Below, one piece after another: positions 1-64,000 of a stretch of 64,000 bases of DNA. The DNA comes from SAR324 cluster bacterium. GTDB lineage: Bacteria > SAR324 > NAC60-12. Below the pieces are notes generated by a model. The model made no database searches. It saw nothing but the letters and a program-made list of their open reading frames with translations, and was not told the DNA's origin. Positions within the stretch are counted from its first letter, which is position 1. Each line of letters opens with the position of its first letter. The DNA is taken from assembly GCA_015231885.1 (NCBI GenBank), contig JADGAT010000001.1:215436-279435 (forward strand), read 5' to 3'. The translations under genes and the position numbers were made by a program.

Positions 1-417
1 TTTATCAAGATTATGTGCTTCTCGAATATAATCCACACAGCCTCCGATAAAACCTTCAATATGATCTCCTAAGGTTAAATAACGGTCTGAACGATCAGGG
101 TAACCCCAGTCAATCATATAAACGTCCATTCCTTCATTCAGAAGGTTGCGAATTAAAGAACGGTCTTCCTGAAGATCCAGCATAGTTGGGCGATTGACCA
201 ATGCATAGCTGATCAGAACGGGTACAGGACAAATCTTTTTTTGCAGAGGCTTATAATGGTACAATTGTACCCTGCCATCTCGGTATACCGTCTCTTTTTC
301 GGAGGTTGCGATCTTAACCGGCCCCATAGTGGCCAAATTTTCGATACCTGCCTTAAAGTTTTCAATAAACTCAGAAAACTCTTTTGCAATATCTTCCATA
401 TTTACAGCTGTTGTCAT
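1..417 (-). CDS. phaC: Class III poly(3-hydroxyalkanoate) synthase subunit PhaC, N-terminal part
   Basis: The start is the ATG at 417, ten bases after the phaE stop, with AAGGGA ahead of it; the gene runs off the left window edge. About 139 residues are visible. The stretch reading VLISYALVNRPTMLDLQEDR and then VYMIDWGYPD is the typical N-terminal part of the alpha/beta-hydrolase fold of class III PhaC. PhaC with PhaE polymerises hydroxyacyl-CoA into PHA at the granule surface. The catalytic Cys-Asp-His lie outside the window, so activity cannot be judged. It is probably co-transcribed with phaE. Confidence 0.9.
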   Translation of the reverse strand, partial: MTTAVNMEDIAKEFSEFIENFKAGIENLATMGPVKIATSEKETVYRDGRVQLYHYKPLQKKICPVPVLISYALVNRPTMLDLQEDRSLIRNLLNEGMDVYMIDWGYPDRSDRYLTLGDHIEGFIGGCVDYIREAHNLDK

Positions 418-427
418 GATTTATCCC

Positions 428-1648
428 TTATTTTTGTGTTTTGGATGCACTTCTGGTTGAAGTTTTTCTTGTTCGTGGAGCACTTGTTTTTGCACTTGCT
501 GCAGGAGCTGGTTTGCTTGCAGGAGCTGGTTTGCTTGCAGGAGCTGCAGTTAATTCTTGAACTTTGCTTTTTAAGGCACGGACTTCTTTGCTAAGTTCAT
601 AAATTTTCTTATAGGCAACATCCACCTCTCCTTTTGTTGCAACAGGGCTGTCGCGTAATTCAGCTTCCATCATATTATTGACGATGATGTTGTACTTGCA
701 TTGTGCATCAAGATATTTTGCCTGCAATTCACAAAATTCTGGAGTTCCCATCTCTTGTGCAAAGTACTTATCCCCTTCATTTGCCCATAAGTTCGAGAGT
801 TCCTTAAAAGAAGTAACACTTTTTCCTTCTGCTGCAAGCTCCGATAATTTTTTGGACAACTGCAGATTTGCCTGCATGCTGATTGTACTTATCTTTTGCA
901 TGTACTCATTAGCAAGCTCAGCATAATCCATGAAAGCAATGATGCCTTGGGCGATTTGTTCATTTTTTTCCCGATCCACTCCTAATTTTTGTGCGGATAA
1001 ATACTTTACAAATTGTTCTTTGTATTCACCAAAAAAATCTTTCAGGCTGGAAGCATCCCAGTGAGGCCCCGTTGAACCTAAGTTCTGCAGTGCATCTGTA
1101 AATTGTTGAATCATTCCTCCAAATGGGCCGGCCATTTGCCCCATTCCTGGTATCCCTGACATTCCTGGTATCCCTGACATTCCTGGAAATGCAGAAAACA
1201 TTTTCTGAAATTCTGCTGCTAAATTTCCGCCTCCCCAGTTAAAGAGATTATTTTTTAAGAAAAGATCTTCTAAGAATTTTCTTTGATCTCCCAATCCGGC
1301 TTGAAAACCAAACATATCTCCAAGACCCGATGATTTACTCAACGCATCCGTCCAAAATTTGAATAATTGCTCATAAACAGGAAGTCCCATAAATTGTTGG
1401 ACCGTTTCATGAACTTCTCCTGGTGACTTAAAAAATTGCTGCTGGATGGACTTGCCGGCATCAATGAATTGTTTTGTCAGTTCATTTTGGGAGTTAATCC
1501 ATTCGTTGATAAAAGGGCTGGCTGCCCCTGCGTTTCCGCCTTGCTCTTGAACAGTTTTTCCCCATTCCATGTATTGCTTGATTAACTTTTCCTGTGCTTC
1601 TTGCCAAGATGACAGCCAGGAAAGGTTTTGATCAAAGATTGTTTTCAT
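428..1648 (-). CDS. phaE: Class III PHA synthase subunit PhaE
   Basis: A 406-residue protein placed directly upstream of phaC, matching the class III synthase arrangement in which PhaE is the obligate partner of PhaC. It is rich in Gln, Phe and Trp, with the sort of amphipathic helices expected of PhaE, and has a heptad-like helical region around residues 345-370 before an Ala-Pro-Lys tail. Two low-complexity stretches come from 18-bp tandem DNA repeats: a GMSGIP repeat near residues 155-170 and a PASKPA repeat near residues 368-382. The C-terminus is Lys/Arg/Ser/Thr-rich and could contact granule or nucleic acid (inference). PhaE sequences are poorly conserved, so the call rests mainly on context and composition. 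Confidence 0.85.
   Translation of the reverse strand: MKTIFDQNLSWLSSWQEAQEKLIKQYMEWGKTVQEQGGNAGAASPFINEWINSQNELTKQFIDAGKSIQQQFFKSPGEVHETVQQFMGLPVYEQLFKFWTDALSKSSGLGDMFGFQAGLGDQRKFLEDLFLKNNLFNWGGGNLAAEFQKMFSAFPGMSGIPGMSGIPGMGQMAGPFGGMIQQFTDALQNLGSTGPHWDASSLKDFFGEYKEQFVKYLSAQKLGVDREKNEQIAQGIIAFMDYAELANEYMQKISTISMQANLQLSKKLSELAAEGKSVTSFKELSNLWANEGDKYFAQEMGTPEFCELQAKYLDAQCKYNIIVNNMMEAELRDSPVATKGEVDVAYKKIYELSKEVRALKSKVQELTAAPASKPAPASKPAPAASAKTSAPRTRKTSTRSASKTQK
501..547. repeat. 18-bp tandem repeat inside phaE (PASKPA)
   Basis: The unit gcaggagctggtttgctt occurs at 501-518 and 519-536, followed by a partial copy to 547. It encodes an in-frame Pro-Ala-Ser-Lys-Pro-Ala repeat in the PhaE tail. The copies are identical at DNA level, pointing to recent slippage. 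Confidence 0.95.
1142..1186. repeat. 18-bp tandem repeat inside phaE (GMSGIP)
   Basis: The unit cattcctggtatccctga occurs at 1142-1159 and 1160-1177 with a partial third copy to 1186. It encodes repeated Gly-Met-Ser-Gly-Ile-Pro. The copies are identical and keep the reading frame. Confidence 0.95.
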
Positions 1649-1763
1649 AATTCTCTTTTGATAAATGGTTGTATATTAATTTGCTAAAGCTTTTACTTAT
1701 CAGATTCTTCTCAGATTTTCAATCATCTATGATTTTAAAATTAGAACAAGGCTAAAATTTATA

Positions 1764-1797
1764 AAACGAGGTTAAAGATTTTTCTTCAACCTCGTTT
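1764..1797 (-). terminator. Candidate rho-independent terminator after the phasin gene
   Basis: A perfect 10-bp inverted repeat, AAACGAGGTT (1764-1773) and AACCTCGTTT (1788-1797), with further near-pairing in the loop. Read on the minus strand the hairpin is followed by a short T-rich tract. It lies between phaP and phaE, so it would end phaP transcripts and partly uncouple the two genes. Confidence 0.65.
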
Positions 1798-1853
1798 CAA
1801 AAAAGTTTCTTTTTCTATTATTAAAGATACCTCTTAATAGAGCAAATCTTCAT

Positions 1854-2348
1854 TTATTTTGCACTTTCTTCAATGACTTTATGTGCAAAAGCAAAATTTT
1901 TATTAATGACTTCTTTGAATCCATCCAGACTTTTGTTGACAGCATCGCTCATATACCCAATCACTTGCTGGCCTTCTTTTGGAAGATCTTTTGTCAATTT
2001 GGCAACATAATCCTGATTTTGTTCCTGGACTTTTGATGCAAGTGCTGATGTATCCTGAACACTGCTTTCCAATACATTCAAAACCTGAGCTGCAGCATTT
2101 TTTTGCGTAACATCAATTTCTAATGCAGCATCAACCGATTTCTTTATATTTGCGATTCCTTCGCTGCTGTTTGCACAAAAATTACGAAAAGCCGATTTAC
2201 TATCTTCTGGAATTTGTGGTGCTAATTGAAAAAAAGCTTCCATCATCTTTTCTGTTTGTTCTGAAGCTGAATTTAAGTTTTTAAAACCTTCCTCGAATGC
2301 TTTTTTATTAAAATCAACGGCATATTCCAAAATATTTTCACCAGTCAT
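1854..2348 (-). CDS. Phasin family PHA granule-associated protein
   Basis: A 164-residue, almost wholly helical, Ala/Gln/Lys-rich protein without Cys-based motifs or a signal peptide. The N-terminal part (AVDFNKKAFEEGFKNLNSAS) has the phasin look, and the length is typical. Phasins coat PHA granules and control their size and number. A strong ribosome site (GAGGGAACT before ATG) and a good upstream promoter suit an abundant structural protein. It sits upstream of phaE-phaC on the same strand, with a hairpin between them. Confidence 0.85.
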   Translation of the reverse strand: MTGENILEYAVDFNKKAFEEGFKNLNSASEQTEKMMEAFFQLAPQIPEDSKSAFRNFCANSSEGIANIKKSVDAALEIDVTQKNAAAQVLNVLESSVQDTSALASKVQEQNQDYVAKLTKDLPKEGQQVIGYMSDAVNKSLDGFKEVINKNFAFAHKVIEESAK

Positions 2349-2733
2349 AGTTCCCTCTTTTATTTAATGTTTAAAATTTGTTATTTTTCCAAAGTGTTAA
2401 ATACAATTTAAATACATTTTAAATAAATGTCAAATATTTTTTTCAACTTTTTGAAATAAAATTAATATTTATTTTTGCGGAAAAATTATTTAATAATTAT
2501 TATTAATATCATATACTTATGTTCATCAGTGTTTTTTGAAAAAAAGATTGAAAAGTCATTAGCTCCAAATTTATTTAAAATTCATCCCAGACTGTATTTA
2601 AAAACCAGCAACTCATCGAGATATTCAGGTGACCGTTTGAGTGATGGGCAAGAAAAAAATGGCAATTTTCAAGAGCAGGGATCTGGATTTCGTAGTTGTT
2701 TGCGGTGCTATAGTTTTGCAACCTGATTCAATA
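2349..2733. other. Gene-free stretch between hypD and the phasin gene
   Basis: AT-rich on the phasin side, where it holds the phasin promoter. The part next to hypD (about 2570-2733) has higher complexity and short open stretches in several frames, but I recognise no gene, RNA or repeat in it and see no clear terminator for hypD. Confidence 0.5.
2405..2433 (-). promoter_or_regulatory. Candidate sigma-70 promoter of the phasin gene
   Basis: On the minus strand TTGACA (2428-2433) and TAAATT (2405-2410) are separated by 17 bases, about 60 bases before the phasin start codon. The -35 box is perfect and the -10 box matches four of six consensus positions. The surrounding DNA is AT-rich. Confidence 0.6.
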
Positions 2734-3867
2734 TCAGATCGTATGAGCAGCAGTATGGGTTAAAGAGATTTTTCCAGAACCATGTTTGAACCAAGTATGA
2801 CAGGTTCCCTCCGGGGAAACCATACAGGGCCCATAGGGATTGGAAGGAGTACAGGTTTTTGTAAACATCTTACAATTGGTTGGCAGAAGTTCTCCCAGCA
2901 TAATCCGATGGCAGTCGCAGCCTGGGGGATGGGACCGCGGAGGATAAGGAGGAGTACAATCTAATTGTTTTTCTGCATCCAGAAAAGAATATTCTTCTTT
3001 TATGCGAAAGGCCGAGTCGTCTACTATATCAATGCCTCTCCATATACCAGGTTTACGTTCAAACACATCTTCAATTAATTGTAACGCTACGGTGTTGCCG
3101 TGTTCATTGACGGCACGGGGATAAGCGTTGACTATCCTGGGTTCTTTATTTTTGATCAGCTTGAGGCATTCGAATATTCCCAGTAAAATATCCACTGGTT
3201 CAAAACCGGTTGCAACACATGGCAATTGGAATTCGTCTTCCATAAAATCATAGGCATGAAGCCCTGTAATCGTGGCAGCATGCCCTGCTAATAAAAAGCC
3301 TTGAATGCTTTCATCATGCACATCCATCAGCAGTTTCAAAACAGGAGGCATATAACGATTGGCGAGCAGGACATATAGATTTTTGGGGATCCCTGTTTTA
3401 ATCATCCCGGCTATACCAACAACCGTTGTTTCAAAGCCGATAGAAAAAAAGACAAAGGTACTGTTCGGATTTTCCCTGGCCAGGTTAACCGCATCCAGAG
3501 CACTGTAAACCATTTTAACACTCCCCCCATTACGGCGAGCGTCTTCTAGAGATTCATGACTGGCAGGAACTCGGACCATATCTCCAAAGGTCAATACGGT
3601 TGTATTCGGCTGGTATGCCAGAGTGATGGCCTGGTCTATGGATTCTACGGGACAAATACAAACAGGGCAGCCAGGGCCAGGAATAATTTGAATGGTCGGT
3701 GGAAGAAACTGACGGATACCATGGCGCGCAATTTCATGTTCGTGTGTGCCGCAAACATGCATCAATTTTACCGTTCCCAGAGAAGCGCTAACTGCTTTAA
3801 TTGCTTTGGAAAGATGTGCCACATATTCAGCATTTTTGTATTTCTCCAAGTTTGCATGTTCTCCCAT
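2734..3867 (-). CDS. hypD: [NiFe]-hydrogenase maturation protein HypD
   Basis: HypD is the iron-sulfur scaffold on which, with HypC, the Fe(CN)2CO group of [NiFe]-hydrogenase is assembled. Family signatures are present: CGTHEH (about residues 39-44), GPGCPVC (about 64-70), GFETT, and the C-terminal cysteine cluster beginning RSHPPGCDCHR and ending near EGTCHTW, which binds the 4Fe-4S cluster. The frame is open to 3906, but ATG at 3867 is preceded by GGAG at a good distance, giving 377 residues, close to the family length. It is the last gene of the hypC-hypE-hypX operon; hypA, hypB, hypF and the hydrogenase subunits are not in the window. Confidence 0.95.
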   Translation of the reverse strand: MGEHANLEKYKNAEYVAHLSKAIKAVSASLGTVKLMHVCGTHEHEIARHGIRQFLPPTIQIIPGPGCPVCICPVESIDQAITLAYQPNTTVLTFGDMVRVPASHESLEDARRNGGSVKMVYSALDAVNLARENPNSTFVFFSIGFETTVVGIAGMIKTGIPKNLYVLLANRYMPPVLKLLMDVHDESIQGFLLAGHAATITGLHAYDFMEDEFQLPCVATGFEPVDILLGIFECLKLIKNKEPRIVNAYPRAVNEHGNTVALQLIEDVFERKPGIWRGIDIVDDSAFRIKEEYSFLDAEKQLDCTPPYPPRSHPPGCDCHRIMLGELLPTNCKMFTKTCTPSNPYGPCMVSPEGTCHTWFKHGSGKISLTHTAAHTI

Positions 3868-3976
3868 TTGGTAAGCTCCACAGAAAATTTTTAATTGCGG
3901 CTGCAACGATGCATTTCTTCTATAAGTATCATTTTTGAAGGTTATGTCCAGGCTCTATTGTCTAAAGGAGGTGTGC

Positions 3977-4783
3977 TTATCTGTCTTTTTCCAGCGCAAT
4001 GCCCGGAAATAATTGCGGTGGCTCTGTCCCCTTTTCTACAAATTGCGTACGCGCCTGTTGGAATTCTGCATGATTGCAGCAGTCTTTCATGCGCTGCAAT
4101 TCTAGCTTAACCTGATCTTCCATGCTGTACAAGAGACGTTTGTTGAGCACTTCTTTAGCCGCAAGCCGCGCCTCTATATTGAAGCGAGCAAAATATTCAG
4201 CCTTTTCCCTGACCTGCTGGCAGAATCGATTTTGTTCCATGTCGAGTTGATCATGAAGCATCCCTAATTCTACTGCTTTCCGGCAAGAGATAGGATTTGC
4301 CTCATAAATTAATTTCTGAGTATGTCCGTAGCCAATCATTGATGGAAGGAGGATGGACCAATATTCAGAACCGGATAGTCCCATGTTGACATAAGATGGA
4401 TTGAGTACAATGCCTTTTCTTCCATATCGCAAGTCTGCAGCCAGTGCCAACATCACTCCTCCTGCTGCCGCAGATCCGCGTAAAGCGGCAATGACCAGTT
4501 TATTTTTGGTCTCCAGAACGCGTTTGACAATCTTATTCAGGGCTTTTAAATTTTTATATGCTAAAATTACAGGATTGTAGCGCAAATGAATCGGATTCAA
4601 GTCAATGCCATTGGAAAAGAAGTCAACTCCTCCCCACAGCACAATGATTCGCGTTTCAGGGGTTTCTGCTGCTTCTTCATATGTTTGTAGAAAATGAGTG
4701 CAGTGTTCCAAATCCATGGCTCCATTGTATCCATGGAATTCTAAATGCCCTACCTGGTTTTTTGTTTTATAAACGATTTCCAT
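3977..4783 (-). CDS. hypX: HypX C-terminal half: enoyl-CoA hydratase-like (crotonase) protein
   Basis: A 268-residue crotonase-fold protein corresponding to the second half of HypX/HoxX. It shows the HypX-like VDFFSNGIDLNPI and the oxyanion-hole region LRGSAAAGGVMLALAADLRYG (about residues 103-123). In characterised HypX one polypeptide has an N-terminal formyl-THF transferase-like domain and this domain, and it makes the CO ligand of the hydrogenase active site by way of formyl-CoA. Here the two domains are separate genes, 79 bases apart. The start at 4783 has only a weak ribosome site, so translation may depend on coupling. The gene is followed by hypD. Confidence 0.85.
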   Translation of the reverse strand: MEIVYKTKNQVGHLEFHGYNGAMDLEHCTHFLQTYEEAAETPETRIIVLWGGVDFFSNGIDLNPIHLRYNPVILAYKNLKALNKIVKRVLETKNKLVIAALRGSAAAGGVMLALAADLRYGRKGIVLNPSYVNMGLSGSEYWSILLPSMIGYGHTQKLIYEANPISCRKAVELGMLHDQLDMEQNRFCQQVREKAEYFARFNIEARLAAKEVLNKRLLYSMEDQVKLELQRMKDCCNHAEFQQARTQFVEKGTEPPQLFPGIALEKDR

Positions 4784-4807
4784 GAATGCTTTTGATTTTC
4801 TACCTTA

Positions 4808-4863
4808 GAAATGCTCAAACAATAACATATCAAAATTTAGCATGTTATTATTTTCGTTTTCCT
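4808..4863. mobile_element. Short MITE-like palindromic element, internally deleted copy
   Basis: About 56 bp between the two hypX halves, flanked by TA on both sides (4806-4807 and 4864-4865). The ends ATGCTCAAACAATAACAT and ATGTTATTATTTTCG form an imperfect inverted repeat. Both ends recur in the 158-bp element at 45835-45992, so this is an internally deleted member of the same family. The TAA stop of the upstream hypX half falls exactly at its border. Confidence 0.7.
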
Positions 4864-5651
4864 TACTGTGCCAACAGATCGGCTGCACGAATTTTAACAC
4901 CACAGTCCTGCGCCAGGCGCCGAATCCAAATACTTCCATCTCCAGTGCCTATGCAAACTTGTCCCATTCTTTTTTCCAGTATTTTTCCGGGCTGCCCTGG
5001 CACTTCTCCTTTGGAGGCCCCATACAATTGAAAGGGCTGCCCTTCAATGATACCAACGGTCCCTGGTTGACTGTCGCCTGCATTAATTTTTCTTAATATG
5101 GTCTCTGTCTTTTCTTCCCAGTCAAAGGCCAGGTTTTCAAGTGTGATTTGGGGGCGATAGACGATAGCAGGTTGGGGCAGCGATGATTCTCCTGAAAAAT
5201 ATCGATCCAAGGCCTGAGGCAGGATGCTCATGATACTGTCAGACACGTGATTACGATAAATATGGGCTGCAGACGCCTGAGGCATGTTAAAGTTTTTGGT
5301 CGCCCACAGCGGGCCAGTATCCCAACCTTCAGCCGCTTGAATGATACTGGTTCCCCAGGAATTTTTCCCTTCTAAAATGGCCCAGTTAAGGGAACTGGGA
5401 CCTCCATCTCCAGGAGGCCCGGGATGTACCACAAAGCAGGGATAGGCTTCCCATATTTTTTTGGGGATGTATTGTTTCAAATAAGGACAGATGATGATAT
5501 CTGGAGACCATTCGTTAATTTTAGTTGGATCCACACCAATCATGACTCGATCTTGCTGGAGTCTAGAAGAAAAATAAACCCATAGTTTTTGGGTCAATCC
5601 ATTAAAACTGCTGCTTAAAAATAATTTTTTTTTTGAATCCAGATATTGCAT
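4863..5651 (-). CDS. hypX: HypX N-terminal half: formyl-THF transferase-like protein
   Basis: A 262-residue protein matching the formyltransferase-like half of HypX: HPGPPGDGGPSSLNWAIL is the family's formyl-transferase signature, and GWDTGPLWA carries the conserved Asp. In HypX this domain takes the formyl group from 10-formyl-tetrahydrofolate and passes it to CoA, which the crotonase domain decarbonylates to CO. The start codon directly abuts the hypE stop (TAAATG), indicating translational coupling. The protein ends at a TAA contributed at the border of the palindromic element, just where a full-length HypX would run on into its second domain. Confidence 0.85.
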   Translation of the reverse strand: MQYLDSKKKLFLSSSFNGLTQKLWVYFSSRLQQDRVMIGVDPTKINEWSPDIIICPYLKQYIPKKIWEAYPCFVVHPGPPGDGGPSSLNWAILEGKNSWGTSIIQAAEGWDTGPLWATKNFNMPQASAAHIYRNHVSDSIMSILPQALDRYFSGESSLPQPAIVYRPQITLENLAFDWEEKTETILRKINAGDSQPGTVGIIEGQPFQLYGASKGEVPGQPGKILEKRMGQVCIGTGDGSIWIRRLAQDCGVKIRAADLLAQ

Positions 5652-6698
5652 TTAACAAATTCTAGGCAATTGTTCCCCTTCAGGCATGTCTAACATGCGG
5701 AGGCTTTCGATAGCAGTTCGTAACAAAACCTTTCCAGGATGCTCACGGATCACTTTGCCGATAACAGCACTTTCTTTTCCCAGAGGATGCTGCCGCATCT
5801 TTTGCAAAACAACATCGCCTTCGTTTTCAGGCACAAACACCAGGCATTTGCCCTCATTGGCAATATGTAATGGATCAAGACCGAGAATTTCGCATGCAGC
5901 CATGACAGCCGGTTGAATGGGAAGTTGTTTTTCTTCCAGCAAAATACCGTATTGCGCTACTGCGGCAATTTCGTTCAATGTGCTTGCCAGTCCTCCCCGG
6001 GTGGGGTCACGCAAAACATGTACATTGGGAGAAACTTCCAGGATGTTTTGTATGAGATCATTCAAAGGAGCCGTGTCACTTTCAATGGTCGTCTCAAACT
6101 CAAGGCCTTCTCTTTCGGACATGATGGCGATACCATGATCGCCAATGTTGCCATTGATCAGTACAACATCACCAGGAGCTGCATTTTTTGGAGAGATGGT
6201 TATGCTGTTTCCAACTGTCCCAATACCCGTTGTGTTGATAAAAACCCCATCGCCTTTTCCTTTTTCTACAACTTTTGTATCACCTGTCACCAGAAGGACA
6301 TTGGCTGCTTGAGCCGCAGAATGCATGGACTGAACAATTTTTTTTAAATCATGGAGGGGAAACCCTTCTTCCAGGATAAAGCTGGCTGCCAGATATTGAG
6401 GAAGTGCTCCGCACATAGACAGATCATTGATGGTCCCGTTGATGGCTAGATCCCCTATATTGCCTCCATGAAAAAAAAGGGGGTTGACCACAAAAGAATC
6501 TGTGGAAAATGCCAGTTTTTGATTCCCAAAACGAAGGATGGCCCCATCATGGTTTTCATCCAGAATCGAATTTTTAAAATACGGGAAAAAAACTGTTTCC
6601 AGCAAATCTTGAGAGAGCTTGCCACCGCTACCGTGACCTAAAACCACTTTTGCAGAACCGGAAGAGTTGGGATGAGGTGTGGATGAAGACAGGCTCAT
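5652..6698 (-). CDS. hypE: [NiFe]-hydrogenase maturation protein HypE
   Basis: A 348-residue PurM-like ATPase. The N-terminal LGHGSGGK motif (residues 20-27) and the C-terminal tail ending PRIC are diagnostic: the last Cys receives a carbamoyl group from HypF and is dehydrated to thiocyanate, the source of the active-site cyanides. Other conserved parts are TGDTKVVEKGKGDGVFINTT and LRDPTRGGLASTLNEIA. Its ATG overlaps the hypC stop by four bases (ATGA), so the two are coupled. Confidence 0.97.
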   Translation of the reverse strand: MSLSSSTPHPNSSGSAKVVLGHGSGGKLSQDLLETVFFPYFKNSILDENHDGAILRFGNQKLAFSTDSFVVNPLFFHGGNIGDLAINGTINDLSMCGALPQYLAASFILEEGFPLHDLKKIVQSMHSAAQAANVLLVTGDTKVVEKGKGDGVFINTTGIGTVGNSITISPKNAAPGDVVLINGNIGDHGIAIMSEREGLEFETTIESDTAPLNDLIQNILEVSPNVHVLRDPTRGGLASTLNEIAAVAQYGILLEEKQLPIQPAVMAACEILGLDPLHIANEGKCLVFVPENEGDVVLQKMRQHPLGKESAVIGKVIREHPGKVLLRTAIESLRMLDMPEGEQLPRIC

Positions 6699-6955
6699 GA
6701 CGGGATCATGCTCCTCGCCTCTTCTTGCAGAGACGCCTCCATTTCTGCAAATATTTTTAGGGTCTCCATGGCTTCTTCTTCATCAAGTTTATTGATGGCA
6801 AAACCGGCATGAACAATCACATAATCATGAAGACCCACTTCAGGAGTCCATTCGATGCAAACACTTTTAATGATGCCGTCAAAATTCACCTTGGCCATTT
6901 TCGGCTGAATGGTTTCGTCAATTTCGATGACTTTCCCGGGGATTGCTAAGCACAT
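6695..6955 (-). CDS. hypC: [NiFe]-hydrogenase assembly chaperone HypC
   Basis: An 86-residue HypC/HupF protein starting with MCLAIPGKV; the Cys after the initiator Met carries the Fe(CN)2CO unit with HypD. The open frame extends upstream to 7180, but the conserved start and the normal family length fix the start at 6955. It is the first gene of hypC-hypE-hypX-hypX-hypD. The DNA upstream (to about 7095) is unusually rich in small inverted repeats and is described separately. Confidence 0.96.
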   Translation of the reverse strand: MCLAIPGKVIEIDETIQPKMAKVNFDGIIKSVCIEWTPEVGLHDYVIVHAGFAINKLDEEEAMETLKIFAEMEASLQEEARSMIPS

Positions 6956-6959
6956 AGGA

Positions 6960-7095
6960 CAGCTCTTGGTTGAAAATGAGTGGCTCGACCTGGTCAAAGA
7001 CCCATCGCAGCAAATGCGAAAGGCCCTAAGGACGGGTTCGATGCAATTGGTGGAGGTCGAACAAATCGAGTGGTTCCACGGGATGTCCCTCCATA
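6960..7095. other. GC-rich, hairpin-dense patch upstream of hypC
   Basis: Several short perfect stems follow each other: GGTC-aaa-GACC (near 6992), CGCA-gcaaa-TGCG (near 7006), CATCG pairing with CGATG across about 30 bases, TGGAGG pairing with CCTCCA around 7050-7092, and inside it GTGG-tt-CCAC and GGGA-tg-TCCC. The DNA is clearly more GC-rich than its surroundings. No convincing gene is found on either strand: one minus frame from an ATG near 7093 looks protein-like but is cut by TAG after 22 codons. Possible readings are a structured leader RNA of the hyp operon or the remnant of a coding sequence. Confidence 0.35.
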
Positions 7096-7335
7096 AAAAC
7101 CTTAATCTGAATGATAAAACAAGAGCCGTTGATATTGCAATAAAAAAATATTTAAAATAACGTCCGTCCTGAATAAGCAATTAAAGAAGACTCATTCGAT
7201 AAGCCTAAAGCAGATTCTGATGTGTCTGATTTCTTTTTTCCGTCTAAAAACCCAACACGCAATTTTCCCATGTGTATTTTCGTTTCTGGGACGATAAACT
7301 GGAGACAAAAGCGAAAAAAGTACAAGAATTCACTG

Positions 7336-8145
7336 TCATAACTGAATTGATCCAGAAAAGTTTTTAGGATTGGGAGTGTTCACATTAGAAAGCACTCTTT
7401 GCGCTAGCACAATAACATCGACAGAGAGAGCGCCTTCATTTTTCAAAGATTGGGCTGCCGCATCAAGCGTTGCTCCGGTAGTCATAACATCATCAACCAA
7501 TAATAAGCGTTTCCCTTTCACTCGAGAATCTGCTTGAAAAGCACCCTGCACATTGAGCACTCTTTTTGTTGCGGAAAGCTCTACCTGCGGAGCCGTATGA
7601 CGCATCCGCCGCAACCAAAGTGGCTGTAAAAGTTTAGATTTTGAAAAAGTATGATAAGCAAGCAGGTGTGCCTGATTGAACCCACGCTGGTACAAGCGTT
7701 TGTGGTGTAGAGGAATAGGGATAATCGCATCCACTTCCCATAAATCAAAACATTCTTTCACACTCAAAGACAACAACTGCCCTAATAATAAAGCCATGTG
7801 TTCTTTTTTACCAAATTTAAATTGAAGCACCCATTCCTGAATAACATCTTCATATCGAAATCCGCCCCACAATCGGTCAAAATGAAATTTATCGTCAACA
7901 CAGGCAGAACACAAAGTGTTCGAATCCATTGTTCGATGTCCGCAAGCGAAACAAAAAGTCTCTGAAGGAATCCAAGGCAATGCGTCCAAGCACTCAGGAC
8001 ATAAAAACGGATATGCTTCAGAATACCGTTTCCCGTCAGTCAACCAGATTCGACAACACCAGCACAAAGGAGGAAACAGCTGGCGCGTAACTTCCCAGTA
8101 CCATTTTAAAATGCCATGTCCATTTGTGATTTCTGATTTTGCCAT
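7336..8145 (-). CDS. ComF family phosphoribosyltransferase-like protein
   Basis: A 269-residue ComF/GntX-type protein. The N-terminal half has CxxC knuckles (CWCC, CPEC, CFAC, CSAC; residues about 29-85) forming the double zinc ribbon. The C-terminal half ends with the PRPP-binding loop LLLVDDVMTTGATLDAAA. ComF is needed for DNA uptake in naturally competent bacteria, but many members occur outside competence operons and their substrate is unknown. It stands alone here, convergent with nothing and separate from the hyp operon. Confidence 0.9.
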   Translation of the reverse strand: MAKSEITNGHGILKWYWEVTRQLFPPLCWCCRIWLTDGKRYSEAYPFLCPECLDALPWIPSETFCFACGHRTMDSNTLCSACVDDKFHFDRLWGGFRYEDVIQEWVLQFKFGKKEHMALLLGQLLSLSVKECFDLWEVDAIIPIPLHHKRLYQRGFNQAHLLAYHTFSKSKLLQPLWLRRMRHTAPQVELSATKRVLNVQGAFQADSRVKGKRLLLVDDVMTTGATLDAAAQSLKNEGALSVDVIVLAQRVLSNVNTPNPKNFSGSIQL

Positions 8146-8587
8146 AAATCCAGTTATTTACTGATTGAGAATGTCTTCCGTTTGTGCTATTGAATAAAGC
8201 ATCAAAATACTCTTTTACTCAATCACCTTCATTAATCGAGAAATAGCTATGTTGCCTGAAGCCGTTTTCTATTTATTTATTTTCCCATGGATCTTAGTGA
8301 TTGCCTCTGTTCCTGGTATCGTAATGACTTATTTATTTATCGGGATTGGAGCACAATTACTGAATTTCTTGCCTGAAAAGCAGCCTAAGATAACAGAATC
8401 GTCATAACTCATCATCAATCCATCAACAAACTTCTTTTTGCCCTCCACCTTGTGCAAAAATCATCGTTCTGATTACAACAATGTGCTGTAACGAGGGCAA
8501 CATGCTTGATACTCTTCTGTCACACAGCATTTCTATAGTCTTTGATATTATACACCATTTATTATTTCACTCCACTTTTCTTATTCG
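8146..8587. other. Intergenic region between comF-like gene and thiI
   Basis: Apart from the possible small membrane protein at 8249-8407, I see no gene, clear promoter, riboswitch or repeat in this stretch. Confidence 0.5.
8249..8407 (+). CDS. Small hydrophobic protein (52 residues), uncertain
   Basis: An open frame of 52 codons beginning MLPEAVFYLFIF and continuing with about 35 mostly hydrophobic residues, then a charged tail KQPKITESS. It would form one or two membrane helices. The ribosome site is weak (GAGAAATAGCT before ATG) and I know no family. Composition favours a real small membrane protein over chance, but not by much. Confidence 0.4.
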   Translation: MLPEAVFYLFIFPWILVIASVPGIVMTYLFIGIGAQLLNFLPEKQPKITESS

Positions 8588-9790
8588 ATGAATACGATTA
8601 TTGTACGTTATGGCGAAATTGGCTTGAAAGGAAAAAACCGTCAATTGTTTGAAAAACGCCTGGTGGACAACATCCGTATTCATCTGAAACCATATGGACA
8701 AAATAAAGTCAGAAAATGCTGGGGTCGTTTGGAAATCGAGACAAATTATGATCTTGATGTCATCAAAAATGTATTGCGTACCATACCTGGCATTGCCAAT
8801 TTCAGCCCTGCCGCCCATGCGGACCTTCGCTTAGAAAGCATGGAAGACGCTGCTAAAAAAGTTATTGAACAAGAACTGGAACAATACTCGGCATTGCCAA
8901 TCACATTCCGAGTGACTGCAAAACGAGCAAATAAACAATTTCCCATTTTTTCTACTGAAATCGAGGCCCAATTAGGCGAAGCCCTTTTAAGTACTTTCCC
9001 TCAGCTCAAAGTAAGGCTTCTGCATCCGATGCTCGAAGTTGGCGTGGAAGTTCGTGAGAAGGACTGCATTGTTTATACTGAAAAAATTCCAGGGATGGGA
9101 GGATTACCGGTTCATTCTCGTGAACGAGTTGTTTCCTTAATCAGCGGAGGCATTGATAGCCCTGTTGCCAGCTGGATGATGATGAAGCGGGGATGCCTTG
9201 TTATTTATCTCTATTTTCACAGTTTTCCTTTTGTTGGAGAACAGACCAAAGAAAAAGTTTTTGATCTAATAAAAATTCTTCGTATTTATCAGCCTTACAG
9301 CCGCTTGTATATAGCGCCTTTTGCAGAAATTCAAAAGGCCATCAAAGCACAAACTCCTGAAAAATTTAGAACCATCCTGTACCGTCGTTTCATGAACCAG
9401 ATTGCTAATCGCATTGTAAAAAAAGAACGTGCTCAAGCAATTGTGACAGGAGATTCATTAGCACAAGTGGCCAGTCAAACGTTGAATAACCTGATCAGCA
9501 TAACAGAAAATGCGGCCTACCCTGTCTTGCGCCCCTTAATTGGCATGGACAAACAAGAGATCACCGCTCTTTCCAAGTCCATCGGTACATATACTACCAG
9601 CATTCAAGATTTCCCTGATTGCTGCACTGTGTTTCAACCGAGCAAACCCGCAACCAAGTCATTCCTGCCTGAAGTACAAAAAGTCGAAAATTCTATAGAA
9701 AGCCTCGAACAGTTGGTTGATCAAGCAGTAGAGGGTTGTGAAATTTACAACTATGCTTGCCACGACAATCAGGCTATAGTGGAGCAATAG
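8588..9790 (+). CDS. thiI: tRNA 4-thiouridine synthetase ThiI
   Basis: A 400-residue protein with an N-terminal ferredoxin-like/THUMP region (YGEIGLKGKNRQLFEKRL near the start; THUMP up to about residue 165) and a PP-loop ATP pyrophosphatase domain with SGGIDS at about residues 185-190. The conserved DFPDCCTVFQP follows. ThiI adenylates U8 of tRNA and inserts sulfur from a persulfide donor; it also supports thiazole synthesis in many bacteria. It lacks the C-terminal rhodanese domain of the enterobacterial form, as in Bacillus. It is 24 bases upstream of larE, also a PP-loop sulfur enzyme. Confidence 0.95.
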   Translation: MNTIIVRYGEIGLKGKNRQLFEKRLVDNIRIHLKPYGQNKVRKCWGRLEIETNYDLDVIKNVLRTIPGIANFSPAAHADLRLESMEDAAKKVIEQELEQYSALPITFRVTAKRANKQFPIFSTEIEAQLGEALLSTFPQLKVRLLHPMLEVGVEVREKDCIVYTEKIPGMGGLPVHSRERVVSLISGGIDSPVASWMMMKRGCLVIYLYFHSFPFVGEQTKEKVFDLIKILRIYQPYSRLYIAPFAEIQKAIKAQTPEKFRTILYRRFMNQIANRIVKKERAQAIVTGDSLAQVASQTLNNLISITENAAYPVLRPLIGMDKQEITALSKSIGTYTTSIQDFPDCCTVFQPSKPATKSFLPEVQKVENSIESLEQLVDQAVEGCEIYNYACHDNQAIVEQ

Positions 9791-9814
9791 TTTTCAGATA
9801 CAGAACAGGATTCC

Positions 9815-10660
9815 ATGAGTACTATTGCAACAATTTCAGAATTAACCCCTGATTTAGCCGAACAATACAATGCTCTGCAACAATATTTCCACAAATTAGA
9901 AAGTGCGGTTGTTGCGTTTTCAGGTGGAATTGATAGTTCACTGGTTGCCTATGTTGCTGCGCAAGTTTTAGGGGATCGAGTGCTTGCGGTCACCTCAGCC
10001 TCAGAAAGTCTGAAACGTGAAGATTTACACCTCACACAAGAACTGGCTCAGCAATGGAATTTATCCCACCAAATTATTCATACTCAAGAAATAGACAACC
10101 CCAACTATCAGGCAAATCCCATTAACCGGTGTTATTATTGCAAAACAACGCTGTATCAAGCATTGGAGAAACTTGCCAAAGAACGGGGCTATCGCCATAT
10201 CATGAATGGTACCAACTTGGATGATTTAACGGATTATCGCCCTGGACTGGTTGCGGCAAAAGAGTATGGGATCCTTGCTCCGCTAGCAGATTGTCAATTT
10301 AATAAAGCCCAAATACGACGATTAGCCACTTACCTGGGATTGAAAAATTCAAGAAAACCACAGGCTGCCTGTTTAGCCAGCCGCATTCCTTATGGAACTC
10401 AGGTATCTAAAAACACATTAGCACAAATTGAATACGCAGAAAGTGTATTACTGAACCTTGGATTTACTCAATGCCGCGTCAGGCATCATCAAACGATTGC
10501 TCGTATCGAAATTCCAATTGACGAATTTGAAAAAGCGCTTCAGCATCGTCAACAAATTGAGAGTCAACTCAAATCATGCGGTTATCAGTTTGTTACTCTG
10601 GACTTGAGCGGATTTCATTCCGGTTCCTTGAACACAATGGCAAATATTCCTGAAAAATAA
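9815..10660 (+). CDS. larE: ATP-dependent sulfur transferase LarE
   Basis: A 281-residue PP-loop protein of the LarE family: SGGIDSS at residues 36-42, NRCYYCK at 104-110 and KPQAACLASRIPYG at about 181-194. LarE delivers sulfur to make the nickel-pincer nucleotide of lactate racemase-type enzymes. Three cysteines (106, 109, 186) stand where cluster-containing LarE proteins have their 4Fe-4S ligands, suggesting the catalytic rather than self-sacrificing type (inference). LarB, LarC and a LarA homologue are not in the window. It forms a likely two-gene operon with thiI. Confidence 0.9.
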   Translation: MSTIATISELTPDLAEQYNALQQYFHKLESAVVAFSGGIDSSLVAYVAAQVLGDRVLAVTSASESLKREDLHLTQELAQQWNLSHQIIHTQEIDNPNYQANPINRCYYCKTTLYQALEKLAKERGYRHIMNGTNLDDLTDYRPGLVAAKEYGILAPLADCQFNKAQIRRLATYLGLKNSRKPQAACLASRIPYGTQVSKNTLAQIEYAESVLLNLGFTQCRVRHHQTIARIEIPIDEFEKALQHRQQIESQLKSCGYQFVTLDLSGFHSGSLNTMANIPEK

Positions 10661-10797
10661 GGTTGATTTGATAAAATGAGGAATATAATTTGCTTTTGGA
10701 ATGAAAAACACTTTACATTCAGCGATCATTTGTATTATTTCTCAGTATCATCATTTATAACATCTCCAAACAGTCTTTTTACCAGTGGAATAATCTT

Positions 10798-13005
10798 ATG
10801 TCCGGAAAGGGATCTGCACTTCTCCTCAAACTGACAAACCATCAATTTGCACAGATAGCAATTGGGCCTATGATGCAAATTCTGACCAAGATGGTTGGGC
10901 CCACGTGGAAGCTTCTGCAAATTAATATAGATCGTTATCTACAGGTCCCCATTGTGGCATCTGCCATGCCTGGTGATAAATATTCAGTCGCAGGCTGGCA
11001 AAGAATCAGTGAAATTTTTCCAACCTTCGCTTTAGTTGCCGCCGCACAGTTAAAAAGTCAGTCAAATTACGTAGATATTGGCCAGCAGCTTCTTATTGGT
11101 GCCATTGGCAGCGTAGCCACACAATACCCAAAACAGCAAATACACACTGAGCTTTTTTTAAAAAATGTCAACCCTGAAATCGACTTGACCCAAGAGCAGT
11201 CTGGCAGTGCTGATGAAAAGACCTATCTTCCCAGGCTGGTACTTGGAGATTTATTGTTGATTACGGCTCGATTGAATTTAAAAACAAGTACGGACCGTAA
11301 CGAAATTATAGAACACTATTATTGCATGCAGGGAATTTCCCAATTGTTCCTGCGCTACTATTTTGATTTACTCGTGGAGGCGCGGGAAGATAAAGTTTCT
11401 CAGCATATTGATAATATATTTTTCAACTTTTTTGCCAACTTCCATCTCAAAGAGCAGCAATACTGGAAAGGTTACGCAAATTCAGACAGACTGAAAGCGC
11501 AGCTGATGGATATCGTTGAAAAGAATCTTCCTGCAACACGACATCCTGTATTGCGTAATCATTGTTTTGAGCAGCTACAGAGTCTCCATCCAATCATTCA
11601 CAATGGAGGGTCTCGTAAGATGAGAGCCAGCACCAAAAATTTATTGGAAAAACAATTATTTGACTTCCAGCAATTTTCTCTGACTCAGATCGCATTATGG
11701 CTGCGTGCTGTAGGGCTCCTCAAAGATTCTGCGTACTTACGTTACCTGGTAGTGCAGCTGGCCAAATCAGCTCCTAAAAAATTAATAGCTTTGATGGAAT
11801 TTTATCAGTCCACACCGGATGCTAACTTTGCTTCTGAGGCACTGATGGAAGTCATCACCCCAATTGCCCATCAGATTGCTCCTCCCAAACCAACAGGGCC
11901 TCCAAAAACCCAAATTGTTGGAGATGAGACTACAGTACGGCTCAAAAAAGCAAAAGAAAAGCTGGCCAACCGAAAACCTGGTACCGCGTATACCAGTGAC
12001 CAGATGGGAGATTATTTTAAAAAATACCTGGAAAAACTCTATGCCAGCGTCAAAAAAGAAGGTGCAATGACTCAAGATGACATTGCTGCTCACCTGGCTC
12101 GCTTCCAGCAAAAATTTGTAGAAATCGCACAAAAAGAAATTATCACGCAAAAAGAGAAAGAAGAATTCGAAGAATCAATCGATGATACCTTTCAAACCCT
12201 GACAACCAGCCTACCGAAAGAAGATGCGGGCGAATATCAGGAAGCCATCCAAGAAGAAATGCATGATTTGGAAAATGTGACCATAGAAGAAAGAGCCCAA
12301 AAAGTAGAAACCATTGGTCAAGTCGTGGCAGCGGCGGCAGAAATGTCCGACCGAGTGCAGGAAGCCGATGAATCAAATGAACTCTACCAGCAGGCTCTTG
12401 CCCTGGAAATCCAAATTGGTGAGAATCCCAAGCATGTCACGTCCATAGAAAACTTTCTTGCCCAACCCATTGTACTAGAAGAAAAAAATAAATTTTTGCT
12501 CCATTATGTTCCTGACCACCTATCCATCGAGATGCACAAAGTGGTTGAAGAAGTTCAATTTCGCTGCGGACGAAGTTCGGGGAACCCAATCACCATTTTC
12601 AAAGGAAATACTCTCCTAGAAAAAACTCTGATCCGACAACTCTTTCCTCAGCATCCTTTCAAAGAGATTCTGCAAAAAGAAATCGTTCCTATCCTTCCGG
12701 AAGTTGGCAAACCAAGAATTACCGTACGTGATTTTTTCACCTTTCCTTTTGCACAAAAGAAAAAAGGGCCTCCTGAAGAGGAATGGTTCAGTCAACATTA
12801 CTTTTATTTAGAGATGGCTCGCAATGAAGGGGAACTGAGTGAGGAAGACCACCAGATGCTTGTCGAAAATGAGGAAAATTTTTCAAAACTTAAATATAAA
12901 AAATTTTTCAATATTGTCCGCAAAAAAAAGTTCGAAGATACCACCTTCATGGCTGTTTACAGCCTCTGGAAAACCAATGGTATTGATAAATTCAGGATTG
13001 AATGA
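10798..13005 (+). CDS. Large soluble protein of unknown function (735 residues)
   Basis: I do not recognise a domain. The protein has no signal peptide and is predicted largely helical. The first 350 residues are mixed; a Pro-rich linker PPKPTGPPK follows at about residue 361, then a Glu/Lys/Gln-rich region to about 540, probably coiled coil, and a more globular C-terminal part with several FFTFPF- and KKKF-like patches. The start ATG at 10798 has GTGGA about ten bases upstream. It has no close operon partner. Two more unknown large proteins lie within 10 kb (14012-15226 and 16372-18915), which may be a shared theme, but I see no sequence similarity between them. Confidence 0.8.
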   Translation: MSGKGSALLLKLTNHQFAQIAIGPMMQILTKMVGPTWKLLQINIDRYLQVPIVASAMPGDKYSVAGWQRISEIFPTFALVAAAQLKSQSNYVDIGQQLLIGAIGSVATQYPKQQIHTELFLKNVNPEIDLTQEQSGSADEKTYLPRLVLGDLLLITARLNLKTSTDRNEIIEHYYCMQGISQLFLRYYFDLLVEAREDKVSQHIDNIFFNFFANFHLKEQQYWKGYANSDRLKAQLMDIVEKNLPATRHPVLRNHCFEQLQSLHPIIHNGGSRKMRASTKNLLEKQLFDFQQFSLTQIALWLRAVGLLKDSAYLRYLVVQLAKSAPKKLIALMEFYQSTPDANFASEALMEVITPIAHQIAPPKPTGPPKTQIVGDETTVRLKKAKEKLANRKPGTAYTSDQMGDYFKKYLEKLYASVKKEGAMTQDDIAAHLARFQQKFVEIAQKEIITQKEKEEFEESIDDTFQTLTTSLPKEDAGEYQEAIQEEMHDLENVTIEERAQKVETIGQVVAAAAEMSDRVQEADESNELYQQALALEIQIGENPKHVTSIENFLAQPIVLEEKNKFLLHYVPDHLSIEMHKVVEEVQFRCGRSSGNPITIFKGNTLLEKTLIRQLFPQHPFKEILQKEIVPILPEVGKPRITVRDFFTFPFAQKKKGPPEEEWFSQHYFYLEMARNEGELSEEDHQMLVENEENFSKLKYKKFFNIVRKKKFEDTTFMAVYSLWKTNGIDKFRIE

Positions 13006-13099
13006 ACACCCATGCGGAATGCTTTATCGCCTGAGTCAATCTCTGAAAGTACGCTCCCTTTATAAAATTCGCAACGCACCAATGAAGCAATAAGGAATG

Positions 13100-13690
13100 C
13101 TAAAAGAAGACACCAGCATTAAATTTTATTTTTCCTGCCTCAGTCAGTATACCTGAATGGTCCATGTCTAATGTATCCGTTGGAAGCTGAGCCTGACTGT
13201 ATTCCAGTTTTATCGCTAAATCTTTTCTAAAATTTAAAAAATCAATTCCAATGGCCCACACATCACCCCCGTTAGAGCTAACTTCCTCAAACTGATCTCC
13301 TTGCTGAGTGGAATGATTATTAAATGGAATAACGGAACTACCAGAATTTCTTATATTAGAGCCTCCATAGATTGCATAATTTTCTAAATCAAATCTGATC
13401 CTCCAATCAGTAAGCAACAATTGATCTATCAATAATTCTTCAAAATCTTTATTTTTTTCTTTGGCTTTTGCCCCAAAATTGAAAGCAAAAGTACTTGGAG
13501 CAGAAAGTCCAAAAGCCCAACCTTCAAAATTATATCCGACACCCGGTCGTGTAAAAAACATTGATCTGGAAGCAGGCTCTTCAGTTTCACCAACATTCGA
13601 GCCAATCCCCAAATACCATCCAGATGCAGCTTTTGCCTGGATAGGAATCATTAAGAATAGACACAACAATAAAGGATAAAAACGTTTCAT
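13100..13690 (-). CDS. Exported outer-membrane-barrel-like protein
   Basis: A 196-residue protein with a classical signal peptide (MKRFYPLLLCLFLMIPIQAKA) followed by SGWYLGIGSNVG, the usual first strand of small outer-membrane beta-barrel proteins. Alternating aromatic/glycine strands continue and the last residues, KIKFNAGVFF, end in Phe as in outer-membrane barrels recognised by BamA. The ligand or function cannot be told. It is convergent with the 735-residue gene and divergent from the next. Confidence 0.75.
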   Translation of the reverse strand: MKRFYPLLLCLFLMIPIQAKAASGWYLGIGSNVGETEEPASRSMFFTRPGVGYNFEGWAFGLSAPSTFAFNFGAKAKEKNKDFEELLIDQLLLTDWRIRFDLENYAIYGGSNIRNSGSSVIPFNNHSTQQGDQFEEVSSNGGDVWAIGIDFLNFRKDLAIKLEYSQAQLPTDTLDMDHSGILTEAGKIKFNAGVFF

Positions 13691-14011
13691 TCAGTGACCA
13701 TACGGGTTAAATTAAAGTCTAATTTTTCATTATAGCTTAAAAAACTGTGACTTCATAAAGAACTATTATTTAAAAATCCAGTCGCTTTAGAGACTCACTC
13801 TAACTTCAACTGGTTCAAAACAGATACTGAATTATCTCAATTTACCACAATTAGAATTACTGATTCAACCATTACATTCTTTGACAGAAATCAAATCCTC
13901 TGTTATTATGCCTCCTATCAAAAGAGAGGACATGATGACTATTTTGATGAGAGATTTTTTGGTACCCAAAGTCAGGAAAGACTGCCAACACACCTTAGCT
14001 AAGGAAACGAC
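13691..14011. other. Divergent intergenic region with promoter of the 404-residue gene
   Basis: Holds a strong sigma-70 promoter at 13881-13909 and, after it, a 96-base leader. The leader contains ATGATG at 13932 with GAGAGG just before it, opening a frame that overlaps the next gene and ends at 14117. Nothing else was recognised. Confidence 0.5.
13881..13909 (+). promoter_or_regulatory. Strong candidate sigma-70 promoter
   Basis: TTGACA (13881-13886), a 17-base spacer and TATTAT (13904-13909), near-perfect matches to the consensus, about 100 bases before the ATG at 14012. Confidence 0.75.
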
Positions 14012-15226
14012 ATGGATGTCGAACCCCTTCCTTCTCCCTCTACAAGACTTCAAATTGAAAATGCCAGGCAGCTCGACCATTATCTCGCGGAGCTTGCTCT
14101 CCCTCCCTCTTTATTAAAAAGCCTGACATGGCTTTATCAAAAAGAGCGCTCCCCCAAAAGTCCTATAAAAACCCAGAAATTTTGGGAGATCTACTCCAAT
14201 CCTCGTTTTCACATGTTTCCGGCATTGATAAAAGACAATCTCCATCACGAACTGGAAAGCGTTGCCAAAGGTTTTTACAATGCAATCCAATTACTCCAAA
14301 AAACAAACAGTCTCCATTTTGATGAGGATCGCCTTCACATGGTTGATGTCATTGCAGCAACGATCACAGTGAGATCAACCCATTCAGACAACAAAGCCGC
14401 AAGATTCATCGGCAGCTGTATGCGCGGCAATCAAAAAAAACTAAGCGAAATTGCGAAAGATACTGATTTCAAAAAACATTTTACAATGGCAATGGAAGCT
14501 GCTTGCAAGCAACCTTTATCCCACGATACTGAAGACATAGTGGAGAAGTATTTATCCTTGTCCAATCTGTTGCGTGACGATCAAAAATCTCTTCTTGAAA
14601 CTACTTTTTCTGAGTTCAAAAATTCTTCTGCTCTTTATTCTAAATATTTGGGATGCACCAAGGAATTGTATCAAAAAGCACTATTAGGTGTAGAAACATT
14701 CAGAAACTTTTTAACCCAGCCCAAGTCTTCTTTTAAATTACCAGCAAATCAAACCATGAAGGAAGCTGATCCGCCCTCAACGAGTGATACAATTCCTAAG
14801 CTTCAATCAACAATACCCAAAGCACAACACCACGCCCCCTTTCACAAAGTAGCAGAAAAAATAACAAGAAATACCCCCGGAGGCCGCGTTATCCTCGGAG
14901 ATGCGATCTACAAAGTAGGAAATGGTTACGTCTATCTTCCCAACACAAATCAGCTGGTCAAACTCAATCCTGAGTTTCTTTACCTCAAGTCACATACTTG
15001 TGGAAAATTTCACTATTTCGATTACAGCTTTGAATTCAATCGCCACAGCATGCCAACTGATTTACCAATTGAGCTGCACAACCCTTACAGACTCGAATCA
15101 TATAGTTATGTTATTGTGGACAATGCCATTCGAATGCTGGGAAGGGGATATTATTTCTGTAATGGTAAGCTGCTCTCTCTGGTTGAAGAAGGCATCACCG
15201 GAATATATGTGAGTACACGAACATAG
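14012..15226 (+). CDS. Protein of unknown function (404 residues)
   Basis: No family recognised. No signal peptide or membrane segment. Residues 1-245 look helical and polar; a low-complexity Ser/Pro/Thr/Gln linker follows (about 246-280), and a C-terminal domain of about 110 residues rich in Tyr, Phe and Gly, with repeated short Tyr-containing segments that suggest beta structure. The start is supported by AAGGAA six bases before ATG and by the strong promoter upstream. Transcribed alone; rlmN follows 111 bases later. Confidence 0.8.
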   Translation: MDVEPLPSPSTRLQIENARQLDHYLAELALPPSLLKSLTWLYQKERSPKSPIKTQKFWEIYSNPRFHMFPALIKDNLHHELESVAKGFYNAIQLLQKTNSLHFDEDRLHMVDVIAATITVRSTHSDNKAARFIGSCMRGNQKKLSEIAKDTDFKKHFTMAMEAACKQPLSHDTEDIVEKYLSLSNLLRDDQKSLLETTFSEFKNSSALYSKYLGCTKELYQKALLGVETFRNFLTQPKSSFKLPANQTMKEADPPSTSDTIPKLQSTIPKAQHHAPFHKVAEKITRNTPGGRVILGDAIYKVGNGYVYLPNTNQLVKLNPEFLYLKSHTCGKFHYFDYSFEFNRHSMPTDLPIELHNPYRLESYSYVIVDNAIRMLGRGYYFCNGKLLSLVEEGITGIYVSTRT

Positions 15227-15337
15227 CCTCATCGGATTTATCACCCAATCCTGACTGTAAATTTCCCAAAGTTCACAGAATGTGGTATCTTCCTTTTGTG
15301 TTCACCATTACTGAGCAAAACAAACAAGCAGTGACTC

Positions 15338-16375
15338 ATGGAAGAAACTCGAAAAAATATTAAAGATTTTACTCTTGAAGCATTGACCGCATGGTTTGTT
15401 AAGCAAAACGAAAAACCATTTAGGGCAAAGCAAATATTCAACTGGCTCTATCAAAAAAAAGTAGACGATTTTAGCGAAATGTTGAATATGTCCAAAATGC
15501 TGAGAGATAAACTGAGCAAGCATTTTTTTATCAGCAGCTTGCAACGATATCAGCAAATTCATGCAAAAGATGGAACCATCAAATATGTATTTGAACTAAA
15601 GGATAAGCAGCGGATTGAAGCAGTCCTCATGGCCCATAGAGACCATTACACGGTCTGTGTTTCCTCACAAGTCGGCTGTGCCATGGGGTGTGACTTTTGT
15701 ATGACCGCCCAAATGGGATTGGTCCGCAATTTGACTCCAGGAGAAATCATTGACCAGATTCTGGAAATTTGGAAGGATGTACCAGAAAACGAAGGAATAC
15801 GGAATGTTGTGTTCATGGGGATGGGAGAGCCCTTTCACAACTATCAAAATCTTATAAATACCTTAAAAATCATGCTTGCCGATGTGGGATTCAACTTTTC
15901 ATCCAGAAGAATTACGGTCTCCACTTCAGGCCTGGTTCCCCAAATCGTTCAATTTGGACAAGAAGATGTCAGAGCCAATCTGGCCATTTCTCTAAATGGG
16001 GTGAACGATACAATACGGACTCAATTGATGCCCATCAACAAAACATATAATTTACAGAAATTGATCGCCAGTTGTCAGAATTACCCTCTTGAATCAAGAA
16101 AACGGATCACATTTGAATACATCCTCATAAAAGAATTGACAGATGCCCTTGAGGATGCAAAACAGCTGATAAAAATCTTACATGGGCTGAAATTCAAAAT
16201 CAATCTCATCCCCTACAATGAATCTCCTGGGAGCAAATACAAAAGCCCCTCTTCTGATCAAATTCAAATATTCCAACGCTACCTGCTCGATCATGGAGCT
16301 ACAGCAACCTTGCGAATTTCGCGAGGAAAAGACATCCAAGGGGCATGTGGACAACTGATACAAAGTTTTGATTAA
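15338..16375 (+). CDS. rlmN: Dual-specificity RNA methyltransferase RlmN
   Basis: A 345-residue radical-SAM enzyme with the CxxxCxxC cluster motif at Cys114, Cys118 and Cys121, MGMGEPFHNYQNL after it and the C-terminal GACGQL whose Cys337 matches the methyl-carrying cysteine of the family. It methylates C2 of A2503 in 23S rRNA and A37 of some tRNAs. Its stop codon overlaps the stop of the convergent 847-residue gene. Confidence 0.96.
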   Translation: MEETRKNIKDFTLEALTAWFVKQNEKPFRAKQIFNWLYQKKVDDFSEMLNMSKMLRDKLSKHFFISSLQRYQQIHAKDGTIKYVFELKDKQRIEAVLMAHRDHYTVCVSSQVGCAMGCDFCMTAQMGLVRNLTPGEIIDQILEIWKDVPENEGIRNVVFMGMGEPFHNYQNLINTLKIMLADVGFNFSSRRITVSTSGLVPQIVQFGQEDVRANLAISLNGVNDTIRTQLMPINKTYNLQKLIASCQNYPLESRKRITFEYILIKELTDALEDAKQLIKILHGLKFKINLIPYNESPGSKYKSPSSDQIQIFQRYLLDHGATATLRISRGKDIQGACGQLIQSFD

Positions 16376-18915
16376 TATTCAAATCCTGTAAACTCTTTAT
16401 ACAATCGGCAGCCTTCTTTGACAATGGCGGCATCTTTTGGCAACACCGCCATAAGCTCATCAATTAACATTTCCAGCCTTTGGTCATAAATCCTCATATC
16501 CAAGATGCTCTCAATTGAACTGGAAAGGTCGGAAGGCAATCTCAGATCCTCTTGATTCGGCTTAGGAGCATTTTTTTCAATTGTAATCAATCCTTCCATC
16601 AAATTTTTAGCTTTGGAAACATACTCTGTTGTTATCAGTGCATTTGCCAGATACTGGACATCTTTTTGAGATGCGTTTTTTATAGAATTTTTGTCTTCTT
16701 GTACCAGAATATTTTTGAATTGATTGATTATTTTTTTTCCCTGATGATCTATAATTGCTTCCACATTGGACGGTATTTCTTTAATGAACCTGTCCAATAC
16801 TTTTCTACTGACTGCTACCGATCGAAACTTTTTCCACTTGGCCTCACTTTTGTTATCTGAGTCAAGGCTTCTGAGGATCTGATCCTTGATTTCCTTTTGC
16901 TTGGATTCCTCAATTTTCCAAAATCCCCAACACAATATTTTGGCCAATAATGCCCCTCCTATCGCTGAGTCAAACAAATCTTTGGTAGCCTGACGATTCA
17001 TTTCAACTTTTTGGCTACTGGGGCTCAGATAGTTCTGTAAAGATATCAATTCATCCCTGCTGAAACTATAAGGATTCTCCAATAGGATATCCTGGACCAC
17101 ATAGAGCAGTATTGCAGAAATTTCTTCCAGGTGAAGCTCCTCTAAGCGATCGGTATCTTCTACTGATGATTTGAGTTCGTGCAACAAATTGTATTTTTGG
17201 TAACACACATCAACCAGGAATAAGCGCTCTTTCATAGCAAGATCCATGTTTTTGATCATGGAGGCTTCTTCCGGAGTCAATGCCATATTGCCTTCATATT
17301 TTTTAAGCGTTTCCTGAAGTTTATAAATTTGGGTATCCAGCGTCAAACCATCCTCGATTTCTAACTCCAGCCCTTGTAGTATGGTTCCAGGATCACCATC
17401 AGTAGAGTTTCCTTCCTTGACATTCTTTTGGAGAATTTGAAGCCTTCTGCGGAAAAGTTGTTCTGTTTCTGGTAAAAGAATATGCTTGTCTTCTAAAAAT
17501 TCAATGGCTTCGTCTTTTTCGTAGCGATTGGACATGATTTCATCCATCACATCTGCCGTTGCAAGTATTTTCTGTTGAAGTTCATTGATTTTTTTAAGAA
17601 TGGCAGCCGGATCAGAAAGAATTGGTCCTAACAATTCACCAGCAGATGGGCCGCCTTCATCCTCCGATTTGGACAATATTTTATTTCGAAGTTTTTGAAA
17701 GGGAGCATCCTTTTTAGGAGGAGTCGTTGATTGTGTTGCAGGCTCTGCTTTATCAGAGGTTCCTAAAAGCTCTCGAATGACATCAATCGATAAATCGACA
17801 GCACGGTCTTCCAAAGTTGTCGCATCTCCTAACAGCTCACTATAAAAGACCTTGAGCGCCTCATTCGATTTCATCAAAGTAGACAGTCGAACCATGATTT
17901 CATTGCGGTCCGAAGCACCTTGTGCTTTCACTTGCACTAACCGTCCTACCTCTTTCTTCATTACAAAGACCTGTAATGATTCCAAAGGCTTACTTGCAGG
18001 CTGGTTATAAGTATTTTTTAAAATACCTTCTATCTGCCTGGGATCAATCCATTTATTCTGAAAAAGCTGAGAAAGCAATCGGATCAATTCCACCCGCTGA
18101 TTCAACTCTTTTTCAATGTTCTCTGCTCCCTGCTTTCTCAGTGCCAAAAATAATTCACGCTGAAGCAATTTATGGTCATGTAGCCAATCCCATTGACTAA
18201 TGACCAAGCTGCTTTTCAAGCTATTCACCAGTTGTTCCTCCGGCTTTTTCAACATCTCCGCATAGCACAAAAAGCTCAAGCGGCCGGCCAAGGCTAGCTC
18301 TGTCAATTCTATTCCCATTTCTCCCCGACGAGAGAAATTGTAAGCAAGAGACATCAAGTGCTTTACCAATGTTTCTACCTGTGTTTTCTCCAAAGCCGAC
18401 ACTTGCTTTCCAACTTTCCTGGCATCACTGAGAAATTGTTTCAAGAGTTGGTTATAAACGCTATCGCATACTTGAGAACTGGACTCAATTCTCGACACTT
18501 CCTGCTGCCAGTGCTCTGGATCAAATGCCATTAATAAATTATCCAAGCTATCCACAGAAGGATTATCCTGAAAACTTTGCAATGTTTTATTACGACACAG
18601 GTTGTATAATTGCAAATTGCCTTTTAGCATAGTCAGCCGATTTGGAGGAATACTCGCTTTCTGGTCACGCAACTCTTTTAAAATCGGATCCTGTAATTTA
18701 GTGAGTTTAGTAAGCAAATTTTGAAGAGGATAAAAAACATCGGGAAGGACAACCTTGATACGCGAAAAACCATTTAGATAAAACGTGCGTGTTAAATCAC
18801 TGCTAAGAGATCCCAGGAATTCATGAAAAAGTGGTTCCATCTCCTCGATACTCGTCGGAGCAACATTTTTGCTGTTACAGTAACGCTCAAATGCTTTTTT
18901 GATTTGTAAATTCAT
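16372..18915 (-). CDS. Large helical protein of unknown function (847 residues)
   Basis: No family recognised. It is almost entirely polar helix, with many Leu/Glu/Lys heptad-like stretches (for example about residues 440-560, with ILKKINELQQKILATADVMDEI), a short Thr/Pro/Lys linker near residues 390-405, and one hydrophobic patch (ALLAKILCWGFWKIEES, near 645-660) that is too short for a confident membrane helix. It starts 21 bases after the TPR gene, so the two are probably one operon and may act together. It is stop-to-stop overlapping with rlmN. Confidence 0.8.
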   Translation of the reverse strand: MNLQIKKAFERYCNSKNVAPTSIEEMEPLFHEFLGSLSSDLTRTFYLNGFSRIKVVLPDVFYPLQNLLTKLTKLQDPILKELRDQKASIPPNRLTMLKGNLQLYNLCRNKTLQSFQDNPSVDSLDNLLMAFDPEHWQQEVSRIESSSQVCDSVYNQLLKQFLSDARKVGKQVSALEKTQVETLVKHLMSLAYNFSRRGEMGIELTELALAGRLSFLCYAEMLKKPEEQLVNSLKSSLVISQWDWLHDHKLLQRELFLALRKQGAENIEKELNQRVELIRLLSQLFQNKWIDPRQIEGILKNTYNQPASKPLESLQVFVMKKEVGRLVQVKAQGASDRNEIMVRLSTLMKSNEALKVFYSELLGDATTLEDRAVDLSIDVIRELLGTSDKAEPATQSTTPPKKDAPFQKLRNKILSKSEDEGGPSAGELLGPILSDPAAILKKINELQQKILATADVMDEIMSNRYEKDEAIEFLEDKHILLPETEQLFRRRLQILQKNVKEGNSTDGDPGTILQGLELEIEDGLTLDTQIYKLQETLKKYEGNMALTPEEASMIKNMDLAMKERLFLVDVCYQKYNLLHELKSSVEDTDRLEELHLEEISAILLYVVQDILLENPYSFSRDELISLQNYLSPSSQKVEMNRQATKDLFDSAIGGALLAKILCWGFWKIEESKQKEIKDQILRSLDSDNKSEAKWKKFRSVAVSRKVLDRFIKEIPSNVEAIIDHQGKKIINQFKNILVQEDKNSIKNASQKDVQYLANALITTEYVSKAKNLMEGLITIEKNAPKPNQEDLRLPSDLSSSIESILDMRIYDQRLEMLIDELMAVLPKDAAIVKEGCRLYKEFTGFEY

Positions 18916-18936
18916 TAACAGGCTCTCTTTTCTTCT

Positions 18937-20646
18937 TTAATCTTGGTTTTCCTGCTCTTCAGCTTCTAACTCAGCTAAGCGCTGTTGACGTTCAATTGCT
19001 TTGTTATAGCGCTCGGTTACATCTTGAATCATCTCACGCTGCCTTGTTTTTTTATACATTCGAACCAACTGAATCAATACATTTTGATCTGGTTTGAGAC
19101 GTAATGCTTCCTCGTAACAGCGAATGGCTTCATAGTTCCGTTTCTTTTTTTCGAAGACCTTGCCTTCTTTTAACTTCTGCTTAATGGTCTCTACTATTTC
19201 ACGTTCTCGTTCTTCATTCTGAATATTGCGAAGCAAAATATTCATTCGTTTGATTCCCTCCTCATCCCTCAGAAGTTTATAGGCACCAATCGTATCTTCT
19301 ATCACTGTTTTGGAATGTTCAATTTCCAGGCTGATCTCATACATACGGGCAGCTCGAGTATACTTATGAATTTCCATGTATTTGCGGGCTTTATTCAATA
19401 ACATCTGATTTGCTTTGACCATGGCTTCTTTAACTTCAGGCTGCTCATAATAATCTTCCATGATCAACTTATAGACTTCCATTGCCCCATCGAACATCTC
19501 CTGCTCTAAATAAATATGCCCCAGACGCTCAAGAATATCGGGAGCAACACTCTCTTCCCTGAGCACTTCAAACACTCTTTGCGCATTCTTGTATATTTCA
19601 TCTCGATAGTATTGCTCTCCCAAAGAACGAAATTGCTGCATATTATAATGATCTTTTGATTTTTCAAGCAGTTGAGAGGCTATAACAAAGTATTTTCGTG
19701 CAAGATTATAGTTTTTTTGTTCCTGATACAAATACCCCAAGTTTACATTGGCATAACGATTATACTGATTCTCTTCCAAAATGGAGAGCAGTTGATCGAT
19801 TGCCAGTTTTTTTTCTCCCCGTAAATGATAAGTCAAGGCCATAAAGCACCGAAAATTCTCATCTTGAGACGTATAAAACAGCAATCGTGTTAATGCTCGC
19901 CAGGCAACTTTTGGGAAAGAATTTTCAATGGCGTAAAAAGCTAAAAACTTCAATATTTCCTGCATCTCTAAAGCAGGCATGTCTCGGTTTTTTCGGATAT
20001 AAATCAAGATTTCTTCCGGAATGAGAACGACTTTTTGTTTTTTCTTTGGTTCTTCTTGTTTCTTAGGTTCCAGTTCACCATCCAACTGGTCCTGCCAGTC
20101 TTCTCCTTCTGACTTATCACCCTCCCCTTTTTCTTTTTCCTCTTGTTGCGCTGCATCAATTTTTTGCTGAATGGCCTTGAGACGTTGTTCTCCTTCTTTA
20201 TTATCCGGCAATTTCGGACCTTCCATTCTCTCAAAGGGAGTGATTGCATTGACAACATTGCCATCATAGAGGTCAGCACGTGCCATGGCAGCCGCTAAAT
20301 TGTAAGAAGCGAATCGGTGTTTTGGGTCATACTTGAGGCAATGTTGATAAAATTTAGAGGCTTGCGCAAAATTGCCAAGCCGCCGGTGGGTATTTCCAAG
20401 GACATTGGCTAATTGGCTATTTCCGGGCTGGTGCTGAAGCATACTTGTCCCAACAGAAATAATGCCTTCATAATCTCCCGTCTCTTCTGCTCCCCTGAAT
20501 AATTTTTCCAAAGCCAAATTGGTTGTAGAGCTATCCAACTTGTAGGCTTTATTGAATTCTAAGATTGCCCGATCATAAAATTGGTTCTGCATTAACTTCT
20601 CACCTTCAGCTAAGAACCATTCCAATGTATCTTTTCGTTCTGCCAT
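18937..20646 (-). CDS. Tetratricopeptide-repeat protein (569 residues)
   Basis: TPR units are evident in two blocks: residues about 5-125 (for example NQFYDRAILEFNKAYKLD, then GNFAQASKFYQHCLKYDP) and about 270-545 (for example KNYNLARKYFVIASQLL, and RNYEAIRCYEEALRLKP). A highly charged linker, Glu- then Lys-rich, separates them (about 165-205). No signal peptide. TPR proteins are scaffolds for complexes; the natural partner candidate is the 847-residue protein encoded 21 bases downstream. Confidence 0.88.
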   Translation of the reverse strand: MAERKDTLEWFLAEGEKLMQNQFYDRAILEFNKAYKLDSSTTNLALEKLFRGAEETGDYEGIISVGTSMLQHQPGNSQLANVLGNTHRRLGNFAQASKFYQHCLKYDPKHRFASYNLAAAMARADLYDGNVVNAITPFERMEGPKLPDNKEGEQRLKAIQQKIDAAQQEEKEKGEGDKSEGEDWQDQLDGELEPKKQEEPKKKQKVVLIPEEILIYIRKNRDMPALEMQEILKFLAFYAIENSFPKVAWRALTRLLFYTSQDENFRCFMALTYHLRGEKKLAIDQLLSILEENQYNRYANVNLGYLYQEQKNYNLARKYFVIASQLLEKSKDHYNMQQFRSLGEQYYRDEIYKNAQRVFEVLREESVAPDILERLGHIYLEQEMFDGAMEVYKLIMEDYYEQPEVKEAMVKANQMLLNKARKYMEIHKYTRAARMYEISLEIEHSKTVIEDTIGAYKLLRDEEGIKRMNILLRNIQNEEREREIVETIKQKLKEGKVFEKKKRNYEAIRCYEEALRLKPDQNVLIQLVRMYKKTRQREMIQDVTERYNKAIERQQRLAELEAEEQENQD

Positions 20647-20974
20647 TAGTCTCCGTCTAACTTTTCAATCAACATGCCTTGAAGGGAAAACACAAAAAGA
20701 ACCACTTTTTAAAGCTCGCAAATCATCATCTTTTGCCAACCGGCTCACATCATTCGATTACCGTTGCAAAAACCATTCCGGTTAAAAAATTGATCTCTAA
20801 TAACAATTCTTTAAACTGGAAACAACCATTTTATTTCCTGATAGGCCTGTTTAAACCAGGATTAATGTGCTATTATCAATGCCACTCTATACAGACCTAT
20901 TGCATCTTTTGAGATAAAAGAAAATACATAACAAAATGAATACTCAATTACAAATATAAGAGCATCACCATAGC
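20647..20974. other. Divergent intergenic region
   Basis: Lies between the TPR gene and the nucleotidyltransferase gene and should hold both promoters. TATTAT at 20872-20877 is a possible -10 box for the plus strand but lacks a good -35 box. No gene or repeat was recognised. Confidence 0.4.
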
Positions 20975-21724
20975 ATGAAAGCAATGATTTTAGCAGCAGG
21001 GAAAGGCACAAGGCTTCAGCCCCTCACCAATTCCCTTCCCAAAGCACTTGTCCCTGTTGCCCAAAACACTGCTCTGGAATGGGCAATACGTCGGTTAGAA
21101 AAAATGGGAATCACCGCTATTGCGATCAATACTCACTACCTGGCTCACCAAGTCGAAGAGTTTGTCAAGAAGCGTTCCTCCAACCGATCCAAGCTCACCC
21201 TATTTCCAGAAAGAGAGATCCTGGGCACGGGAGGAGGACTACTCAACACCAGAAATTTTTGGAATGATCAATCGTTTATCTTACACAATGTTGATGTATT
21301 CTGTTCTGCTGATCTTTCCGCAATTCACCACAGACATGAACAACAGCAAGACATTGCCACCTTACTCACTCAGAACCGGTCAACCCAAACCAAATTATTG
21401 ATTGATGAACAAGATTATATTTGCGGCATCCATTATTACAAAACACAGGAATACCGTCTAATCCGTAAACCCCATGGGGCTTTGAAAGAACAAGGATTTA
21501 ATGGGATTCACGTTATAAAACCCGATCTTTTTCCCATGATTCAAGAATCTGGCGAGTTTTCCATTATCGATTGCTATCTCCGCTTGAGTGCTGAAAACAT
21601 CCCGATCCGCTCTTTTGATATCGGTAACGCTTACTGGAAAGATATCGGAACCATAGAGAAGCTGGAGGCTCTAGAAGCCGATTGGAAAAAAGACTCCTCT
21701 CTCCGGGCATGTTATGGGGCATGA
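20975..21724 (+). CDS. Sugar-phosphate nucleotidyltransferase
   Basis: A 249-residue NTP_transferase-fold enzyme. The N-terminal signature AAGKGTRLQPLTNSLPKAL (residues 7-25) binds the nucleotide; LGTGGGLLNTR and the VDVF metal site follow. Length and motifs fit the MurNAc-1-phosphate uridylyltransferase (MurU) or heptose-1-phosphate nucleotidyltransferase branch; the substrate cannot be fixed from sequence. It leads a plus-strand run of closely spaced genes to about 25.4 kb and overlaps rsmG by eleven bases. Confidence 0.85.
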   Translation: MKAMILAAGKGTRLQPLTNSLPKALVPVAQNTALEWAIRRLEKMGITAIAINTHYLAHQVEEFVKKRSSNRSKLTLFPEREILGTGGGLLNTRNFWNDQSFILHNVDVFCSADLSAIHHRHEQQQDIATLLTQNRSTQTKLLIDEQDYICGIHYYKTQEYRLIRKPHGALKEQGFNGIHVIKPDLFPMIQESGEFSIIDCYLRLSAENIPIRSFDIGNAYWKDIGTIEKLEALEADWKKDSSLRACYGA

Positions 21725-22397
21725 CACAAACAATATGAACAACCCTTCTGTCAAAATACGACATATTTTAGACGCAAACCAGATTTTTATCGCAGAGACC
21801 CAGTGGGCCTTGTTGCAACAATGGGTTGAACTGCTGAGGGAGCACAATCAAAAAATCAACCTGATTTCCAGAAACGATGCTGATCAAATCTGGGAAAAGC
21901 ATATTCTGCCCAGCCTGGCAATTCTGGCAGTACGGAAATTCCCCACCCACTCCGAAATTTGTGATTTAGGAACAGGAGGCGGGCTGCCAGGAATTCCACT
22001 GGCTATTATCCGCCCTGATCTACAATTCACCATGATCGATTCTATTGAAAAAAAAATCCATTCCGTGCAATCAATGATTTCAGCACTGCCCCTGCCCAAT
22101 GCTAATGTGGTATTAGGAAGAGCAGAAGAGTTGGGTAAGAAGCATTTCCATCAACATTTTTCTTTTATCACAGCCAGAGCCGTCAGCTCTTTGGTAAATC
22201 TGGAAAAATGGACTCGCAGCCTGCGCAAGCCAAACTCCGTTCTACATGCTTATAAAGGAGGAGACATGGAAGCCGAAATTCAACAAGCCTGCAAAATTTC
22301 ATCGATTCGCCATATTGAGGAAACATCTTTACAATTAAAAAAAGATTCGCAGTTGCTTGCAGATCAAAAAAAAATTGTCACGCTGCATTTTGTATAA
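21714..22397 (+). CDS. rsmG: 16S rRNA (guanine-N7) methyltransferase RsmG
   Basis: A 227-residue GidB/RsmG family methyltransferase: INLISR, then the SAM motif CDLGTGGGLPGIPLAI, and TARAVSSLVNLEKWT. It makes m7G527 in 16S rRNA. The start at 21714 overlaps the upstream gene; ATG at 21735 is an equally possible start, as neither has a clear ribosome site. Often found near gidA or parAB, which are absent here. Confidence 0.92.
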   Translation: MGHDTNNMNNPSVKIRHILDANQIFIAETQWALLQQWVELLREHNQKINLISRNDADQIWEKHILPSLAILAVRKFPTHSEICDLGTGGGLPGIPLAIIRPDLQFTMIDSIEKKIHSVQSMISALPLPNANVVLGRAEELGKKHFHQHFSFITARAVSSLVNLEKWTRSLRKPNSVLHAYKGGDMEAEIQQACKISSIRHIEETSLQLKKDSQLLADQKKIVTLHFV

Positions 22398-22456
22398 TAT
22401 TTTGATATTTAACCCCTAACATGATAAACAGCGTCCTCGAATTGTAGCACAAAGAT

Positions 22457-22993
22457 ATGTTTTTATTTTATTTGGGATTATTTTATTCCGCATTAATAGG
22501 GCTCATCGTCGGCAGTTTTTTAAATGTATGCATTGACCGTCTGCCCCTGCAATACCTTTCCCAGGAAGAAAAACAGCAGCTGTTGTCCACCACAACGCTA
22601 CCTGACATACTCAAGCAATGCTTAGCGTCCAACCGTTTAAATCTGCTCTACCCGGTTCGTTCCATCTGTTTTACTTGCGGACATCAGCTGGCCTGGTATG
22701 AGAACATTCCTGTTGTTTCATACTTATGGTCACGCGGACGCTGTCAAAAATGCCAGAGCATCTATGGACAGCGCTCCGTCTGGATAGAAGTGCTCAATGG
22801 CATAATTTATGGATTACTTTACAGCGTCTTTGGTCTTTCAAGTTTCTTATTCATTCTGGCTCTGAGCAGCTCTTACGCATTGGTTTATGGAGGAATTATC
22901 AAAGAACAAGGGAAAGTTCCTAAAATTGTTCAACATTTAGGAGCTTGGATAATCTGCTTGGATACCGGAATGATTGCGATTCAGATATTCTAA
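22457..22993 (+). CDS. Prepilin-peptidase-like protein lacking the aspartyl protease part
   Basis: A 178-residue membrane protein with the N-terminal domain of type IV prepilin peptidases (A24_N): GSFLNVCIDRLP (residues 19-30) and the zinc-type cysteines C71/C74 and C96/C99 around GHQLAWYENIPVVSYLWSRGRC. In true peptidases the following helices carry two catalytic aspartates (one in a D-x-PD context, one in GxGD). Here that region is short and reads SSSYALVYGGIIKEQ, with neither aspartate, so proteolysis is not expected. It may be a reduced paralogue; no pilus genes are nearby. Confidence 0.8.
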   Translation: MFLFYLGLFYSALIGLIVGSFLNVCIDRLPLQYLSQEEKQQLLSTTTLPDILKQCLASNRLNLLYPVRSICFTCGHQLAWYENIPVVSYLWSRGRCQKCQSIYGQRSVWIEVLNGIIYGLLYSVFGLSSFLFILALSSSYALVYGGIIKEQGKVPKIVQHLGAWIICLDTGMIAIQIF

Positions 22994-23037
22994 AAAGAAA
23001 AACCAGTTTTTATCTTTTGAAAATGTGAGAACGTTGG

Positions 23038-24096
23038 ATGAAACGGATCATTATTAATATTCTGAAATTTGGGTTTGTCGCCGGCATTTTGTACTACCTC
23101 ATTGCCAGTGATCGATTAAATTTTGAACGTCTTTTATTATTTTGGGAAAACCCCTCCGTCCTGATTACGATGGTCGGGTTACTGGTCTTTTGGATCGTAC
23201 CGTTAGCAGCCTTGCGCTGGTGGTTTTTACTCAGAGCCATTGGTCTGGAAGTCCCTCTGACAAGGGCAAGTCTTCTGACATGGATTGGAAATTTTTTCAA
23301 CACGACCCTGCCTGGAGCCGTCAGTGGAGATGTGATAAAGGGTTACTACATCATCCGATCCCAGGAAAAAGAAGGAAAAACCCGTGCTTTCACAACCCTG
23401 TTAATTGATCGTTTCGTTGGTTTGTTTGGTTTAATCGTGATGGCATTTTTCGCCCTTATCTTCAACTTAAACTGGATTCTCTCCAAACCAGCACTGGCTT
23501 CCTTAGCAGGGATGATCGGCGGACTCTTTGCCGGAACGGTTATCTTTTATGCCATTGTGCTTTATCCATTCAAAGAAGGCAAAGATCCTTTTCTTCGACT
23601 TTTCAAAAAATTACCAGGACATTCCATCACCGTTAAAGTTTATCTGGCATTCAAAAGCTTTCAGCATCAAAAACCCACATTATTGATTACCCTTTTGATG
23701 TCTATCGTGCTTCATATCACCGTCGCATTTTTATTTTTCCTGGTTGCACAGATGATAGAAGTGTCTGATCTCAATATTTTTACCCAGTTTTTCATCATGC
23801 CGATTGGCTTGATCACCATTGCCATCCCCGTTGCCCCAGGTGGGGTCGGAGTCGGACATGTCGCCTTTGAATCATTATACAAACTCGTAGGAATATCAGG
23901 AGGTGCTGATATTTTTAACCTCTATGTCATCATCCAATTAGCCGTTTATTTATTGGGAGGCATTCCCTACCTTATCCACAGTGGAGAATATCACATCCCA
24001 CAAGAAAACGAGATTGGGATGGAAGAACAAGAGACTGAGGCAGAAGACAAGGTCGGAGAAGAACCGACAAATCAAGAAAACGCATCAACTGCGTAA
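23038..24096 (+). CDS. Lysylphosphatidylglycerol-synthase-type flippase membrane protein (UPF0104)
   Basis: A 352-residue protein with about eight membrane helices and family features: LRWWFLLRAIG, TLPGAVSGDVIKGYYI (the conserved G-D-x-x-K/R region, about residues 92-107), LLIDRFVGLFGL, and VAPGGVGVGHVAFESLY near residue 265. Such proteins resemble the membrane half of MprF and are often found with glycosyltransferases and lipid-modifying genes; the transported lipid is unknown. The C-terminal 30 residues are Glu-rich. Probably co-transcribed with the genes on both sides. Confidence 0.85.
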   Translation: MKRIIINILKFGFVAGILYYLIASDRLNFERLLLFWENPSVLITMVGLLVFWIVPLAALRWWFLLRAIGLEVPLTRASLLTWIGNFFNTTLPGAVSGDVIKGYYIIRSQEKEGKTRAFTTLLIDRFVGLFGLIVMAFFALIFNLNWILSKPALASLAGMIGGLFAGTVIFYAIVLYPFKEGKDPFLRLFKKLPGHSITVKVYLAFKSFQHQKPTLLITLLMSIVLHITVAFLFFLVAQMIEVSDLNIFTQFFIMPIGLITIAIPVAPGGVGVGHVAFESLYKLVGISGGADIFNLYVIIQLAVYLLGGIPYLIHSGEYHIPQENEIGMEEQETEAEDKVGEEPTNQENASTA

Positions 24097-24135
24097 AATC
24101 AAAAATTGAATCAAAAGAACAATTCAAGGAATTCT

Positions 24136-24537
24136 ATGTTATTTATCAATTGGAAACATCATAAACAATACCGTGATTTTGGTGTAATCGTTGGTACCGT
24201 TTTCTTGGCAATCAGCCTCTGGCCTTTAACCAAAGAGCAAGAACCCCGCCTATGGCTCACCGGTATTGCAGGTTTCTTGCTGCTGGCAGCAGTCGTGTGG
24301 CCAAACATTCTAGCACCCATACACTACGTCTGGATCAAAATTGGGGATGGATTGGGATGGATTAACTCCCGCATCATTTTAGGTATTATTTTTTATACCA
24401 TCTTCACCCCAACTGGTTTGATCATGAGACTTTTTGGAAAAGATCCCCTCCACAAAAAACCAGACCCCGACAAAGAATCATACTGGTCTATCAGAGAACA
24501 GAGGGATCCTCAAGAATCCATGAAGTATCAATTTTAA
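24136..24537 (+). CDS. SxtJ-like small membrane protein
   Basis: About 133 residues with three hydrophobic segments, starting MLFINWKHHKQYRDFGVIVG and ending with a polar tail near PDKESYWSIREQ. This matches the SxtJ family of small membrane proteins. The open frame reaches back to a TTG at 24106, but ATG at 24136 has AAGGA at the right distance. In other genomes SxtJ-like proteins lie beside a carbamoyltransferase and a DUF5989 protein; the latter is present next door, the former is not. Function unknown. Confidence 0.75.
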   Translation: MLFINWKHHKQYRDFGVIVGTVFLAISLWPLTKEQEPRLWLTGIAGFLLLAAVVWPNILAPIHYVWIKIGDGLGWINSRIILGIIFYTIFTPTGLIMRLFGKDPLHKKPDPDKESYWSIREQRDPQESMKYQF

Positions 24538-24562
24538 CATCATTTAAGAAGGTACAAAAACC

Positions 24563-24712
24563 ATGTCATTTTTTGCTGAATTATGGGCTTTTATGAAAGT
24601 TCGTAAAAAATTTTGGTTAGCACCCATCATTTTAGTTTTACTCCTCTTGGGATCGTTGATTGTATTGACAGAAGGCTCTGCCATTGCTCCTTTTGTATAT
24701 ACGATTTTCTAA
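24563..24712 (+). CDS. DUF5989-like small membrane protein (49 residues)
   Basis: A 49-residue protein starting MSFFAELWAFMKVRKKFWLAP, with one membrane helix and ending FVYTIF. This is the typical DUF5989 form (an amphipathic head with K/R-KFWL-P, then one helix). AAGAAGG precedes the ATG. It lies 25 bases after the SxtJ-like gene and two bases before the glycosyltransferase start. Function unknown. Confidence 0.8.
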   Translation: MSFFAELWAFMKVRKKFWLAPIILVLLLLGSLIVLTEGSAIAPFVYTIF

Positions 24713-24714
24713 AA

Positions 24715-25410
24715 ATGAAATCGTCTCTTCCCGGGGTGGTCATTTCTGTTTACAATGATGCAGAGGCATTACGGCAGACATTACCCACTCTGGTAAACCT
24801 TTTTGAAGAGATCATCATCGTTGACAACCAAAGTCAAGATGACTGCGAAACCATTTGCCAACAACATTCCCTCAAACACATCCGGCCACCCGCTGACACA
24901 CACTGGTCTCGAGGGCAATGTTGGAACCATGGTGCGGCTCATGTCCAGTCAGACTCTATCCTGTTTTTACATGCAGATACTGTGATCTCCAGAGAGGCTG
25001 TTGACCATCTGCGTACTGCCTGGACAAATGGAGAAATCGATTATTCATGCTTCCGCATCTGTTTTCAAGAAGACAGCTTAAAATTTCGGATTATAGAACA
25101 GATCTCTAACTCAAGAAGCCGTTTTCTAAAGGTTGTTTATGGGGACCAGGGATTGTGTGTTCGAAAAAAGGTATTTAAGGCAATTGGGGGATTTCCTGAA
25201 GAATATCTTTTAGAGGATTTAAAAATTAATCGCTATTTACGAAAATATCCGTTTTGTTTTATCAATTCTCCTATTTTTCCATCATCACGAAAGTTCCATC
25301 AGACCGGTTTTTATCGTTATCTACTTTTGATGAATGTTGTTTTACTGCTCAATTTGCTTGGAATGAGCACAAAAAGAATCTATCAGTTGTATTACTTCCG
25401 CAAATCATAA
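24715..25410 (+). CDS. Family 2 glycosyltransferase of the TIGR04283 type
   Basis: A 231-residue GT-A enzyme with VVISVYNDAEALRQTLPTL, IIVDNQSQDD, LFLHADT (the DxD-equivalent HAD) and GDQGLCVRKKVF. The HADT and GDQG motifs and short length fit the rSAM/selenodomain-associated transferase 2 family. The frame is open upstream, but ATG at 24715 right after the previous stop gives the normal family start. Its last 19 bases overlap the end of the convergent TIGR04282-type gene. Confidence 0.87.
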   Translation: MKSSLPGVVISVYNDAEALRQTLPTLVNLFEEIIIVDNQSQDDCETICQQHSLKHIRPPADTHWSRGQCWNHGAAHVQSDSILFLHADTVISREAVDHLRTAWTNGEIDYSCFRICFQEDSLKFRIIEQISNSRSRFLKVVYGDQGLCVRKKVFKAIGGFPEEYLLEDLKINRYLRKYPFCFINSPIFPSSRKFHQTGFYRYLLLMNVVLLLNLLGMSTKRIYQLYYFRKS

Positions 25411-26135
25411 AACAGTTGCTGAAGAAACAGCATCGTATTAGGACAGTCTTTTTTTTGAGACTCCAACTCTCCGGGAAATTGATGAAGCCCATCATACCAA
25501 AACGCCAAATCTTCACTGGTATCCATATCAATTTCTTCAGACAATAATTGGTACGTGGTCGACTGCTCATCACATCGTTTGAGAACTTCTTCTCGGTCTA
25601 TCCCTTGTCCCCAGACAATCCCTTCTTCCATCAATCCCAGCGGTTGAGAGCAGCCCACTAAGTACATGCCTCCTCCATTATCTGGCCCAATGACCATAGA
25701 GACATCGTCCAAATGAACAAACGCTTGATGAATTTGCTCCATTTTCAATTGCGGCACATCACTGCCGATCAGAACCATTTTCTTATATCCCTTTTGCGCA
25801 CAATCCCTAAAGCTCTGCTCCATCAATTTCCCTAAATCTTCGACACCAAAAGGCAGCAGCTCAACTTGCTGGGGATTCAAAGAAAACTGTTTTTCGAATG
25901 GTTCTTTCTCTTCTGGAAGTGCTCCTCCCAGCATCACCAACAAATCAAAATTACCCTCAGCACAGTACACAGCAGTCTGAAAACGTAAAATCAAATCCTT
26001 TAAAAAAGAATAATATAATATCGATGCCTGCTCAATGTTCAGAGGAGAGGGAGAGAATTCCGATTTGGTCATCCTGGTTTTCACCTTGCCCACTCTAGGA
26101 TAACGGACAAAGACAATCAGCACATCAGAAGACAT
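25392..26135 (-). CDS. TIGR04282/DUF2064 family nucleotidyltransferase-like protein
   Basis: A 247-residue GT-A-fold protein: VFVRYPRVGKVKTRM at the N-terminus, VLIGSDVPQLKMEQIHQAF and GPDNGGGMYLVG in the middle, and DMDTSEDL near the end. These are signatures of the rSAM/selenodomain-associated transferase 1 family, which usually sits next to the TIGR04283 family, as here. The two genes are tail to tail and overlap by 19 bases. Substrate unknown. Confidence 0.88.
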   Translation of the reverse strand: MSSDVLIVFVRYPRVGKVKTRMTKSEFSPSPLNIEQASILYYSFLKDLILRFQTAVYCAEGNFDLLVMLGGALPEEKEPFEKQFSLNPQQVELLPFGVEDLGKLMEQSFRDCAQKGYKKMVLIGSDVPQLKMEQIHQAFVHLDDVSMVIGPDNGGGMYLVGCSQPLGLMEEGIVWGQGIDREEVLKRCDEQSTTYQLLSEEIDMDTSEDLAFWYDGLHQFPGELESQKKDCPNTMLFLQQLFYDLRK

Positions 26136-26320
26136 AAAAATCGCTAAAAATTGGTTTAGAGGTCATCAAATGGTTTCTATCAGAAGGCCATGTCATAGCA
26201 TTATATGATCAAAAGCTCTAGCAGCATTTTTGCTGATTTGAATTGAATGCCTGCAGAAGATAATCTAAATTGGAAGTCTGATTGCCACCTCGACCACTAT
26301 GAGAATAATATAATTAAAGA

Positions 26321-27025
26321 ATGTCCAATACGATCCAACAATTCATTAAATCTTTAAAAAATAAGCCATCCTCTGATCATGTATTCAACCCTTGGTATGA
26401 CTGCGATCCAGATAATGATGAAAATACAGAGGCACCCAATATTCGCAAAGCCCACTTGCAATATTACCTGGAGCAGAGAAAAGATAGTGCTCGTTATTTA
26501 TTAATAGCAGAGGCTATCGGCTACCAAGGGGGGCATTTTAGCGGCATTGCCATGACGTCAGAGCGCATTTTGCTAGGCCATCAGCATCTAAAAGGCATCC
26601 ATCCCCATCACGTATTCCAACATCATACCCCAAAACGAACCAGCCATCCGGACAAACGGCCCAAAGGCTTTTCGGAACCGACAGCAACCATTGTCTGGGG
26701 GAGTTTGCTCCAGATGCAGCTCAACCCTTATGAATTTGTCTTATGGAATGCCGTTCCCTGGCATCCTTATCAACCAAGCCATCCAAACGGAATGCTCAGC
26801 AATCGCACTCCCACCTCTTATGAATTGGAGTACTCCTGGCCTTTTCTCCTTTCATTTCTCAAGCTGTTTCCAAGCAGTCGTGTTATTGCCATCGGCCAAA
26901 AATGCGCAGCCACTCTTCAGTCCTTGCGGCTCGACTGCCCTGTAGTTCGTCATCCGGCCAATGGAGGAGCAACCCAATTCCGAGAACAAATTTATGCTTT
27001 TCTGAGCAAAGACAATGCTTCTTGA
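26321..27025 (+). CDS. Uracil-DNA glycosylase superfamily protein
   Basis: A 234-residue protein with AEAIGYQGGHFSGIAMTSER (about residues 68-87), LWNAVPWHPYQPS and the C-terminal VVRHPANGGA, the three conserved parts of a UDG-superfamily group found in many bacteria. The last motif corresponds to the H-P-S loop of uracil glycosylases. Substrate range is not known from sequence. The gene's end overlaps the convergent heptosyltransferase gene by 34 bases. Confidence 0.85.
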   Translation: MSNTIQQFIKSLKNKPSSDHVFNPWYDCDPDNDENTEAPNIRKAHLQYYLEQRKDSARYLLIAEAIGYQGGHFSGIAMTSERILLGHQHLKGIHPHHVFQHHTPKRTSHPDKRPKGFSEPTATIVWGSLLQMQLNPYEFVLWNAVPWHPYQPSHPNGMLSNRTPTSYELEYSWPFLLSFLKLFPSSRVIAIGQKCAATLQSLRLDCPVVRHPANGGATQFREQIYAFLSKDNAS

Positions 27026-27990
27026 AACACTTGTTCGGGTGTAATTTTCCAAAGGCAATCGTAATGGTGATAAGGGCAAATGCGTTGAAAACAAGGAGAG
27101 CAGCTAAGGTTTAGGTAAACCACATGAGCAGACGAATTCAAAGGACTCGTCCAGGTCAAGCTGGTTGATCCAAAGATGGCCACTTGCGGACGCTGCAAAG
27201 CTGCCATGATATGCATACTGCCTGAGTCATTACTAACCAGCAAACGCGCCTTTGCCAAAAGAGCCACCAACTCTGTCAATGATGACTTCCCACACCAATT
27301 GTAAACACCCTCTCTTTGTTGGCAAATCGTTTCACCATCCTCATGATCCGCCTCTGTCCCCAGCACAATGATTGGATACTGATGAGCACGCAGCAACTCT
27401 ACCAATGCTTGATAGTGCTGTACAGGCCACTGTTTGGCTGCCCCGTAAATGGCTCCAGGTGCCACAGCAATATACCCTTCCGGCAATTCCTTATACCCCT
27501 GAAGTTGATTTTCCACCCACTCTGGAGAAATATCTAATTTTGGGAAATGGCGTTTGAAAGAAAAAGGCATATCCAGTAAAGAGAAATACTCTTTGACCAA
27601 GTGTTGAGTACGGGGTGAGTGCTCATAATGTTTTACCGGTCTTAGCAGCCAGTTTCGCAAATTACCACCATAACCAATTCGTTTTTTGCTTCCACTGCAA
27701 AACGCCATCCATGCTGAAGAAAAGCTTGGAGGCAGTATATAAAAGTCGTCATACTCATCTGCCCTCAACGACTTACCAAACGCCCCTGAAGAATTTCTGT
27801 TTTTATCAAATACCCAAATACGACCGCGGTGCGGTAAAGGAAGCTTTTCAAAGCCCGATTTTACAATTAAATCGACTTGCGCGTGTGGATAGCTGTCCAA
27901 CACGGCCTTAATGAAGGCCGTAGCCATCATTAAGTCACCCAGCCAGTTTGGCGTACGGATAATGATTTTCTGAAGTTTTACAGAATTCAT
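26992..27990 (-). CDS. ADP-heptose:LPS heptosyltransferase (family 9)
   Basis: A 332-residue GT-B enzyme of family 9: IIRTPNWLGDLMMATAFIKA at the N-terminus, VAPGAIYGAAKQWP, and LLVSNDSGSMHIMAALQRP with FGSTSLTWTSP at the C-terminus. This is the heptosyltransferase II (WaaF) pattern, including the W-P spacing after the APGA motif. It adds heptose to the LPS inner core, which supports a Gram-negative envelope. It ends inside the uracil glycosylase gene. Confidence 0.9.
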   Translation of the reverse strand: MNSVKLQKIIIRTPNWLGDLMMATAFIKAVLDSYPHAQVDLIVKSGFEKLPLPHRGRIWVFDKNRNSSGAFGKSLRADEYDDFYILPPSFSSAWMAFCSGSKKRIGYGGNLRNWLLRPVKHYEHSPRTQHLVKEYFSLLDMPFSFKRHFPKLDISPEWVENQLQGYKELPEGYIAVAPGAIYGAAKQWPVQHYQALVELLRAHQYPIIVLGTEADHEDGETICQQREGVYNWCGKSSLTELVALLAKARLLVSNDSGSMHIMAALQRPQVAIFGSTSLTWTSPLNSSAHVVYLNLSCSPCFQRICPYHHYDCLWKITPEQVFQEALSLLRKA

Positions 27991-28126
27991 GGGAATTTAA
28001 AAAACTTGCTTAAACATATAGAAACCGGAAAAATATGATTCTTGACTTTTCTTTCTTATGAACATTCTGTAGTAGACGATTTCTTGATTTTCAATATTTA
28101 TTGTCTACTATATCTTATGAAAAATT

Positions 28127-28735
28127 ATGGTTCGTATTACAAAAGTATATACAAAAACAGGAGACACTGGAGAAACCGGTTTAGTAGGAGGAAGAAGAAT
28201 CCCCAAGACCCATCTCCGTATTGAAGCCTATGGTACTGTTGATGAGCTAAACAGTGTTATTGGTATAGCACGTTGTTTTAATAGTCAAAAGGAACCTTCC
28301 CAACGGCGTAATAAATTTGAACTAATTTTACAGGCAATTCAGCAGAAGCTATTTGATCTGGGCTCCGAACTGGCAACCTACCCAGGAGATGAATATGAGG
28401 GGCAGATCACCGTCTGTGAGCAAGATGTACAATGGCTGGAAGAAGTCATTGATGCCATGAATAAAGAAATCCCTCCATTGACCAGCTTCATTTTACCTGG
28501 AGGCAGTCCTCTGAATGCTTTCTTACACCAGGCAAGAACACTATGCCGGCGTGCAGAAAGAGAGGTGATTCGCCTGAGTGAAAAAGAGCCCATCGGTGAT
28601 ATAATTATTCCTTATCTCAACCGTCTTTCTGATGGTTTATTTGTATTTGGACGCTGGGTCAGCACGACCATGGGGGAAACGGAAGTATTGTGGGAACCAG
28701 GCAAAGGCACACCAGACTGGCATTGGGATGAGTAA
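28127..28735 (+). CDS. Cob(I)yrinic acid a,c-diamide adenosyltransferase, PduO type
   Basis: A 202-residue PduO-type ATR. The N-terminal KVYTKTGDTGETGLVGGRR binds ATP; EAYGTVDELNSVIG, the helix motif with HQARTLCRRAER, and LNRLSDGLFVFGRW are all conserved. It makes adenosylcobalamin from cob(I)alamin. No cobalamin riboswitch was recognised upstream. The ribosome site is weak. It precedes the permease gene by 50 bases. Confidence 0.94.
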   Translation: MVRITKVYTKTGDTGETGLVGGRRIPKTHLRIEAYGTVDELNSVIGIARCFNSQKEPSQRRNKFELILQAIQQKLFDLGSELATYPGDEYEGQITVCEQDVQWLEEVIDAMNKEIPPLTSFILPGGSPLNAFLHQARTLCRRAEREVIRLSEKEPIGDIIIPYLNRLSDGLFVFGRWVSTTMGETEVLWEPGKGTPDWHWDE

Positions 28736-28785
28736 TAGAAAAATAACCATCGTCCTCCCCTCCGAACATCTATTTTAAAGAAACC

Positions 28786-30984
28786 ATGGCAGAATCCCCC
28801 AAGCAATTACTAAAAAAAGAGCTCAATCTCTTGAAAGTTTATGCAATTGCTACCGGCACCACGCTGAGTGCCGGTTTTTTCCTGCTCCCTGGACTGGCAT
28901 TTACAGAAGCAGGCCCGGCCATGGTCCTCAGTTACATGATTGCGGCAATACCACTCATTCCTGCAATGTTCAGCATGGTAGAACTGGCAACGGCCATGCC
29001 GCGTGCCGGCGGTGCCTATTACTTTCTAGACCGCAGCATGGGGCCATTAGTCGGAACCATTGGCGGGTTGGGTACCTGGTTAGCTCTTATCCTTAAAGCA
29101 TCCTTTGCTTTGATTGGTATGGGGGCTTATGTCACGTTATTCTGGCCCAACCTTCCAATTATTCCGATCGCTGCTGGATTTGCGGTTATATTTGGTTTAG
29201 TCAATCTATTTGGTGCAAAAAAATCTGGTTCCTTCCAGGTTGTGATGGTAATTATCCTTTTATCCATCCTCTCCGGATTCATTGGACATGGCATGTTCGA
29301 GCTAAACCCCCAGCACTTTGCCGGTTTTTTTGATAAAGGCACTTCTTCCATTTTTTCAACAGCGGGTTTGGTTTATATCAGCTATGTTGGAATCACAAAA
29401 ATAGCCAGTGTTGCAGAAGAAATTAAAAATCCTGTCAGAAATTTACCACTAGGCGTATTTTTAGCAATTGGGACATCAATTGTTGTTTATGGCTTAGGAA
29501 CTACTATCATGGTCGGTGTGGTTTCCCCAGAAAAATTAGCAGGTGACCTGACACCCGTTGCAACTACAGCTGAAATACTCGTAGGTCCCTGGGGAAAAAT
29601 CCTTGTCACCATTGCAGCAATTGTGGCCTTTTCTTCCGTAGTGAATGCGGGAATCCTCAGTGCTTCCCGCTACCCGCTGGCAATGAGCCGCGATCACTTA
29701 ATTCCTTCTGTCCTGAAAACACTCAGCAAAAGGGACACCCCCAAGTACTCTATTTTTCTCACTGTCGGAATAATCCTGATCCTGGTCACAGTATTTGATC
29801 CCACAAAAATCGCCAAGCTCGCCAGCGCATTCCAGCTTATGATGTTTGCCCTCATTTGCCTGGCAGTTATTGTGATGCGTGAAAGCAAAATTGAATCCTA
29901 TGATCCGGGATACTGCTCCCCCTTCTATCCCTGGATGCAGATTTTTGGCATCCTGTCTCCATTCTGGCTCATTATTGAAATGGGATGGCTGCCCACCTTA
30001 TTTACTGCCAGCCTCATCTGTATAGGCACTGGCTGGTATTTTTATTATGCTCAAGAAAAAGTTGTACGCACTGGCGCCATTTACCATTTATTCGCCAGAC
30101 TTGGACAACAACGTTTTGAGGGATTGGATACGGAACTGCGGGGTATCTTGAAAGAAAAGGGGCTGCGTGATGAAGATCCATTTGAAGAATTGATTGCCCG
30201 TGCCTCTGTCATTGACCTGCATTCCGATCACAGCTTTGAAAGAATAGTCCAAAAGGTTGGACTTTTGCTAAGCAAACAATTTGCAATCAATGCCGATACA
30301 CTGCAACGACAATTCATGAAAGAAAGTCAAACTGGAGCAACTCCCGTTTCCCGTGGAGCGGCACTCCCCCATTTGCGTCTGCCAGAGTTTAGCGCAGAAA
30401 TGCTGGAATCCGAATTCTTAAAAGGAAGCCGGACTGGAGCAACTCCCGTTTCTCATGGAGCAGCACTTCCTCATCTACGTCTCTCAGAGATACGTCAAGC
30501 AGAATTGGTATTGGTGCGCTGCATCCCCGGTAGTTATGTTCTTGATGGTGAAGGACTCTATGAAAATCCAGAAAAAAAACGGACCCATGCTTTTTTCTTT
30601 TTAGTCAGTCCTAACGAAAATCCAGGGCAGCACTTGAGGATTCTGGCACAGATTGCAGGAATTGTAGACGAAGAACAATTTATGGAGGAATGGCTTTCAG
30701 CAAGGGATGAACAAGAACTAAAAGAAACATTGCTGGGGGATGGACACTTTATTTCACTGCGCCTGCGGGCGGCCACCCCCACTTCGGCTTTTATCGGGCA
30801 TGAAATACGAGAACTTCAGATACCCGAAGGCAGTTTGATCACTTCCATCCGCCGTAGAGGCAAATTGATTATCCCTCGTGGAAACACCATGCTTAAAGAA
30901 AATGATCGTCTCACTATCATTGGAGATGCCAAAGGAATTCAACACCTCTACCAACAATATGAGCACGATACTTCTGAGCTATGA
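28786..30984 (+). CDS. APC-type amino-acid permease fused to PTS EIIA-like and RCK_C domains
   Basis: A 732-residue fusion. Residues about 10-410 form a twelve-helix APC permease (KVYAIATGTTLSAGFFLLPG at the start, ATAMPRAGGAYYF). Residues about 440-620 resemble PTS EIIA of the fructose/Ntr type (ATPVSRGAALPHLRL carries the usual phosphorylatable His). Residues about 655-730 are an RCK_C (TrkA_C) ligand-binding domain (IRELQIPEGSLITSIRRRG). The part around the EIIA histidine is duplicated in tandem with a 102-bp period, giving two copies of TGATPVSxGAALPHLRL. The substrate is unknown; the C-terminal domains suggest control by phosphorylation and by a small ligand. Confidence 0.9.
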   Translation: MAESPKQLLKKELNLLKVYAIATGTTLSAGFFLLPGLAFTEAGPAMVLSYMIAAIPLIPAMFSMVELATAMPRAGGAYYFLDRSMGPLVGTIGGLGTWLALILKASFALIGMGAYVTLFWPNLPIIPIAAGFAVIFGLVNLFGAKKSGSFQVVMVIILLSILSGFIGHGMFELNPQHFAGFFDKGTSSIFSTAGLVYISYVGITKIASVAEEIKNPVRNLPLGVFLAIGTSIVVYGLGTTIMVGVVSPEKLAGDLTPVATTAEILVGPWGKILVTIAAIVAFSSVVNAGILSASRYPLAMSRDHLIPSVLKTLSKRDTPKYSIFLTVGIILILVTVFDPTKIAKLASAFQLMMFALICLAVIVMRESKIESYDPGYCSPFYPWMQIFGILSPFWLIIEMGWLPTLFTASLICIGTGWYFYYAQEKVVRTGAIYHLFARLGQQRFEGLDTELRGILKEKGLRDEDPFEELIARASVIDLHSDHSFERIVQKVGLLLSKQFAINADTLQRQFMKESQTGATPVSRGAALPHLRLPEFSAEMLESEFLKGSRTGATPVSHGAALPHLRLSEIRQAELVLVRCIPGSYVLDGEGLYENPEKKRTHAFFFLVSPNENPGQHLRILAQIAGIVDEEQFMEEWLSARDEQELKETLLGDGHFISLRLRAATPTSAFIGHEIRELQIPEGSLITSIRRRGKLIIPRGNTMLKENDRLTIIGDAKGIQHLYQQYEHDTSEL
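30331..30486. repeat. 102-bp in-frame tandem duplication in the EIIA-like domain
   Basis: The DNA actggagcaactcccgttt occurs at 30331 and again at 30433. Each copy encodes TGATPVSxGAALPHLRL, so the presumed phosphoryl-accepting His is present twice, 34 residues apart. DNA identity in the core indicates a fairly recent event. Confidence 0.9.
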
Positions 30985-30988
30985 CTGT

Positions 30989-32524
30989 TCAATGAATCAA
31001 TTTAAAAGAATGGTATCCCCCCGTTGGATGCAGGCGATATTCCTTCAGATCCTCTTTGATAATGACGACATTATTGTTGTACCACAGGCTTAAATAAGGA
31101 AGATCTTCAGCAAGAATCTGCTGAACTTGATCGTAAATGGTTTTTCGTTTCTCTGAGTTCATCTCAACACGCCCTGCTTCTACAAGTTGATCCAATTTCG
31201 GGTTGGTGTAGCGAACTCGGTTGTGACCACTTGGTGGAAATTGAGTCGAGTGGAATGCATTATAATAAAAATCAGGCTCCGAAACTCCAACCCAGCGTAA
31301 AGAATAAAGGGCAAAATTACCAGATGTGACATCCCCAAAAAATGTTCCCCATTCCAGAGAGCGAACATGGATCTCTATGCCAACTTTTTTTAATTGTTCT
31401 TTAATAATTCGTGCCTGCCGAACCGCTTCTTTGTTACTGGTAGTTTTATACTCCAAAGTAAATCGTTTGTTCCCTCGAAGAGGGTATCCTGCCTGATCCA
31501 ACAACTGATTTGCTTTTTTCAAATCATAGTTGTACTGAGGTAAATTTTTAGAATAAAACTCATTTTGAGGTGTCATTAAACTATTAGCCTTAACAGCATG
31601 GCCATGTTTATAATATTGAATCAATTCTTCCCTGTTCATGGCATGCGCAATTGCCTGACGTACCAACTTGTGCTTCAAAACAGGGTGTTTCATGTTAAAC
31701 CCAAGGTACTGATAGCTCAATGCGGCGCTTTCCAGAAGTTTATATTTTTGGTTTAATGGCTTTGTTGTAAACTGTTTCAACTTATCCATAGGAATGGCAT
31801 TGATGCCAAAATCAACACTTCCTTTTTTGAATTTCAAAAACCGTGTATTGTCATCTTTGATCACTTTGAATACAATTTGCTTCAAAGCTGGTTTTCCCCC
31901 ATAGTAATAAGGATTAGGAGCTAAGATGATCTGAGACGCAGTTTTGCGTTTCAATTGAAAGGGACCTGCTCCAACTAATCGAATTTTTCCTTGTTCATCA
32001 GTAGATGTTTTAAAAATAGGAATGAACAGATCTAACAAAAAAGAAGCTTGCGGAGCAACTGACTCGAAACGGATGGTATGGGGGCCTATCACTTCGACTG
32101 CTTTGATTTTTTCTTTAACAAATTGAAAAGGAGATGCGGTTTTGGGATCCATTACTGAGTCAAACGTATATTTGACATCAGCTGCCATGACTGGGGAGCC
32201 ATCAAAGAATCGTGCATTTTTTCTTAGATAGAAGATATAATTTGTCGGGGTGGGAGTTTCCCAGCGCTCAGCCAGGGAAGGGATTATTTTTAAGTCGTAA
32301 TCCTGCTCAATCAAAGTGCCATACAACAACTGCTGAGTGATTCGGTAGCCATTCACATCATTGGCAAGCCTAGGGTCTATGGTTTTAGGCATTGCATTCA
32401 ACGCAACCACTAATTCTTTGGCATACCCCCCACTTTCCGGGATACCCAATAACAGAAAGAAGGCAATATACAAACATCCTTGTTTGGCCCATTGCATACG
32501 CAGTATCAATTTGCATCGATCCAC
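30989..32524 (-). CDS. ABC transporter substrate-binding protein, peptide/nickel type (SBP_bac_5)
   Basis: A 511-residue family 5 binding protein. After a signal peptide (hydrophobic core CLYIAFFLLLGI, cleavage probably after GGYA) come LVVALNAMPKTIDPRLANDV, LAERWETPTPTNYIFYLRKNARFFDGSP and SLRWVGVSEPDFYY, typical of DppA/OppA-like proteins. No lipobox is evident. The frame opens with GTG at 32524; ATG at 32497 is the likelier start for the signal peptide. No permease or ATPase genes are adjacent, so it is an orphan binding protein here. Confidence 0.9.
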   Translation of the reverse strand: MDRCKLILRMQWAKQGCLYIAFFLLLGIPESGGYAKELVVALNAMPKTIDPRLANDVNGYRITQQLLYGTLIEQDYDLKIIPSLAERWETPTPTNYIFYLRKNARFFDGSPVMAADVKYTFDSVMDPKTASPFQFVKEKIKAVEVIGPHTIRFESVAPQASFLLDLFIPIFKTSTDEQGKIRLVGAGPFQLKRKTASQIILAPNPYYYGGKPALKQIVFKVIKDDNTRFLKFKKGSVDFGINAIPMDKLKQFTTKPLNQKYKLLESAALSYQYLGFNMKHPVLKHKLVRQAIAHAMNREELIQYYKHGHAVKANSLMTPQNEFYSKNLPQYNYDLKKANQLLDQAGYPLRGNKRFTLEYKTTSNKEAVRQARIIKEQLKKVGIEIHVRSLEWGTFFGDVTSGNFALYSLRWVGVSEPDFYYNAFHSTQFPPSGHNRVRYTNPKLDQLVEAGRVEMNSEKRKTIYDQVQQILAEDLPYLSLWYNNNVVIIKEDLKEYRLHPTGGYHSFKLIH

Positions 32525-32572
32525 TAATTTTTCAGCAACATTATTTGATGGTGAAAGATAAGGCTTACCGAA

Positions 32573-32695
32573 TTAAGAAGAAGCGACTACTTTAGGATTT
32601 TGAATTCGTTTCAAATGAGTCAGGAACACAATACTGGGGCAGATCACGAAACTAAATAACACCACTGCAAAAAATAAAATCCAACTTAATGCCAT
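32573..32695 (-). CDS. Small single-helix membrane protein (40 residues)
   Basis: A 40-codon frame starting MALSWILFFAVVLFSFVICP, then a basic tail with HLKRIQNPK. It has an excellent ribosome site (AGGAG four bases before ATG). One membrane helix with a cytoplasmic basic end is predicted. No family recognised. It lies upstream of the binding-protein gene on the same strand, within 50 bases, so the two may be co-transcribed. Confidence 0.6.
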   Translation of the reverse strand: MALSWILFFAVVLFSFVICPSIVFLTHLKRIQNPKVVASS

Positions 32696-32914
32696 AATAC
32701 TCCTAATAAAAAAATGATTGAATTCTGATTAGGATACCACTCTCTGTACCGAATTGCACTTCAAAAATGAAAAGATTTTCATTATTTCAAAGCAAATTTT
32801 GACTGTTTGAAATCAAAATAGTAAGAAGAATGTATTAGCTAAAGAATATTGGTCATTTCATAGGAATAACTGAGGCACATTTTCCCACCGCTTAAGCTTG
32901 GAGTAAAAGAAACC

Positions 32915-34405
32915 ATGGAGCCTCCTATCAACGAACAACTTCATAAATATATAACCTTTCGTGTCGATAAGGAGTTGTTTGGTGTACATATTGACGTCGT
33001 ACAGCAAATTATTTCTCCCCCGACCATTGCACACATTCCACGTACTCCAGAATATTTTCTTGGGATTCTGAATTTGCGTGGCGAAATGATTTCCGCAATT
33101 GACCTGAGAATGCTTTTTCAATTACCAAAGATTCCTCCTGATTCTGATCAACGTATTGCAATTATGGATTTCCATAATTCCCGCCTGGGAGTGCTGGTTG
33201 ATATTATTGAAGGAGTGATCAATGTCGATTTAGGGCAAGTCCGCCCACTTCCGCCGCTGCTTGACCCAACAATAACAGACTATTTGATTGGATCATTTCA
33301 GGTCAATGAAGAAACCACCATGCTTTTACTCGATCAAGAATTGCTCATTGACCCGAATGATTTTCAATGTCAGGAAATTCCTCATCAGGATCGCACAAAT
33401 GACTCTGGAGAATTGATGCCTATTGAAAACGAGTTGGTTTTGCTTGGATTCGAGATTTTAGGAGAACAATTTGTTCTTGAGGTTAAAGACGTTGATGAAA
33501 TTATCCAATTGCCCTCCATCACTCAAGTCCCCAGGGCCTCACATATCATTGAAGGGGTATTCAATCTACGACACGAAATCATTCCCATCATCCGACTCAC
33601 CCGAAGGCTGGGAATGCGTGATACCGAAATCAAAGAAGATGCCAATGTATTAGTTGTCAGCCTAGCAGGAGTAAAGCTTGGCGTTATTGTAGGAACAATT
33701 CAAGAGGTATTGCGAATACGGGAGTCCGAAATCAAACAGCTCCCCAATAATGTGACTGGGGAGCTCGCAGAACATTTAGGCGGTATCATACAAAAGGAAT
33801 CCAATGGTCAGCACACGATCCAATCTGTTCTATTATTAGACAAATTATTCAGCTTAGACGAATTGAATAGAATCTCTGATTTCCAGGCAAAAGAAATGCA
33901 GACACTCCAGGTGGAAGAAAGTGGAGAAGAAATATTATTACTACTGAGGTTTAAGATTGCGGGTGATCTTTATGCGTTGCGGGTGTTGCAAGTAAACCAA
34001 ATTATCAATATGCTCAGTTCACTGCCAATCCCTCAAGCCCCTTCTTATGTACAGGGAATCATCAACGTGCGTGGTGAAATCATCACAGTTCTTGATATTC
34101 CTCGACTACTGAAATCTCCCAACCCTTTGGATATAAAACGCGCAAAAATTATCATCGTGGAAACCAACACTAGAAAAGTAGGATTTCTTGTAGAAGAAAT
34201 TGTAGGAATCGCTCATTTATCTAATCAAATCTTCGATTTTCCTGAAAACTGGGGACAACATGATGATGAACATTCGTTGGTAGAAGCAATTGGTAAAGAA
34301 GAAAACGGCCAGGTGACAGTACTTTTAGACGTATTTGCCACATTTCATCATGCAACCCAGTACGTAGAAGAACATTTTTCATCTTCCCAGCCCAACTATG
34401 AGTGA
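32915..34405 (+). CDS. Triple-CheW-domain chemotaxis coupling protein
   Basis: A 496-residue protein with three CheW domains in a row: about residues 8-145 (YITFRVDKELFGVHIDVVQQ, ILNLRGEMISAIDLR), 170-325 (FEILGEQFVLEVKDVDEI, VFNLRHEIIPIIRLTRRL) and 345-485 (FKIAGDLYALRVLQVNQI, IINVRGEIITVLDI). There is no CheR, CheA or receiver domain. CheW couples receptors to CheA; multi-CheW proteins are thought to cross-link arrays. No receptor or CheA gene is nearby. The stop overlaps the next gene by eight bases. Confidence 0.93.
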   Translation: MEPPINEQLHKYITFRVDKELFGVHIDVVQQIISPPTIAHIPRTPEYFLGILNLRGEMISAIDLRMLFQLPKIPPDSDQRIAIMDFHNSRLGVLVDIIEGVINVDLGQVRPLPPLLDPTITDYLIGSFQVNEETTMLLLDQELLIDPNDFQCQEIPHQDRTNDSGELMPIENELVLLGFEILGEQFVLEVKDVDEIIQLPSITQVPRASHIIEGVFNLRHEIIPIIRLTRRLGMRDTEIKEDANVLVVSLAGVKLGVIVGTIQEVLRIRESEIKQLPNNVTGELAEHLGGIIQKESNGQHTIQSVLLLDKLFSLDELNRISDFQAKEMQTLQVEESGEEILLLLRFKIAGDLYALRVLQVNQIINMLSSLPIPQAPSYVQGIINVRGEIITVLDIPRLLKSPNPLDIKRAKIIIVETNTRKVGFLVEEIVGIAHLSNQIFDFPENWGQHDDEHSLVEAIGKEENGQVTVLLDVFATFHHATQYVEEHFSSSQPNYE

Positions 34406-35060
34406 TCCGTCTCTGCAAAATAGCCAGCTACGCTCCCTTCTGTTTCTACGACAATTCTACTCACTCAGCCTGATTCATCATAGCGTCAGGCCTTTTCGAT
34501 TTAACTGGGGCATTTTGGAAGAAATGGAGCGCAGGCAGTCTCCATGCATCATCACATGCTGGTGGACACAGCTATTGTACTGTTTTTTCGCATTTGAGAA
34601 ATATCGATCTTATATTCTTGCTCAAGAAGCTTCTATGAAAAATGCAATTGCTTCTTGTTTAGAAAAATTAGGTAACCGCGTGGAACAAGCACCAGGTCTT
34701 TTTGTACCTGAGGAAGTGTTAGGATCTTCTGTCGAACAATGGGGGAAGCAGCAGAACTTATGGGTTCCGACTTATGCGGAGCAAAAAGGACAAAACTCAT
34801 TGACCGTAAAAGTTGTACAGTTCGCCCAAAACAACAAATTGCCCATTGTACCTATCGGTTTTACAAGTACATCGAACTGCTCATCTTTCTTGCCAAATGA
34901 CATAGGCTTTCCTGGTTTTTTCAGTCGAGTTGCTTTATGTGTTGGTAATCCACTCCAGATGGAAAACATCCCTGTTGACCAAGCCTGTTCAATGATACAA
35001 CAAGCTCTCCATCATCTGGATGAGTTGGCTAACGCCCTGCTAACGCCTTGCTCTCCATGA
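34398..35060 (+). CDS. Divergent DUF374/LPLAT-like acyltransferase, probably non-catalytic
   Basis: A 220-residue protein whose layout follows the DUF374 lysophospholipid-acyltransferase group: CWWTQLL (residues 54-60) stands where the family has W-H-G-x-L-L, and NKLPIVPIGF and FFSRVALCVGNPL match the APIVPV and F-x-R-V-x-V-x-x-G-x-P parts. The catalytic His is replaced by Trp56 and the family's P-D-G-P-R-G motif is not recognisable. It overlaps the triple-CheW gene and is likely translated with it. The family call is moderate, since overall similarity is weak. Confidence 0.6.
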   Translation: MSDPSLQNSQLRSLLFLRQFYSLSLIHHSVRPFRFNWGILEEMERRQSPCIITCWWTQLLYCFFAFEKYRSYILAQEASMKNAIASCLEKLGNRVEQAPGLFVPEEVLGSSVEQWGKQQNLWVPTYAEQKGQNSLTVKVVQFAQNNKLPIVPIGFTSTSNCSSFLPNDIGFPGFFSRVALCVGNPLQMENIPVDQACSMIQQALHHLDELANALLTPCSP

Positions 35061-35085
35061 TACCAACGTAACGTGTGGAATCAGA

Positions 35086-35586
35086 TTATCCTACAGCGAC
35101 TTGTGCTTCAGGCATTGTTTGTTGGACTGTTTTACTGCTTGTTTGCGAAATATACGTCAACTTGTCCCCGAATAACGGCTGTCTGGTAGAATATTCTCCA
35201 TCAAGAATCACTAATTGGAGTGCCATACCCGTTTTATAGTTAATCACCAGAGGACCTTGCAAATTAACAGTGACATCTTTCACATCCTTGGTCATTGTGA
35301 CAATCACCAAGACACCCAGTTCATCAATACTGGATGACTTCAGTTTTTTCATGTGCTCTTCTGTCAGCGCAATCTTATAGTTAGAAACGACTATCTGGGG
35401 ATCTACTGTGACGAATGCCAGCGATTCTTCTTCCAGCGATTGAAACCACTTGAAAGGAGAATTAATTTCGTCATCCAGCAAAGTGTACAAGCGTGCCTGG
35501 GAAAACCCCAATGGCCCATTCTGCATCGTAATGATTTCCTCTTCAGCAACTTCTATCTTGCCAAACCGAGTTGTTTGAAAAATCAT
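35086..35586 (-). CDS. fliW: Flagellar assembly factor FliW
   Basis: A 166-residue FliW: FGKIEVAEEEIITMQNGPLG, the SPFKWFQSLEEESLAFVTVDP segment and LVINYKTGMALQLVILD are characteristic. FliW binds CsrA and also flagellin, freeing flagellin mRNA for translation as filament subunits are exported. It is the last gene of the flagellar run, after csrA. Its 147-base leader has several GGA motifs, including one in the ribosome site, so CsrA may act on it. Confidence 0.96.
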   Translation of the reverse strand: MIFQTTRFGKIEVAEEEIITMQNGPLGFSQARLYTLLDDEINSPFKWFQSLEEESLAFVTVDPQIVVSNYKIALTEEHMKKLKSSSIDELGVLVIVTMTKDVKDVTVNLQGPLVINYKTGMALQLVILDGEYSTRQPLFGDKLTYISQTSSKTVQQTMPEAQVAVG

Positions 35587-35733
35587 CTTTGCCCTTCCTA
35601 AAGAATGAATAATTAAAAAATTGGTAACAGTTCACCATCCTGTCCGATTTTGCCTTTCCTTTCCTGCCAAGCAATCAGCTCATAAAAGAAAGGGCGACAA
35701 GATGATCGAGTTACCCACTGTTATGAAAACTAT

Positions 35734-35967
35734 TTATTTCCGTTTCTTCAAAAAATCCGAAATATTCTTTAAAGAGACCGGGCTTTTTTCTGCAGCCCGC
35801 TTGTTTTCATCTTGTATACGAATATAAACTTCTTCCCGATGAATCACATAACTTTTGGGAGCATCAATACCCAGACGTACTTGTTTGCCTTTAATCTCAA
35901 TTACCTGAATCTTGATATCATCGCCAATAGTGATGCTTTCACCCGGTTTCCTTGTTAGTATCAGCAT
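35734..35967 (-). CDS. csrA: Carbon storage regulator CsrA
   Basis: A 77-residue CsrA beginning [20 protein letters not shown] with [20 protein letters not shown] following, all conserved. The ATG at 35967 has GGAGG seven bases upstream, so the eight-residue extension of the frame to 35991 is not used. CsrA binds GGA motifs in mRNA leaders. The C-terminal 25 residues are a basic extension longer than in E. coli. Located between flgL and fliW. Confidence 0.96.
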
Positions 35968-36030
35968 CTTCACCCTCCATGGTGAACACAAAGATTCTAT
36001 TCAATGAATCTTTTATCTAAGAACTTTTGA

Positions 36031-37314
36031 TTATCTCAAAAATTCTAACAAAGTTGGTTGGATTAAACGTCCGCTGGCCTCCAGTGAAGTCCGATTTGTC
36101 AATTCTGCTGTGTTCAATTCAACCATTGATTCAGCAAGATCAATATCCTGTACATCAGAAAGCCGTTTCTCCTTAGAAAAAACCTGATCCTCTAATTTTG
36201 CTTTTGCTTTTTCCAACTCACGAATGGTGTTTCCTGCTGTTGCTGCTTGCTGCAAAACTTGATTTCTTGCAGTATCCAACTGTTGAATTCTATTTGCAAC
36301 AGCTTCGCCGTCATTTGCATCCATTGCTTTTTCCAGCGCACCTAATACACCAAATATATTCACTCCATCCTCTCCTTTACCCAAAAACAACTCATCGGCT
36401 GTAATATTGAGAGGTGCTGTAATATTGTTCCCAATCAACACTTCTTTCTTCTGGGTATTCCCATCATAAGCAATCTTGGGATTGGGAACATATACAAACT
36501 CCAAACCTTCGGGAAAAACGATATCTTCTGCGGTAGAATCGAAAGAAGCACCTTCAGCGTCCTTCACTTCATGCTCTGGGCGCCCTTCTTCGTTTGTAAA
36601 CCGAAGAATCACTTCATCATTTGGTTTTCCATCCGAATTGAAGACCTTAATAACAGGAAGTAACACATGTTCTTTACTCCATGTTTCGCCAAAATCGTCT
36701 GACACTTGATAAAGCGCATGGCCAAAAGCTCCTGTTCGAGAGATTTTGACGCGATACTCATTGCTCGAATGCTCTTCAAACTGTGCTTTGAACTGCGTCA
36801 CATCCAACAACTCTGCCACATCCTTTTGAGGAACATCCGTCAAAGAAACTTTTGCTTCCTGGATTGGATGATTGATCCGCAAAGGCTGTGTGAATGTTTG
36901 TGTTCCAGAAAATATAAACAATTTTCCCATACGGGCATTGGCCGCATCAAACATTGCTTCTCGAATGGCACGCAATTCTTGGGCCACAATGGCACGACTT
37001 TCTAAAGTTGCTGTATCATTTGCCTGAGAAAGCGCTAGAACCTTGGCCTGTTCCATTAGCTCAGCAACATGATTCAATTCGATTTCATTCCGATCTAACC
37101 AGGCAATATTGGTATCAATATTTTTCACAGTCTGATCATTCCGGGAAATTGTTGTCACAATATCCTGAACAATCGTTGCGCCAATCGGGTCGTCCGAAGT
37201 TTTATTAATTCGTTTTCCTGTTGCAAGCTCCCCTTGTAGAGTTTTCAGGCGTTGGCTATTCTTTTGCATATTATCTACAACGTGGGTACGCTTTGTAATG
37301 TCGGTTACTCGCAT
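36031..37314 (-). CDS. flgL: Flagellar hook-associated protein 3 FlgL
   Basis: A 427-residue flagellin-like protein: the N-terminal helix region RVTDITKRTHVVDNMQKNSQ with RLKTLQGELATGKRINKTSDDP, and the C-terminal LAESMVELNTAELTNRTSLEASGRL. FlgL joins the hook-filament junction to the filament. It follows flgK by 27 bases. Confidence 0.95.
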   Translation of the reverse strand: MRVTDITKRTHVVDNMQKNSQRLKTLQGELATGKRINKTSDDPIGATIVQDIVTTISRNDQTVKNIDTNIAWLDRNEIELNHVAELMEQAKVLALSQANDTATLESRAIVAQELRAIREAMFDAANARMGKLFIFSGTQTFTQPLRINHPIQEAKVSLTDVPQKDVAELLDVTQFKAQFEEHSSNEYRVKISRTGAFGHALYQVSDDFGETWSKEHVLLPVIKVFNSDGKPNDEVILRFTNEEGRPEHEVKDAEGASFDSTAEDIVFPEGLEFVYVPNPKIAYDGNTQKKEVLIGNNITAPLNITADELFLGKGEDGVNIFGVLGALEKAMDANDGEAVANRIQQLDTARNQVLQQAATAGNTIRELEKAKAKLEDQVFSKEKRLSDVQDIDLAESMVELNTAELTNRTSLEASGRLIQPTLLEFLR

Positions 37315-37341
37315 GATATTTTGGGCTCTCTCGGTCTAGTC

Positions 37342-39033
37342 TTACATTTGAATCACGGTTTCCATCATTTGATCAACAGTACTCATAAACTTAGCAGAAG
37401 CTTCATATGCTTTTTGGTACTGAATCATGTCTGCAATTTCTTCATCCATATTCACGGAACTAGTCGAATCACGAATTTCTTTAAACTGTGCAAGCATGTT
37501 ATCCTGATGCTCTTTTTCCACTTGATTTCGTTCGATCCGCAGCCCGACATCTGCCAAAATCCCATTATAAAACTCATCAAACGTCATGGTTTCTTCTTTC
37601 ATGGTCGCTTTAGTCTGTAATTGCGTAATTTCCAGCGCCACTTGATTATCACCAGGTACCAAATCTTTACCTGTTGAAATATTATTTGGGTTGGCCATGA
37701 TATGATCGCTCAAGCGAATATCTTCCGCCCCTCTCAGCGTCTCAAAAAAGCCATTCATCCCCATCACTAATGTGAAGTCAGTCTGGTCGTCCCCCAGGAT
37801 AAAGCGTTTTCCTCCGCCAGATTGGAACACAACAGAGCCATCTTCCTCTACAGAGGCTTCAAAATACAAAGGATCATCCACTGTTTCATTAATCCGGTTG
37901 ACAATATCATAAACCGTATCCATCCCTGCTTGAACCTCAATTTCATAGGTAGATAAGAACTCTCCTTCATCATCAACAAGATGAAACTGAAAAATACCAT
38001 CTTTGATAAACGGCAACGGATGCATGCGGGCATCATCATTCAATCCGTACGCCCCCTTTATTCGATCAAATGATGAATTCAATCCTGTTCCTGTCGCATG
38101 AATTCGGTTGATATTGTGTGCCAGTCCAGAGGCGACATCATCCAACTGATCCATATAAGAAACAACGGTTTTGTCGCGAATGTCCAATATCTCTTTCAGT
38201 TCACCAGAGCGAAATTCATTGGTTAAATCTACTTGAAAGCCATTTTCTCCCACTCCTTTGATATGGTACATTGCGGTTTCTCCTCCTAATGAGGACGCTT
38301 CCAAATTCCTGGATTTACGCCCCTCAACCAAGGCCCATCCCGTTTTCCCAACAGACACTTTGAGCTCTCCACGGTCATTTTCCAGCCATCGGACATCCAC
38401 TTTTTTAGCAAGATTTTCCAGCAGTAGCTGACGCTGATCCCGAGCATCATTTGCCACCCGATCCAACATTTCATAACTGGAAATTTGCCGATTCAAATCA
38501 GCAATTTGCGAAGTGATGGTATTGACTTCAGCAGCAACTCCGGCAATACGGCTATTTGCTTCAGAACGAAGACTGCGCAATTCACTATGCATCGTACGAA
38601 AACGAGTCGCCAGCGCATCTGATCGATCCATCACTTTTTCCCGTGCCGCATCTGATTCGGGTTCATTAGCCAAAAAGCTCCAGGCATTCCAAAACTCATT
38701 CAATGTTTTACGCAACCCGGCATCATCCATTTCATTAAAAACAATTTCCACTTTTGTCAGAAAACGTTCTCTTGTATCAAATATCGCACTATTGGATTCT
38801 TCCTGAATAATTTTTTTAGCGGTGAATCGATCAAACACCCGGTTGGGTATGCCTCGTTTTACTCCACCACCCGTACCATCTGGCTGCGGTTGCTCACTGT
38901 GAGTCTGCATTTTTTGCCGGGAGTACCCTTCTGTGTTGAGATTGGCAATATTATGCCCTGCCGTAGAGATCCCTCCCTGTTGTGTGAACAAAGAACGAGA
39001 TCCTATATTTAAAGCAGTATTCAAGCTAGGCAT
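37342..39033 (-). CDS. flgK: Flagellar hook-associated protein 1 FlgK
   Basis: A 563-residue FlgK. The N-terminus LNIGSRSLFTQQGGISTAGHNIANLNTEGYSRQ (residues about 8-40) is the family signature, with LRKTLNEFWNAWSFLANEPES after it and the C-terminal SSVNMDEEIADMIQYQKAYEASAKFMSTVD. It forms the first hook-filament junction layer. GGGGAAG precedes the start. The variable middle domain is of ordinary size. Confidence 0.96.
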   Translation of the reverse strand: MPSLNTALNIGSRSLFTQQGGISTAGHNIANLNTEGYSRQKMQTHSEQPQPDGTGGGVKRGIPNRVFDRFTAKKIIQEESNSAIFDTRERFLTKVEIVFNEMDDAGLRKTLNEFWNAWSFLANEPESDAAREKVMDRSDALATRFRTMHSELRSLRSEANSRIAGVAAEVNTITSQIADLNRQISSYEMLDRVANDARDQRQLLLENLAKKVDVRWLENDRGELKVSVGKTGWALVEGRKSRNLEASSLGGETAMYHIKGVGENGFQVDLTNEFRSGELKEILDIRDKTVVSYMDQLDDVASGLAHNINRIHATGTGLNSSFDRIKGAYGLNDDARMHPLPFIKDGIFQFHLVDDEGEFLSTYEIEVQAGMDTVYDIVNRINETVDDPLYFEASVEEDGSVVFQSGGGKRFILGDDQTDFTLVMGMNGFFETLRGAEDIRLSDHIMANPNNISTGKDLVPGDNQVALEITQLQTKATMKEETMTFDEFYNGILADVGLRIERNQVEKEHQDNMLAQFKEIRDSTSSVNMDEEIADMIQYQKAYEASAKFMSTVDQMMETVIQM

Positions 39034-39103
39034 ATCAACTTCCCCTCATTTAAAGGACACTGGCCGTCTGCTACAGCGGTATGCATCAATAACAGTTGCA
39101 TAA

Positions 39104-39598
39104 TCAAACAGATGTACGAGATATTTTTTCTGGGGAATTTTGAAGTGTTCCCGCAACTGAGTAAGTTTTTTGTTCTTTTTGCCAGTCAGCAATAAATCGC
39201 AACGACATTTCGATGGGTTTCAAACGAACTTTTGACAAAGAACCATTCGAAATTGCCAATTTTTGAATATCAATGATTATGGTCTTCAACTGCTCATAGC
39301 AATGTTGCAGAGATTCCCCTATTTCATGGGGAGCTTGCAAAATAATTTTACTCAATGTAAGTTCTTTGGGATTCATTCTCCATTGTGCCGCAATGTCTTG
39401 AACAACCTCTATTCTACGGGTTTCCATTGTAGAAATTTTTCGGGATATTTGTTGTTTTGCACTCTGCAGCAACAACAATTCAGAAGCGGCAATTCGGCCA
39501 ATCCCCTTGGATTCTTCCTGGAGCACCATCCCTAATTCTTCATGTAATTCCACTTCATATGACAAAATTTGTATTAAACTTGTCAGCAGAGTCTTCAC
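39104..39598 (-). CDS. flgN: Flagellar export chaperone FlgN
   Basis: A 164-residue helical protein in the standard place between flgM and flgK. FlgN proteins are poorly conserved; here the helices around residues 10-45 and 80-110 and the LRFIADWQKEQKTYSVAG tail fit. FlgN escorts FlgK and FlgL to the export gate. The start is a GTG at 39598 with GGAGG just upstream. Confidence 0.8.
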   Translation of the reverse strand: MKTLLTSLIQILSYEVELHEELGMVLQEESKGIGRIAASELLLLQSAKQQISRKISTMETRRIEVVQDIAAQWRMNPKELTLSKIILQAPHEIGESLQHCYEQLKTIIIDIQKLAISNGSLSKVRLKPIEMSLRFIADWQKEQKTYSVAGTLQNSPEKISRTSV

Positions 39599-39615
39599 AT
39601 ATCCTCCAATTTAAA

Positions 39616-39915
39616 TTAAATATCTTCCCGTAACGATTCTGTCAGCATCTTTTGCGCAATTTCCTGCGCATCGACTTTATATTGACCATCTTTGATCTGA
39701 GCTTTTAATTCCGCGACACGGTCTGCTCGAACGTCTGGTTCTGCAGCAATTCGCTCTTTGATTTTATCCAAAGTAAATGCTGATGTTTTCACAGACCCCT
39801 GGCCTGCCAAGTTATCTGCTTTACCAGCTTGTTTATCAAGAGAGGTTTCCTTGCCTTTGGTTTGCCCCGTTGTCAGTTCCTTAGCAACCGCTGGGTTTTG
39901 TCCTGTAATCTTCAT
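39616..39915 (-). CDS. flgM: Anti-sigma-28 factor FlgM
   Basis: A 99-residue FlgM: Lys/Gln/Ala-rich disordered N-terminal half and the conserved C-terminal sigma-binding helices around VKTSAFTLDKIKERIAAEPD and ELKAQIKDGQYKVDAQEIAQKML. FlgM holds sigma-28 until it is secreted through the completed hook. The ATG at 39915 with GAGGG upstream is preferred to the GTG at 39927, which lies in the ribosome site. A perfect sigma-28 promoter lies upstream. Confidence 0.93.
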   Translation of the reverse strand: MKITGQNPAVAKELTTGQTKGKETSLDKQAGKADNLAGQGSVKTSAFTLDKIKERIAAEPDVRADRVAELKAQIKDGQYKVDAQEIAQKMLTESLREDI

Positions 39916-40080
39916 ATCTTCCCTCACGACTAAAAGTTATCATTCCAAGATTTTGCTAATAATCTCCACTATTTCATAACGTGCTTGCCTCAGTATACTC
40001 TTACTCGTTAAATGGTGTATACTCTGTTCCATTATGAAATAACCACTACGCCTTTCGAAGATGGAAATTCTTCAATCTTT

Positions 40081-40107
40081 TTATCGGCATCTTGAAAAAA
40101 AACTTTA
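40081..40107 (-). promoter_or_regulatory. Sigma-28 (FliA) flagellar promoter before flgM
   Basis: On the minus strand TAAAGTTT (40100-40107), an 11-base spacer and GCCGATAA (40081-40088): a full match to the classical sigma-28 consensus. It lies just after the flgJ stop and would drive flgM-flgN-flgK-flgL and probably csrA-fliW. Confidence 0.88.
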
Positions 40108-40120
40108 ACACTTTTGTCGA

Positions 40121-40441
40121 TTATTGATCTAATTTAGGTTTCAGTTCTTCATAAACCATTTTTCCCAACCCCAAACTATTGCTTTTTGAGGCCATTTTGG
40201 CATATTCCTGATCCAGCATGGAGTGAAACATTTTTTCTCCATGGCTGTTAGGCAACAATTCAGATTCAGGGACAGAATCTCTCATGGTAGCCAGCAGCTG
40301 ATTCACAAAAAGTGCCTCGAACTGGGAAGATACTTCCTCTAGTTCTTTCTGGTGCTTCACTTTCTGCTCGCGAAGTTGATCCAGATTCTGATTTTGTTTC
40401 AACAAAAAATTTGTTGATAACGAAGAATGGATTCCATTCAT
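40121..40441 (-). CDS. flgJ: Rod-assembly protein FlgJ, single-domain form
   Basis: A 106-residue protein corresponding to the N-terminal (rod-binding) domain of FlgJ: LEEVSSQFEALFVNQLLATMRDS and the tail DQEYAKMASKSNSLGLGKMVYEEL. The C-terminal muramidase domain of enteric FlgJ is absent, as in many other bacteria. It starts 15 bases after flgI with AAGGA ahead. Confidence 0.93.
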   Translation of the reverse strand: MNGIHSSLSTNFLLKQNQNLDQLREQKVKHQKELEEVSSQFEALFVNQLLATMRDSVPESELLPNSHGEKMFHSMLDQEYAKMASKSNSLGLGKMVYEELKPKLDQ

Positions 40442-40456
40442 ACATTCCTTTATTAA

Positions 40457-41593
40457 TTAGCGAATAACTAACTCTGCATGCAAAGCACCTGCGGCTTTGA
40501 TTGCCTTCAATACTTGGATTAAATCTTCACTGGAGGCTCCAATTTTATTAAATCCATCCACAATTTCCTTGAGATCCGCTCCTCCTTTTAGCATAAAAAC
40601 ATTGGAGCGAATAGAATTTTTATCTTCTCCGAACACCCCTTCCTGAGGTGGTTCTTCTGGTGGTGTTGCCACTTGTCCAGGGGCTTCAGGCAGCTTCACC
40701 TGAATACTGAGTGCTCCCTGGGAGATAGCAATAGGAGAGATCCTAACCCCTTCCCCCATTACAATCGTTCCTGTGCGCTCATCCAAAACAACTCTGGATG
40801 GATTATCAGGAGTGATTTCCAGGTTTTCAACAAAGGAAATCAGTTCAACCGTTTTTCCTAAAAAGCTTTGAGGAACTGCAATTTCAACGGTTCCTGCATC
40901 TTTCGCACGCGAGGAGCGATGCCCTAAAGCATGATTGATAATCTTTTCTAAACGGTATGCCGTTGTAAAATCCGGAGACTTTAAATTCATGTAAATCCGT
41001 GAACGGCTATTGAGATTCAAGTTGATTTCACGTTCAATCAATGCCCCACCCGCAATCACTCCTACAGAGGCCACCATGCTCGAATTAATAGGGAGGGGAA
41101 ACTTTTCATTATCAGTGGCCAGATCAGCACGACTGACACCGCGTGGAATTCCCACAACAGGGCCTTGTGCTACCGCGTACACCAGTCGATTTGGGCCTCG
41201 CAACGGAGTCATCACTAAGACTCCTCCGCGCAGAGACACCGCATCACCAATAGTAGCTACTGTCACATCCACCCGCTGACCCGATTTGGCAAATGGGGGC
41301 AAAGATGCCGTGAGCCAAACTGCCGCAATACTTCGTCCTGCAATATCCCCATCACTCAGGCTGATTCCCATACGCTCCAACGCGTTGACAATCGGTTTTC
41401 TGGAAAGCAGACTGCCTGGAGAATCCCCTGTTCCATCTAAACCCACAACTACGCCAAACCCAGTTAACTGATTATTCCTGGCACCTCGCAAATTGGCGAT
41501 ATCTTTCACCCGCACACTCCATGCCTCGGATCCTAATAACAAGAGCAACAAAAAAGTCATGAAAAGATAAGATGCTTTTGATAAGCGCATCAT
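40457..41593 (-). CDS. flgI: Flagellar P-ring protein FlgI
   Basis: A 378-residue FlgI with a signal peptide (hydrophobic core LFMTFLLLLLLGSEAWS) and conserved VKDIANLRGARNNQLTGFGVVVGLDGTGDS, NVSAVWLTASLPPFA-like region and the C-terminal ALKAIKAAGALHAELVIR. It forms the periplasmic P ring around the rod. Upstream flgH, flgA and flgG, which usually precede it, are not here; a 555-base gene-free stretch lies upstream instead. Confidence 0.96.
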   Translation of the reverse strand: MMRLSKASYLFMTFLLLLLLGSEAWSVRVKDIANLRGARNNQLTGFGVVVGLDGTGDSPGSLLSRKPIVNALERMGISLSDGDIAGRSIAAVWLTASLPPFAKSGQRVDVTVATIGDAVSLRGGVLVMTPLRGPNRLVYAVAQGPVVGIPRGVSRADLATDNEKFPLPINSSMVASVGVIAGGALIEREINLNLNSRSRIYMNLKSPDFTTAYRLEKIINHALGHRSSRAKDAGTVEIAVPQSFLGKTVELISFVENLEITPDNPSRVVLDERTGTIVMGEGVRISPIAISQGALSIQVKLPEAPGQVATPPEEPPQEGVFGEDKNSIRSNVFMLKGGADLKEIVDGFNKIGASSEDLIQVLKAIKAAGALHAELVIR

Positions 41594-42148
41594 GAGACAA
41601 ATCTCCCGTATATTTATTTATTTTTCATTGTGATGAGGGACTGAGCTAAGAAGAAGTAATTCAAATTCAATGCCATCATTTTTTCATTCAGCCATTCACA
41701 AACCGAGGTTTGTGAACAGAAAAAATCATAACTTGAGGAACAAACAGGCGGTTGGGCAACATGATAATCATACCCAAAAATTCACACACGGCATAAACGA
41801 ATGCTTTGTTAAAACCCGTTCCGTTTCAGGCAATTTTTTCCTGGATCGCACAACATTGCCCCGCTGGATGAACTTATTGTCCCTTTGCCACATCGGACAT
41901 CCCAACCAGACATTCCCCAATTTGACAGGAACATGATTGACTTTTTAGAAAAAAGGACTTCCAGCAAAGGAGCTTTTTTCATACAGCACTTCTTGGAATA
42001 AAACAAAAGACGAGTTATATTTTCATGTGGAGAATGATGAAGTGGTCTACTTCCTGCTTTTTTAATCCGTCCAGAAACAAAACATTGAAATTATGAACCA
42101 CCAAGGACAGGTGGGCAGATTCATACACTGTTAAAACAGGAGAAAATA
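41594..42148. other. Gene-free divergent region between flgI and the 151-residue gene
   Basis: Contains a perfect 10-bp inverted repeat at 41695-41716 and otherwise only short open stretches. Two of them look slightly protein-like (plus strand about 41815-42001, ending FFIQHFLE; and minus-strand frames opposite it), but I could not assign them to any family. It could be a decayed gene. Confidence 0.4.
41695..41716. repeat. Perfect 10-bp inverted repeat upstream of flgI
   Basis: TTCACAAACC and GGTTTGTGAA separated by GA, about 100 bases upstream of flgI. No T-run follows on either side, so an operator for a dimeric regulator is as likely as a hairpin in RNA. Confidence 0.7.
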
Positions 42149-42604
42149 ATGGAGTCGATATTACTTGGATTTTGCCTAGTTTCTTTTACTCTATCCAGTA
42201 TTATTGTGGGAATCGAATTAGCAAGAGACCGACGCAGGCATAAATACAATCATAAACAAAGGAAAGCATTGGGTCATCCAAAGGAAGCATCCTCTTCTAT
42301 CAAAGATACTCCACATCCAGAAAAAATTCGTTTTCAGACAGCACCACAGACAGCACCACAGAAAACGAACGTGCTGGCTTCTCTCAATAAACAATTGAAT
42401 GCACTAGGGTATACCTCTCACACACAACAGTTGGGCTTTATCAATCGGGTTCTCAATTCGCAACGGACCGATTTGGTGGATATTGATGCCAACGAGGTAC
42501 GGCACCTCTTTAAGGTGATACGCCGCTACACCAGCCCAAATGTGGCCGCAGCTAATCCCAAAGCCGTCCAACGCTCACTGCAGCAAGTTGTCTCACACAT
42601 CTAG
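42149..42604 (+). CDS. Membrane-anchored protein of unknown function (151 residues)
   Basis: One N-terminal helix (ILLGFCLVSFTLSSIIVGIEL) is followed by a basic stretch and a soluble part. A 12-bp DNA repeat gives QTAPQTAPQ near residues 65-73. The C-terminal 75 residues look like a small helical domain (LGFINRVLNSQRTDLVDIDA, HLFKVIRRYTSPNVAAANPK). No family recognised. It precedes ispG by 68 bases. Confidence 0.7.
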   Translation: MESILLGFCLVSFTLSSIIVGIELARDRRRHKYNHKQRKALGHPKEASSSIKDTPHPEKIRFQTAPQTAPQKTNVLASLNKQLNALGYTSHTQQLGFINRVLNSQRTDLVDIDANEVRHLFKVIRRYTSPNVAAANPKAVQRSLQQVVSHI

Positions 42605-42672
42605 ATTGACAGATGGCATCAACATAAGGTATTTTTTCCTATTAATTTTTTCCTCCGGCCCCATAATTCCTT

Positions 42673-44460
42673 ATGTTGATGTTCAAAACTCCCCTTTATT
42701 ATTCACGCCGTTTGACCCGTCTGGTCCCTGTTGGGTCCGTTAACATCGGAGATTGTGCCCCGATCTGTATCCAGTCCATGCTCACTTCCGATACGTGCAA
42801 CGTTCCATTGGTACTTGCAGAAATTAAAAAACTTTCTGAAGCAAACTGCCCCCTGATTCGGCTCACGGTGCCCAACAAACGCGCAGTCGACTGTTTGCCT
42901 GTCATTCGTGAAGAAATGAAAAAGCGAGGATTGAACATTCCATTATCAGCAGACATTCATTTCAATCCTCAGCTGGCAATCGACAGCTGTGAATTTGTAG
43001 AAAAAGTTAGAATTAACCCTGGAAATTATGCGGATCGTAAAGAATTTCAGGTCAGAACTTATACAGAGAGCCAATATGAAGAAGAGTTGGATCGTGTTGA
43101 GGAGAAACTGCTGCCCTTGATTACGAACTTGAAAAAATATAGACGTGCTTTGAGAATTGGGACTAACCACGGATCTTTATCAGACCGAGTCATCAACCGC
43201 TATGGGGATTCCCCAGAGGGAATGGTGGAATCTGCTCTCGAATTTATCCGTATTTTCCAGAAACATGATTACCGCGACATCATTATTTCTATGAAATCAT
43301 CCATTCCGTTAGTGATGCTGCAAGCCTACAAGCTACTGGTCATCAAAATGGAAGAACAGGCCATGAATTATCCACTGCACCTCGGAGTGACAGAAGCAGG
43401 TAATGGTTTAGAGGGCCGGGTTAAAAGTGCCATTGGCATTGGCAGTTTACTCTACGATGGAATTGGAGACACCATCCGGGTCTCGTTGACCGAACCTGCC
43501 GAAAACGAAATTCCCGCTGCCCAATCGATTTTGCAAAGTTTGACCACTTTTCAGCAACAATCTCCTTCCTGGCAAGAATCGGTATACCAAGCTCCCATTT
43601 CCTTTGCGAAACGATCCACCGAATCGGTTTTAATTCACTCTGTCCATGTGGGAGGAAACGAAATTTTCCGTTTTTTTGCGTTTCATCCGGAATCCACCAA
43701 CTTGCCCACATCTTCACCCTTTGATGAAATCTTAGTCGAACCAGAACCAGACCAGTCCAACCATGAACTGTCAACACCCTTTCCCCAATTGCCCATTGTG
43801 CTGATCAAAGATGAGCAGATTGGACAAAAACACTTTGAACAAGCACTTGATACGATACAAGTCAACGGTCCTCCCCAATTGATTCTCATTCATGGCTCCC
43901 ATTCATTATTTCCGGTACGCCGCCTGATTCAGATGATGGACACCCGGCATATCAACTGGCCCATCGGTATTATTGTTCCAAAAATTGAGGGTTTGCAGGA
44001 ATGGTCAGGAACAGCAGCAGAAATTGGGGGATTGGTCGCTGATGGTTTGATCAACTGCCTGGTCTGTCCGACGACAGACACCAGCTCGTCTCTCTTCGAA
44101 TTTTGCCAAATTCTCCTGCAATCCACCCGTGCCCGCATCTTTAAGGCTGATTTCATTTCCTGCCCCTCTTGCGGACGTACTTTTTTTGATTTGGAAACCA
44201 CCACCGAGGCCATCAAACAAAGGACTCAACACCTGAAAGGAGTCAAAATAGGCATCATGGGCTGTATTGTCAATGGTCCTGGAGAAATGGCAGATGCAGA
44301 TTTCGGGTATGTCGGCGTAGGAGTTGGAAAAATAAATCTCTACAAAAACCAGGAATGCGTGGAACGCAACATTCCAGCAGAACAGGCAGTGGACCGTTTG
44401 ATTGATTTAATTAAAAAACATGATCAATGGGTAGAACCTGCTTCGTTCAAGCAGGAATAG
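42673..44460 (+). CDS. ispG: 4-hydroxy-3-methylbut-2-en-1-yl diphosphate synthase IspG, long (three-domain) form
   Basis: The N-terminal TIM-barrel (VGSVNIGDCAPICIQSMLTSDT, LSADIHFNP, RINPGNY, RIGTNHGSLSDR) and the C-terminal 4Fe-4S domain (SCPSCGRTFFDLE, MGCIVNGPGEMADADFGYVG) are typical of IspG/GcpE, the penultimate enzyme of the MEP isoprenoid pathway. At 595 residues it carries the large middle domain (about residues 265-480) known in plants, chlamydiae and Bacteroidetes, whereas most proteobacterial IspG are about 370 residues. Confidence 0.95.
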   Translation: MLMFKTPLYYSRRLTRLVPVGSVNIGDCAPICIQSMLTSDTCNVPLVLAEIKKLSEANCPLIRLTVPNKRAVDCLPVIREEMKKRGLNIPLSADIHFNPQLAIDSCEFVEKVRINPGNYADRKEFQVRTYTESQYEEELDRVEEKLLPLITNLKKYRRALRIGTNHGSLSDRVINRYGDSPEGMVESALEFIRIFQKHDYRDIIISMKSSIPLVMLQAYKLLVIKMEEQAMNYPLHLGVTEAGNGLEGRVKSAIGIGSLLYDGIGDTIRVSLTEPAENEIPAAQSILQSLTTFQQQSPSWQESVYQAPISFAKRSTESVLIHSVHVGGNEIFRFFAFHPESTNLPTSSPFDEILVEPEPDQSNHELSTPFPQLPIVLIKDEQIGQKHFEQALDTIQVNGPPQLILIHGSHSLFPVRRLIQMMDTRHINWPIGIIVPKIEGLQEWSGTAAEIGGLVADGLINCLVCPTTDTSSSLFEFCQILLQSTRARIFKADFISCPSCGRTFFDLETTTEAIKQRTQHLKGVKIGIMGCIVNGPGEMADADFGYVGVGVGKINLYKNQECVERNIPAEQAVDRLIDLIKKHDQWVEPASFKQE

Positions 44461-44516
44461 AGAAGTCTGCAGCCTTTCAAAAAATCAGAGAAATCGGGAA
44501 AAGACGGCAACAACTG

Positions 44517-45209
44517 ATGACCCTAGACATGAAAACCCTGCTAGCTGAAGAAGAACTTACCATCTATCGGATTTCAGGACAATCCCCTGCTGAAGAAAGG
44601 GTCAATAGCCTCATTCACGGAGCGGGTGCCTTGTTAAGTATGGGAGGAGTCTCTGTTCTCGTCATATTTGCCAGTCTCTATGGCAATGTATGGCACATTG
44701 TGAGCTGCAGTATTTATGGAACCACCCTTATTCTCCTCTACGTTGTCTCCACATGGTATCATGCCTCCCGTTCTCTTCATCGCAAACAGGTGCTCCAGGT
44801 TGCCGATCATGCCTGCATTTATCTGCTCATTGCAGGATCTTATACCCCGTTTACGATTGTGATTTTTCCTCCAGAATGGGGATGGAGCCTGTTTGGCGTG
44901 GAGTGGGGATTGGCAGCCGCAGGAATCATCATGAAAATGTTTTTTGTGAACCGCTTCAACACCATCTCCACTCTGGTTTACCTAGGGATGGGGTGGTTGA
45001 TCGTGATTGCGATCTTTCCTTTAGTAGAATACTTGTCGAGAGGAGGGTTAATCTGGTTGTTTTTGGGAGGAGTGGCTTATACGGCAGGAACTCCGTTTTA
45101 TTTGTGGGAAAAAATCCCTTTCAGCCACGCCATTTGGCATGTGTTTGTCCTAACCGGGAGCATCTGCCATTATTTTGCAATCTTCTTTCACGTTTTACCG
45201 CCATTCTGA
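44517..45209 (+). CDS. Hemolysin III / PAQR-family membrane protein
   Basis: About 230 residues with seven membrane helices. Family residues include EERVNSLIHGAGALLS, STWYHASRSLHRKQVLQVADHACIYLLIAGSYTP and, near the end, HAIWHVFVLTGSICHYFAI; the conserved Ser, His and Asp are the metal-binding set of the PAQR/HlyIII fold. The frame is open back to 44427, overlapping ispG; ATG at 44517 is a better family start, though neither has a clear ribosome site. Function in bacteria is uncertain. Confidence 0.88.
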   Translation: MTLDMKTLLAEEELTIYRISGQSPAEERVNSLIHGAGALLSMGGVSVLVIFASLYGNVWHIVSCSIYGTTLILLYVVSTWYHASRSLHRKQVLQVADHACIYLLIAGSYTPFTIVIFPPEWGWSLFGVEWGLAAAGIIMKMFFVNRFNTISTLVYLGMGWLIVIAIFPLVEYLSRGGLIWLFLGGVAYTAGTPFYLWEKIPFSHAIWHVFVLTGSICHYFAIFFHVLPPF

Positions 45210-45227
45210 TTTTTTTCGGCGGACAAC

Positions 45228-45818
45228 TCAAGGTTTTGCCTCATCTCCCCAAATTTCTTGCAATCGTTTGTCACGACCACACCCCCAGCGGTAATACTTG
45301 TAGCGAGCAGGGCTGGTTTTATAATAATTTTGATGGTAACTTTCTTTGCCTTTGATCGGATAAAAGGTTGACGCATTTAAAATAGGCGTGACCACTTTGT
45401 TATTGGGAAATCTCTCGACAACTTTTTTTCGAGACTGTTCAGCCTGTTTTTTTTCTTCTTCATTTGCCACAAAAACAGCGCTTAAATAACTCGGGCCTTT
45501 ATCACAAAATTGTCCTATTGCATCAAATGGATCAATATGAACCCAGTAATAATCCAACAGTTCTTTATAGCTGATTTTTTCCGAATCATAAGTGATCTCC
45601 ACCGCTTCATAGTGACCTTGATGATCGCCATTGTAAGTCGGATTTTCGGCAGTCCCTCCTGTAAACCCGGAGACCACATCTAGCACACCTTCAAGTTTTT
45701 CAAAATCGGCTTCCATACACCAGAAACAACCACCAGCCAATACGGTTTTTTCTACTGCGGCGTGTAAAACACCGGGCAATACGATGAATAACATAAAACA
45801 TATCAGTTTATTTTTCAT
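45228..45818 (-). CDS. msrA: Peptide methionine sulfoxide reductase MsrA, exported
   Basis: A 196-residue MsrA with the catalytic GGCFWCMEADFEKLEGV (Cys31), YDSEKISYKELLDYYWVHIDP and the GDHQGHYEAVEI region. A signal peptide (residues 1-20, cleavage after LHA) indicates a periplasmic enzyme repairing oxidised envelope proteins. Its start is 16 bases from the MITE-like element, whose edge therefore lies in the promoter or leader region. Confidence 0.94.
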   Translation of the reverse strand: MKNKLICFMLFIVLPGVLHAAVEKTVLAGGCFWCMEADFEKLEGVLDVVSGFTGGTAENPTYNGDHQGHYEAVEITYDSEKISYKELLDYYWVHIDPFDAIGQFCDKGPSYLSAVFVANEEEKKQAEQSRKKVVERFPNNKVVTPILNASTFYPIKGKESYHQNYYKTSPARYKYYRWGCGRDKRLQEIWGDEAKP

Positions 45819-45834
45819 AATATTTCTCTACTTA

Positions 45835-45992
45835 GGAATGCTAAAACAATAACTTAGCAAATCTACTTGTCTTTTCAACGATCTTCTGCGTTGCTTTACC
45901 AGTGACATAGCAAGGCTATGCGCCCGATAAAACGCCTTGAACCTCGATGAAAATCCTGCGTAACTTTCACATGTTATTATTTTCGCCTTCCT
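45835..45992. mobile_element. MITE-like element, 158-bp copy with inverted ends
   Basis: The left end GGAATGCTAAAACAATAAC and the complement of the right end, GGAAGGCGAAAATAATAAC, agree at 16 of 19 positions. TA stands on both sides (45833-45834 and 45993-45994), as expected for a TA target duplication. The inside contains CATAGC-aag-GCTATG and has no gene. The right end interrupts a decayed CheR/PAS-type gene; the left end touches the msrA leader. Both ends match the 56-bp copy at 4808-4863. Confidence 0.75.
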
Positions 45993-45994
45993 TA

Positions 45995-46182
45995 TTGATG
46001 TTTTTTGAATCCGTGATATCCATGAAAGTAATCACTACCCCATCAATAACATTTTCCATGGTTCGGCAGGGTATTATTTTTAGAAAATACCAATTGTTAC
46101 CCTTTGTTTGTACTTCAAATTTCTTGGGAATCAGAGTTTTGAGCTATTTTTTTCTACAATACCCTATTGAATCAGTATACAT
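45995..46182 (-). pseudogene. Decayed remnant of a PAS-containing chemotaxis methyltransferase/sensor (CheB-CheR-PAS type)
   Basis: Read on the minus strand one frame gives YTDSIGYCRKK, a TAG stop (46144-46146), then LKTLIPKKFEVQTKGNNWYF, LKIIPCRTMENVIDGVV and ITFMDITDSKN. This closely follows the signature of the PAS domain joined to CheR in multidomain chemotaxis proteins (vQTk-GrWYl-ri-PYRT-eNVIDGvVITFvDIT). The fragment has no start, an internal stop, and probably a frameshift upstream, and it is broken off by the MITE-like element at 45992. It is clearly non-functional. Confidence 0.85.
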
Positions 46183-46362
46183 GTCCAAAAAATTTTATCC
46201 AGAAATTCCCTCATGACAACATCATTGTATATTTCGAGAGGCACTCAACAGTTATAGCTTGAATGTTAAGGCAATCCCGCTATTTTTTTCTGTATGGGAT
46301 TCTAAAATTTACAGAAATAACCAGTCATAGACTTCAATCAGCTAAAACGAGAAAGAAAAAAT
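46183..46362. other. Rest of the gene-free stretch before the aminotransferase gene
   Basis: May hold further, unrecognisable parts of the decayed PAS gene on the minus strand (up to about 46260) and the promoter of the aminotransferase gene. Nothing definite was found. The whole stretch 45819-46362 has no intact gene. Confidence 0.4.
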
Positions 46363-47550
46363 ATGTCAATTGCACAAGGTATCATAGTCTCCATGGAGCG
46401 TTCTTCATGGATTCGTGAAATGTTTGAACAAGGACAGCGCCTAAAAGAAATTCATGGAGACGATCAAGTATTTGATTTTTCTTTGGGAAATCCGATCATA
46501 GAGCCTCCTCCTCAAGTTCATGAAACATTAATAAGGATGCTTCAGGATGACCAGAAAGGAACCCATCGGTATATGCCCAATTCTGGTTTTCCGCAGACAA
46601 AAGCATTCATTGCACAAGAACTGCAGGAAGAATTCGGCTTAAGTTTTCAAGCCAGCGATGTTGTCATGTGCGTGGGTGCAGGCGGCGGGTTGAATGTTTT
46701 ATTCAAAGCACTGCTTGATCCAGGAGATGAAGTCCTGGCCTTGGCACCTTATTTTGTGGAATATGGTTTTTATGCTCAAAACCATGGAGGGGTTCTCCAA
46801 GTTGCAGAAACCAATGAAGCATTCCAAATCGATTTAGGAAAAATCGAAGAAGCCATGACTGCTAAAACGAAGATCATTGTGGTCAATTCTCCTAATAACC
46901 CGACTGGTGTGGTCTATCCACAGCAAACGGTTGATGGCCTGGGGAAATTACTGGCAGAAAAAGAAAAAGAATATGGCCATCCGATTTTTCTCGTATCTGA
47001 TGAGCCCTACCGTCACATCATTTTTGATGACTTGTCCAATTGCAGCGTATTTCACAGCCACTCTAATTCAGCCATGATCACATCCCATTCAAAAGATCTA
47101 GCGCTGGCAGGAGAGCGCATCGGATTTATTGCCATTCACCCGGACATGGAGGACCGCATTGATCTGCAAAACGCATTAACATTAACCACTCGTATCCTGG
47201 GATTTGTCAATGCCCCCGCCCTCATGCAAAGAATTCTTCCTCACCTGAAAGGGGTCAAAGTGTCTGTTAGTGCTTACCAGCATCTGAGGGACATTTTTTA
47301 CCAGGCACTGACTGATTTTGGTTTTGAAACCATCCAGCCTCAGGGAGCCTTCTACCTGTTTCCCAAATCTCCAATTGCAGATGATGTTGATTTTGTCAAA
47401 CAGGCCCAGGAAGAAAATATTTTATTGGTCCCCGGCTCTGGATTTGGCTGCCCTGGTTATTTTCGAATTTCCTTTTGTTTTACAGAAGACATGATTGTGC
47501 GTTCTTTTGATCGGTTTGAAAAACTAGCCAAGAAATTTGGACTTTCTTAA
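46363..47550 (+). CDS. PLP-dependent aminotransferase, class I/II
   Basis: A 395-residue fold-type I aminotransferase. NSPNNPTGVVYP, the FLVSDEPYRHIIFD segment, and SHSKDLALAGERIG with the PLP-binding Lys (about residue 244) are clear; RISFCF near the end holds the substrate-carboxylate Arg. It is of the aspartate/aromatic aminotransferase subgroup used by many bacteria, but the natural amino acid cannot be told. Transcribed alone. Confidence 0.92.
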   Translation: MSIAQGIIVSMERSSWIREMFEQGQRLKEIHGDDQVFDFSLGNPIIEPPPQVHETLIRMLQDDQKGTHRYMPNSGFPQTKAFIAQELQEEFGLSFQASDVVMCVGAGGGLNVLFKALLDPGDEVLALAPYFVEYGFYAQNHGGVLQVAETNEAFQIDLGKIEEAMTAKTKIIVVNSPNNPTGVVYPQQTVDGLGKLLAEKEKEYGHPIFLVSDEPYRHIIFDDLSNCSVFHSHSNSAMITSHSKDLALAGERIGFIAIHPDMEDRIDLQNALTLTTRILGFVNAPALMQRILPHLKGVKVSVSAYQHLRDIFYQALTDFGFETIQPQGAFYLFPKSPIADDVDFVKQAQEENILLVPGSGFGCPGYFRISFCFTEDMIVRSFDRFEKLAKKFGLS

Positions 47551-47638
47551 GCACTGCCTCCTGCCAGCCTCTGTTGAGAGGCGGCATCCAGTTGTCCCTC
47601 CTGAATAATCACCCAACTGGATTCTTGTCATAGAACCT

Positions 47639-49894
47639 ATGCAGACTCGTTTACAAAATCAAAACCTTATCCTCACTTTGCTCTTATGTATCTATTTGAT
47701 TTCCCGCCTGATGGGCCTATTCTATTTTGCCCCCCACACCGATGAATCGGTTTACACGCAAGTCTCCATGATGATTGCAGAGGACTGGGAAAAAAATAAA
47801 TACTTTTCTTTAGACGGCCGCTGGTACAATGATTACAAACAGCCTTTGAAATTCTGGATCACGTCCCTGTCAATCAATTTATGGAAAAGCCCTCTCGTCG
47901 GAACACGCATTTGGTCTCTGCTCTTTGGGTTTTCAGGGATATTTTTTACCCAGCTGCTTATCAGTCGAGTCTGTGACAAAACCACTGCCATGTGTATCAC
48001 AGGGCTGATTGTCCTGTCCGAGTATTATTTGTATTTTGATTCGATTGGCATTCATGAAGTTGTTTTATATGGTTCAGGAGCCGCCTTTTTATATTATTTA
48101 TATGACTTTTTAGAAAAGAACCGCTGGATTTCCTGCCTTTTGGCAATATTCACTTTAACGGCGGTACTGACTACCAAGGCATCAGGAGTGATGTGGATTG
48201 TGCTGGGCTTGACCCTTCCTCTTTTAATATTGGCCTCTAAGACAACAAATGAAATTGAGGAAGAGGAATCCTGCAGGGTCTCTCTTGTGAATACGATATC
48301 AACTCTCAAACGACATATTGTCGGCTTATATGTGAAAGCATTTGGTATTTTGGGAGCGGCAGAAGGAATTCATTATATCATCATCCCTAGTGAATTTGAT
48401 AACATTAAAAAGAATTCACACCAAAGCGGAATGATCAGAAATATTGGTGAGATCTTAGACTTTCCAGTCAGCAACTGGATAGAGAATTTAAAATTTTACT
48501 GGGACAGTGTCATTCTTTCCGAATTTTCCTACACCGCTATTCCGGTTATCCTGCTGATTATTTCTGCTCCTTTTGTTTTATTTTTCAAACAGAGAGAATG
48601 GTTTTGGAGATACTTAGTGCTATGGGTCCTTTTCCTCATTTCATTCGTTCCCATATTGATTGTGGCCAAAGCCTCATTTCTCCGGCTCTTTGGAGTGGGA
48701 CTGTATTTTCTTTATATGCTGCTGGCACCCATCCTTGTTTTGATTTATAAACACAGCTCTCCATCTTTCCAAAAAGGCATTCTGCTCCTCATCATACCAG
48801 CCCTCATCGGCTGGAAAATCACAGATACCTACCGTCCTCTGCTGCAATGGAATCAAACAGACCTGGCACTTAAAGAAGGTGGAGGTTGGGGAAATGGAAT
48901 TGGTACAGCAACAATGATTGATCACCTTGCTAAGCTGGAGCCAGGATTTCTGTTAGGAGGCCCTTATTGGGGACATCCCTGGACAACGATTCAAATTTTT
49001 CATCGATACTACCCCCAATTAAAGCTCGTCTACATGAGTCAGGAAACAATGGATCATTTAAACGAGCTTCATCAGCTCACTACTAAAAACAAGCTCAACC
49101 TGTACTTTGCCATGGTACACCACAATTTTCCATGGATAGAATCTATTTTGAATGACCCGCAACTTTGTGCAGACAAAACCGTACTTCAGAAAATTTACCG
49201 CAACCATGTGTTGTCTATTGAACCTTTTGTCATCTGCCGGGTCAAAAAATACAAGCCTCCCACCATCACTCCAGATCAATATAAACAAAGCATCAAGGAC
49301 CTCACCAAAAAAATCGAACAGTATCCCAATTACATTCCTGGTTACTTCCAGAGAGGACAGCTTTATGCTGCTTTGAAACACTATGAAAAAGCCGTTGACG
49401 ATTTAACAAAAGTCATCAATAGCGATTATATTTCGTCCAACAAGCAAAAAAACTATTTCAAGAAATTAGAGACAAATGACCCCATTGGTTTCAACCAGCA
49501 TGACCAACAACTCAAGACGTTAACAAAAACCAACACTTTTCAAAAGAGCTATCTCATACGAGGGAATGTCTATATTGGGCTGCAGCAGTATCATCAGGCC
49601 ATTGCAGACTTAACCTCAGCATTGGTTTTTGAGCCAAATTCAGCAATTATCTACAATAACCGGGGTTTCGCATACAAAAACCTCCAGCAATATAAAAAAG
49701 CATTTACTGACTTCAGTAAGGCCATTGAACTGGACCCGCAGTTCCATCGCAGTTATGCGCACCGAGGATCCATCTTAATGGACTTGGGAAATAGAGAAGG
49801 GGCTTGCAAAGACTGGAAACGTGCCTGCGCACTCAAAGACTGTCAGAATTATAATGATGCCGCAGAAAAGGGCATCTGCCCAACAGCCTTGTGA
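47639..49894 (+). CDS. GT-C glycosyltransferase-like membrane protein with C-terminal TPRs
   Basis: Residues about 10-400 are a multi-helix membrane region starting with ISRLMGLFYFAPHTDESVYTQ; the Asp-Glu in HTDES is placed like the catalytic acidic pair in the first loop of ArnT/PMT-type GT-C enzymes, and DYKQPLKFWITSL follows in the usual position. Residues about 540-750 hold TPR units (IPGYFQRGQLYAALKHYEKA, SAIIYNNRGFAYKNLQQYKK, HRSYAHRGSILMDLGNREGA). The fusion suggests lipid-linked sugar transfer to a protein gripped by the TPRs (inference). Confidence 0.8.
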   Translation: MQTRLQNQNLILTLLLCIYLISRLMGLFYFAPHTDESVYTQVSMMIAEDWEKNKYFSLDGRWYNDYKQPLKFWITSLSINLWKSPLVGTRIWSLLFGFSGIFFTQLLISRVCDKTTAMCITGLIVLSEYYLYFDSIGIHEVVLYGSGAAFLYYLYDFLEKNRWISCLLAIFTLTAVLTTKASGVMWIVLGLTLPLLILASKTTNEIEEEESCRVSLVNTISTLKRHIVGLYVKAFGILGAAEGIHYIIIPSEFDNIKKNSHQSGMIRNIGEILDFPVSNWIENLKFYWDSVILSEFSYTAIPVILLIISAPFVLFFKQREWFWRYLVLWVLFLISFVPILIVAKASFLRLFGVGLYFLYMLLAPILVLIYKHSSPSFQKGILLLIIPALIGWKITDTYRPLLQWNQTDLALKEGGGWGNGIGTATMIDHLAKLEPGFLLGGPYWGHPWTTIQIFHRYYPQLKLVYMSQETMDHLNELHQLTTKNKLNLYFAMVHHNFPWIESILNDPQLCADKTVLQKIYRNHVLSIEPFVICRVKKYKPPTITPDQYKQSIKDLTKKIEQYPNYIPGYFQRGQLYAALKHYEKAVDDLTKVINSDYISSNKQKNYFKKLETNDPIGFNQHDQQLKTLTKTNTFQKSYLIRGNVYIGLQQYHQAIADLTSALVFEPNSAIIYNNRGFAYKNLQQYKKAFTDFSKAIELDPQFHRSYAHRGSILMDLGNREGACKDWKRACALKDCQNYNDAAEKGICPTAL

Positions 49895-49916
49895 AGGTTC
49901 TAAATTCTTTACGGAA

Positions 49917-50288
49917 TCAGTGGATAGCAATGGATCGGTCACTACCGTTTTGGGCAATAGAATATGTTTTGTTGTTGATGCCATCAAATAATTCTGCTGG
50001 TAATTTGCTCAACGAAAAACGATAGTCTGAGGCCAGTGAATTGACTTCCAGTACAAATGCGTCTGGCGTCATTAAACCATCTTTGACCCTAGCAGACATG
50101 AGTTCAATCACCTTCAAAACTTGTTTATCGGCCGCATCCCTCTTTACTTTTTGAATGGCATTTTTCACATTATTTTCAATAGCGTATAAATCGTAGAGTG
50201 ATCCCTTTTCTACTAGAAGGTTCAATTCTTTCATGACACTTTCATACACCTGACGTGTATTCTTTTTTTTGTGATCTGTTTTTTCCAT
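49917..50288 (-). CDS. Protein of unknown function (123 residues)
   Basis: Beginning MEKTDHKKKNTRQVYESVMK, it is helical and charged, with no membrane segment or Cys. ATG at 50288 has AGG nine bases upstream; the frame extends to 50315 without a ribosome site. The C-terminal part (SRDYRFSLSKLPAEL-like) has no recognised motif. It is convergent with the GT-C/TPR gene. Confidence 0.65.
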   Translation of the reverse strand: MEKTDHKKKNTRQVYESVMKELNLLVEKGSLYDLYAIENNVKNAIQKVKRDAADKQVLKVIELMSARVKDGLMTPDAFVLEVNSLASDYRFSLSKLPAELFDGINNKTYSIAQNGSDRSIAIH

Positions 50289-50363
50289 GTTTAATAACCT
50301 ATGTCTCAAACGCATGATAATTTCAGAAACTTACTTGTAATCTCAAGAGTCGTAAGTTCTCAT

Positions 50364-50442
50364 GTCATGCCGGACTCAATCCGGCATCCAGATATCGTAA
50401 GCCTTTGAAATTATAGTAGATTCCGGGTCAAGCCTGGAATGA
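50364..50442. repeat. Extragenic palindromic repeat unit
   Basis: ATGCCGGA (50367-50374) and TCCGGCAT (50380-50387) form a perfect hairpin; ATTCCGGG and CCTGGAAT near 50420-50440 form a second with one wobble; the whole is bounded by GTCAT and ATGAC. This layout is that of intergenic palindromic repeats widespread in proteobacteria. A related, decayed unit is at 54461-54495. Confidence 0.8.
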
Positions 50443-50617
50443 CAATTTGATGAATCGAAATCAATAATATCAATGACTTAGAAGAATTTATGACTGTCGA
50501 GTTGTAATCAGAAATTCAATATGAATCTGCCATACTAAAGCAAAGATGACAGTTCAATTTGCGATAGTATATTATCTTTTCATGCTTTAGTAAATTGTTT
50601 CCTGAGATATTTTTATC

Positions 50618-50647
50618 TTGAAACATTTAGTAAAAAACAGATATTAT
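50618..50647 (+). promoter_or_regulatory. tkt: Candidate tkt promoter with overlapping palindrome
   Basis: TTGAAA (50618-50623), 18 bases, TATTAT (50642-50647). The -35 box lies in the right arm of an imperfect palindrome, TGTTTC (50596-50601) ... AGATA-tttt-TATCT (50605-50618) ... GAAACA (50620-50625), which could be an operator. Confidence 0.45.
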
Positions 50648-50786
50648 TTTTAATTTACCTGACCGTATTGAGCAATCTTCAAGTCAGAACAACCAGCCCT
50701 AAATGTTATTTTAGAACTCCTCGACAAGCCTCCTCTTTCGTTTACTCAAATAGGGTGAAATTTCAATATATGAAAGGTCTTATACA

Positions 50787-52811
50787 ATGACACCAGAATT
50801 ACGAGAAAAGTGTATCAACACGGTTCGTTTCTTATCGGCTGATGCGATTGAAGCTGCTAATTCGGGGCATCCTGGAGCCCCAATGGGTTTAGCAGACATT
50901 GGATTTGTTTTATGGAACAAATTCCTGCGCTACAACCCTCAAGATACGACGTGGATCAATCGAGACCGGTTTGTTCTTTCTGGAGGGCATGCTTCCATGT
51001 TACTGTATTCACAACTGCATTTAGCAGGATATGATCTTTCTTTAGAGGCAATCAAACAATTTCGCCAATGGGGTCAACCCACACCAGGACACCCGGAATA
51101 TGGGCTCACACCAGGAGTTGAGTGCACCACAGGTCCATTGGGGAATGGTTTTGGAAACGCCGTTGGGATGGCTTTGGGACTAAAAATGTTAGCATCACGC
51201 TTTAACACTCCCCAGCACCCTATTTTAGACGGTTTTGTTTATACCCTTTGTGGGGATGGAGATATTCAGGAGGGAATTTCTGCAGAAGCAGCGTCTCTGG
51301 CAGGTCACTTGAAGCTGGAGAACCTCGTTGTTATTTACGATTACAACAATACTTCTATTACGGGAGACATTGTTCTCACCATGAACGAAGACGTAGGAGG
51401 CAGATTTGAGGCATGCGGCTGGTATGTGCAGCACTGTGACGGTCACAATCATGAAGAATTGGAAGTGTGTATACAAAATGCAAAAGATCAGCTGCTAAAA
51501 CCTTCCTTAATCATTGCCCAAACGATTCTTGCCAAAGGAGCACCCAACAAAGCCGGTGATGCGGCAGCACATGGGGCTCCCTTGGGAAAAGAGGAAGTTC
51601 GACAGGCAAAAGAGGCACTAGGCTGGCCCCAGGAACCGACTTTCTTCATCCCTGATGACGTTCGAGACGTCTATAAACAGAGGACGGCGGATAATATTCA
51701 GACTTATAACGCATGGCAGGCACTTTATCAAGATTGGCGTACAAGACACCCGGCACTTGCTAAATTGTGGGACGACCAGATGGAATTGAAGATGCCTGAT
51801 AATCTATTTGAGAAGCTGATTGCTTCGGTAGAAGGTCACGAGGGTGCCACTCGTCAGTCTTCACAGCTTATCATCCAGGAAGCAGCCAGACTGATCCCAA
51901 GCATGATCGGTGGTTCCGCAGACCTGGAACCGAGCACCCTCACACTGATCAAAGGTGCAAAAAGTATTGTTCCTGCTTCTGTTCAATCCAACATTTTGCC
52001 TGATCCATCTTTTTCAGGACGTAATATCCATTTTGGTATTCGAGAGCACGCAATGGGTGCGATCACATCAGGTATTTATCTTGCCGGAGGATGGTTTCCT
52101 TTTTGCTCCACATTTCTGGTGTTTTCAGACTACATGCGCGCATCTATTCGGCTGGCAGCCCTCTCTAAAATTCCTGCCGTTTACGTATTTACCCATGATT
52201 CCTTCTGGGTGGGTGAAGATGGTCCAACTCATCAGCCAATTGAACAAATCTCATCGCTGCGACTCATTCCCAATCTAAATGTCTGGAGACCTTCTGATGG
52301 TTTGGAAACAGCCGTTGTTTGGGCTTATGCCCTTGAGCGCCCTGATGGCAATATGCCTTCAGCGCTGATATTAACCCGGCAGGGAGTTAAAAACTTAAAG
52401 CGTGCAGCCAATTTTGATCCTAAAGTTATTTGGAAGGGAGGATATGTTCTCACAGAAGCATCCAAAACCGCTCCACAAATAACGCTGATATCAACAGGCT
52501 CTGAAGGCAGTGTCGTTCAAACCGTTCGTGAAAATCTTGAAGAGGCAGGATATGCAACCAGCCATGTGTCCATGCCATGCGTCAAACGATTCAAAGCACA
52601 GTCTGCAGAATACCAGGAATCGGTTTTGCCCAAATCCTCTTTGAAAATTGCTGTCGAAGCAGGCTCCACAGAAATCTGGTATCAATGTGCAGACCATGTC
52701 ATTGGTATCGATCAATTCGGCAATGCAGCTCCCGGAAATGTTTTGGCAGAAAAATACGGTTTCACAGCAGATCAGATCACATCAAAAGTGAAAAAGTGGG
52801 CACAGGAATAA
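50787..52811 (+). CDS. tkt: Transketolase
   Basis: A 674-residue, full-length transketolase: SGHPGAPMGLADIGFVLW, the thiamine diphosphate motif CGDGDIQEGISAEAASLAGHLKL...YDYNNTSI, GGSADLEPSTLT, and VFTHDSFWVGEDGPTHQPIEQ. It moves two-carbon units between sugar phosphates in the pentose phosphate and Calvin cycles. It opens the likely operon tkt-rpiA-rpe. Confidence 0.97.
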   Translation: MTPELREKCINTVRFLSADAIEAANSGHPGAPMGLADIGFVLWNKFLRYNPQDTTWINRDRFVLSGGHASMLLYSQLHLAGYDLSLEAIKQFRQWGQPTPGHPEYGLTPGVECTTGPLGNGFGNAVGMALGLKMLASRFNTPQHPILDGFVYTLCGDGDIQEGISAEAASLAGHLKLENLVVIYDYNNTSITGDIVLTMNEDVGGRFEACGWYVQHCDGHNHEELEVCIQNAKDQLLKPSLIIAQTILAKGAPNKAGDAAAHGAPLGKEEVRQAKEALGWPQEPTFFIPDDVRDVYKQRTADNIQTYNAWQALYQDWRTRHPALAKLWDDQMELKMPDNLFEKLIASVEGHEGATRQSSQLIIQEAARLIPSMIGGSADLEPSTLTLIKGAKSIVPASVQSNILPDPSFSGRNIHFGIREHAMGAITSGIYLAGGWFPFCSTFLVFSDYMRASIRLAALSKIPAVYVFTHDSFWVGEDGPTHQPIEQISSLRLIPNLNVWRPSDGLETAVVWAYALERPDGNMPSALILTRQGVKNLKRAANFDPKVIWKGGYVLTEASKTAPQITLISTGSEGSVVQTVRENLEEAGYATSHVSMPCVKRFKAQSAEYQESVLPKSSLKIAVEAGSTEIWYQCADHVIGIDQFGNAAPGNVLAEKYGFTADQITSKVKKWAQE

Positions 52812-52812
52812 C

Positions 52813-53514
52813 ATGCGGAACGAGCAAGCAGAACAAGAAAAAAAAATTGCAGGAGAAGCTGCGGTCTCACATATCCAATCGGGTATGATTGTGGGGCTTG
52901 GCACAGGGTCAACGGTCTACTACGCCGTTCGGAAGCTGGGAGAGTTGGTGCGCAATGGATTGTCTATTCAGGGAATTCCAACATCTAAACAAACACATGA
53001 ACTGGCAATCGAAGAAAATATCCCATTGATTGACTTCTCTCACACAACCCGCATTGACTTGACCATTGATGGTGCTGATGAAGTGAACCCTCAGCTGGAT
53101 ATGATCAAAGGCGGCGGCGGAGCACTGTTGCGAGAAAAAATTGTTGCATCGGTCTCAAACGAAACGATCATTGCAGGTGATTCTTCAAAGCTGGTCTCCC
53201 ATTTGGGCAAGTTTCCTTTGCCTGTAGAAGTCACCCCATTTGGCTGGCAAACGGTTGCAAAAAAAATAGAAACCCTCGGAGCACAAGCTGTGCTTCGAGA
53301 ACAAGACCAGCAAATATGCATCACCGATAATCAAATGTACGTCCTGGACTGTCATTTTGAAAAAATTGAAGATCCACAAATTTTGGAATCGCAATTGAAC
53401 AAGATACCAGGGGTCGTGATCACCGGATTATTCATTGGTCTGGCTACCCGCGTTTTGCTTGGAGACCATGAAACGGTGAAGGAAATCACAGTTCCAGGCA
53501 AGGGATCTTCATGA
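52813..53514 (+). CDS. rpiA: Ribose-5-phosphate isomerase A
   Basis: A 233-residue RpiA: VGLGTGSTVYYAVRKLGE binds the phosphate, and TIDGADEVNPQLDMIKGGGGALLREKI holds the catalytic Asp, Glu and Lys. It interconverts ribose- and ribulose-5-phosphate. It starts one base after the tkt stop, and its stop overlaps the rpe start by four bases (ATGA). Confidence 0.97.
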   Translation: MRNEQAEQEKKIAGEAAVSHIQSGMIVGLGTGSTVYYAVRKLGELVRNGLSIQGIPTSKQTHELAIEENIPLIDFSHTTRIDLTIDGADEVNPQLDMIKGGGGALLREKIVASVSNETIIAGDSSKLVSHLGKFPLPVEVTPFGWQTVAKKIETLGAQAVLREQDQQICITDNQMYVLDCHFEKIEDPQILESQLNKIPGVVITGLFIGLATRVLLGDHETVKEITVPGKGSS

Positions 53515-54209
53515 ATATTACCATTGCCCCTTCTGTTTTATCTGCCAATTTTGGTGAAATTTCAGAAGAAATTGAACGTGTTGTGGAAGCAGGAACTCCC
53601 TGGATTCACCTGGATGTGATGGATGGTTCGTTTGTGCCAAATATCACGTTTGGTGCCGTTGCGGCCAAATCTTTCAAAAAGCCCAAGGGTGCTGTGTTTG
53701 ATGCTCACTTGATGGTGGTTCATCCAGAGCGTCATATCGAAAGTTTTGCCAAAGCAGGGGCTGATATCATTACAGTGCATGCCGAAGCAACCCATCATCT
53801 GCATCAGACTGTTCAACAAATCAAAAAATGCGGTCTCAAAGCAGCTGTGGCACTCAATCCTGCAACATCTCTTGAAGTGTTAGACTGGATTTATTCTGAA
53901 CTTGACATGGTATTGCTCATGTCGGTTAATCCTGGCTGGGGGGGACAGCAATTCATCCCCGCCATCTACGAAAAGATTGAAAAATTAGCTAACAAGCTCA
54001 ATGAGCAGGGTCTCTCTATTCCGATCCAGGTAGATGGAGGAATCAAGCCCAGTACCATTCGTAGGGCTGTCTCAGCTGGTGCAACTAACTTAGTCGCCGG
54101 AAGTGCAGTATTTGACAATGGGTCAAGTGTGGCAGAATATCATGAAAATATTCAAGCGTTGCTTCAAGAGGCTGAGCGGGGAATATTAGATCGAAGCCAA
54201 ATTGTCTAA
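53511..54209 (+). CDS. rpe: Ribulose-phosphate 3-epimerase
   Basis: A 232-residue TIM-barrel Rpe: APSVLSANFGEISEEI, HLDVMDGSFVPNITFG, FDAHLMVVHPE, MSVNPGWGGQQFI and IQVDGGI are all present, with the metal-binding His and Asp residues. It links the ribulose and xylulose 5-phosphate pools. Translationally coupled to rpiA. The three genes form the non-oxidative pentose phosphate set; no Rubisco or PRK gene is seen. Confidence 0.97.
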   Translation: MNITIAPSVLSANFGEISEEIERVVEAGTPWIHLDVMDGSFVPNITFGAVAAKSFKKPKGAVFDAHLMVVHPERHIESFAKAGADIITVHAEATHHLHQTVQQIKKCGLKAAVALNPATSLEVLDWIYSELDMVLLMSVNPGWGGQQFIPAIYEKIEKLANKLNEQGLSIPIQVDGGIKPSTIRRAVSAGATNLVAGSAVFDNGSSVAEYHENIQALLQEAERGILDRSQIV

Positions 54210-54254
54210 AAAGGGGTTGACTTTTTCAGAACGTGCTTTAAATATAACGATTAG

Positions 54255-54398
54255 CTAATTATACTGTCAACGAGTAGCAATTTTACTTTTTCGTCATTGC
54301 GAACAAGGGGGGAGTGCCCATCTGCTAAAGCAAGCTCCTCGCAATGGCAAATGGTAAGCTTCCGAAAACATAATTCTAACCCGTTCAAGTATAATTAG
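54255..54398. mobile_element. Palindromic MITE-like element, 144 bp
   Basis: Perfect 11-bp inverted ends CTAATTATACT (54255-54265) and AGTATAATTAG (54388-54398), with imperfect symmetry continuing inward for about 40 bases, and an inner perfect pair CATTGCGA (54295-54302) and TCGCAATG (54339-54346). No coding capacity. The structure is that of a non-autonomous mobile element or large extragenic palindrome; it is unrelated to the element at 45835-45992. Confidence 0.65.
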
Positions 54399-54460
54399 AA
54401 AAACACTAAGTCACAATTCTGACTAGAAGGCAACTCTTATACGCAATTTTCACAAAAGAT

Positions 54461-54495
54461 TGTCATACCGGAAAACTTGTCCTGTATCCGGTGTA
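54461..54495. repeat. Decayed extragenic palindromic unit
   Basis: GTCATACCGGA and TCCGGTGTAT form an imperfect hairpin (ACCGGA 54467-54472 with TCCGGT 54487-54492). It resembles the first half of the unit at 50364-50442. Confidence 0.5.
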
Positions 54496-54569
54496 TAAAA
54501 CCTTTGATTATTTGTTGATCATGGGCAAAGGACAACTTCAAATCAACTCATCAATTTAACCTGTAATAA

Positions 54570-55592
<1,023 letters not shown>

Positions 55593-55637
55593 TATTTTGT
55601 CAAACGGTTCTACTTTAAAAGTAGAAAACCTACCCAA

Positions 55638-55680
55638 AAGAGTGCGGAGCGATTTTTCAAACCTCTGCACTCTTGTTTTT
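55638..55680 (+). terminator. Rho-independent terminator of gapA
   Basis: AAGAGTGCGGAG (55638-55649) pairs with CTCTGCACTCTT (55663-55674) over twelve base pairs with one G-U wobble, followed by G and a T-run. On the minus strand the same hairpin is followed by only four T, so it might weakly terminate carB too. Confidence 0.85.
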
Positions 55681-55799
55681 CTCCTTTTTTGCTTTTTAGA
55701 TCTTGTGAATCGCTATTAGCAGCAGCCAATGGTCCCTTTTCACCAGTTGCTGATCCTGCACCACACCATCTCTATAACCCGGTAAATTTTTGAATGCTC

Positions 55800-58700
55800 T
55801 TAACCTTGCAGGGCTCGATAGACCAAACCTTCGGTTTTGTTCAGCATGGTCATGGAGCGGGCAAAATGCTCTGCACCTTGTGTGGTCGTACAATAAGGCA
55901 GCTCATAGAGCAATGTCAGGCGGCGTAGATGTTTATGATCAACAAAACGTTTTCTTGGTTTTGTTGTATTGATGACCAGTGCCACTTCTTTGCGATGCAT
56001 GTAGTCATATATATTATTTTCTTGTTTCACATCCATATAAGCCCTTTTGATGTTTTTAAGCCCTTCCGACTCCAGGATATGAAAAGTTCCAGGTGTTGCC
56101 AAAATATTAAAACCCACAGCAATCAGTTGTCGAGCAACAGAAACCATCGCATGCTTGTCCTTATCCAATACCCCAATAAATACATAACCTCTTTTAGGAA
56201 TATCTTTGAATACGGCAAGCTGGGCTTTGAAAAAAGCTTCTTCAAATGTTTCTCCCCATCCCATTACTTCTCCGGTTGACTTCATCTCAGGCCCGAGTTC
56301 CGTATCAGATCCCGCAAATTTGGCAAACGGAAACACCGTTTCCTTCACGGCAAACCAAGGAGGAGGGTGATATGAGAAATTTAGACTTTCTAACGTGTCT
56401 CCTAACATGAGATAGGTCGCATATTTTGCTAAAGGTTTTCCAATTGCTTTACTGACAAACGGCACCGTCCGTGAGGCTCGCGGATTCACTTCAATTACAT
56501 ATATTTCTTGACCTTGCACTGCAAACTGGATATTCATCAACCCCACAACACCCAACTCCAGCCCAAGCGCTTTGCCCTGCTGTTCTATTTTATCCAAAAT
56601 GCTCTGACTCAACTCATGAGGCGGAAGGGAGCAGGCGCTGTCACCCGAATGAACACCGGCTTGCTCAATATGTTCCATAATTCCTCCCAATTCCACACTT
56701 TTTCCATCCGAGAGAAAGTCAACATCGACTTCTACCGCATTCAGCAGAAATTTATCAATCAAGACTGGATGCTCCGGAGACACTTGCACAGCTTCATTAA
56801 AATAACCTTCCAATTGTTCTTCTGAATAGACAATCATCATGGCGCGTCCTCCTAAAACATACGAAGGGCGTACTAAAACGGGATAGCCAATCCTTCTCCC
56901 AATTTGATATGCTTCTTCCAGAGAAAATGCCGTTCCATTAGGAGGCTGCTGGAGCCGCAGTTTGTCCAGCAGTTCTTTGAACAACTGGCGGTCTTCCGCG
57001 CGATCTATACTTTCAAAAGAGGTTCCCAACAGGGGCACACCCGCATTTTTCAATTGCTTCGCCAGTTTTAAAGGAGTTTGTCCTCCAAGCTGCACAATCA
57101 CACCAGCCGGATTTTCCAGTTCAATGATATGCATCACATCTTCAAAAGTAATTGGCTCAAAATAGAGCCGATCTGAAGTATCATAATCAGTACTGACTGT
57201 TTCCGGATTGCAATTGATCATGATGGATTCATAACCTTTTTCACGTGCAGCAAATGCAGCATGCACACAACAGTAGTCAAACTCAATTCCTTGCCCAATC
57301 CGATTAGGGCCGCTGCCCAAAATAATGACTTTTTTCTTCGTAGAAGGGATGGACTCGTTTTCTTCCTCATAGGTTGAATAAAAATAAGGCGTTTCTGAAG
57401 GAAACTCAGCAGCACAGGTATCGACCAACTTAAACACAGGAATAATATTCCATTCTTTGCGCTTTTGGGCAATCTCTGGTTCTTTACATTTGAGCAATTT
57501 AGCCAACCGTGCATCAGAAAAACCCAACTGTTTCCAGAAACGTAATGCACCCGGTTCGATATTAGCGAGAGTGTTGCAGGAAATTTGCTGTTCCTGGTCC
57601 ACTAATGTACGAATCTGTGCCAAAAACCAGGGATCAATTTTTGAATATTCAAAGAGTTTTTCATCGCTCCATCCCTTCCGCATAGCATCGGCTAAATACC
57701 AGATACGCTCACTCGTTGGATAGGACAGTCTTTCTTTTAAAAACACTTCCATCGCTTCAGGAGTCGAATCCTCATATTTTGGTTCATCCAACCCCACCGC
57801 CCCATTTTCCAAGGAACGCAGTGCCTTGTGAAAAGATTCCTTGAATGTCCTCCCAATGGCCATTACTTCTCCAACTGATTTCATCTGTGTTGTCAACATT
57901 GAATCACTGAGTGGAAACTTCTCAAAAGTAAACCTGGGAATTTTTGTGACAACATAGTCGATCGTCGGCTCAAAGGAAGCAGGGGTTTTCTTGGTGATAT
58001 CATTTGGAATTTCATCCAGCGTATAACCAATGGCCAATTTAGCCGCAATTTTTGCAATGGCAAAACCGGTTGCTTTGGATGCTAAAGCCGAACTTCGTGA
58101 CACACGGGGATTCATTTCAATCACAACAATCTCTCCATTGGCTGGATTGACAGCAAACTGGATATTTGATCCGCCTGTATCGACTCCAATTTCACGAATA
58201 ATCTGCAGTGACAGATCACGCATGTGCTGGTATTCTACATCCGTGAGTGTTTGTGCAGGAGCAACCGTAATACTGTCGCCTGTATGAATTCCCATGGGAT
58301 CCAAATTCTCAATAGAACAAATAATGACGACATTGTCCTTTAAATCGCGCATCACTTCTAATTCATACTCTTTCCACCCTAAAATGGATTCTTCCACTAG
58401 CACTTCTGTGGTTGGAGAGATACTCAACCCGTCTGACACAATTTTCTGAAATTCTTCTTTTGTTCTGGCAACCCCACTTCCGGAGCCTCCTAATGTAAAG
58501 GAAGGACGAATGATCAAAGGAAGTCCTATTTCTTCAAGGCTTTGCAATCCTTCTTCCAAAGAATGGACTATTCGACTTTTGGACACACGTATATTCAACT
58601 TGTTCATCGCCCGTATAAAAGCCTCACGGTTCTCGGCCTTGTGGATTGCAGGAATTTTTGCACCAATGAGTTCCACATTGTACTTTTCCAGCACTCCCGT

Positions 58701-59012
58701 ATCATGGAGCTCAATTGCCATATTCAATGCGGTTTGCCCCCCCATGGTTGGCAATATGGCATCGGGCTTCTCTTGTTTGATAATTGCTTCCAGCGCATCC
58801 ACCGTAATGGGCTCAATATAAGTGGCATCCACTAAATCAGGATCTGTCATAATGGTAGCAGGATTGCTATTGATCAAAATAACCCGATATCCTTCTTCTT
58901 TTAATGCTTTACACGCCTGTGTCCCGCTATAATCAAATTCACAGGCCTGTCCAATTACAATCGGTCCAGAGCCAATTAAAAGGATAGATTGTATATCTGT
59001 GCGTTTTGGCAT
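55800..59012 (-). CDS. carB: Carbamoyl-phosphate synthase large subunit
   Basis: A full-length 1070-residue CarB with two ATP-grasp halves: [20 protein letters not shown] (residues 10-29) and [20 protein letters not shown] (about 570-590) mark the two biotin-carboxylase-like N domains, and [11 protein letters not shown] and [12 protein letters not shown] the two ATP sites. The C-terminal MGS-like allosteric domain follows from about residue 940. With the glutaminase CarA it makes carbamoyl phosphate for pyrimidines and arginine; carA is not adjacent. Confidence 0.97.
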
Positions 59013-59130
59013 AATTTTTTATAATAACTGAAATAAGTAGAGTAGGTGAATATTACAGAGAATCTATATTGATTTTCGGAAAGAATAAAGTCAGAGCTGG
59101 ATAAATTTTCAAATAATTACAAAATTTGTT

Positions 59131-60483
59131 TCACTTGTCATCTCTAGGGTGTTCTATTTTCAACTCACTTTTAAAAAAAATTTCGCAGCGATGAACAATC
59201 GAATCCAGCCAGGACTTCCCGACTCGGGCGCTGTCCTCCGATAAATTCTGGACAATTTGTGTATAATGCGGACTATGTTGTGCCGCACTTTCCTCCAAAG
59301 CGTTGGATAAAAGAGAAGGGATTTCCCAAAAATGCTGTTCATAATTTTCTAGGTGCTCTTTCAATCGTGGCCAATGATCCAGCAAAGCCTGCTGCTCTTC
59401 GATCGCATGGCGGGGAGGCAGTGCTTGTTGATTGAGGATGTGAATGGAGGACTCCAGGGCTTCTACAAAACGGCCTACCTGGGCAATGCGTTCCATTATA
59501 TTCAATACAACCATTTTCTGCCCAGCCTGATAGAGTTCCAAAAGTTCAGGATTCGATTGTGCTAATTGAAATCGGATCTCACGATACCAGTGGTACAAAG
59601 CCGCCAGTTGACCAATATAATGTACCTGCTGCCCAATCACCTCTTTTGACCTGGAAAAAATACGAGGATCATAATCGGTATGGCCTAACGGCAGGCCTCT
59701 GCCTAAATTCAGTCCGTTTTTTAAAACTCCAGCGGCCCTGATGCCTGCTGCAGTCAATGTCCCAAAATCAGCCTGCAAGGGACCAAGCAAACTATTGTTC
59801 CCTCCAATAAATAAACGTTCTTTTCTTAAGAAAACTCCTTCTGGTACGTTCCCCAATAAAGATGCGGTGGCTTTGTCTCCACGGATGGTGAAATTAAAAT
59901 GGATGGTACCACTGCCCACCTCTGTGAAATCTCCTAAATTTGGGCCAACACCCCCGGTTAGCATCAAATCACAAAAATTAATATTACTCCCCAGCGTCAC
60001 CCAGGGAAATAAAATAGTCATCTTGGTATCCGTATGCTGAGCAGAAGAGGAATCTTCCTCATAAAGAGAGCCCTTGCGTGTTCGAAACCCCAGCCCAGTC
60101 GAAAAGTCATTAATGTCCGTCTCTTTTCCCAAAAAAACTGCTGATTCTGCAACGCCACTCCCTAACACCGTTTTTGGCCCTGTCACCGTGTCCACTAAAG
60201 TCACAGGCCCCTGGCTCCCAATTACAGACTCTTTTCCAACAATACTGTTTTCCAAAGTGACCGGACCTCTCAGACCAACCTGCGCTTTAGAATAGATCTT
60301 TGTTTTATCGCCGATAATTTTACAAAATGGATGTAGCACCACCCCTGTTCCAATATTTTCTAGTGGAACCTCACGTCCAATACAGACATGAGACAATGAA
60401 GGAATTTGCACATTTCGATTTTGGAGGGGCTGCAGTTCATCCTCTGTATAAAAGCCGACTTGCTCACGTTTTTTCTTAGGCAT
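59131..60483 (-). CDS. Left-handed beta-helix (hexapeptide repeat) protein, GlmU-like C-terminal domain type
   Basis: About 450 residues starting MPKKKREQVGFYTEDELQPL. Residues about 30-290 consist of imperfect hexapeptide repeats of the left-handed beta-helix kind (VGLRGPVTLENSIVGKESVI, SQGPVTLVDTVTGPKTVLGS, GGVGPNLGDFTEVGSGTIHF), as in GlmU-type acetyltransferases and UDP-GlcNAc pyrophosphorylase relatives. The last 150 residues are helical and polar. The upstream part of the frame to 60573 is rejected because ATG at 60483 has GAGG at the right distance. A sugar-linked role near mpl is plausible but the substrate is unknown. Confidence 0.75.
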   Translation of the reverse strand: MPKKKREQVGFYTEDELQPLQNRNVQIPSLSHVCIGREVPLENIGTGVVLHPFCKIIGDKTKIYSKAQVGLRGPVTLENSIVGKESVIGSQGPVTLVDTVTGPKTVLGSGVAESAVFLGKETDINDFSTGLGFRTRKGSLYEEDSSSAQHTDTKMTILFPWVTLGSNINFCDLMLTGGVGPNLGDFTEVGSGTIHFNFTIRGDKATASLLGNVPEGVFLRKERLFIGGNNSLLGPLQADFGTLTAAGIRAAGVLKNGLNLGRGLPLGHTDYDPRIFSRSKEVIGQQVHYIGQLAALYHWYREIRFQLAQSNPELLELYQAGQKMVVLNIMERIAQVGRFVEALESSIHILNQQALPPRHAIEEQQALLDHWPRLKEHLENYEQHFWEIPSLLSNALEESAAQHSPHYTQIVQNLSEDSARVGKSWLDSIVHRCEIFFKSELKIEHPRDDK

Positions 60484-60585
60484 CGTATTCCTCATCAATA
60501 GAGTGGAGTAAAGTTTGAGGTAGTTGTTTATGACATCCACTGAAAATGTAGTCAAATCAGCTACAACTGTCAATAGTGGAGAGGA

Positions 60586-62010
60586 TCAATTGGCAGGAGA
60601 GGAGAACTTGTCCAAAAGAGTTTGGTGGATATTATCAAATTTGCCATTGCTCATGACCAAAATCACATCATCAGGTTGAGCAGATTTTAACAAATAATCC
60701 ACAATAAGGGAAACTGCTTCGAAAGCCAGAGCATTTTTTCCTTGTTTTTTTATCATTTCAGCAACCCTTCCAACATCAAGGCGTTCTTCAAAGGGAATCT
60801 GGTCCATCCGGTGAGGGTAGGCCAGTAACACCTCATCGGCTGCTTCAAAAGAGTTTGCCAATGCGGACTGATGGATATTCAAAACACTGGTATTGCTGCG
60901 AGGTTCAAAAACGGCAATCAAACGCTGCTCAGGATGCTTTTGACGAATAGCCCGCACTGTTTCCAGAACAGCAGTGGGATGGTGGGCAAAATCATCATAA
61001 ACATGAATACCATTGCAAACACCGCGCAGCTCCTGACGGCGTTTCACATTACAAAACTGGTCAAATGCCTGCTGTATGACCTCCACAACAATTCCATTAT
61101 GCAACGCCAGGATTGCTGATCCCATCGCATTACGCACATTGTACTGACCAAATATGGGGATATGGAATGTATTGTCACAATGGTTGGGCCATTCTAAATG
61201 AAAGGTTGTGCCTTCTGACGTTGTTTGCAAATCCATCGCACGTGCCTCACACTTCTTTCCAAATCCAAATGTGACATAAGGAGAATAGACAGATTGAACC
61301 ACATTCATTGCATTATCATCATCACCATTGACAGCAATCAGGCCGTTTCTAGGCACGAGACGCAACATTAACCGAAATGCACGCAAAATATCTTCTAATG
61401 AATCAAAAATATCGGCATGATCAAATTCAATATTGTTGATAATGAGTTGATGAGGCTGGTAATGAAAAAATTTGGAGCGCTTATCAAAAAAAGCCGTATC
61501 ATATTCATCACCCTCTGTAATAAAAAACTCACCTCCGCCTTGCTGACAGCTGGTACCAAAATTTTCAGGAATGCCTCCAATCATAAAGCCTGGCTGCTTA
61601 CCAGCACATTCAAAAATCCATGCCAGTAAAGAAGTGGTGGTGGTTTTCCCGTGGGTCCCTGTCACTACCATTGAGGTGGTTCCTCGGATAAAAAATTCTT
61701 TCAACAATTCTGCCATTGAAATATAAGGAATTCCTTGCTCTAAGACAATTTCCACTTCTGGATTCCCCCTGGAAAGGGCATTCCCAATAACCACTAAATC
61801 TGGTGCATTGTGCAGATTTCCCTCTTTATACCCATCCAACACATCAATGCTCTGCTGCTCCAAAAAAATACTCATTGGCGGATAGACATTGCTATCGGAA
61901 CCGGTCACATGATAGCCTCGCTTTTTTAAGAGGACTGCTAGAGAAGCCATGGCGGTGCCACAAATTCCAATAAAATAGATGTGTTTGATAGAATGGTTCA
62001 AAACTAACAT
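60586..62010 (-). CDS. mpl: UDP-N-acetylmuramate:L-alanyl-gamma-D-glutamyl-meso-diaminopimelate ligase
   Basis: A 474-residue Mur-ligase family protein: KHIYFIGICGTAMASLAVLL (Rossmann start), TSMVVTGTHGKTTTTSLLAW (P-loop), ITEGDEYDTAFFDKRSKFFH, NNIEFDHADIFDSL and DDFAHHPTAVLETV. The EYDTAFFDKRSKF stretch separates Mpl from MurC. It reattaches the recycled murein tripeptide to UDP-MurNAc. It lies 14 bases after the FG-GAP gene and 102 bases before the beta-helix gene. Confidence 0.94.
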   Translation of the reverse strand: MLVLNHSIKHIYFIGICGTAMASLAVLLKKRGYHVTGSDSNVYPPMSIFLEQQSIDVLDGYKEGNLHNAPDLVVIGNALSRGNPEVEIVLEQGIPYISMAELLKEFFIRGTTSMVVTGTHGKTTTTSLLAWIFECAGKQPGFMIGGIPENFGTSCQQGGGEFFITEGDEYDTAFFDKRSKFFHYQPHQLIINNIEFDHADIFDSLEDILRAFRLMLRLVPRNGLIAVNGDDDNAMNVVQSVYSPYVTFGFGKKCEARAMDLQTTSEGTTFHLEWPNHCDNTFHIPIFGQYNVRNAMGSAILALHNGIVVEVIQQAFDQFCNVKRRQELRGVCNGIHVYDDFAHHPTAVLETVRAIRQKHPEQRLIAVFEPRSNTSVLNIHQSALANSFEAADEVLLAYPHRMDQIPFEERLDVGRVAEMIKKQGKNALAFEAVSLIVDYLLKSAQPDDVILVMSNGKFDNIHQTLLDKFSSPAN

Positions 62011-62024
62011 TTTGTATTCTTCAA

Positions 62025-64000
62025 TTAACGCTGCAGTAAAATCGAAAATTCATTATTGTGCTGATCAGCAATTCCAATATCAGGAGCCAAGTCACCATCA
62101 AAATCTGCGATGATTGGACTTTTCGGGTTGATGCCCAGATTAAAAGCCCTTCTCGATGCTGTATATGTCTGAGAACCTGTATCAGAAAATATAAATAAAA
62201 AATTAGTTGCTGTCACAATCAATTCAGGAACTTGATCTCCATTAAGATCTTCTGCCACAACATGATCGGGTGGTGAGATGACACTCAGCGTAGAACTATA
62301 GGAAAAAGTCCCTCCATCATTTGTGTAAAGCAGCACACTTCTCGCACTATAATCCGTAACGGCCAATGCTGTTACCCGGCCACTCTGTTCAATCAGAGCA
62401 ACATCTGTCAAAATTCCTGTAGCCTGGACAGCGGTTGGGTCAAGTGTTTGAGCAGATGCAAATTGCCCTGTGCCAGTCCCAAAGAAAATGGAGACGGTTT
62501 TGTCACTCTGATTGACCACAGCCATATCGAGATTATCGTCTGAATTAAAATGTCCCGTTGCCAAAGCAACAGGTTTTGTAGGAGTTGTGGTTAAACTTTG
62601 ATTGAGTGCAGAAAATCCTCCTCCTGAGTTCAGAAGAATATTCAGTTGATTAGAACCTGTCATGGCAATGGCAATATCCAAATAGCCATCATTATTAAAA
62701 TCACCCGCCACTCCACCTTGTGGGGTATCTCCTGTCAAAACAACAGTAAACGTTGATTGCAATTGACCTCCACTGACATTCAAAAAAGCAATAGTATCAT
62801 CGTCTTTGTTCAGAGTGACTACTTCTTTTTGTTGATCATTATCAAAATCTCCAACAATTATATCAACAGGACTGCTTGATGTGGCTAAACTCAAATCCGA
62901 CTGCCGGGAAAAACCTCCTTTTCCATTCCCAATCAGGAGAGAGAGGTCATCATCATTCTGATTACTGACGATCACATCCAGAATCGAATCTCCATTAATA
63001 TCGATAACTGCTGATGCAGAAGGGCTATTGCCTACTGCCATGTTGCTCATCGCAGAAAACGCCCCATTACCTGTACCAAAAAAAAATCCTACATCTCCAG
63101 CTGAAGTAACAACCAAGTCATCAATAGAATCATCATTCAAATTGGCCACTAACAATTGTTTTGGAGATTCTGCCGTTGCCAGGCTTTCTTTTTTTGCAAA
63201 ACCACCATTGCCATTTCCCAACAAAATGGTGATCTCATTATCATCTTCATTGACCACCACAATATCAAACAAGCCGTCCCCATTAAAATCTCTGGAGACA
63301 AGTGCTCCAGGAGATTGCCCTACTGTAATTTGGTTCAATAACTTAAAAGAAGCATTGCCTTCGTTTAACAAAAACACGATTTGGTTATTAGCGATGTCAG
63401 AAAACACAAAATCAGGATCGTTGTCACCATCAAAGTCTGCAGCAACGACATGATTGGGACTCATATTACTCAGAGCAATAGTAGAAGTCTGAATAAATGT
63501 TCCAAATCCATTTCCTTCGAACAAAACCATATTTTTTCCTGTCGCAGAAGCAACCACAATATCCTGGTCACCATCCCGATCAAAATCTGTAGCCGCCATG
63601 CCTGCAGGAATAATACTAGTAGCTAATGAAAGTTTTTCACTGATTGCAAACTGACCTCCACCAGCTCCTCCCAGCACTAATACGGAGGGCTGGTTGACAT
63701 CAACATCGGCAATCAATAAATCCATATTGCCGTCATTATTCACATCGATGGATACCAGTTCACTGCTAAGACGAGAAATATCATTCATGGTAGAAGCAAC
63801 TGTGTAGATACTATCTGTATCGGTCCAAGTAAAAGGATTACTTGAGGTCAAGTCCATTTGGTTCAATACGGAAGCAACATGAACAGCATCATTTCCTCTG
63901 TCAACAGTAAAAACTATATCATCAAGGCCATCACGGTCAACGTCCCCACTGACAACCGCAGTGAAAGGAGCTGTTGTCTCCGATGATTTGAAACCAAGAG
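62025..64000 (-). CDS. FG-GAP/VCBS repeat protein, N-terminus beyond the window
   Basis: At least 658 residues, open to the right window edge. About eleven repeats of roughly 50-60 residues each carry a calcium-binding DxDxDG-type loop (DVNNDGNMDLLIADV, DFDRDGDQDIVVAS, DFDGDNDPDFVFSD, DFNGDGLFDIVVVN, DINGDSILDVIVSN) followed by a FLLNxGNGxF-like strand, as in integrin-alpha-like beta-propellers (FG-GAP, VCBS). Such proteins are normally exported and act in adhesion or surface display. The signal peptide, if any, would be outside the window. A likely operon with mpl, 14 bases downstream. Confidence 0.9.
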   Translation of the reverse strand, partial: LGFKSSETTAPFTAVVSGDVDRDGLDDIVFTVDRGNDAVHVASVLNQMDLTSSNPFTWTDTDSIYTVASTMNDISRLSSELVSIDVNNDGNMDLLIADVDVNQPSVLVLGGAGGGQFAISEKLSLATSIIPAGMAATDFDRDGDQDIVVASATGKNMVLFEGNGFGTFIQTSTIALSNMSPNHVVAADFDGDNDPDFVFSDIANNQIVFLLNEGNASFKLLNQITVGQSPGALVSRDFNGDGLFDIVVVNEDDNEITILLGNGNGGFAKKESLATAESPKQLLVANLNDDSIDDLVVTSAGDVGFFFGTGNGAFSAMSNMAVGNSPSASAVIDINGDSILDVIVSNQNDDDLSLLIGNGKGGFSRQSDLSLATSSSPVDIIVGDFDNDQQKEVVTLNKDDDTIAFLNVSGGQLQSTFTVVLTGDTPQGGVAGDFNNDGYLDIAIAMTGSNQLNILLNSGGGFSALNQSLTTTPTKPVALATGHFNSDDNLDMAVVNQSDKTVSIFFGTGTGQFASAQTLDPTAVQATGILTDVALIEQSGRVTALAVTDYSARSVLLYTNDGGTFSYSSTLSVISPPDHVVAEDLNGDQVPELIVTATNFLFIFSDTGSQTYTASRRAFNLGINPKSPIIADFDGDLAPDIGIADQHNNEFSILLQR

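Follow-up and report, generated by a model that had tools for sequence, protein, structure and literature searches.

Elsewhere, HypX, which synthesises the carbon monoxide (CO) ligand of hydrogenases, is known as a single chain. A review describes it as one protein with two domains (PMC12134894), and Aquifex HypX/HoxX is described as one polypeptide with an 18-residue linker and with CoA held in one cavity that spans both domains (PMC6802093). The same study proposes residues H74, D80 and D109 for formyl-CoA synthesis and Y416 and E426 for CO release, and its CoA contacts include Q15, R131, S194, Q195 and N306 (PMC6802093). HypX is thought to keep formyl-CoA in one continuous cavity between the two fused domains (PMC6802093), a channelling view that also appears in the review (PMC12134894).

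The DNA analysed here, referred to below as the window, is a stretch of 64,000 nucleotides (positions 215436-279435 of its contig) from a SAR324 cluster bacterium genome of 5.13 Mb that is 92.6% complete. In the window, the two domains of HypX are encoded by two genes, hypX-N and hypX-C, and a MITE lies between them.

Two hypX genes in a hyp gene cluster

The minus strand of the window carries, in this order, hypC, hypE, hypX-N, hypX-C and hypD (Table 1). A first-pass annotation of the sequence had reported separate formyltransferase-like and crotonase-like halves of HypX at this locus, and both ORFs were confirmed as intact on the minus strand, at the positions given in Table 1.

Table 1. Features of the hypX locus; positions are counted from the first nucleotide of the window.
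Feature	Position	Strand	Details and evidence
hypD, downstream of hypX-C	2734..3906	-	TIGR00075 and PF01924 above cut-off
hypX-C, crotonase-like half of HypX	3977..4783	-	268 aa; Pfam ECH_1
Pre-insertion spacer, stop to hypX-C ATG	4784..4804		21 nt; sequence
Left TTA target duplication	4805..4807		Sequence, triplet counts
MITE copy, 55 bp, internally shortened relative to the usual 156-bp family unit	4808..4862		Family search, end patterns, triplet counts
Right TTA target duplication; equals the TAA stop of hypX-N when read on the coding strand	4863..4865		Sequence, triplet counts
hypX-N, formyltransferase-like half of HypX	4863..5651	-	262 aa, stop TAA 4863-4865; Pfam Formyl_trans_N and Formyl_trans_C
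hypE, directly upstream of hypX-N	5652..6698	-	TIGR02124 above cut-off
ORF containing hypC	6695..7180	-	TIGR00074 and PF01455 above cut-off; match starts at ORF residue 76

When the halves were aligned with single-chain HypX, they matched non-overlapping parts of the Aquifex chain. Aquifex HypX/HoxX was the best PDB sequence match of each (hypX-N: E 3.6e-56, chain residues 22-270; hypX-C: E 2.2e-42, chain residues 308-506), and the part left unmatched corresponds roughly to the interdomain linker, residues 271-288 as delimited in the linker description of PMC6802093, and to no domain segment, so that the objection raised in advance, that both halves might lack a large segment of HypX, does not apply. 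AlphaFold models of the two proteins (mean pLDDT 92.5 for hypX-N and 85.0 for hypX-C) each represent a complete HypX domain, and HypX was the top Foldseek match of both (query TM 0.89 and 0.88, respectively). The locus therefore has the domain make-up of HypX/HoxX, a formyltransferase-like N-terminal part and a crotonase-like C-terminal part with HypX as their best match, on two chains; the single polypeptide is replaced by two ORFs, both in the window and in all six SAR324 genomes with HypX-N. The context is also that of HypX/HoxX, with hyp genes as neighbours in a genome that has a [NiFe] hydrogenase. Methionyl-tRNA formyltransferase and the hydrolase domain of 10-formyl-THF dehydrogenase share the fold of hypX-N and score well below HypX (TIGR00460, fmt, gave 62.5 bits against hypX-N, under its cut-off of 201.5).

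The closest described proteins, HypX/HoxX of Aquifex aeolicus (PDB 6J0P) and Cupriavidus necator (Ralstonia eutropha), share with the SAR324 proteins both domains, most catalytic and CoA-contact residues and the hyp context. However, they are described as one polypeptide with a linker, whereas SAR324 HypX consists of two genes without the linker and forms a separate clade in trees from which the C. necator protein was absent. Split HypX also occurs in other SAR324 bacteria and in Psychromonas aquimarina, as separate formyltransferase-like and crotonase-like proteins that are, in these examples, 48-86% identical to those of the window; at position D80 some of them carry E, L or R, whereas the window has D.

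Downstream of hypD, the minus strand encodes a PHA synthase subunit resembling PhaE (window 428-1648) and a protein of 164 aa that matched no family (window 1854-2348), and the same two genes adjoin hypD in the nearest named relative found, SAR324 cluster bacterium PL24a_bin.25 (L009, the same place as in genome G001).

A MITE between the two genes

MITEs of the IS5/PIF-Harbinger type have a TWA/TNA target. The first-pass annotation had placed a 56-bp element flanked by TA at the break between the halves; a MITE is indeed present there, but its borders enclose 55 bp and it is flanked by a 3-bp TTA duplication (Table 1). The alternative of a TA duplication with a 56-bp element was rejected on the triplet counts, in which 56 of the 66 end pairs had the same triplet on either side, TTA in 30 and TAA in 26 (the 66 pairs being drawn from 60 fetched regions of the best-listed matches and from the window, with one copy read twice; 20 fetched copies were also aligned with the window copy). 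For one orientation of the element both TTA..TTA and TAA..TAA were seen, which identifies the triplet as a duplicated target rather than a piece of the inverted repeat.

The host genome matched the element by similarity in 51 places, and the end patterns of the element (at most 3 mismatches) gave 193 right-end and 187 left-end matches there, compared with 1 and 0 for reversed control patterns. A spacing of 156 bp between the ends was found in 33 of the 66 end pairs, the window copy being shortened internally. Its terminal inverted repeats are imperfect (15 of the first 22 positions pair), and neither of the two copies in the window contains a long ORF (longest stop-to-stop frames of 18 and 51 codons). 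The second of these copies, near full-length at 157 bp, lies at window 45835-45991 with TTA on both sides. The element therefore shows terminal inverted repeats, a target-site duplication, and shortness and high copy number without a transposase gene, as expected of a MITE. The family may be of the IS5/PIF-Harbinger type, with which it shares inverted-repeat ends, direct TTA/TAA duplication, many copies and the lack of a long ORF.

The sister genome G001 gave 24 right-end matches, 21 of them of one variant, while the other 49 genomes gave 0-3 each, no more than the control patterns do. None of the four PF01609 matches in the host genome, representing the one transposase family searched, carried the ends of the MITE within 4 mismatches, and a 61-base query had no match on plasmids. 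A preference of the MITE for stop codons was considered and rejected, as 6 of 45 copies lie at the end of an open frame of at least 100 codons compared with 29 of 414 TAA sites (7%) in the window (p 0.09); this count leaves out 20 copies with too-short flanks and one double reading of copy L153, and of the six, L153 has no clean duplication and L141 has a frame open to the edge of its region. The copies L141, L155, L156 and L157 (and L153, without a clean duplication) occupy the TAA stop of open frames that run for 135-258 codons.

Distribution of the two-gene form

HypX-N was detected in 6 of 52 SAR324 genomes and is split from HypX-C in all six (frames of 262-295 aa), and HypX-C was detected in the same 6 of 51 genomes (264-606 bits; next match 73 bits), some crotonase match to hypX-C being found in 47 of the 51. 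A full-length [NiFe]-hydrogenase large subunit is encoded in each of the six genomes with HypX-N. Across 51 SAR324 genomes, HypX was present in 6 of the 11 with a NiFe match above 400 bits and in none of the 40 others (Fisher p 2.6e-5). Judging from these searches, the remaining five genomes with a strong NiFe match, in which HypX-N was not found at E 1e-40 (G039, G045, G046, G048 and G050), would have to draw on another source of CO.

The halves are not adjacent in G006, where one strand carries a cobW/HypB-type gene, hypX-C, a hypE-like gene, a transposase remnant and hypX-N, and they lie on different contigs in G049, where hypX-C adjoins hypD and hypX-N is found among non-hyp genes on a separate 9-kb contig. 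The remnant between the hypE-like gene and hypX-N in G006 (L112 3041-3358, minus strand) resembles a REP-associated tyrosine transposase (39.1 bits, cut-off 80).

A wider search, covering 383 genomes, added only three HypX-N matches that scored above 101 bits (193-232 bits), all of them in single-chain frames of 555-625 aa, and 28 of the 37 matches, at 101 bits or less, were assigned to formyltransferase paralogues on score alone. Protein searches returned 19 relatives of hypX-N (E 1e-3) and 110 of hypX-C (E 1e-30), the window's own proteins included, and the named split entries include SAR324, Lambdaproteobacteria, Deltaproteobacteria TL4 and Psychromonas. Both halves are present as separate proteins in Psychromonas aquimarina (P0009 and P0044), probably on one contig, since both entries give a longest contig of 31,873 bases; in P. 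ingrahamii 37 and Psychromonas sp. MB-3u-54, by name, the C-half alone was seen. Among the listed hypX-C relatives, the split halves score down to 248 bits and the group that follows starts at 173 bits; the members of this second group were taken as pieces of single-chain HypX. Ten plasmid records matching HypX-C are annotated 'hydrogenase maturation protein', and the two that were examined encode single chains of 577 and 584 aa. Fused HypX is much more frequent than the split form, with at least 7998 clusters.

Some split halves bear the JGI name 'putative two-component system hydrogenase maturation factor HypX/HoxX', so that they have already been annotated as HypX/HoxX. Among the matches listed in full-text literature searches, judged by their titles and the beginnings of their abstracts, there was no paper on a two-gene HypX.

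Conserved residues and selection

The window's hypX-N retains H76, D82 and D111 (Aquifex H74, D80 and D109) together with Q21, R133, S194 and Q195, and hypX-C retains N20, Y131 and E140 (Aquifex N306, Y416 and E426); the proposed catalytic residues and the five CoA contacts Q15, R131, S194, Q195 and N306 are all present in the window. Position R9 is S in the window and is R in 1 of 25 fused rows, and CoA contact R542 lies outside the aligned stretch. Among the split N-halves, H74, D109, Q15 and R131 are found in 21 of 21, S194 in 20 of 21 and Q195 in 14 of 21, and D80 is D in 12 of 21, the others having E (six), L (two) or R (one); in one alignment of split N-halves, E occurs in Psychromonas-type rows, L in G043 and R in G041. 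Among the split C-halves, N306, Y416 and E426 are found in all 26.

Relative to L009, dN/dS was 0.109 for hypX-N, 0.048 for hypX-C, 0.067 for hypE and 0.040 for hypD, at dS values of 1.1-2.0 that are near saturation; the ratios mostly cover the time before the insertion. Judged by these ratios, selection on both halves is purifying.

Phylogeny of the split and fused forms

In the tree of N-halves (53 rows), the 24 fused rows formed one clade (99/96) and the 21 split rows another (91/94), and in the tree of C-halves (58 rows), the 24 fused rows formed one clade (100/100) and the 26 split rows formed one clade in 45% of bootstrap trees; the root of the C tree is unsure because of the long branch to the outgroup, where the program warned that long branches meet. 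Second trees, to which Aquifex was added and from which six long-branched rows were dropped (F_G369, F_Myceto and the outgroup rows O_L016, O_L021, O_L030 and O_L075), gave 98/98 for split and 90/94 for fused N-halves, and 82/78 for split and 100/99 for fused C-halves. The fused sample of 24 rows (20 from the best-listed 120 matches, 2 from the 383-genome search and 2 from plasmid records) plus Aquifex stands for thousands of proteins, is made up mostly of best-listed matches and does not include C. necator HypX. Since the sampled fused HypX forms one clade that excludes the split form in both trees, the split form is not derived within the sampled fused forms, and its exclusion indicates that the split is old, being either a pre-fusion state or the result of one ancient fission.

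Origin of the split and proposed function

The first-pass annotation had proposed that insertion of a mobile element split an ancestral fused gene, and the locus has two features that suit this idea: the element lies exactly at the gene border, and removal of the element with one duplication (58 bp) does bring both ORFs into a common reading frame, with the TAA and 21 nt between them. However, L009/G001, whose halves are 79% and 86% identical to those of the window, has the identical split with TAG, 4 nt and ATG at the junction and no element, the very observation that had been set beforehand to count against the proposal, and the split is found in every one of the six SAR324 genomes in which HypX-N was detected. 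Among relatives with adjacent halves, three junctions were read and none contains a MITE (L009; G043, with TGA followed directly by ATG, a gap of 0 nt; and G041, with an ATGA overlap). Nor is the frame relation conserved among relatives: of four adjacent pairs, the window in its pre-insertion form and G043 are in frame and L009 and G041 are out of frame, and in-frame restoration was therefore rejected as a relic of fusion. The TAA of hypX-N is moreover one copy of the duplicated target, so that the stop was present before the insertion, and the split rows stand outside the fused clade in the trees. That the MITE itself split a fused hypX in this lineage is thus highly improbable; most likely, hypX was already split, with hypX-N ending in its TAA stop, when the MITE inserted there. 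As to how the older split arose, there is a near-even chance that a fused HypX underwent fission once, long before the SAR324 radiation, and that the two-gene form later passed to Psychromonas, its function being the same as that proposed below. The far greater abundance of fused HypX and the single clade of split N-halves in both N trees are consistent with such a fission, but in neither tree are the split rows nested in the sampled fused clade, and one C-tree run leaves them unresolved as a clade. We suggest more tentatively that HypX was originally a pair of proteins, a transferase making formyl-CoA and a separate formyl-CoA decarbonylase, in which case SAR324 and Psychromonas would keep the pre-fusion two-subunit enzyme and single-chain HypX would have arisen by one fusion.

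On the sequence data, we consider it probable (about 0.78) that HypX is here two separately encoded proteins, likely a two-subunit enzyme that would turn N10-formyl-THF into CO for the iron centre of the [NiFe] hydrogenase, and that the split preceded the MITE, which hit an existing TAA stop. By analogy with Aquifex HypX, HypX-N and HypX-C would bind across the face that joins the two domains there, would share one CoA, and would pass formyl-CoA from the first to the second active site; a heterodimer sharing one CoA is suggested by the presence of CoA contacts in both halves. The earlier suggestion that the products may still work as two subunits is supported, in that they look like working partners, with intact ORFs, key residues kept and low dN/dS. 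It could instead be that the halves form no working HypX here, one of them having drifted to another task or the MITE having cut the expression of hypX-C, and the widened gap between the genes, the replacement of D80 in 9 of 21 split N-halves and the lack of linkage of hypX-N to hyp genes in G049 would fit such a loss. This appears unlikely, given that the window keeps D80, H74, D109, Y416 and E426, that dN/dS is low, that the genes hold a hyp operon position and that both halves occur in the same six genomes.

Translation of the two genes is probably coupled in L009, G043 and G041, where they overlap or nearly abut. In the window, insertion of the MITE left both ORFs unaltered but lengthened the stop-to-ATG distance from 21 nt to 79 nt, which may have loosened translational coupling with no change to either protein. 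The RNA of this gap showed no special hairpin (z -0.75; 47 of 200 shuffled sequences folded equally well).

A natural two-protein HypX would allow each half-reaction to be assayed alone and the need for formyl-CoA channelling to be tested, and would show whether the decarbonylase accepts formyl-CoA made elsewhere; cultured Psychromonas is a workable source of such a protein. For studies of how aerobic synthesis of the CO ligand of [NiFe] hydrogenases evolved, the two-gene form would also serve as an outgroup.

In the C-halves, C236, the second Cys of a C-C pair (hypX-C residues 235-236), is invariant in 29 of 29 split sequences, and the consensus of three fused HypX proteins, compared by eye, has no Cys in the corresponding stretch.
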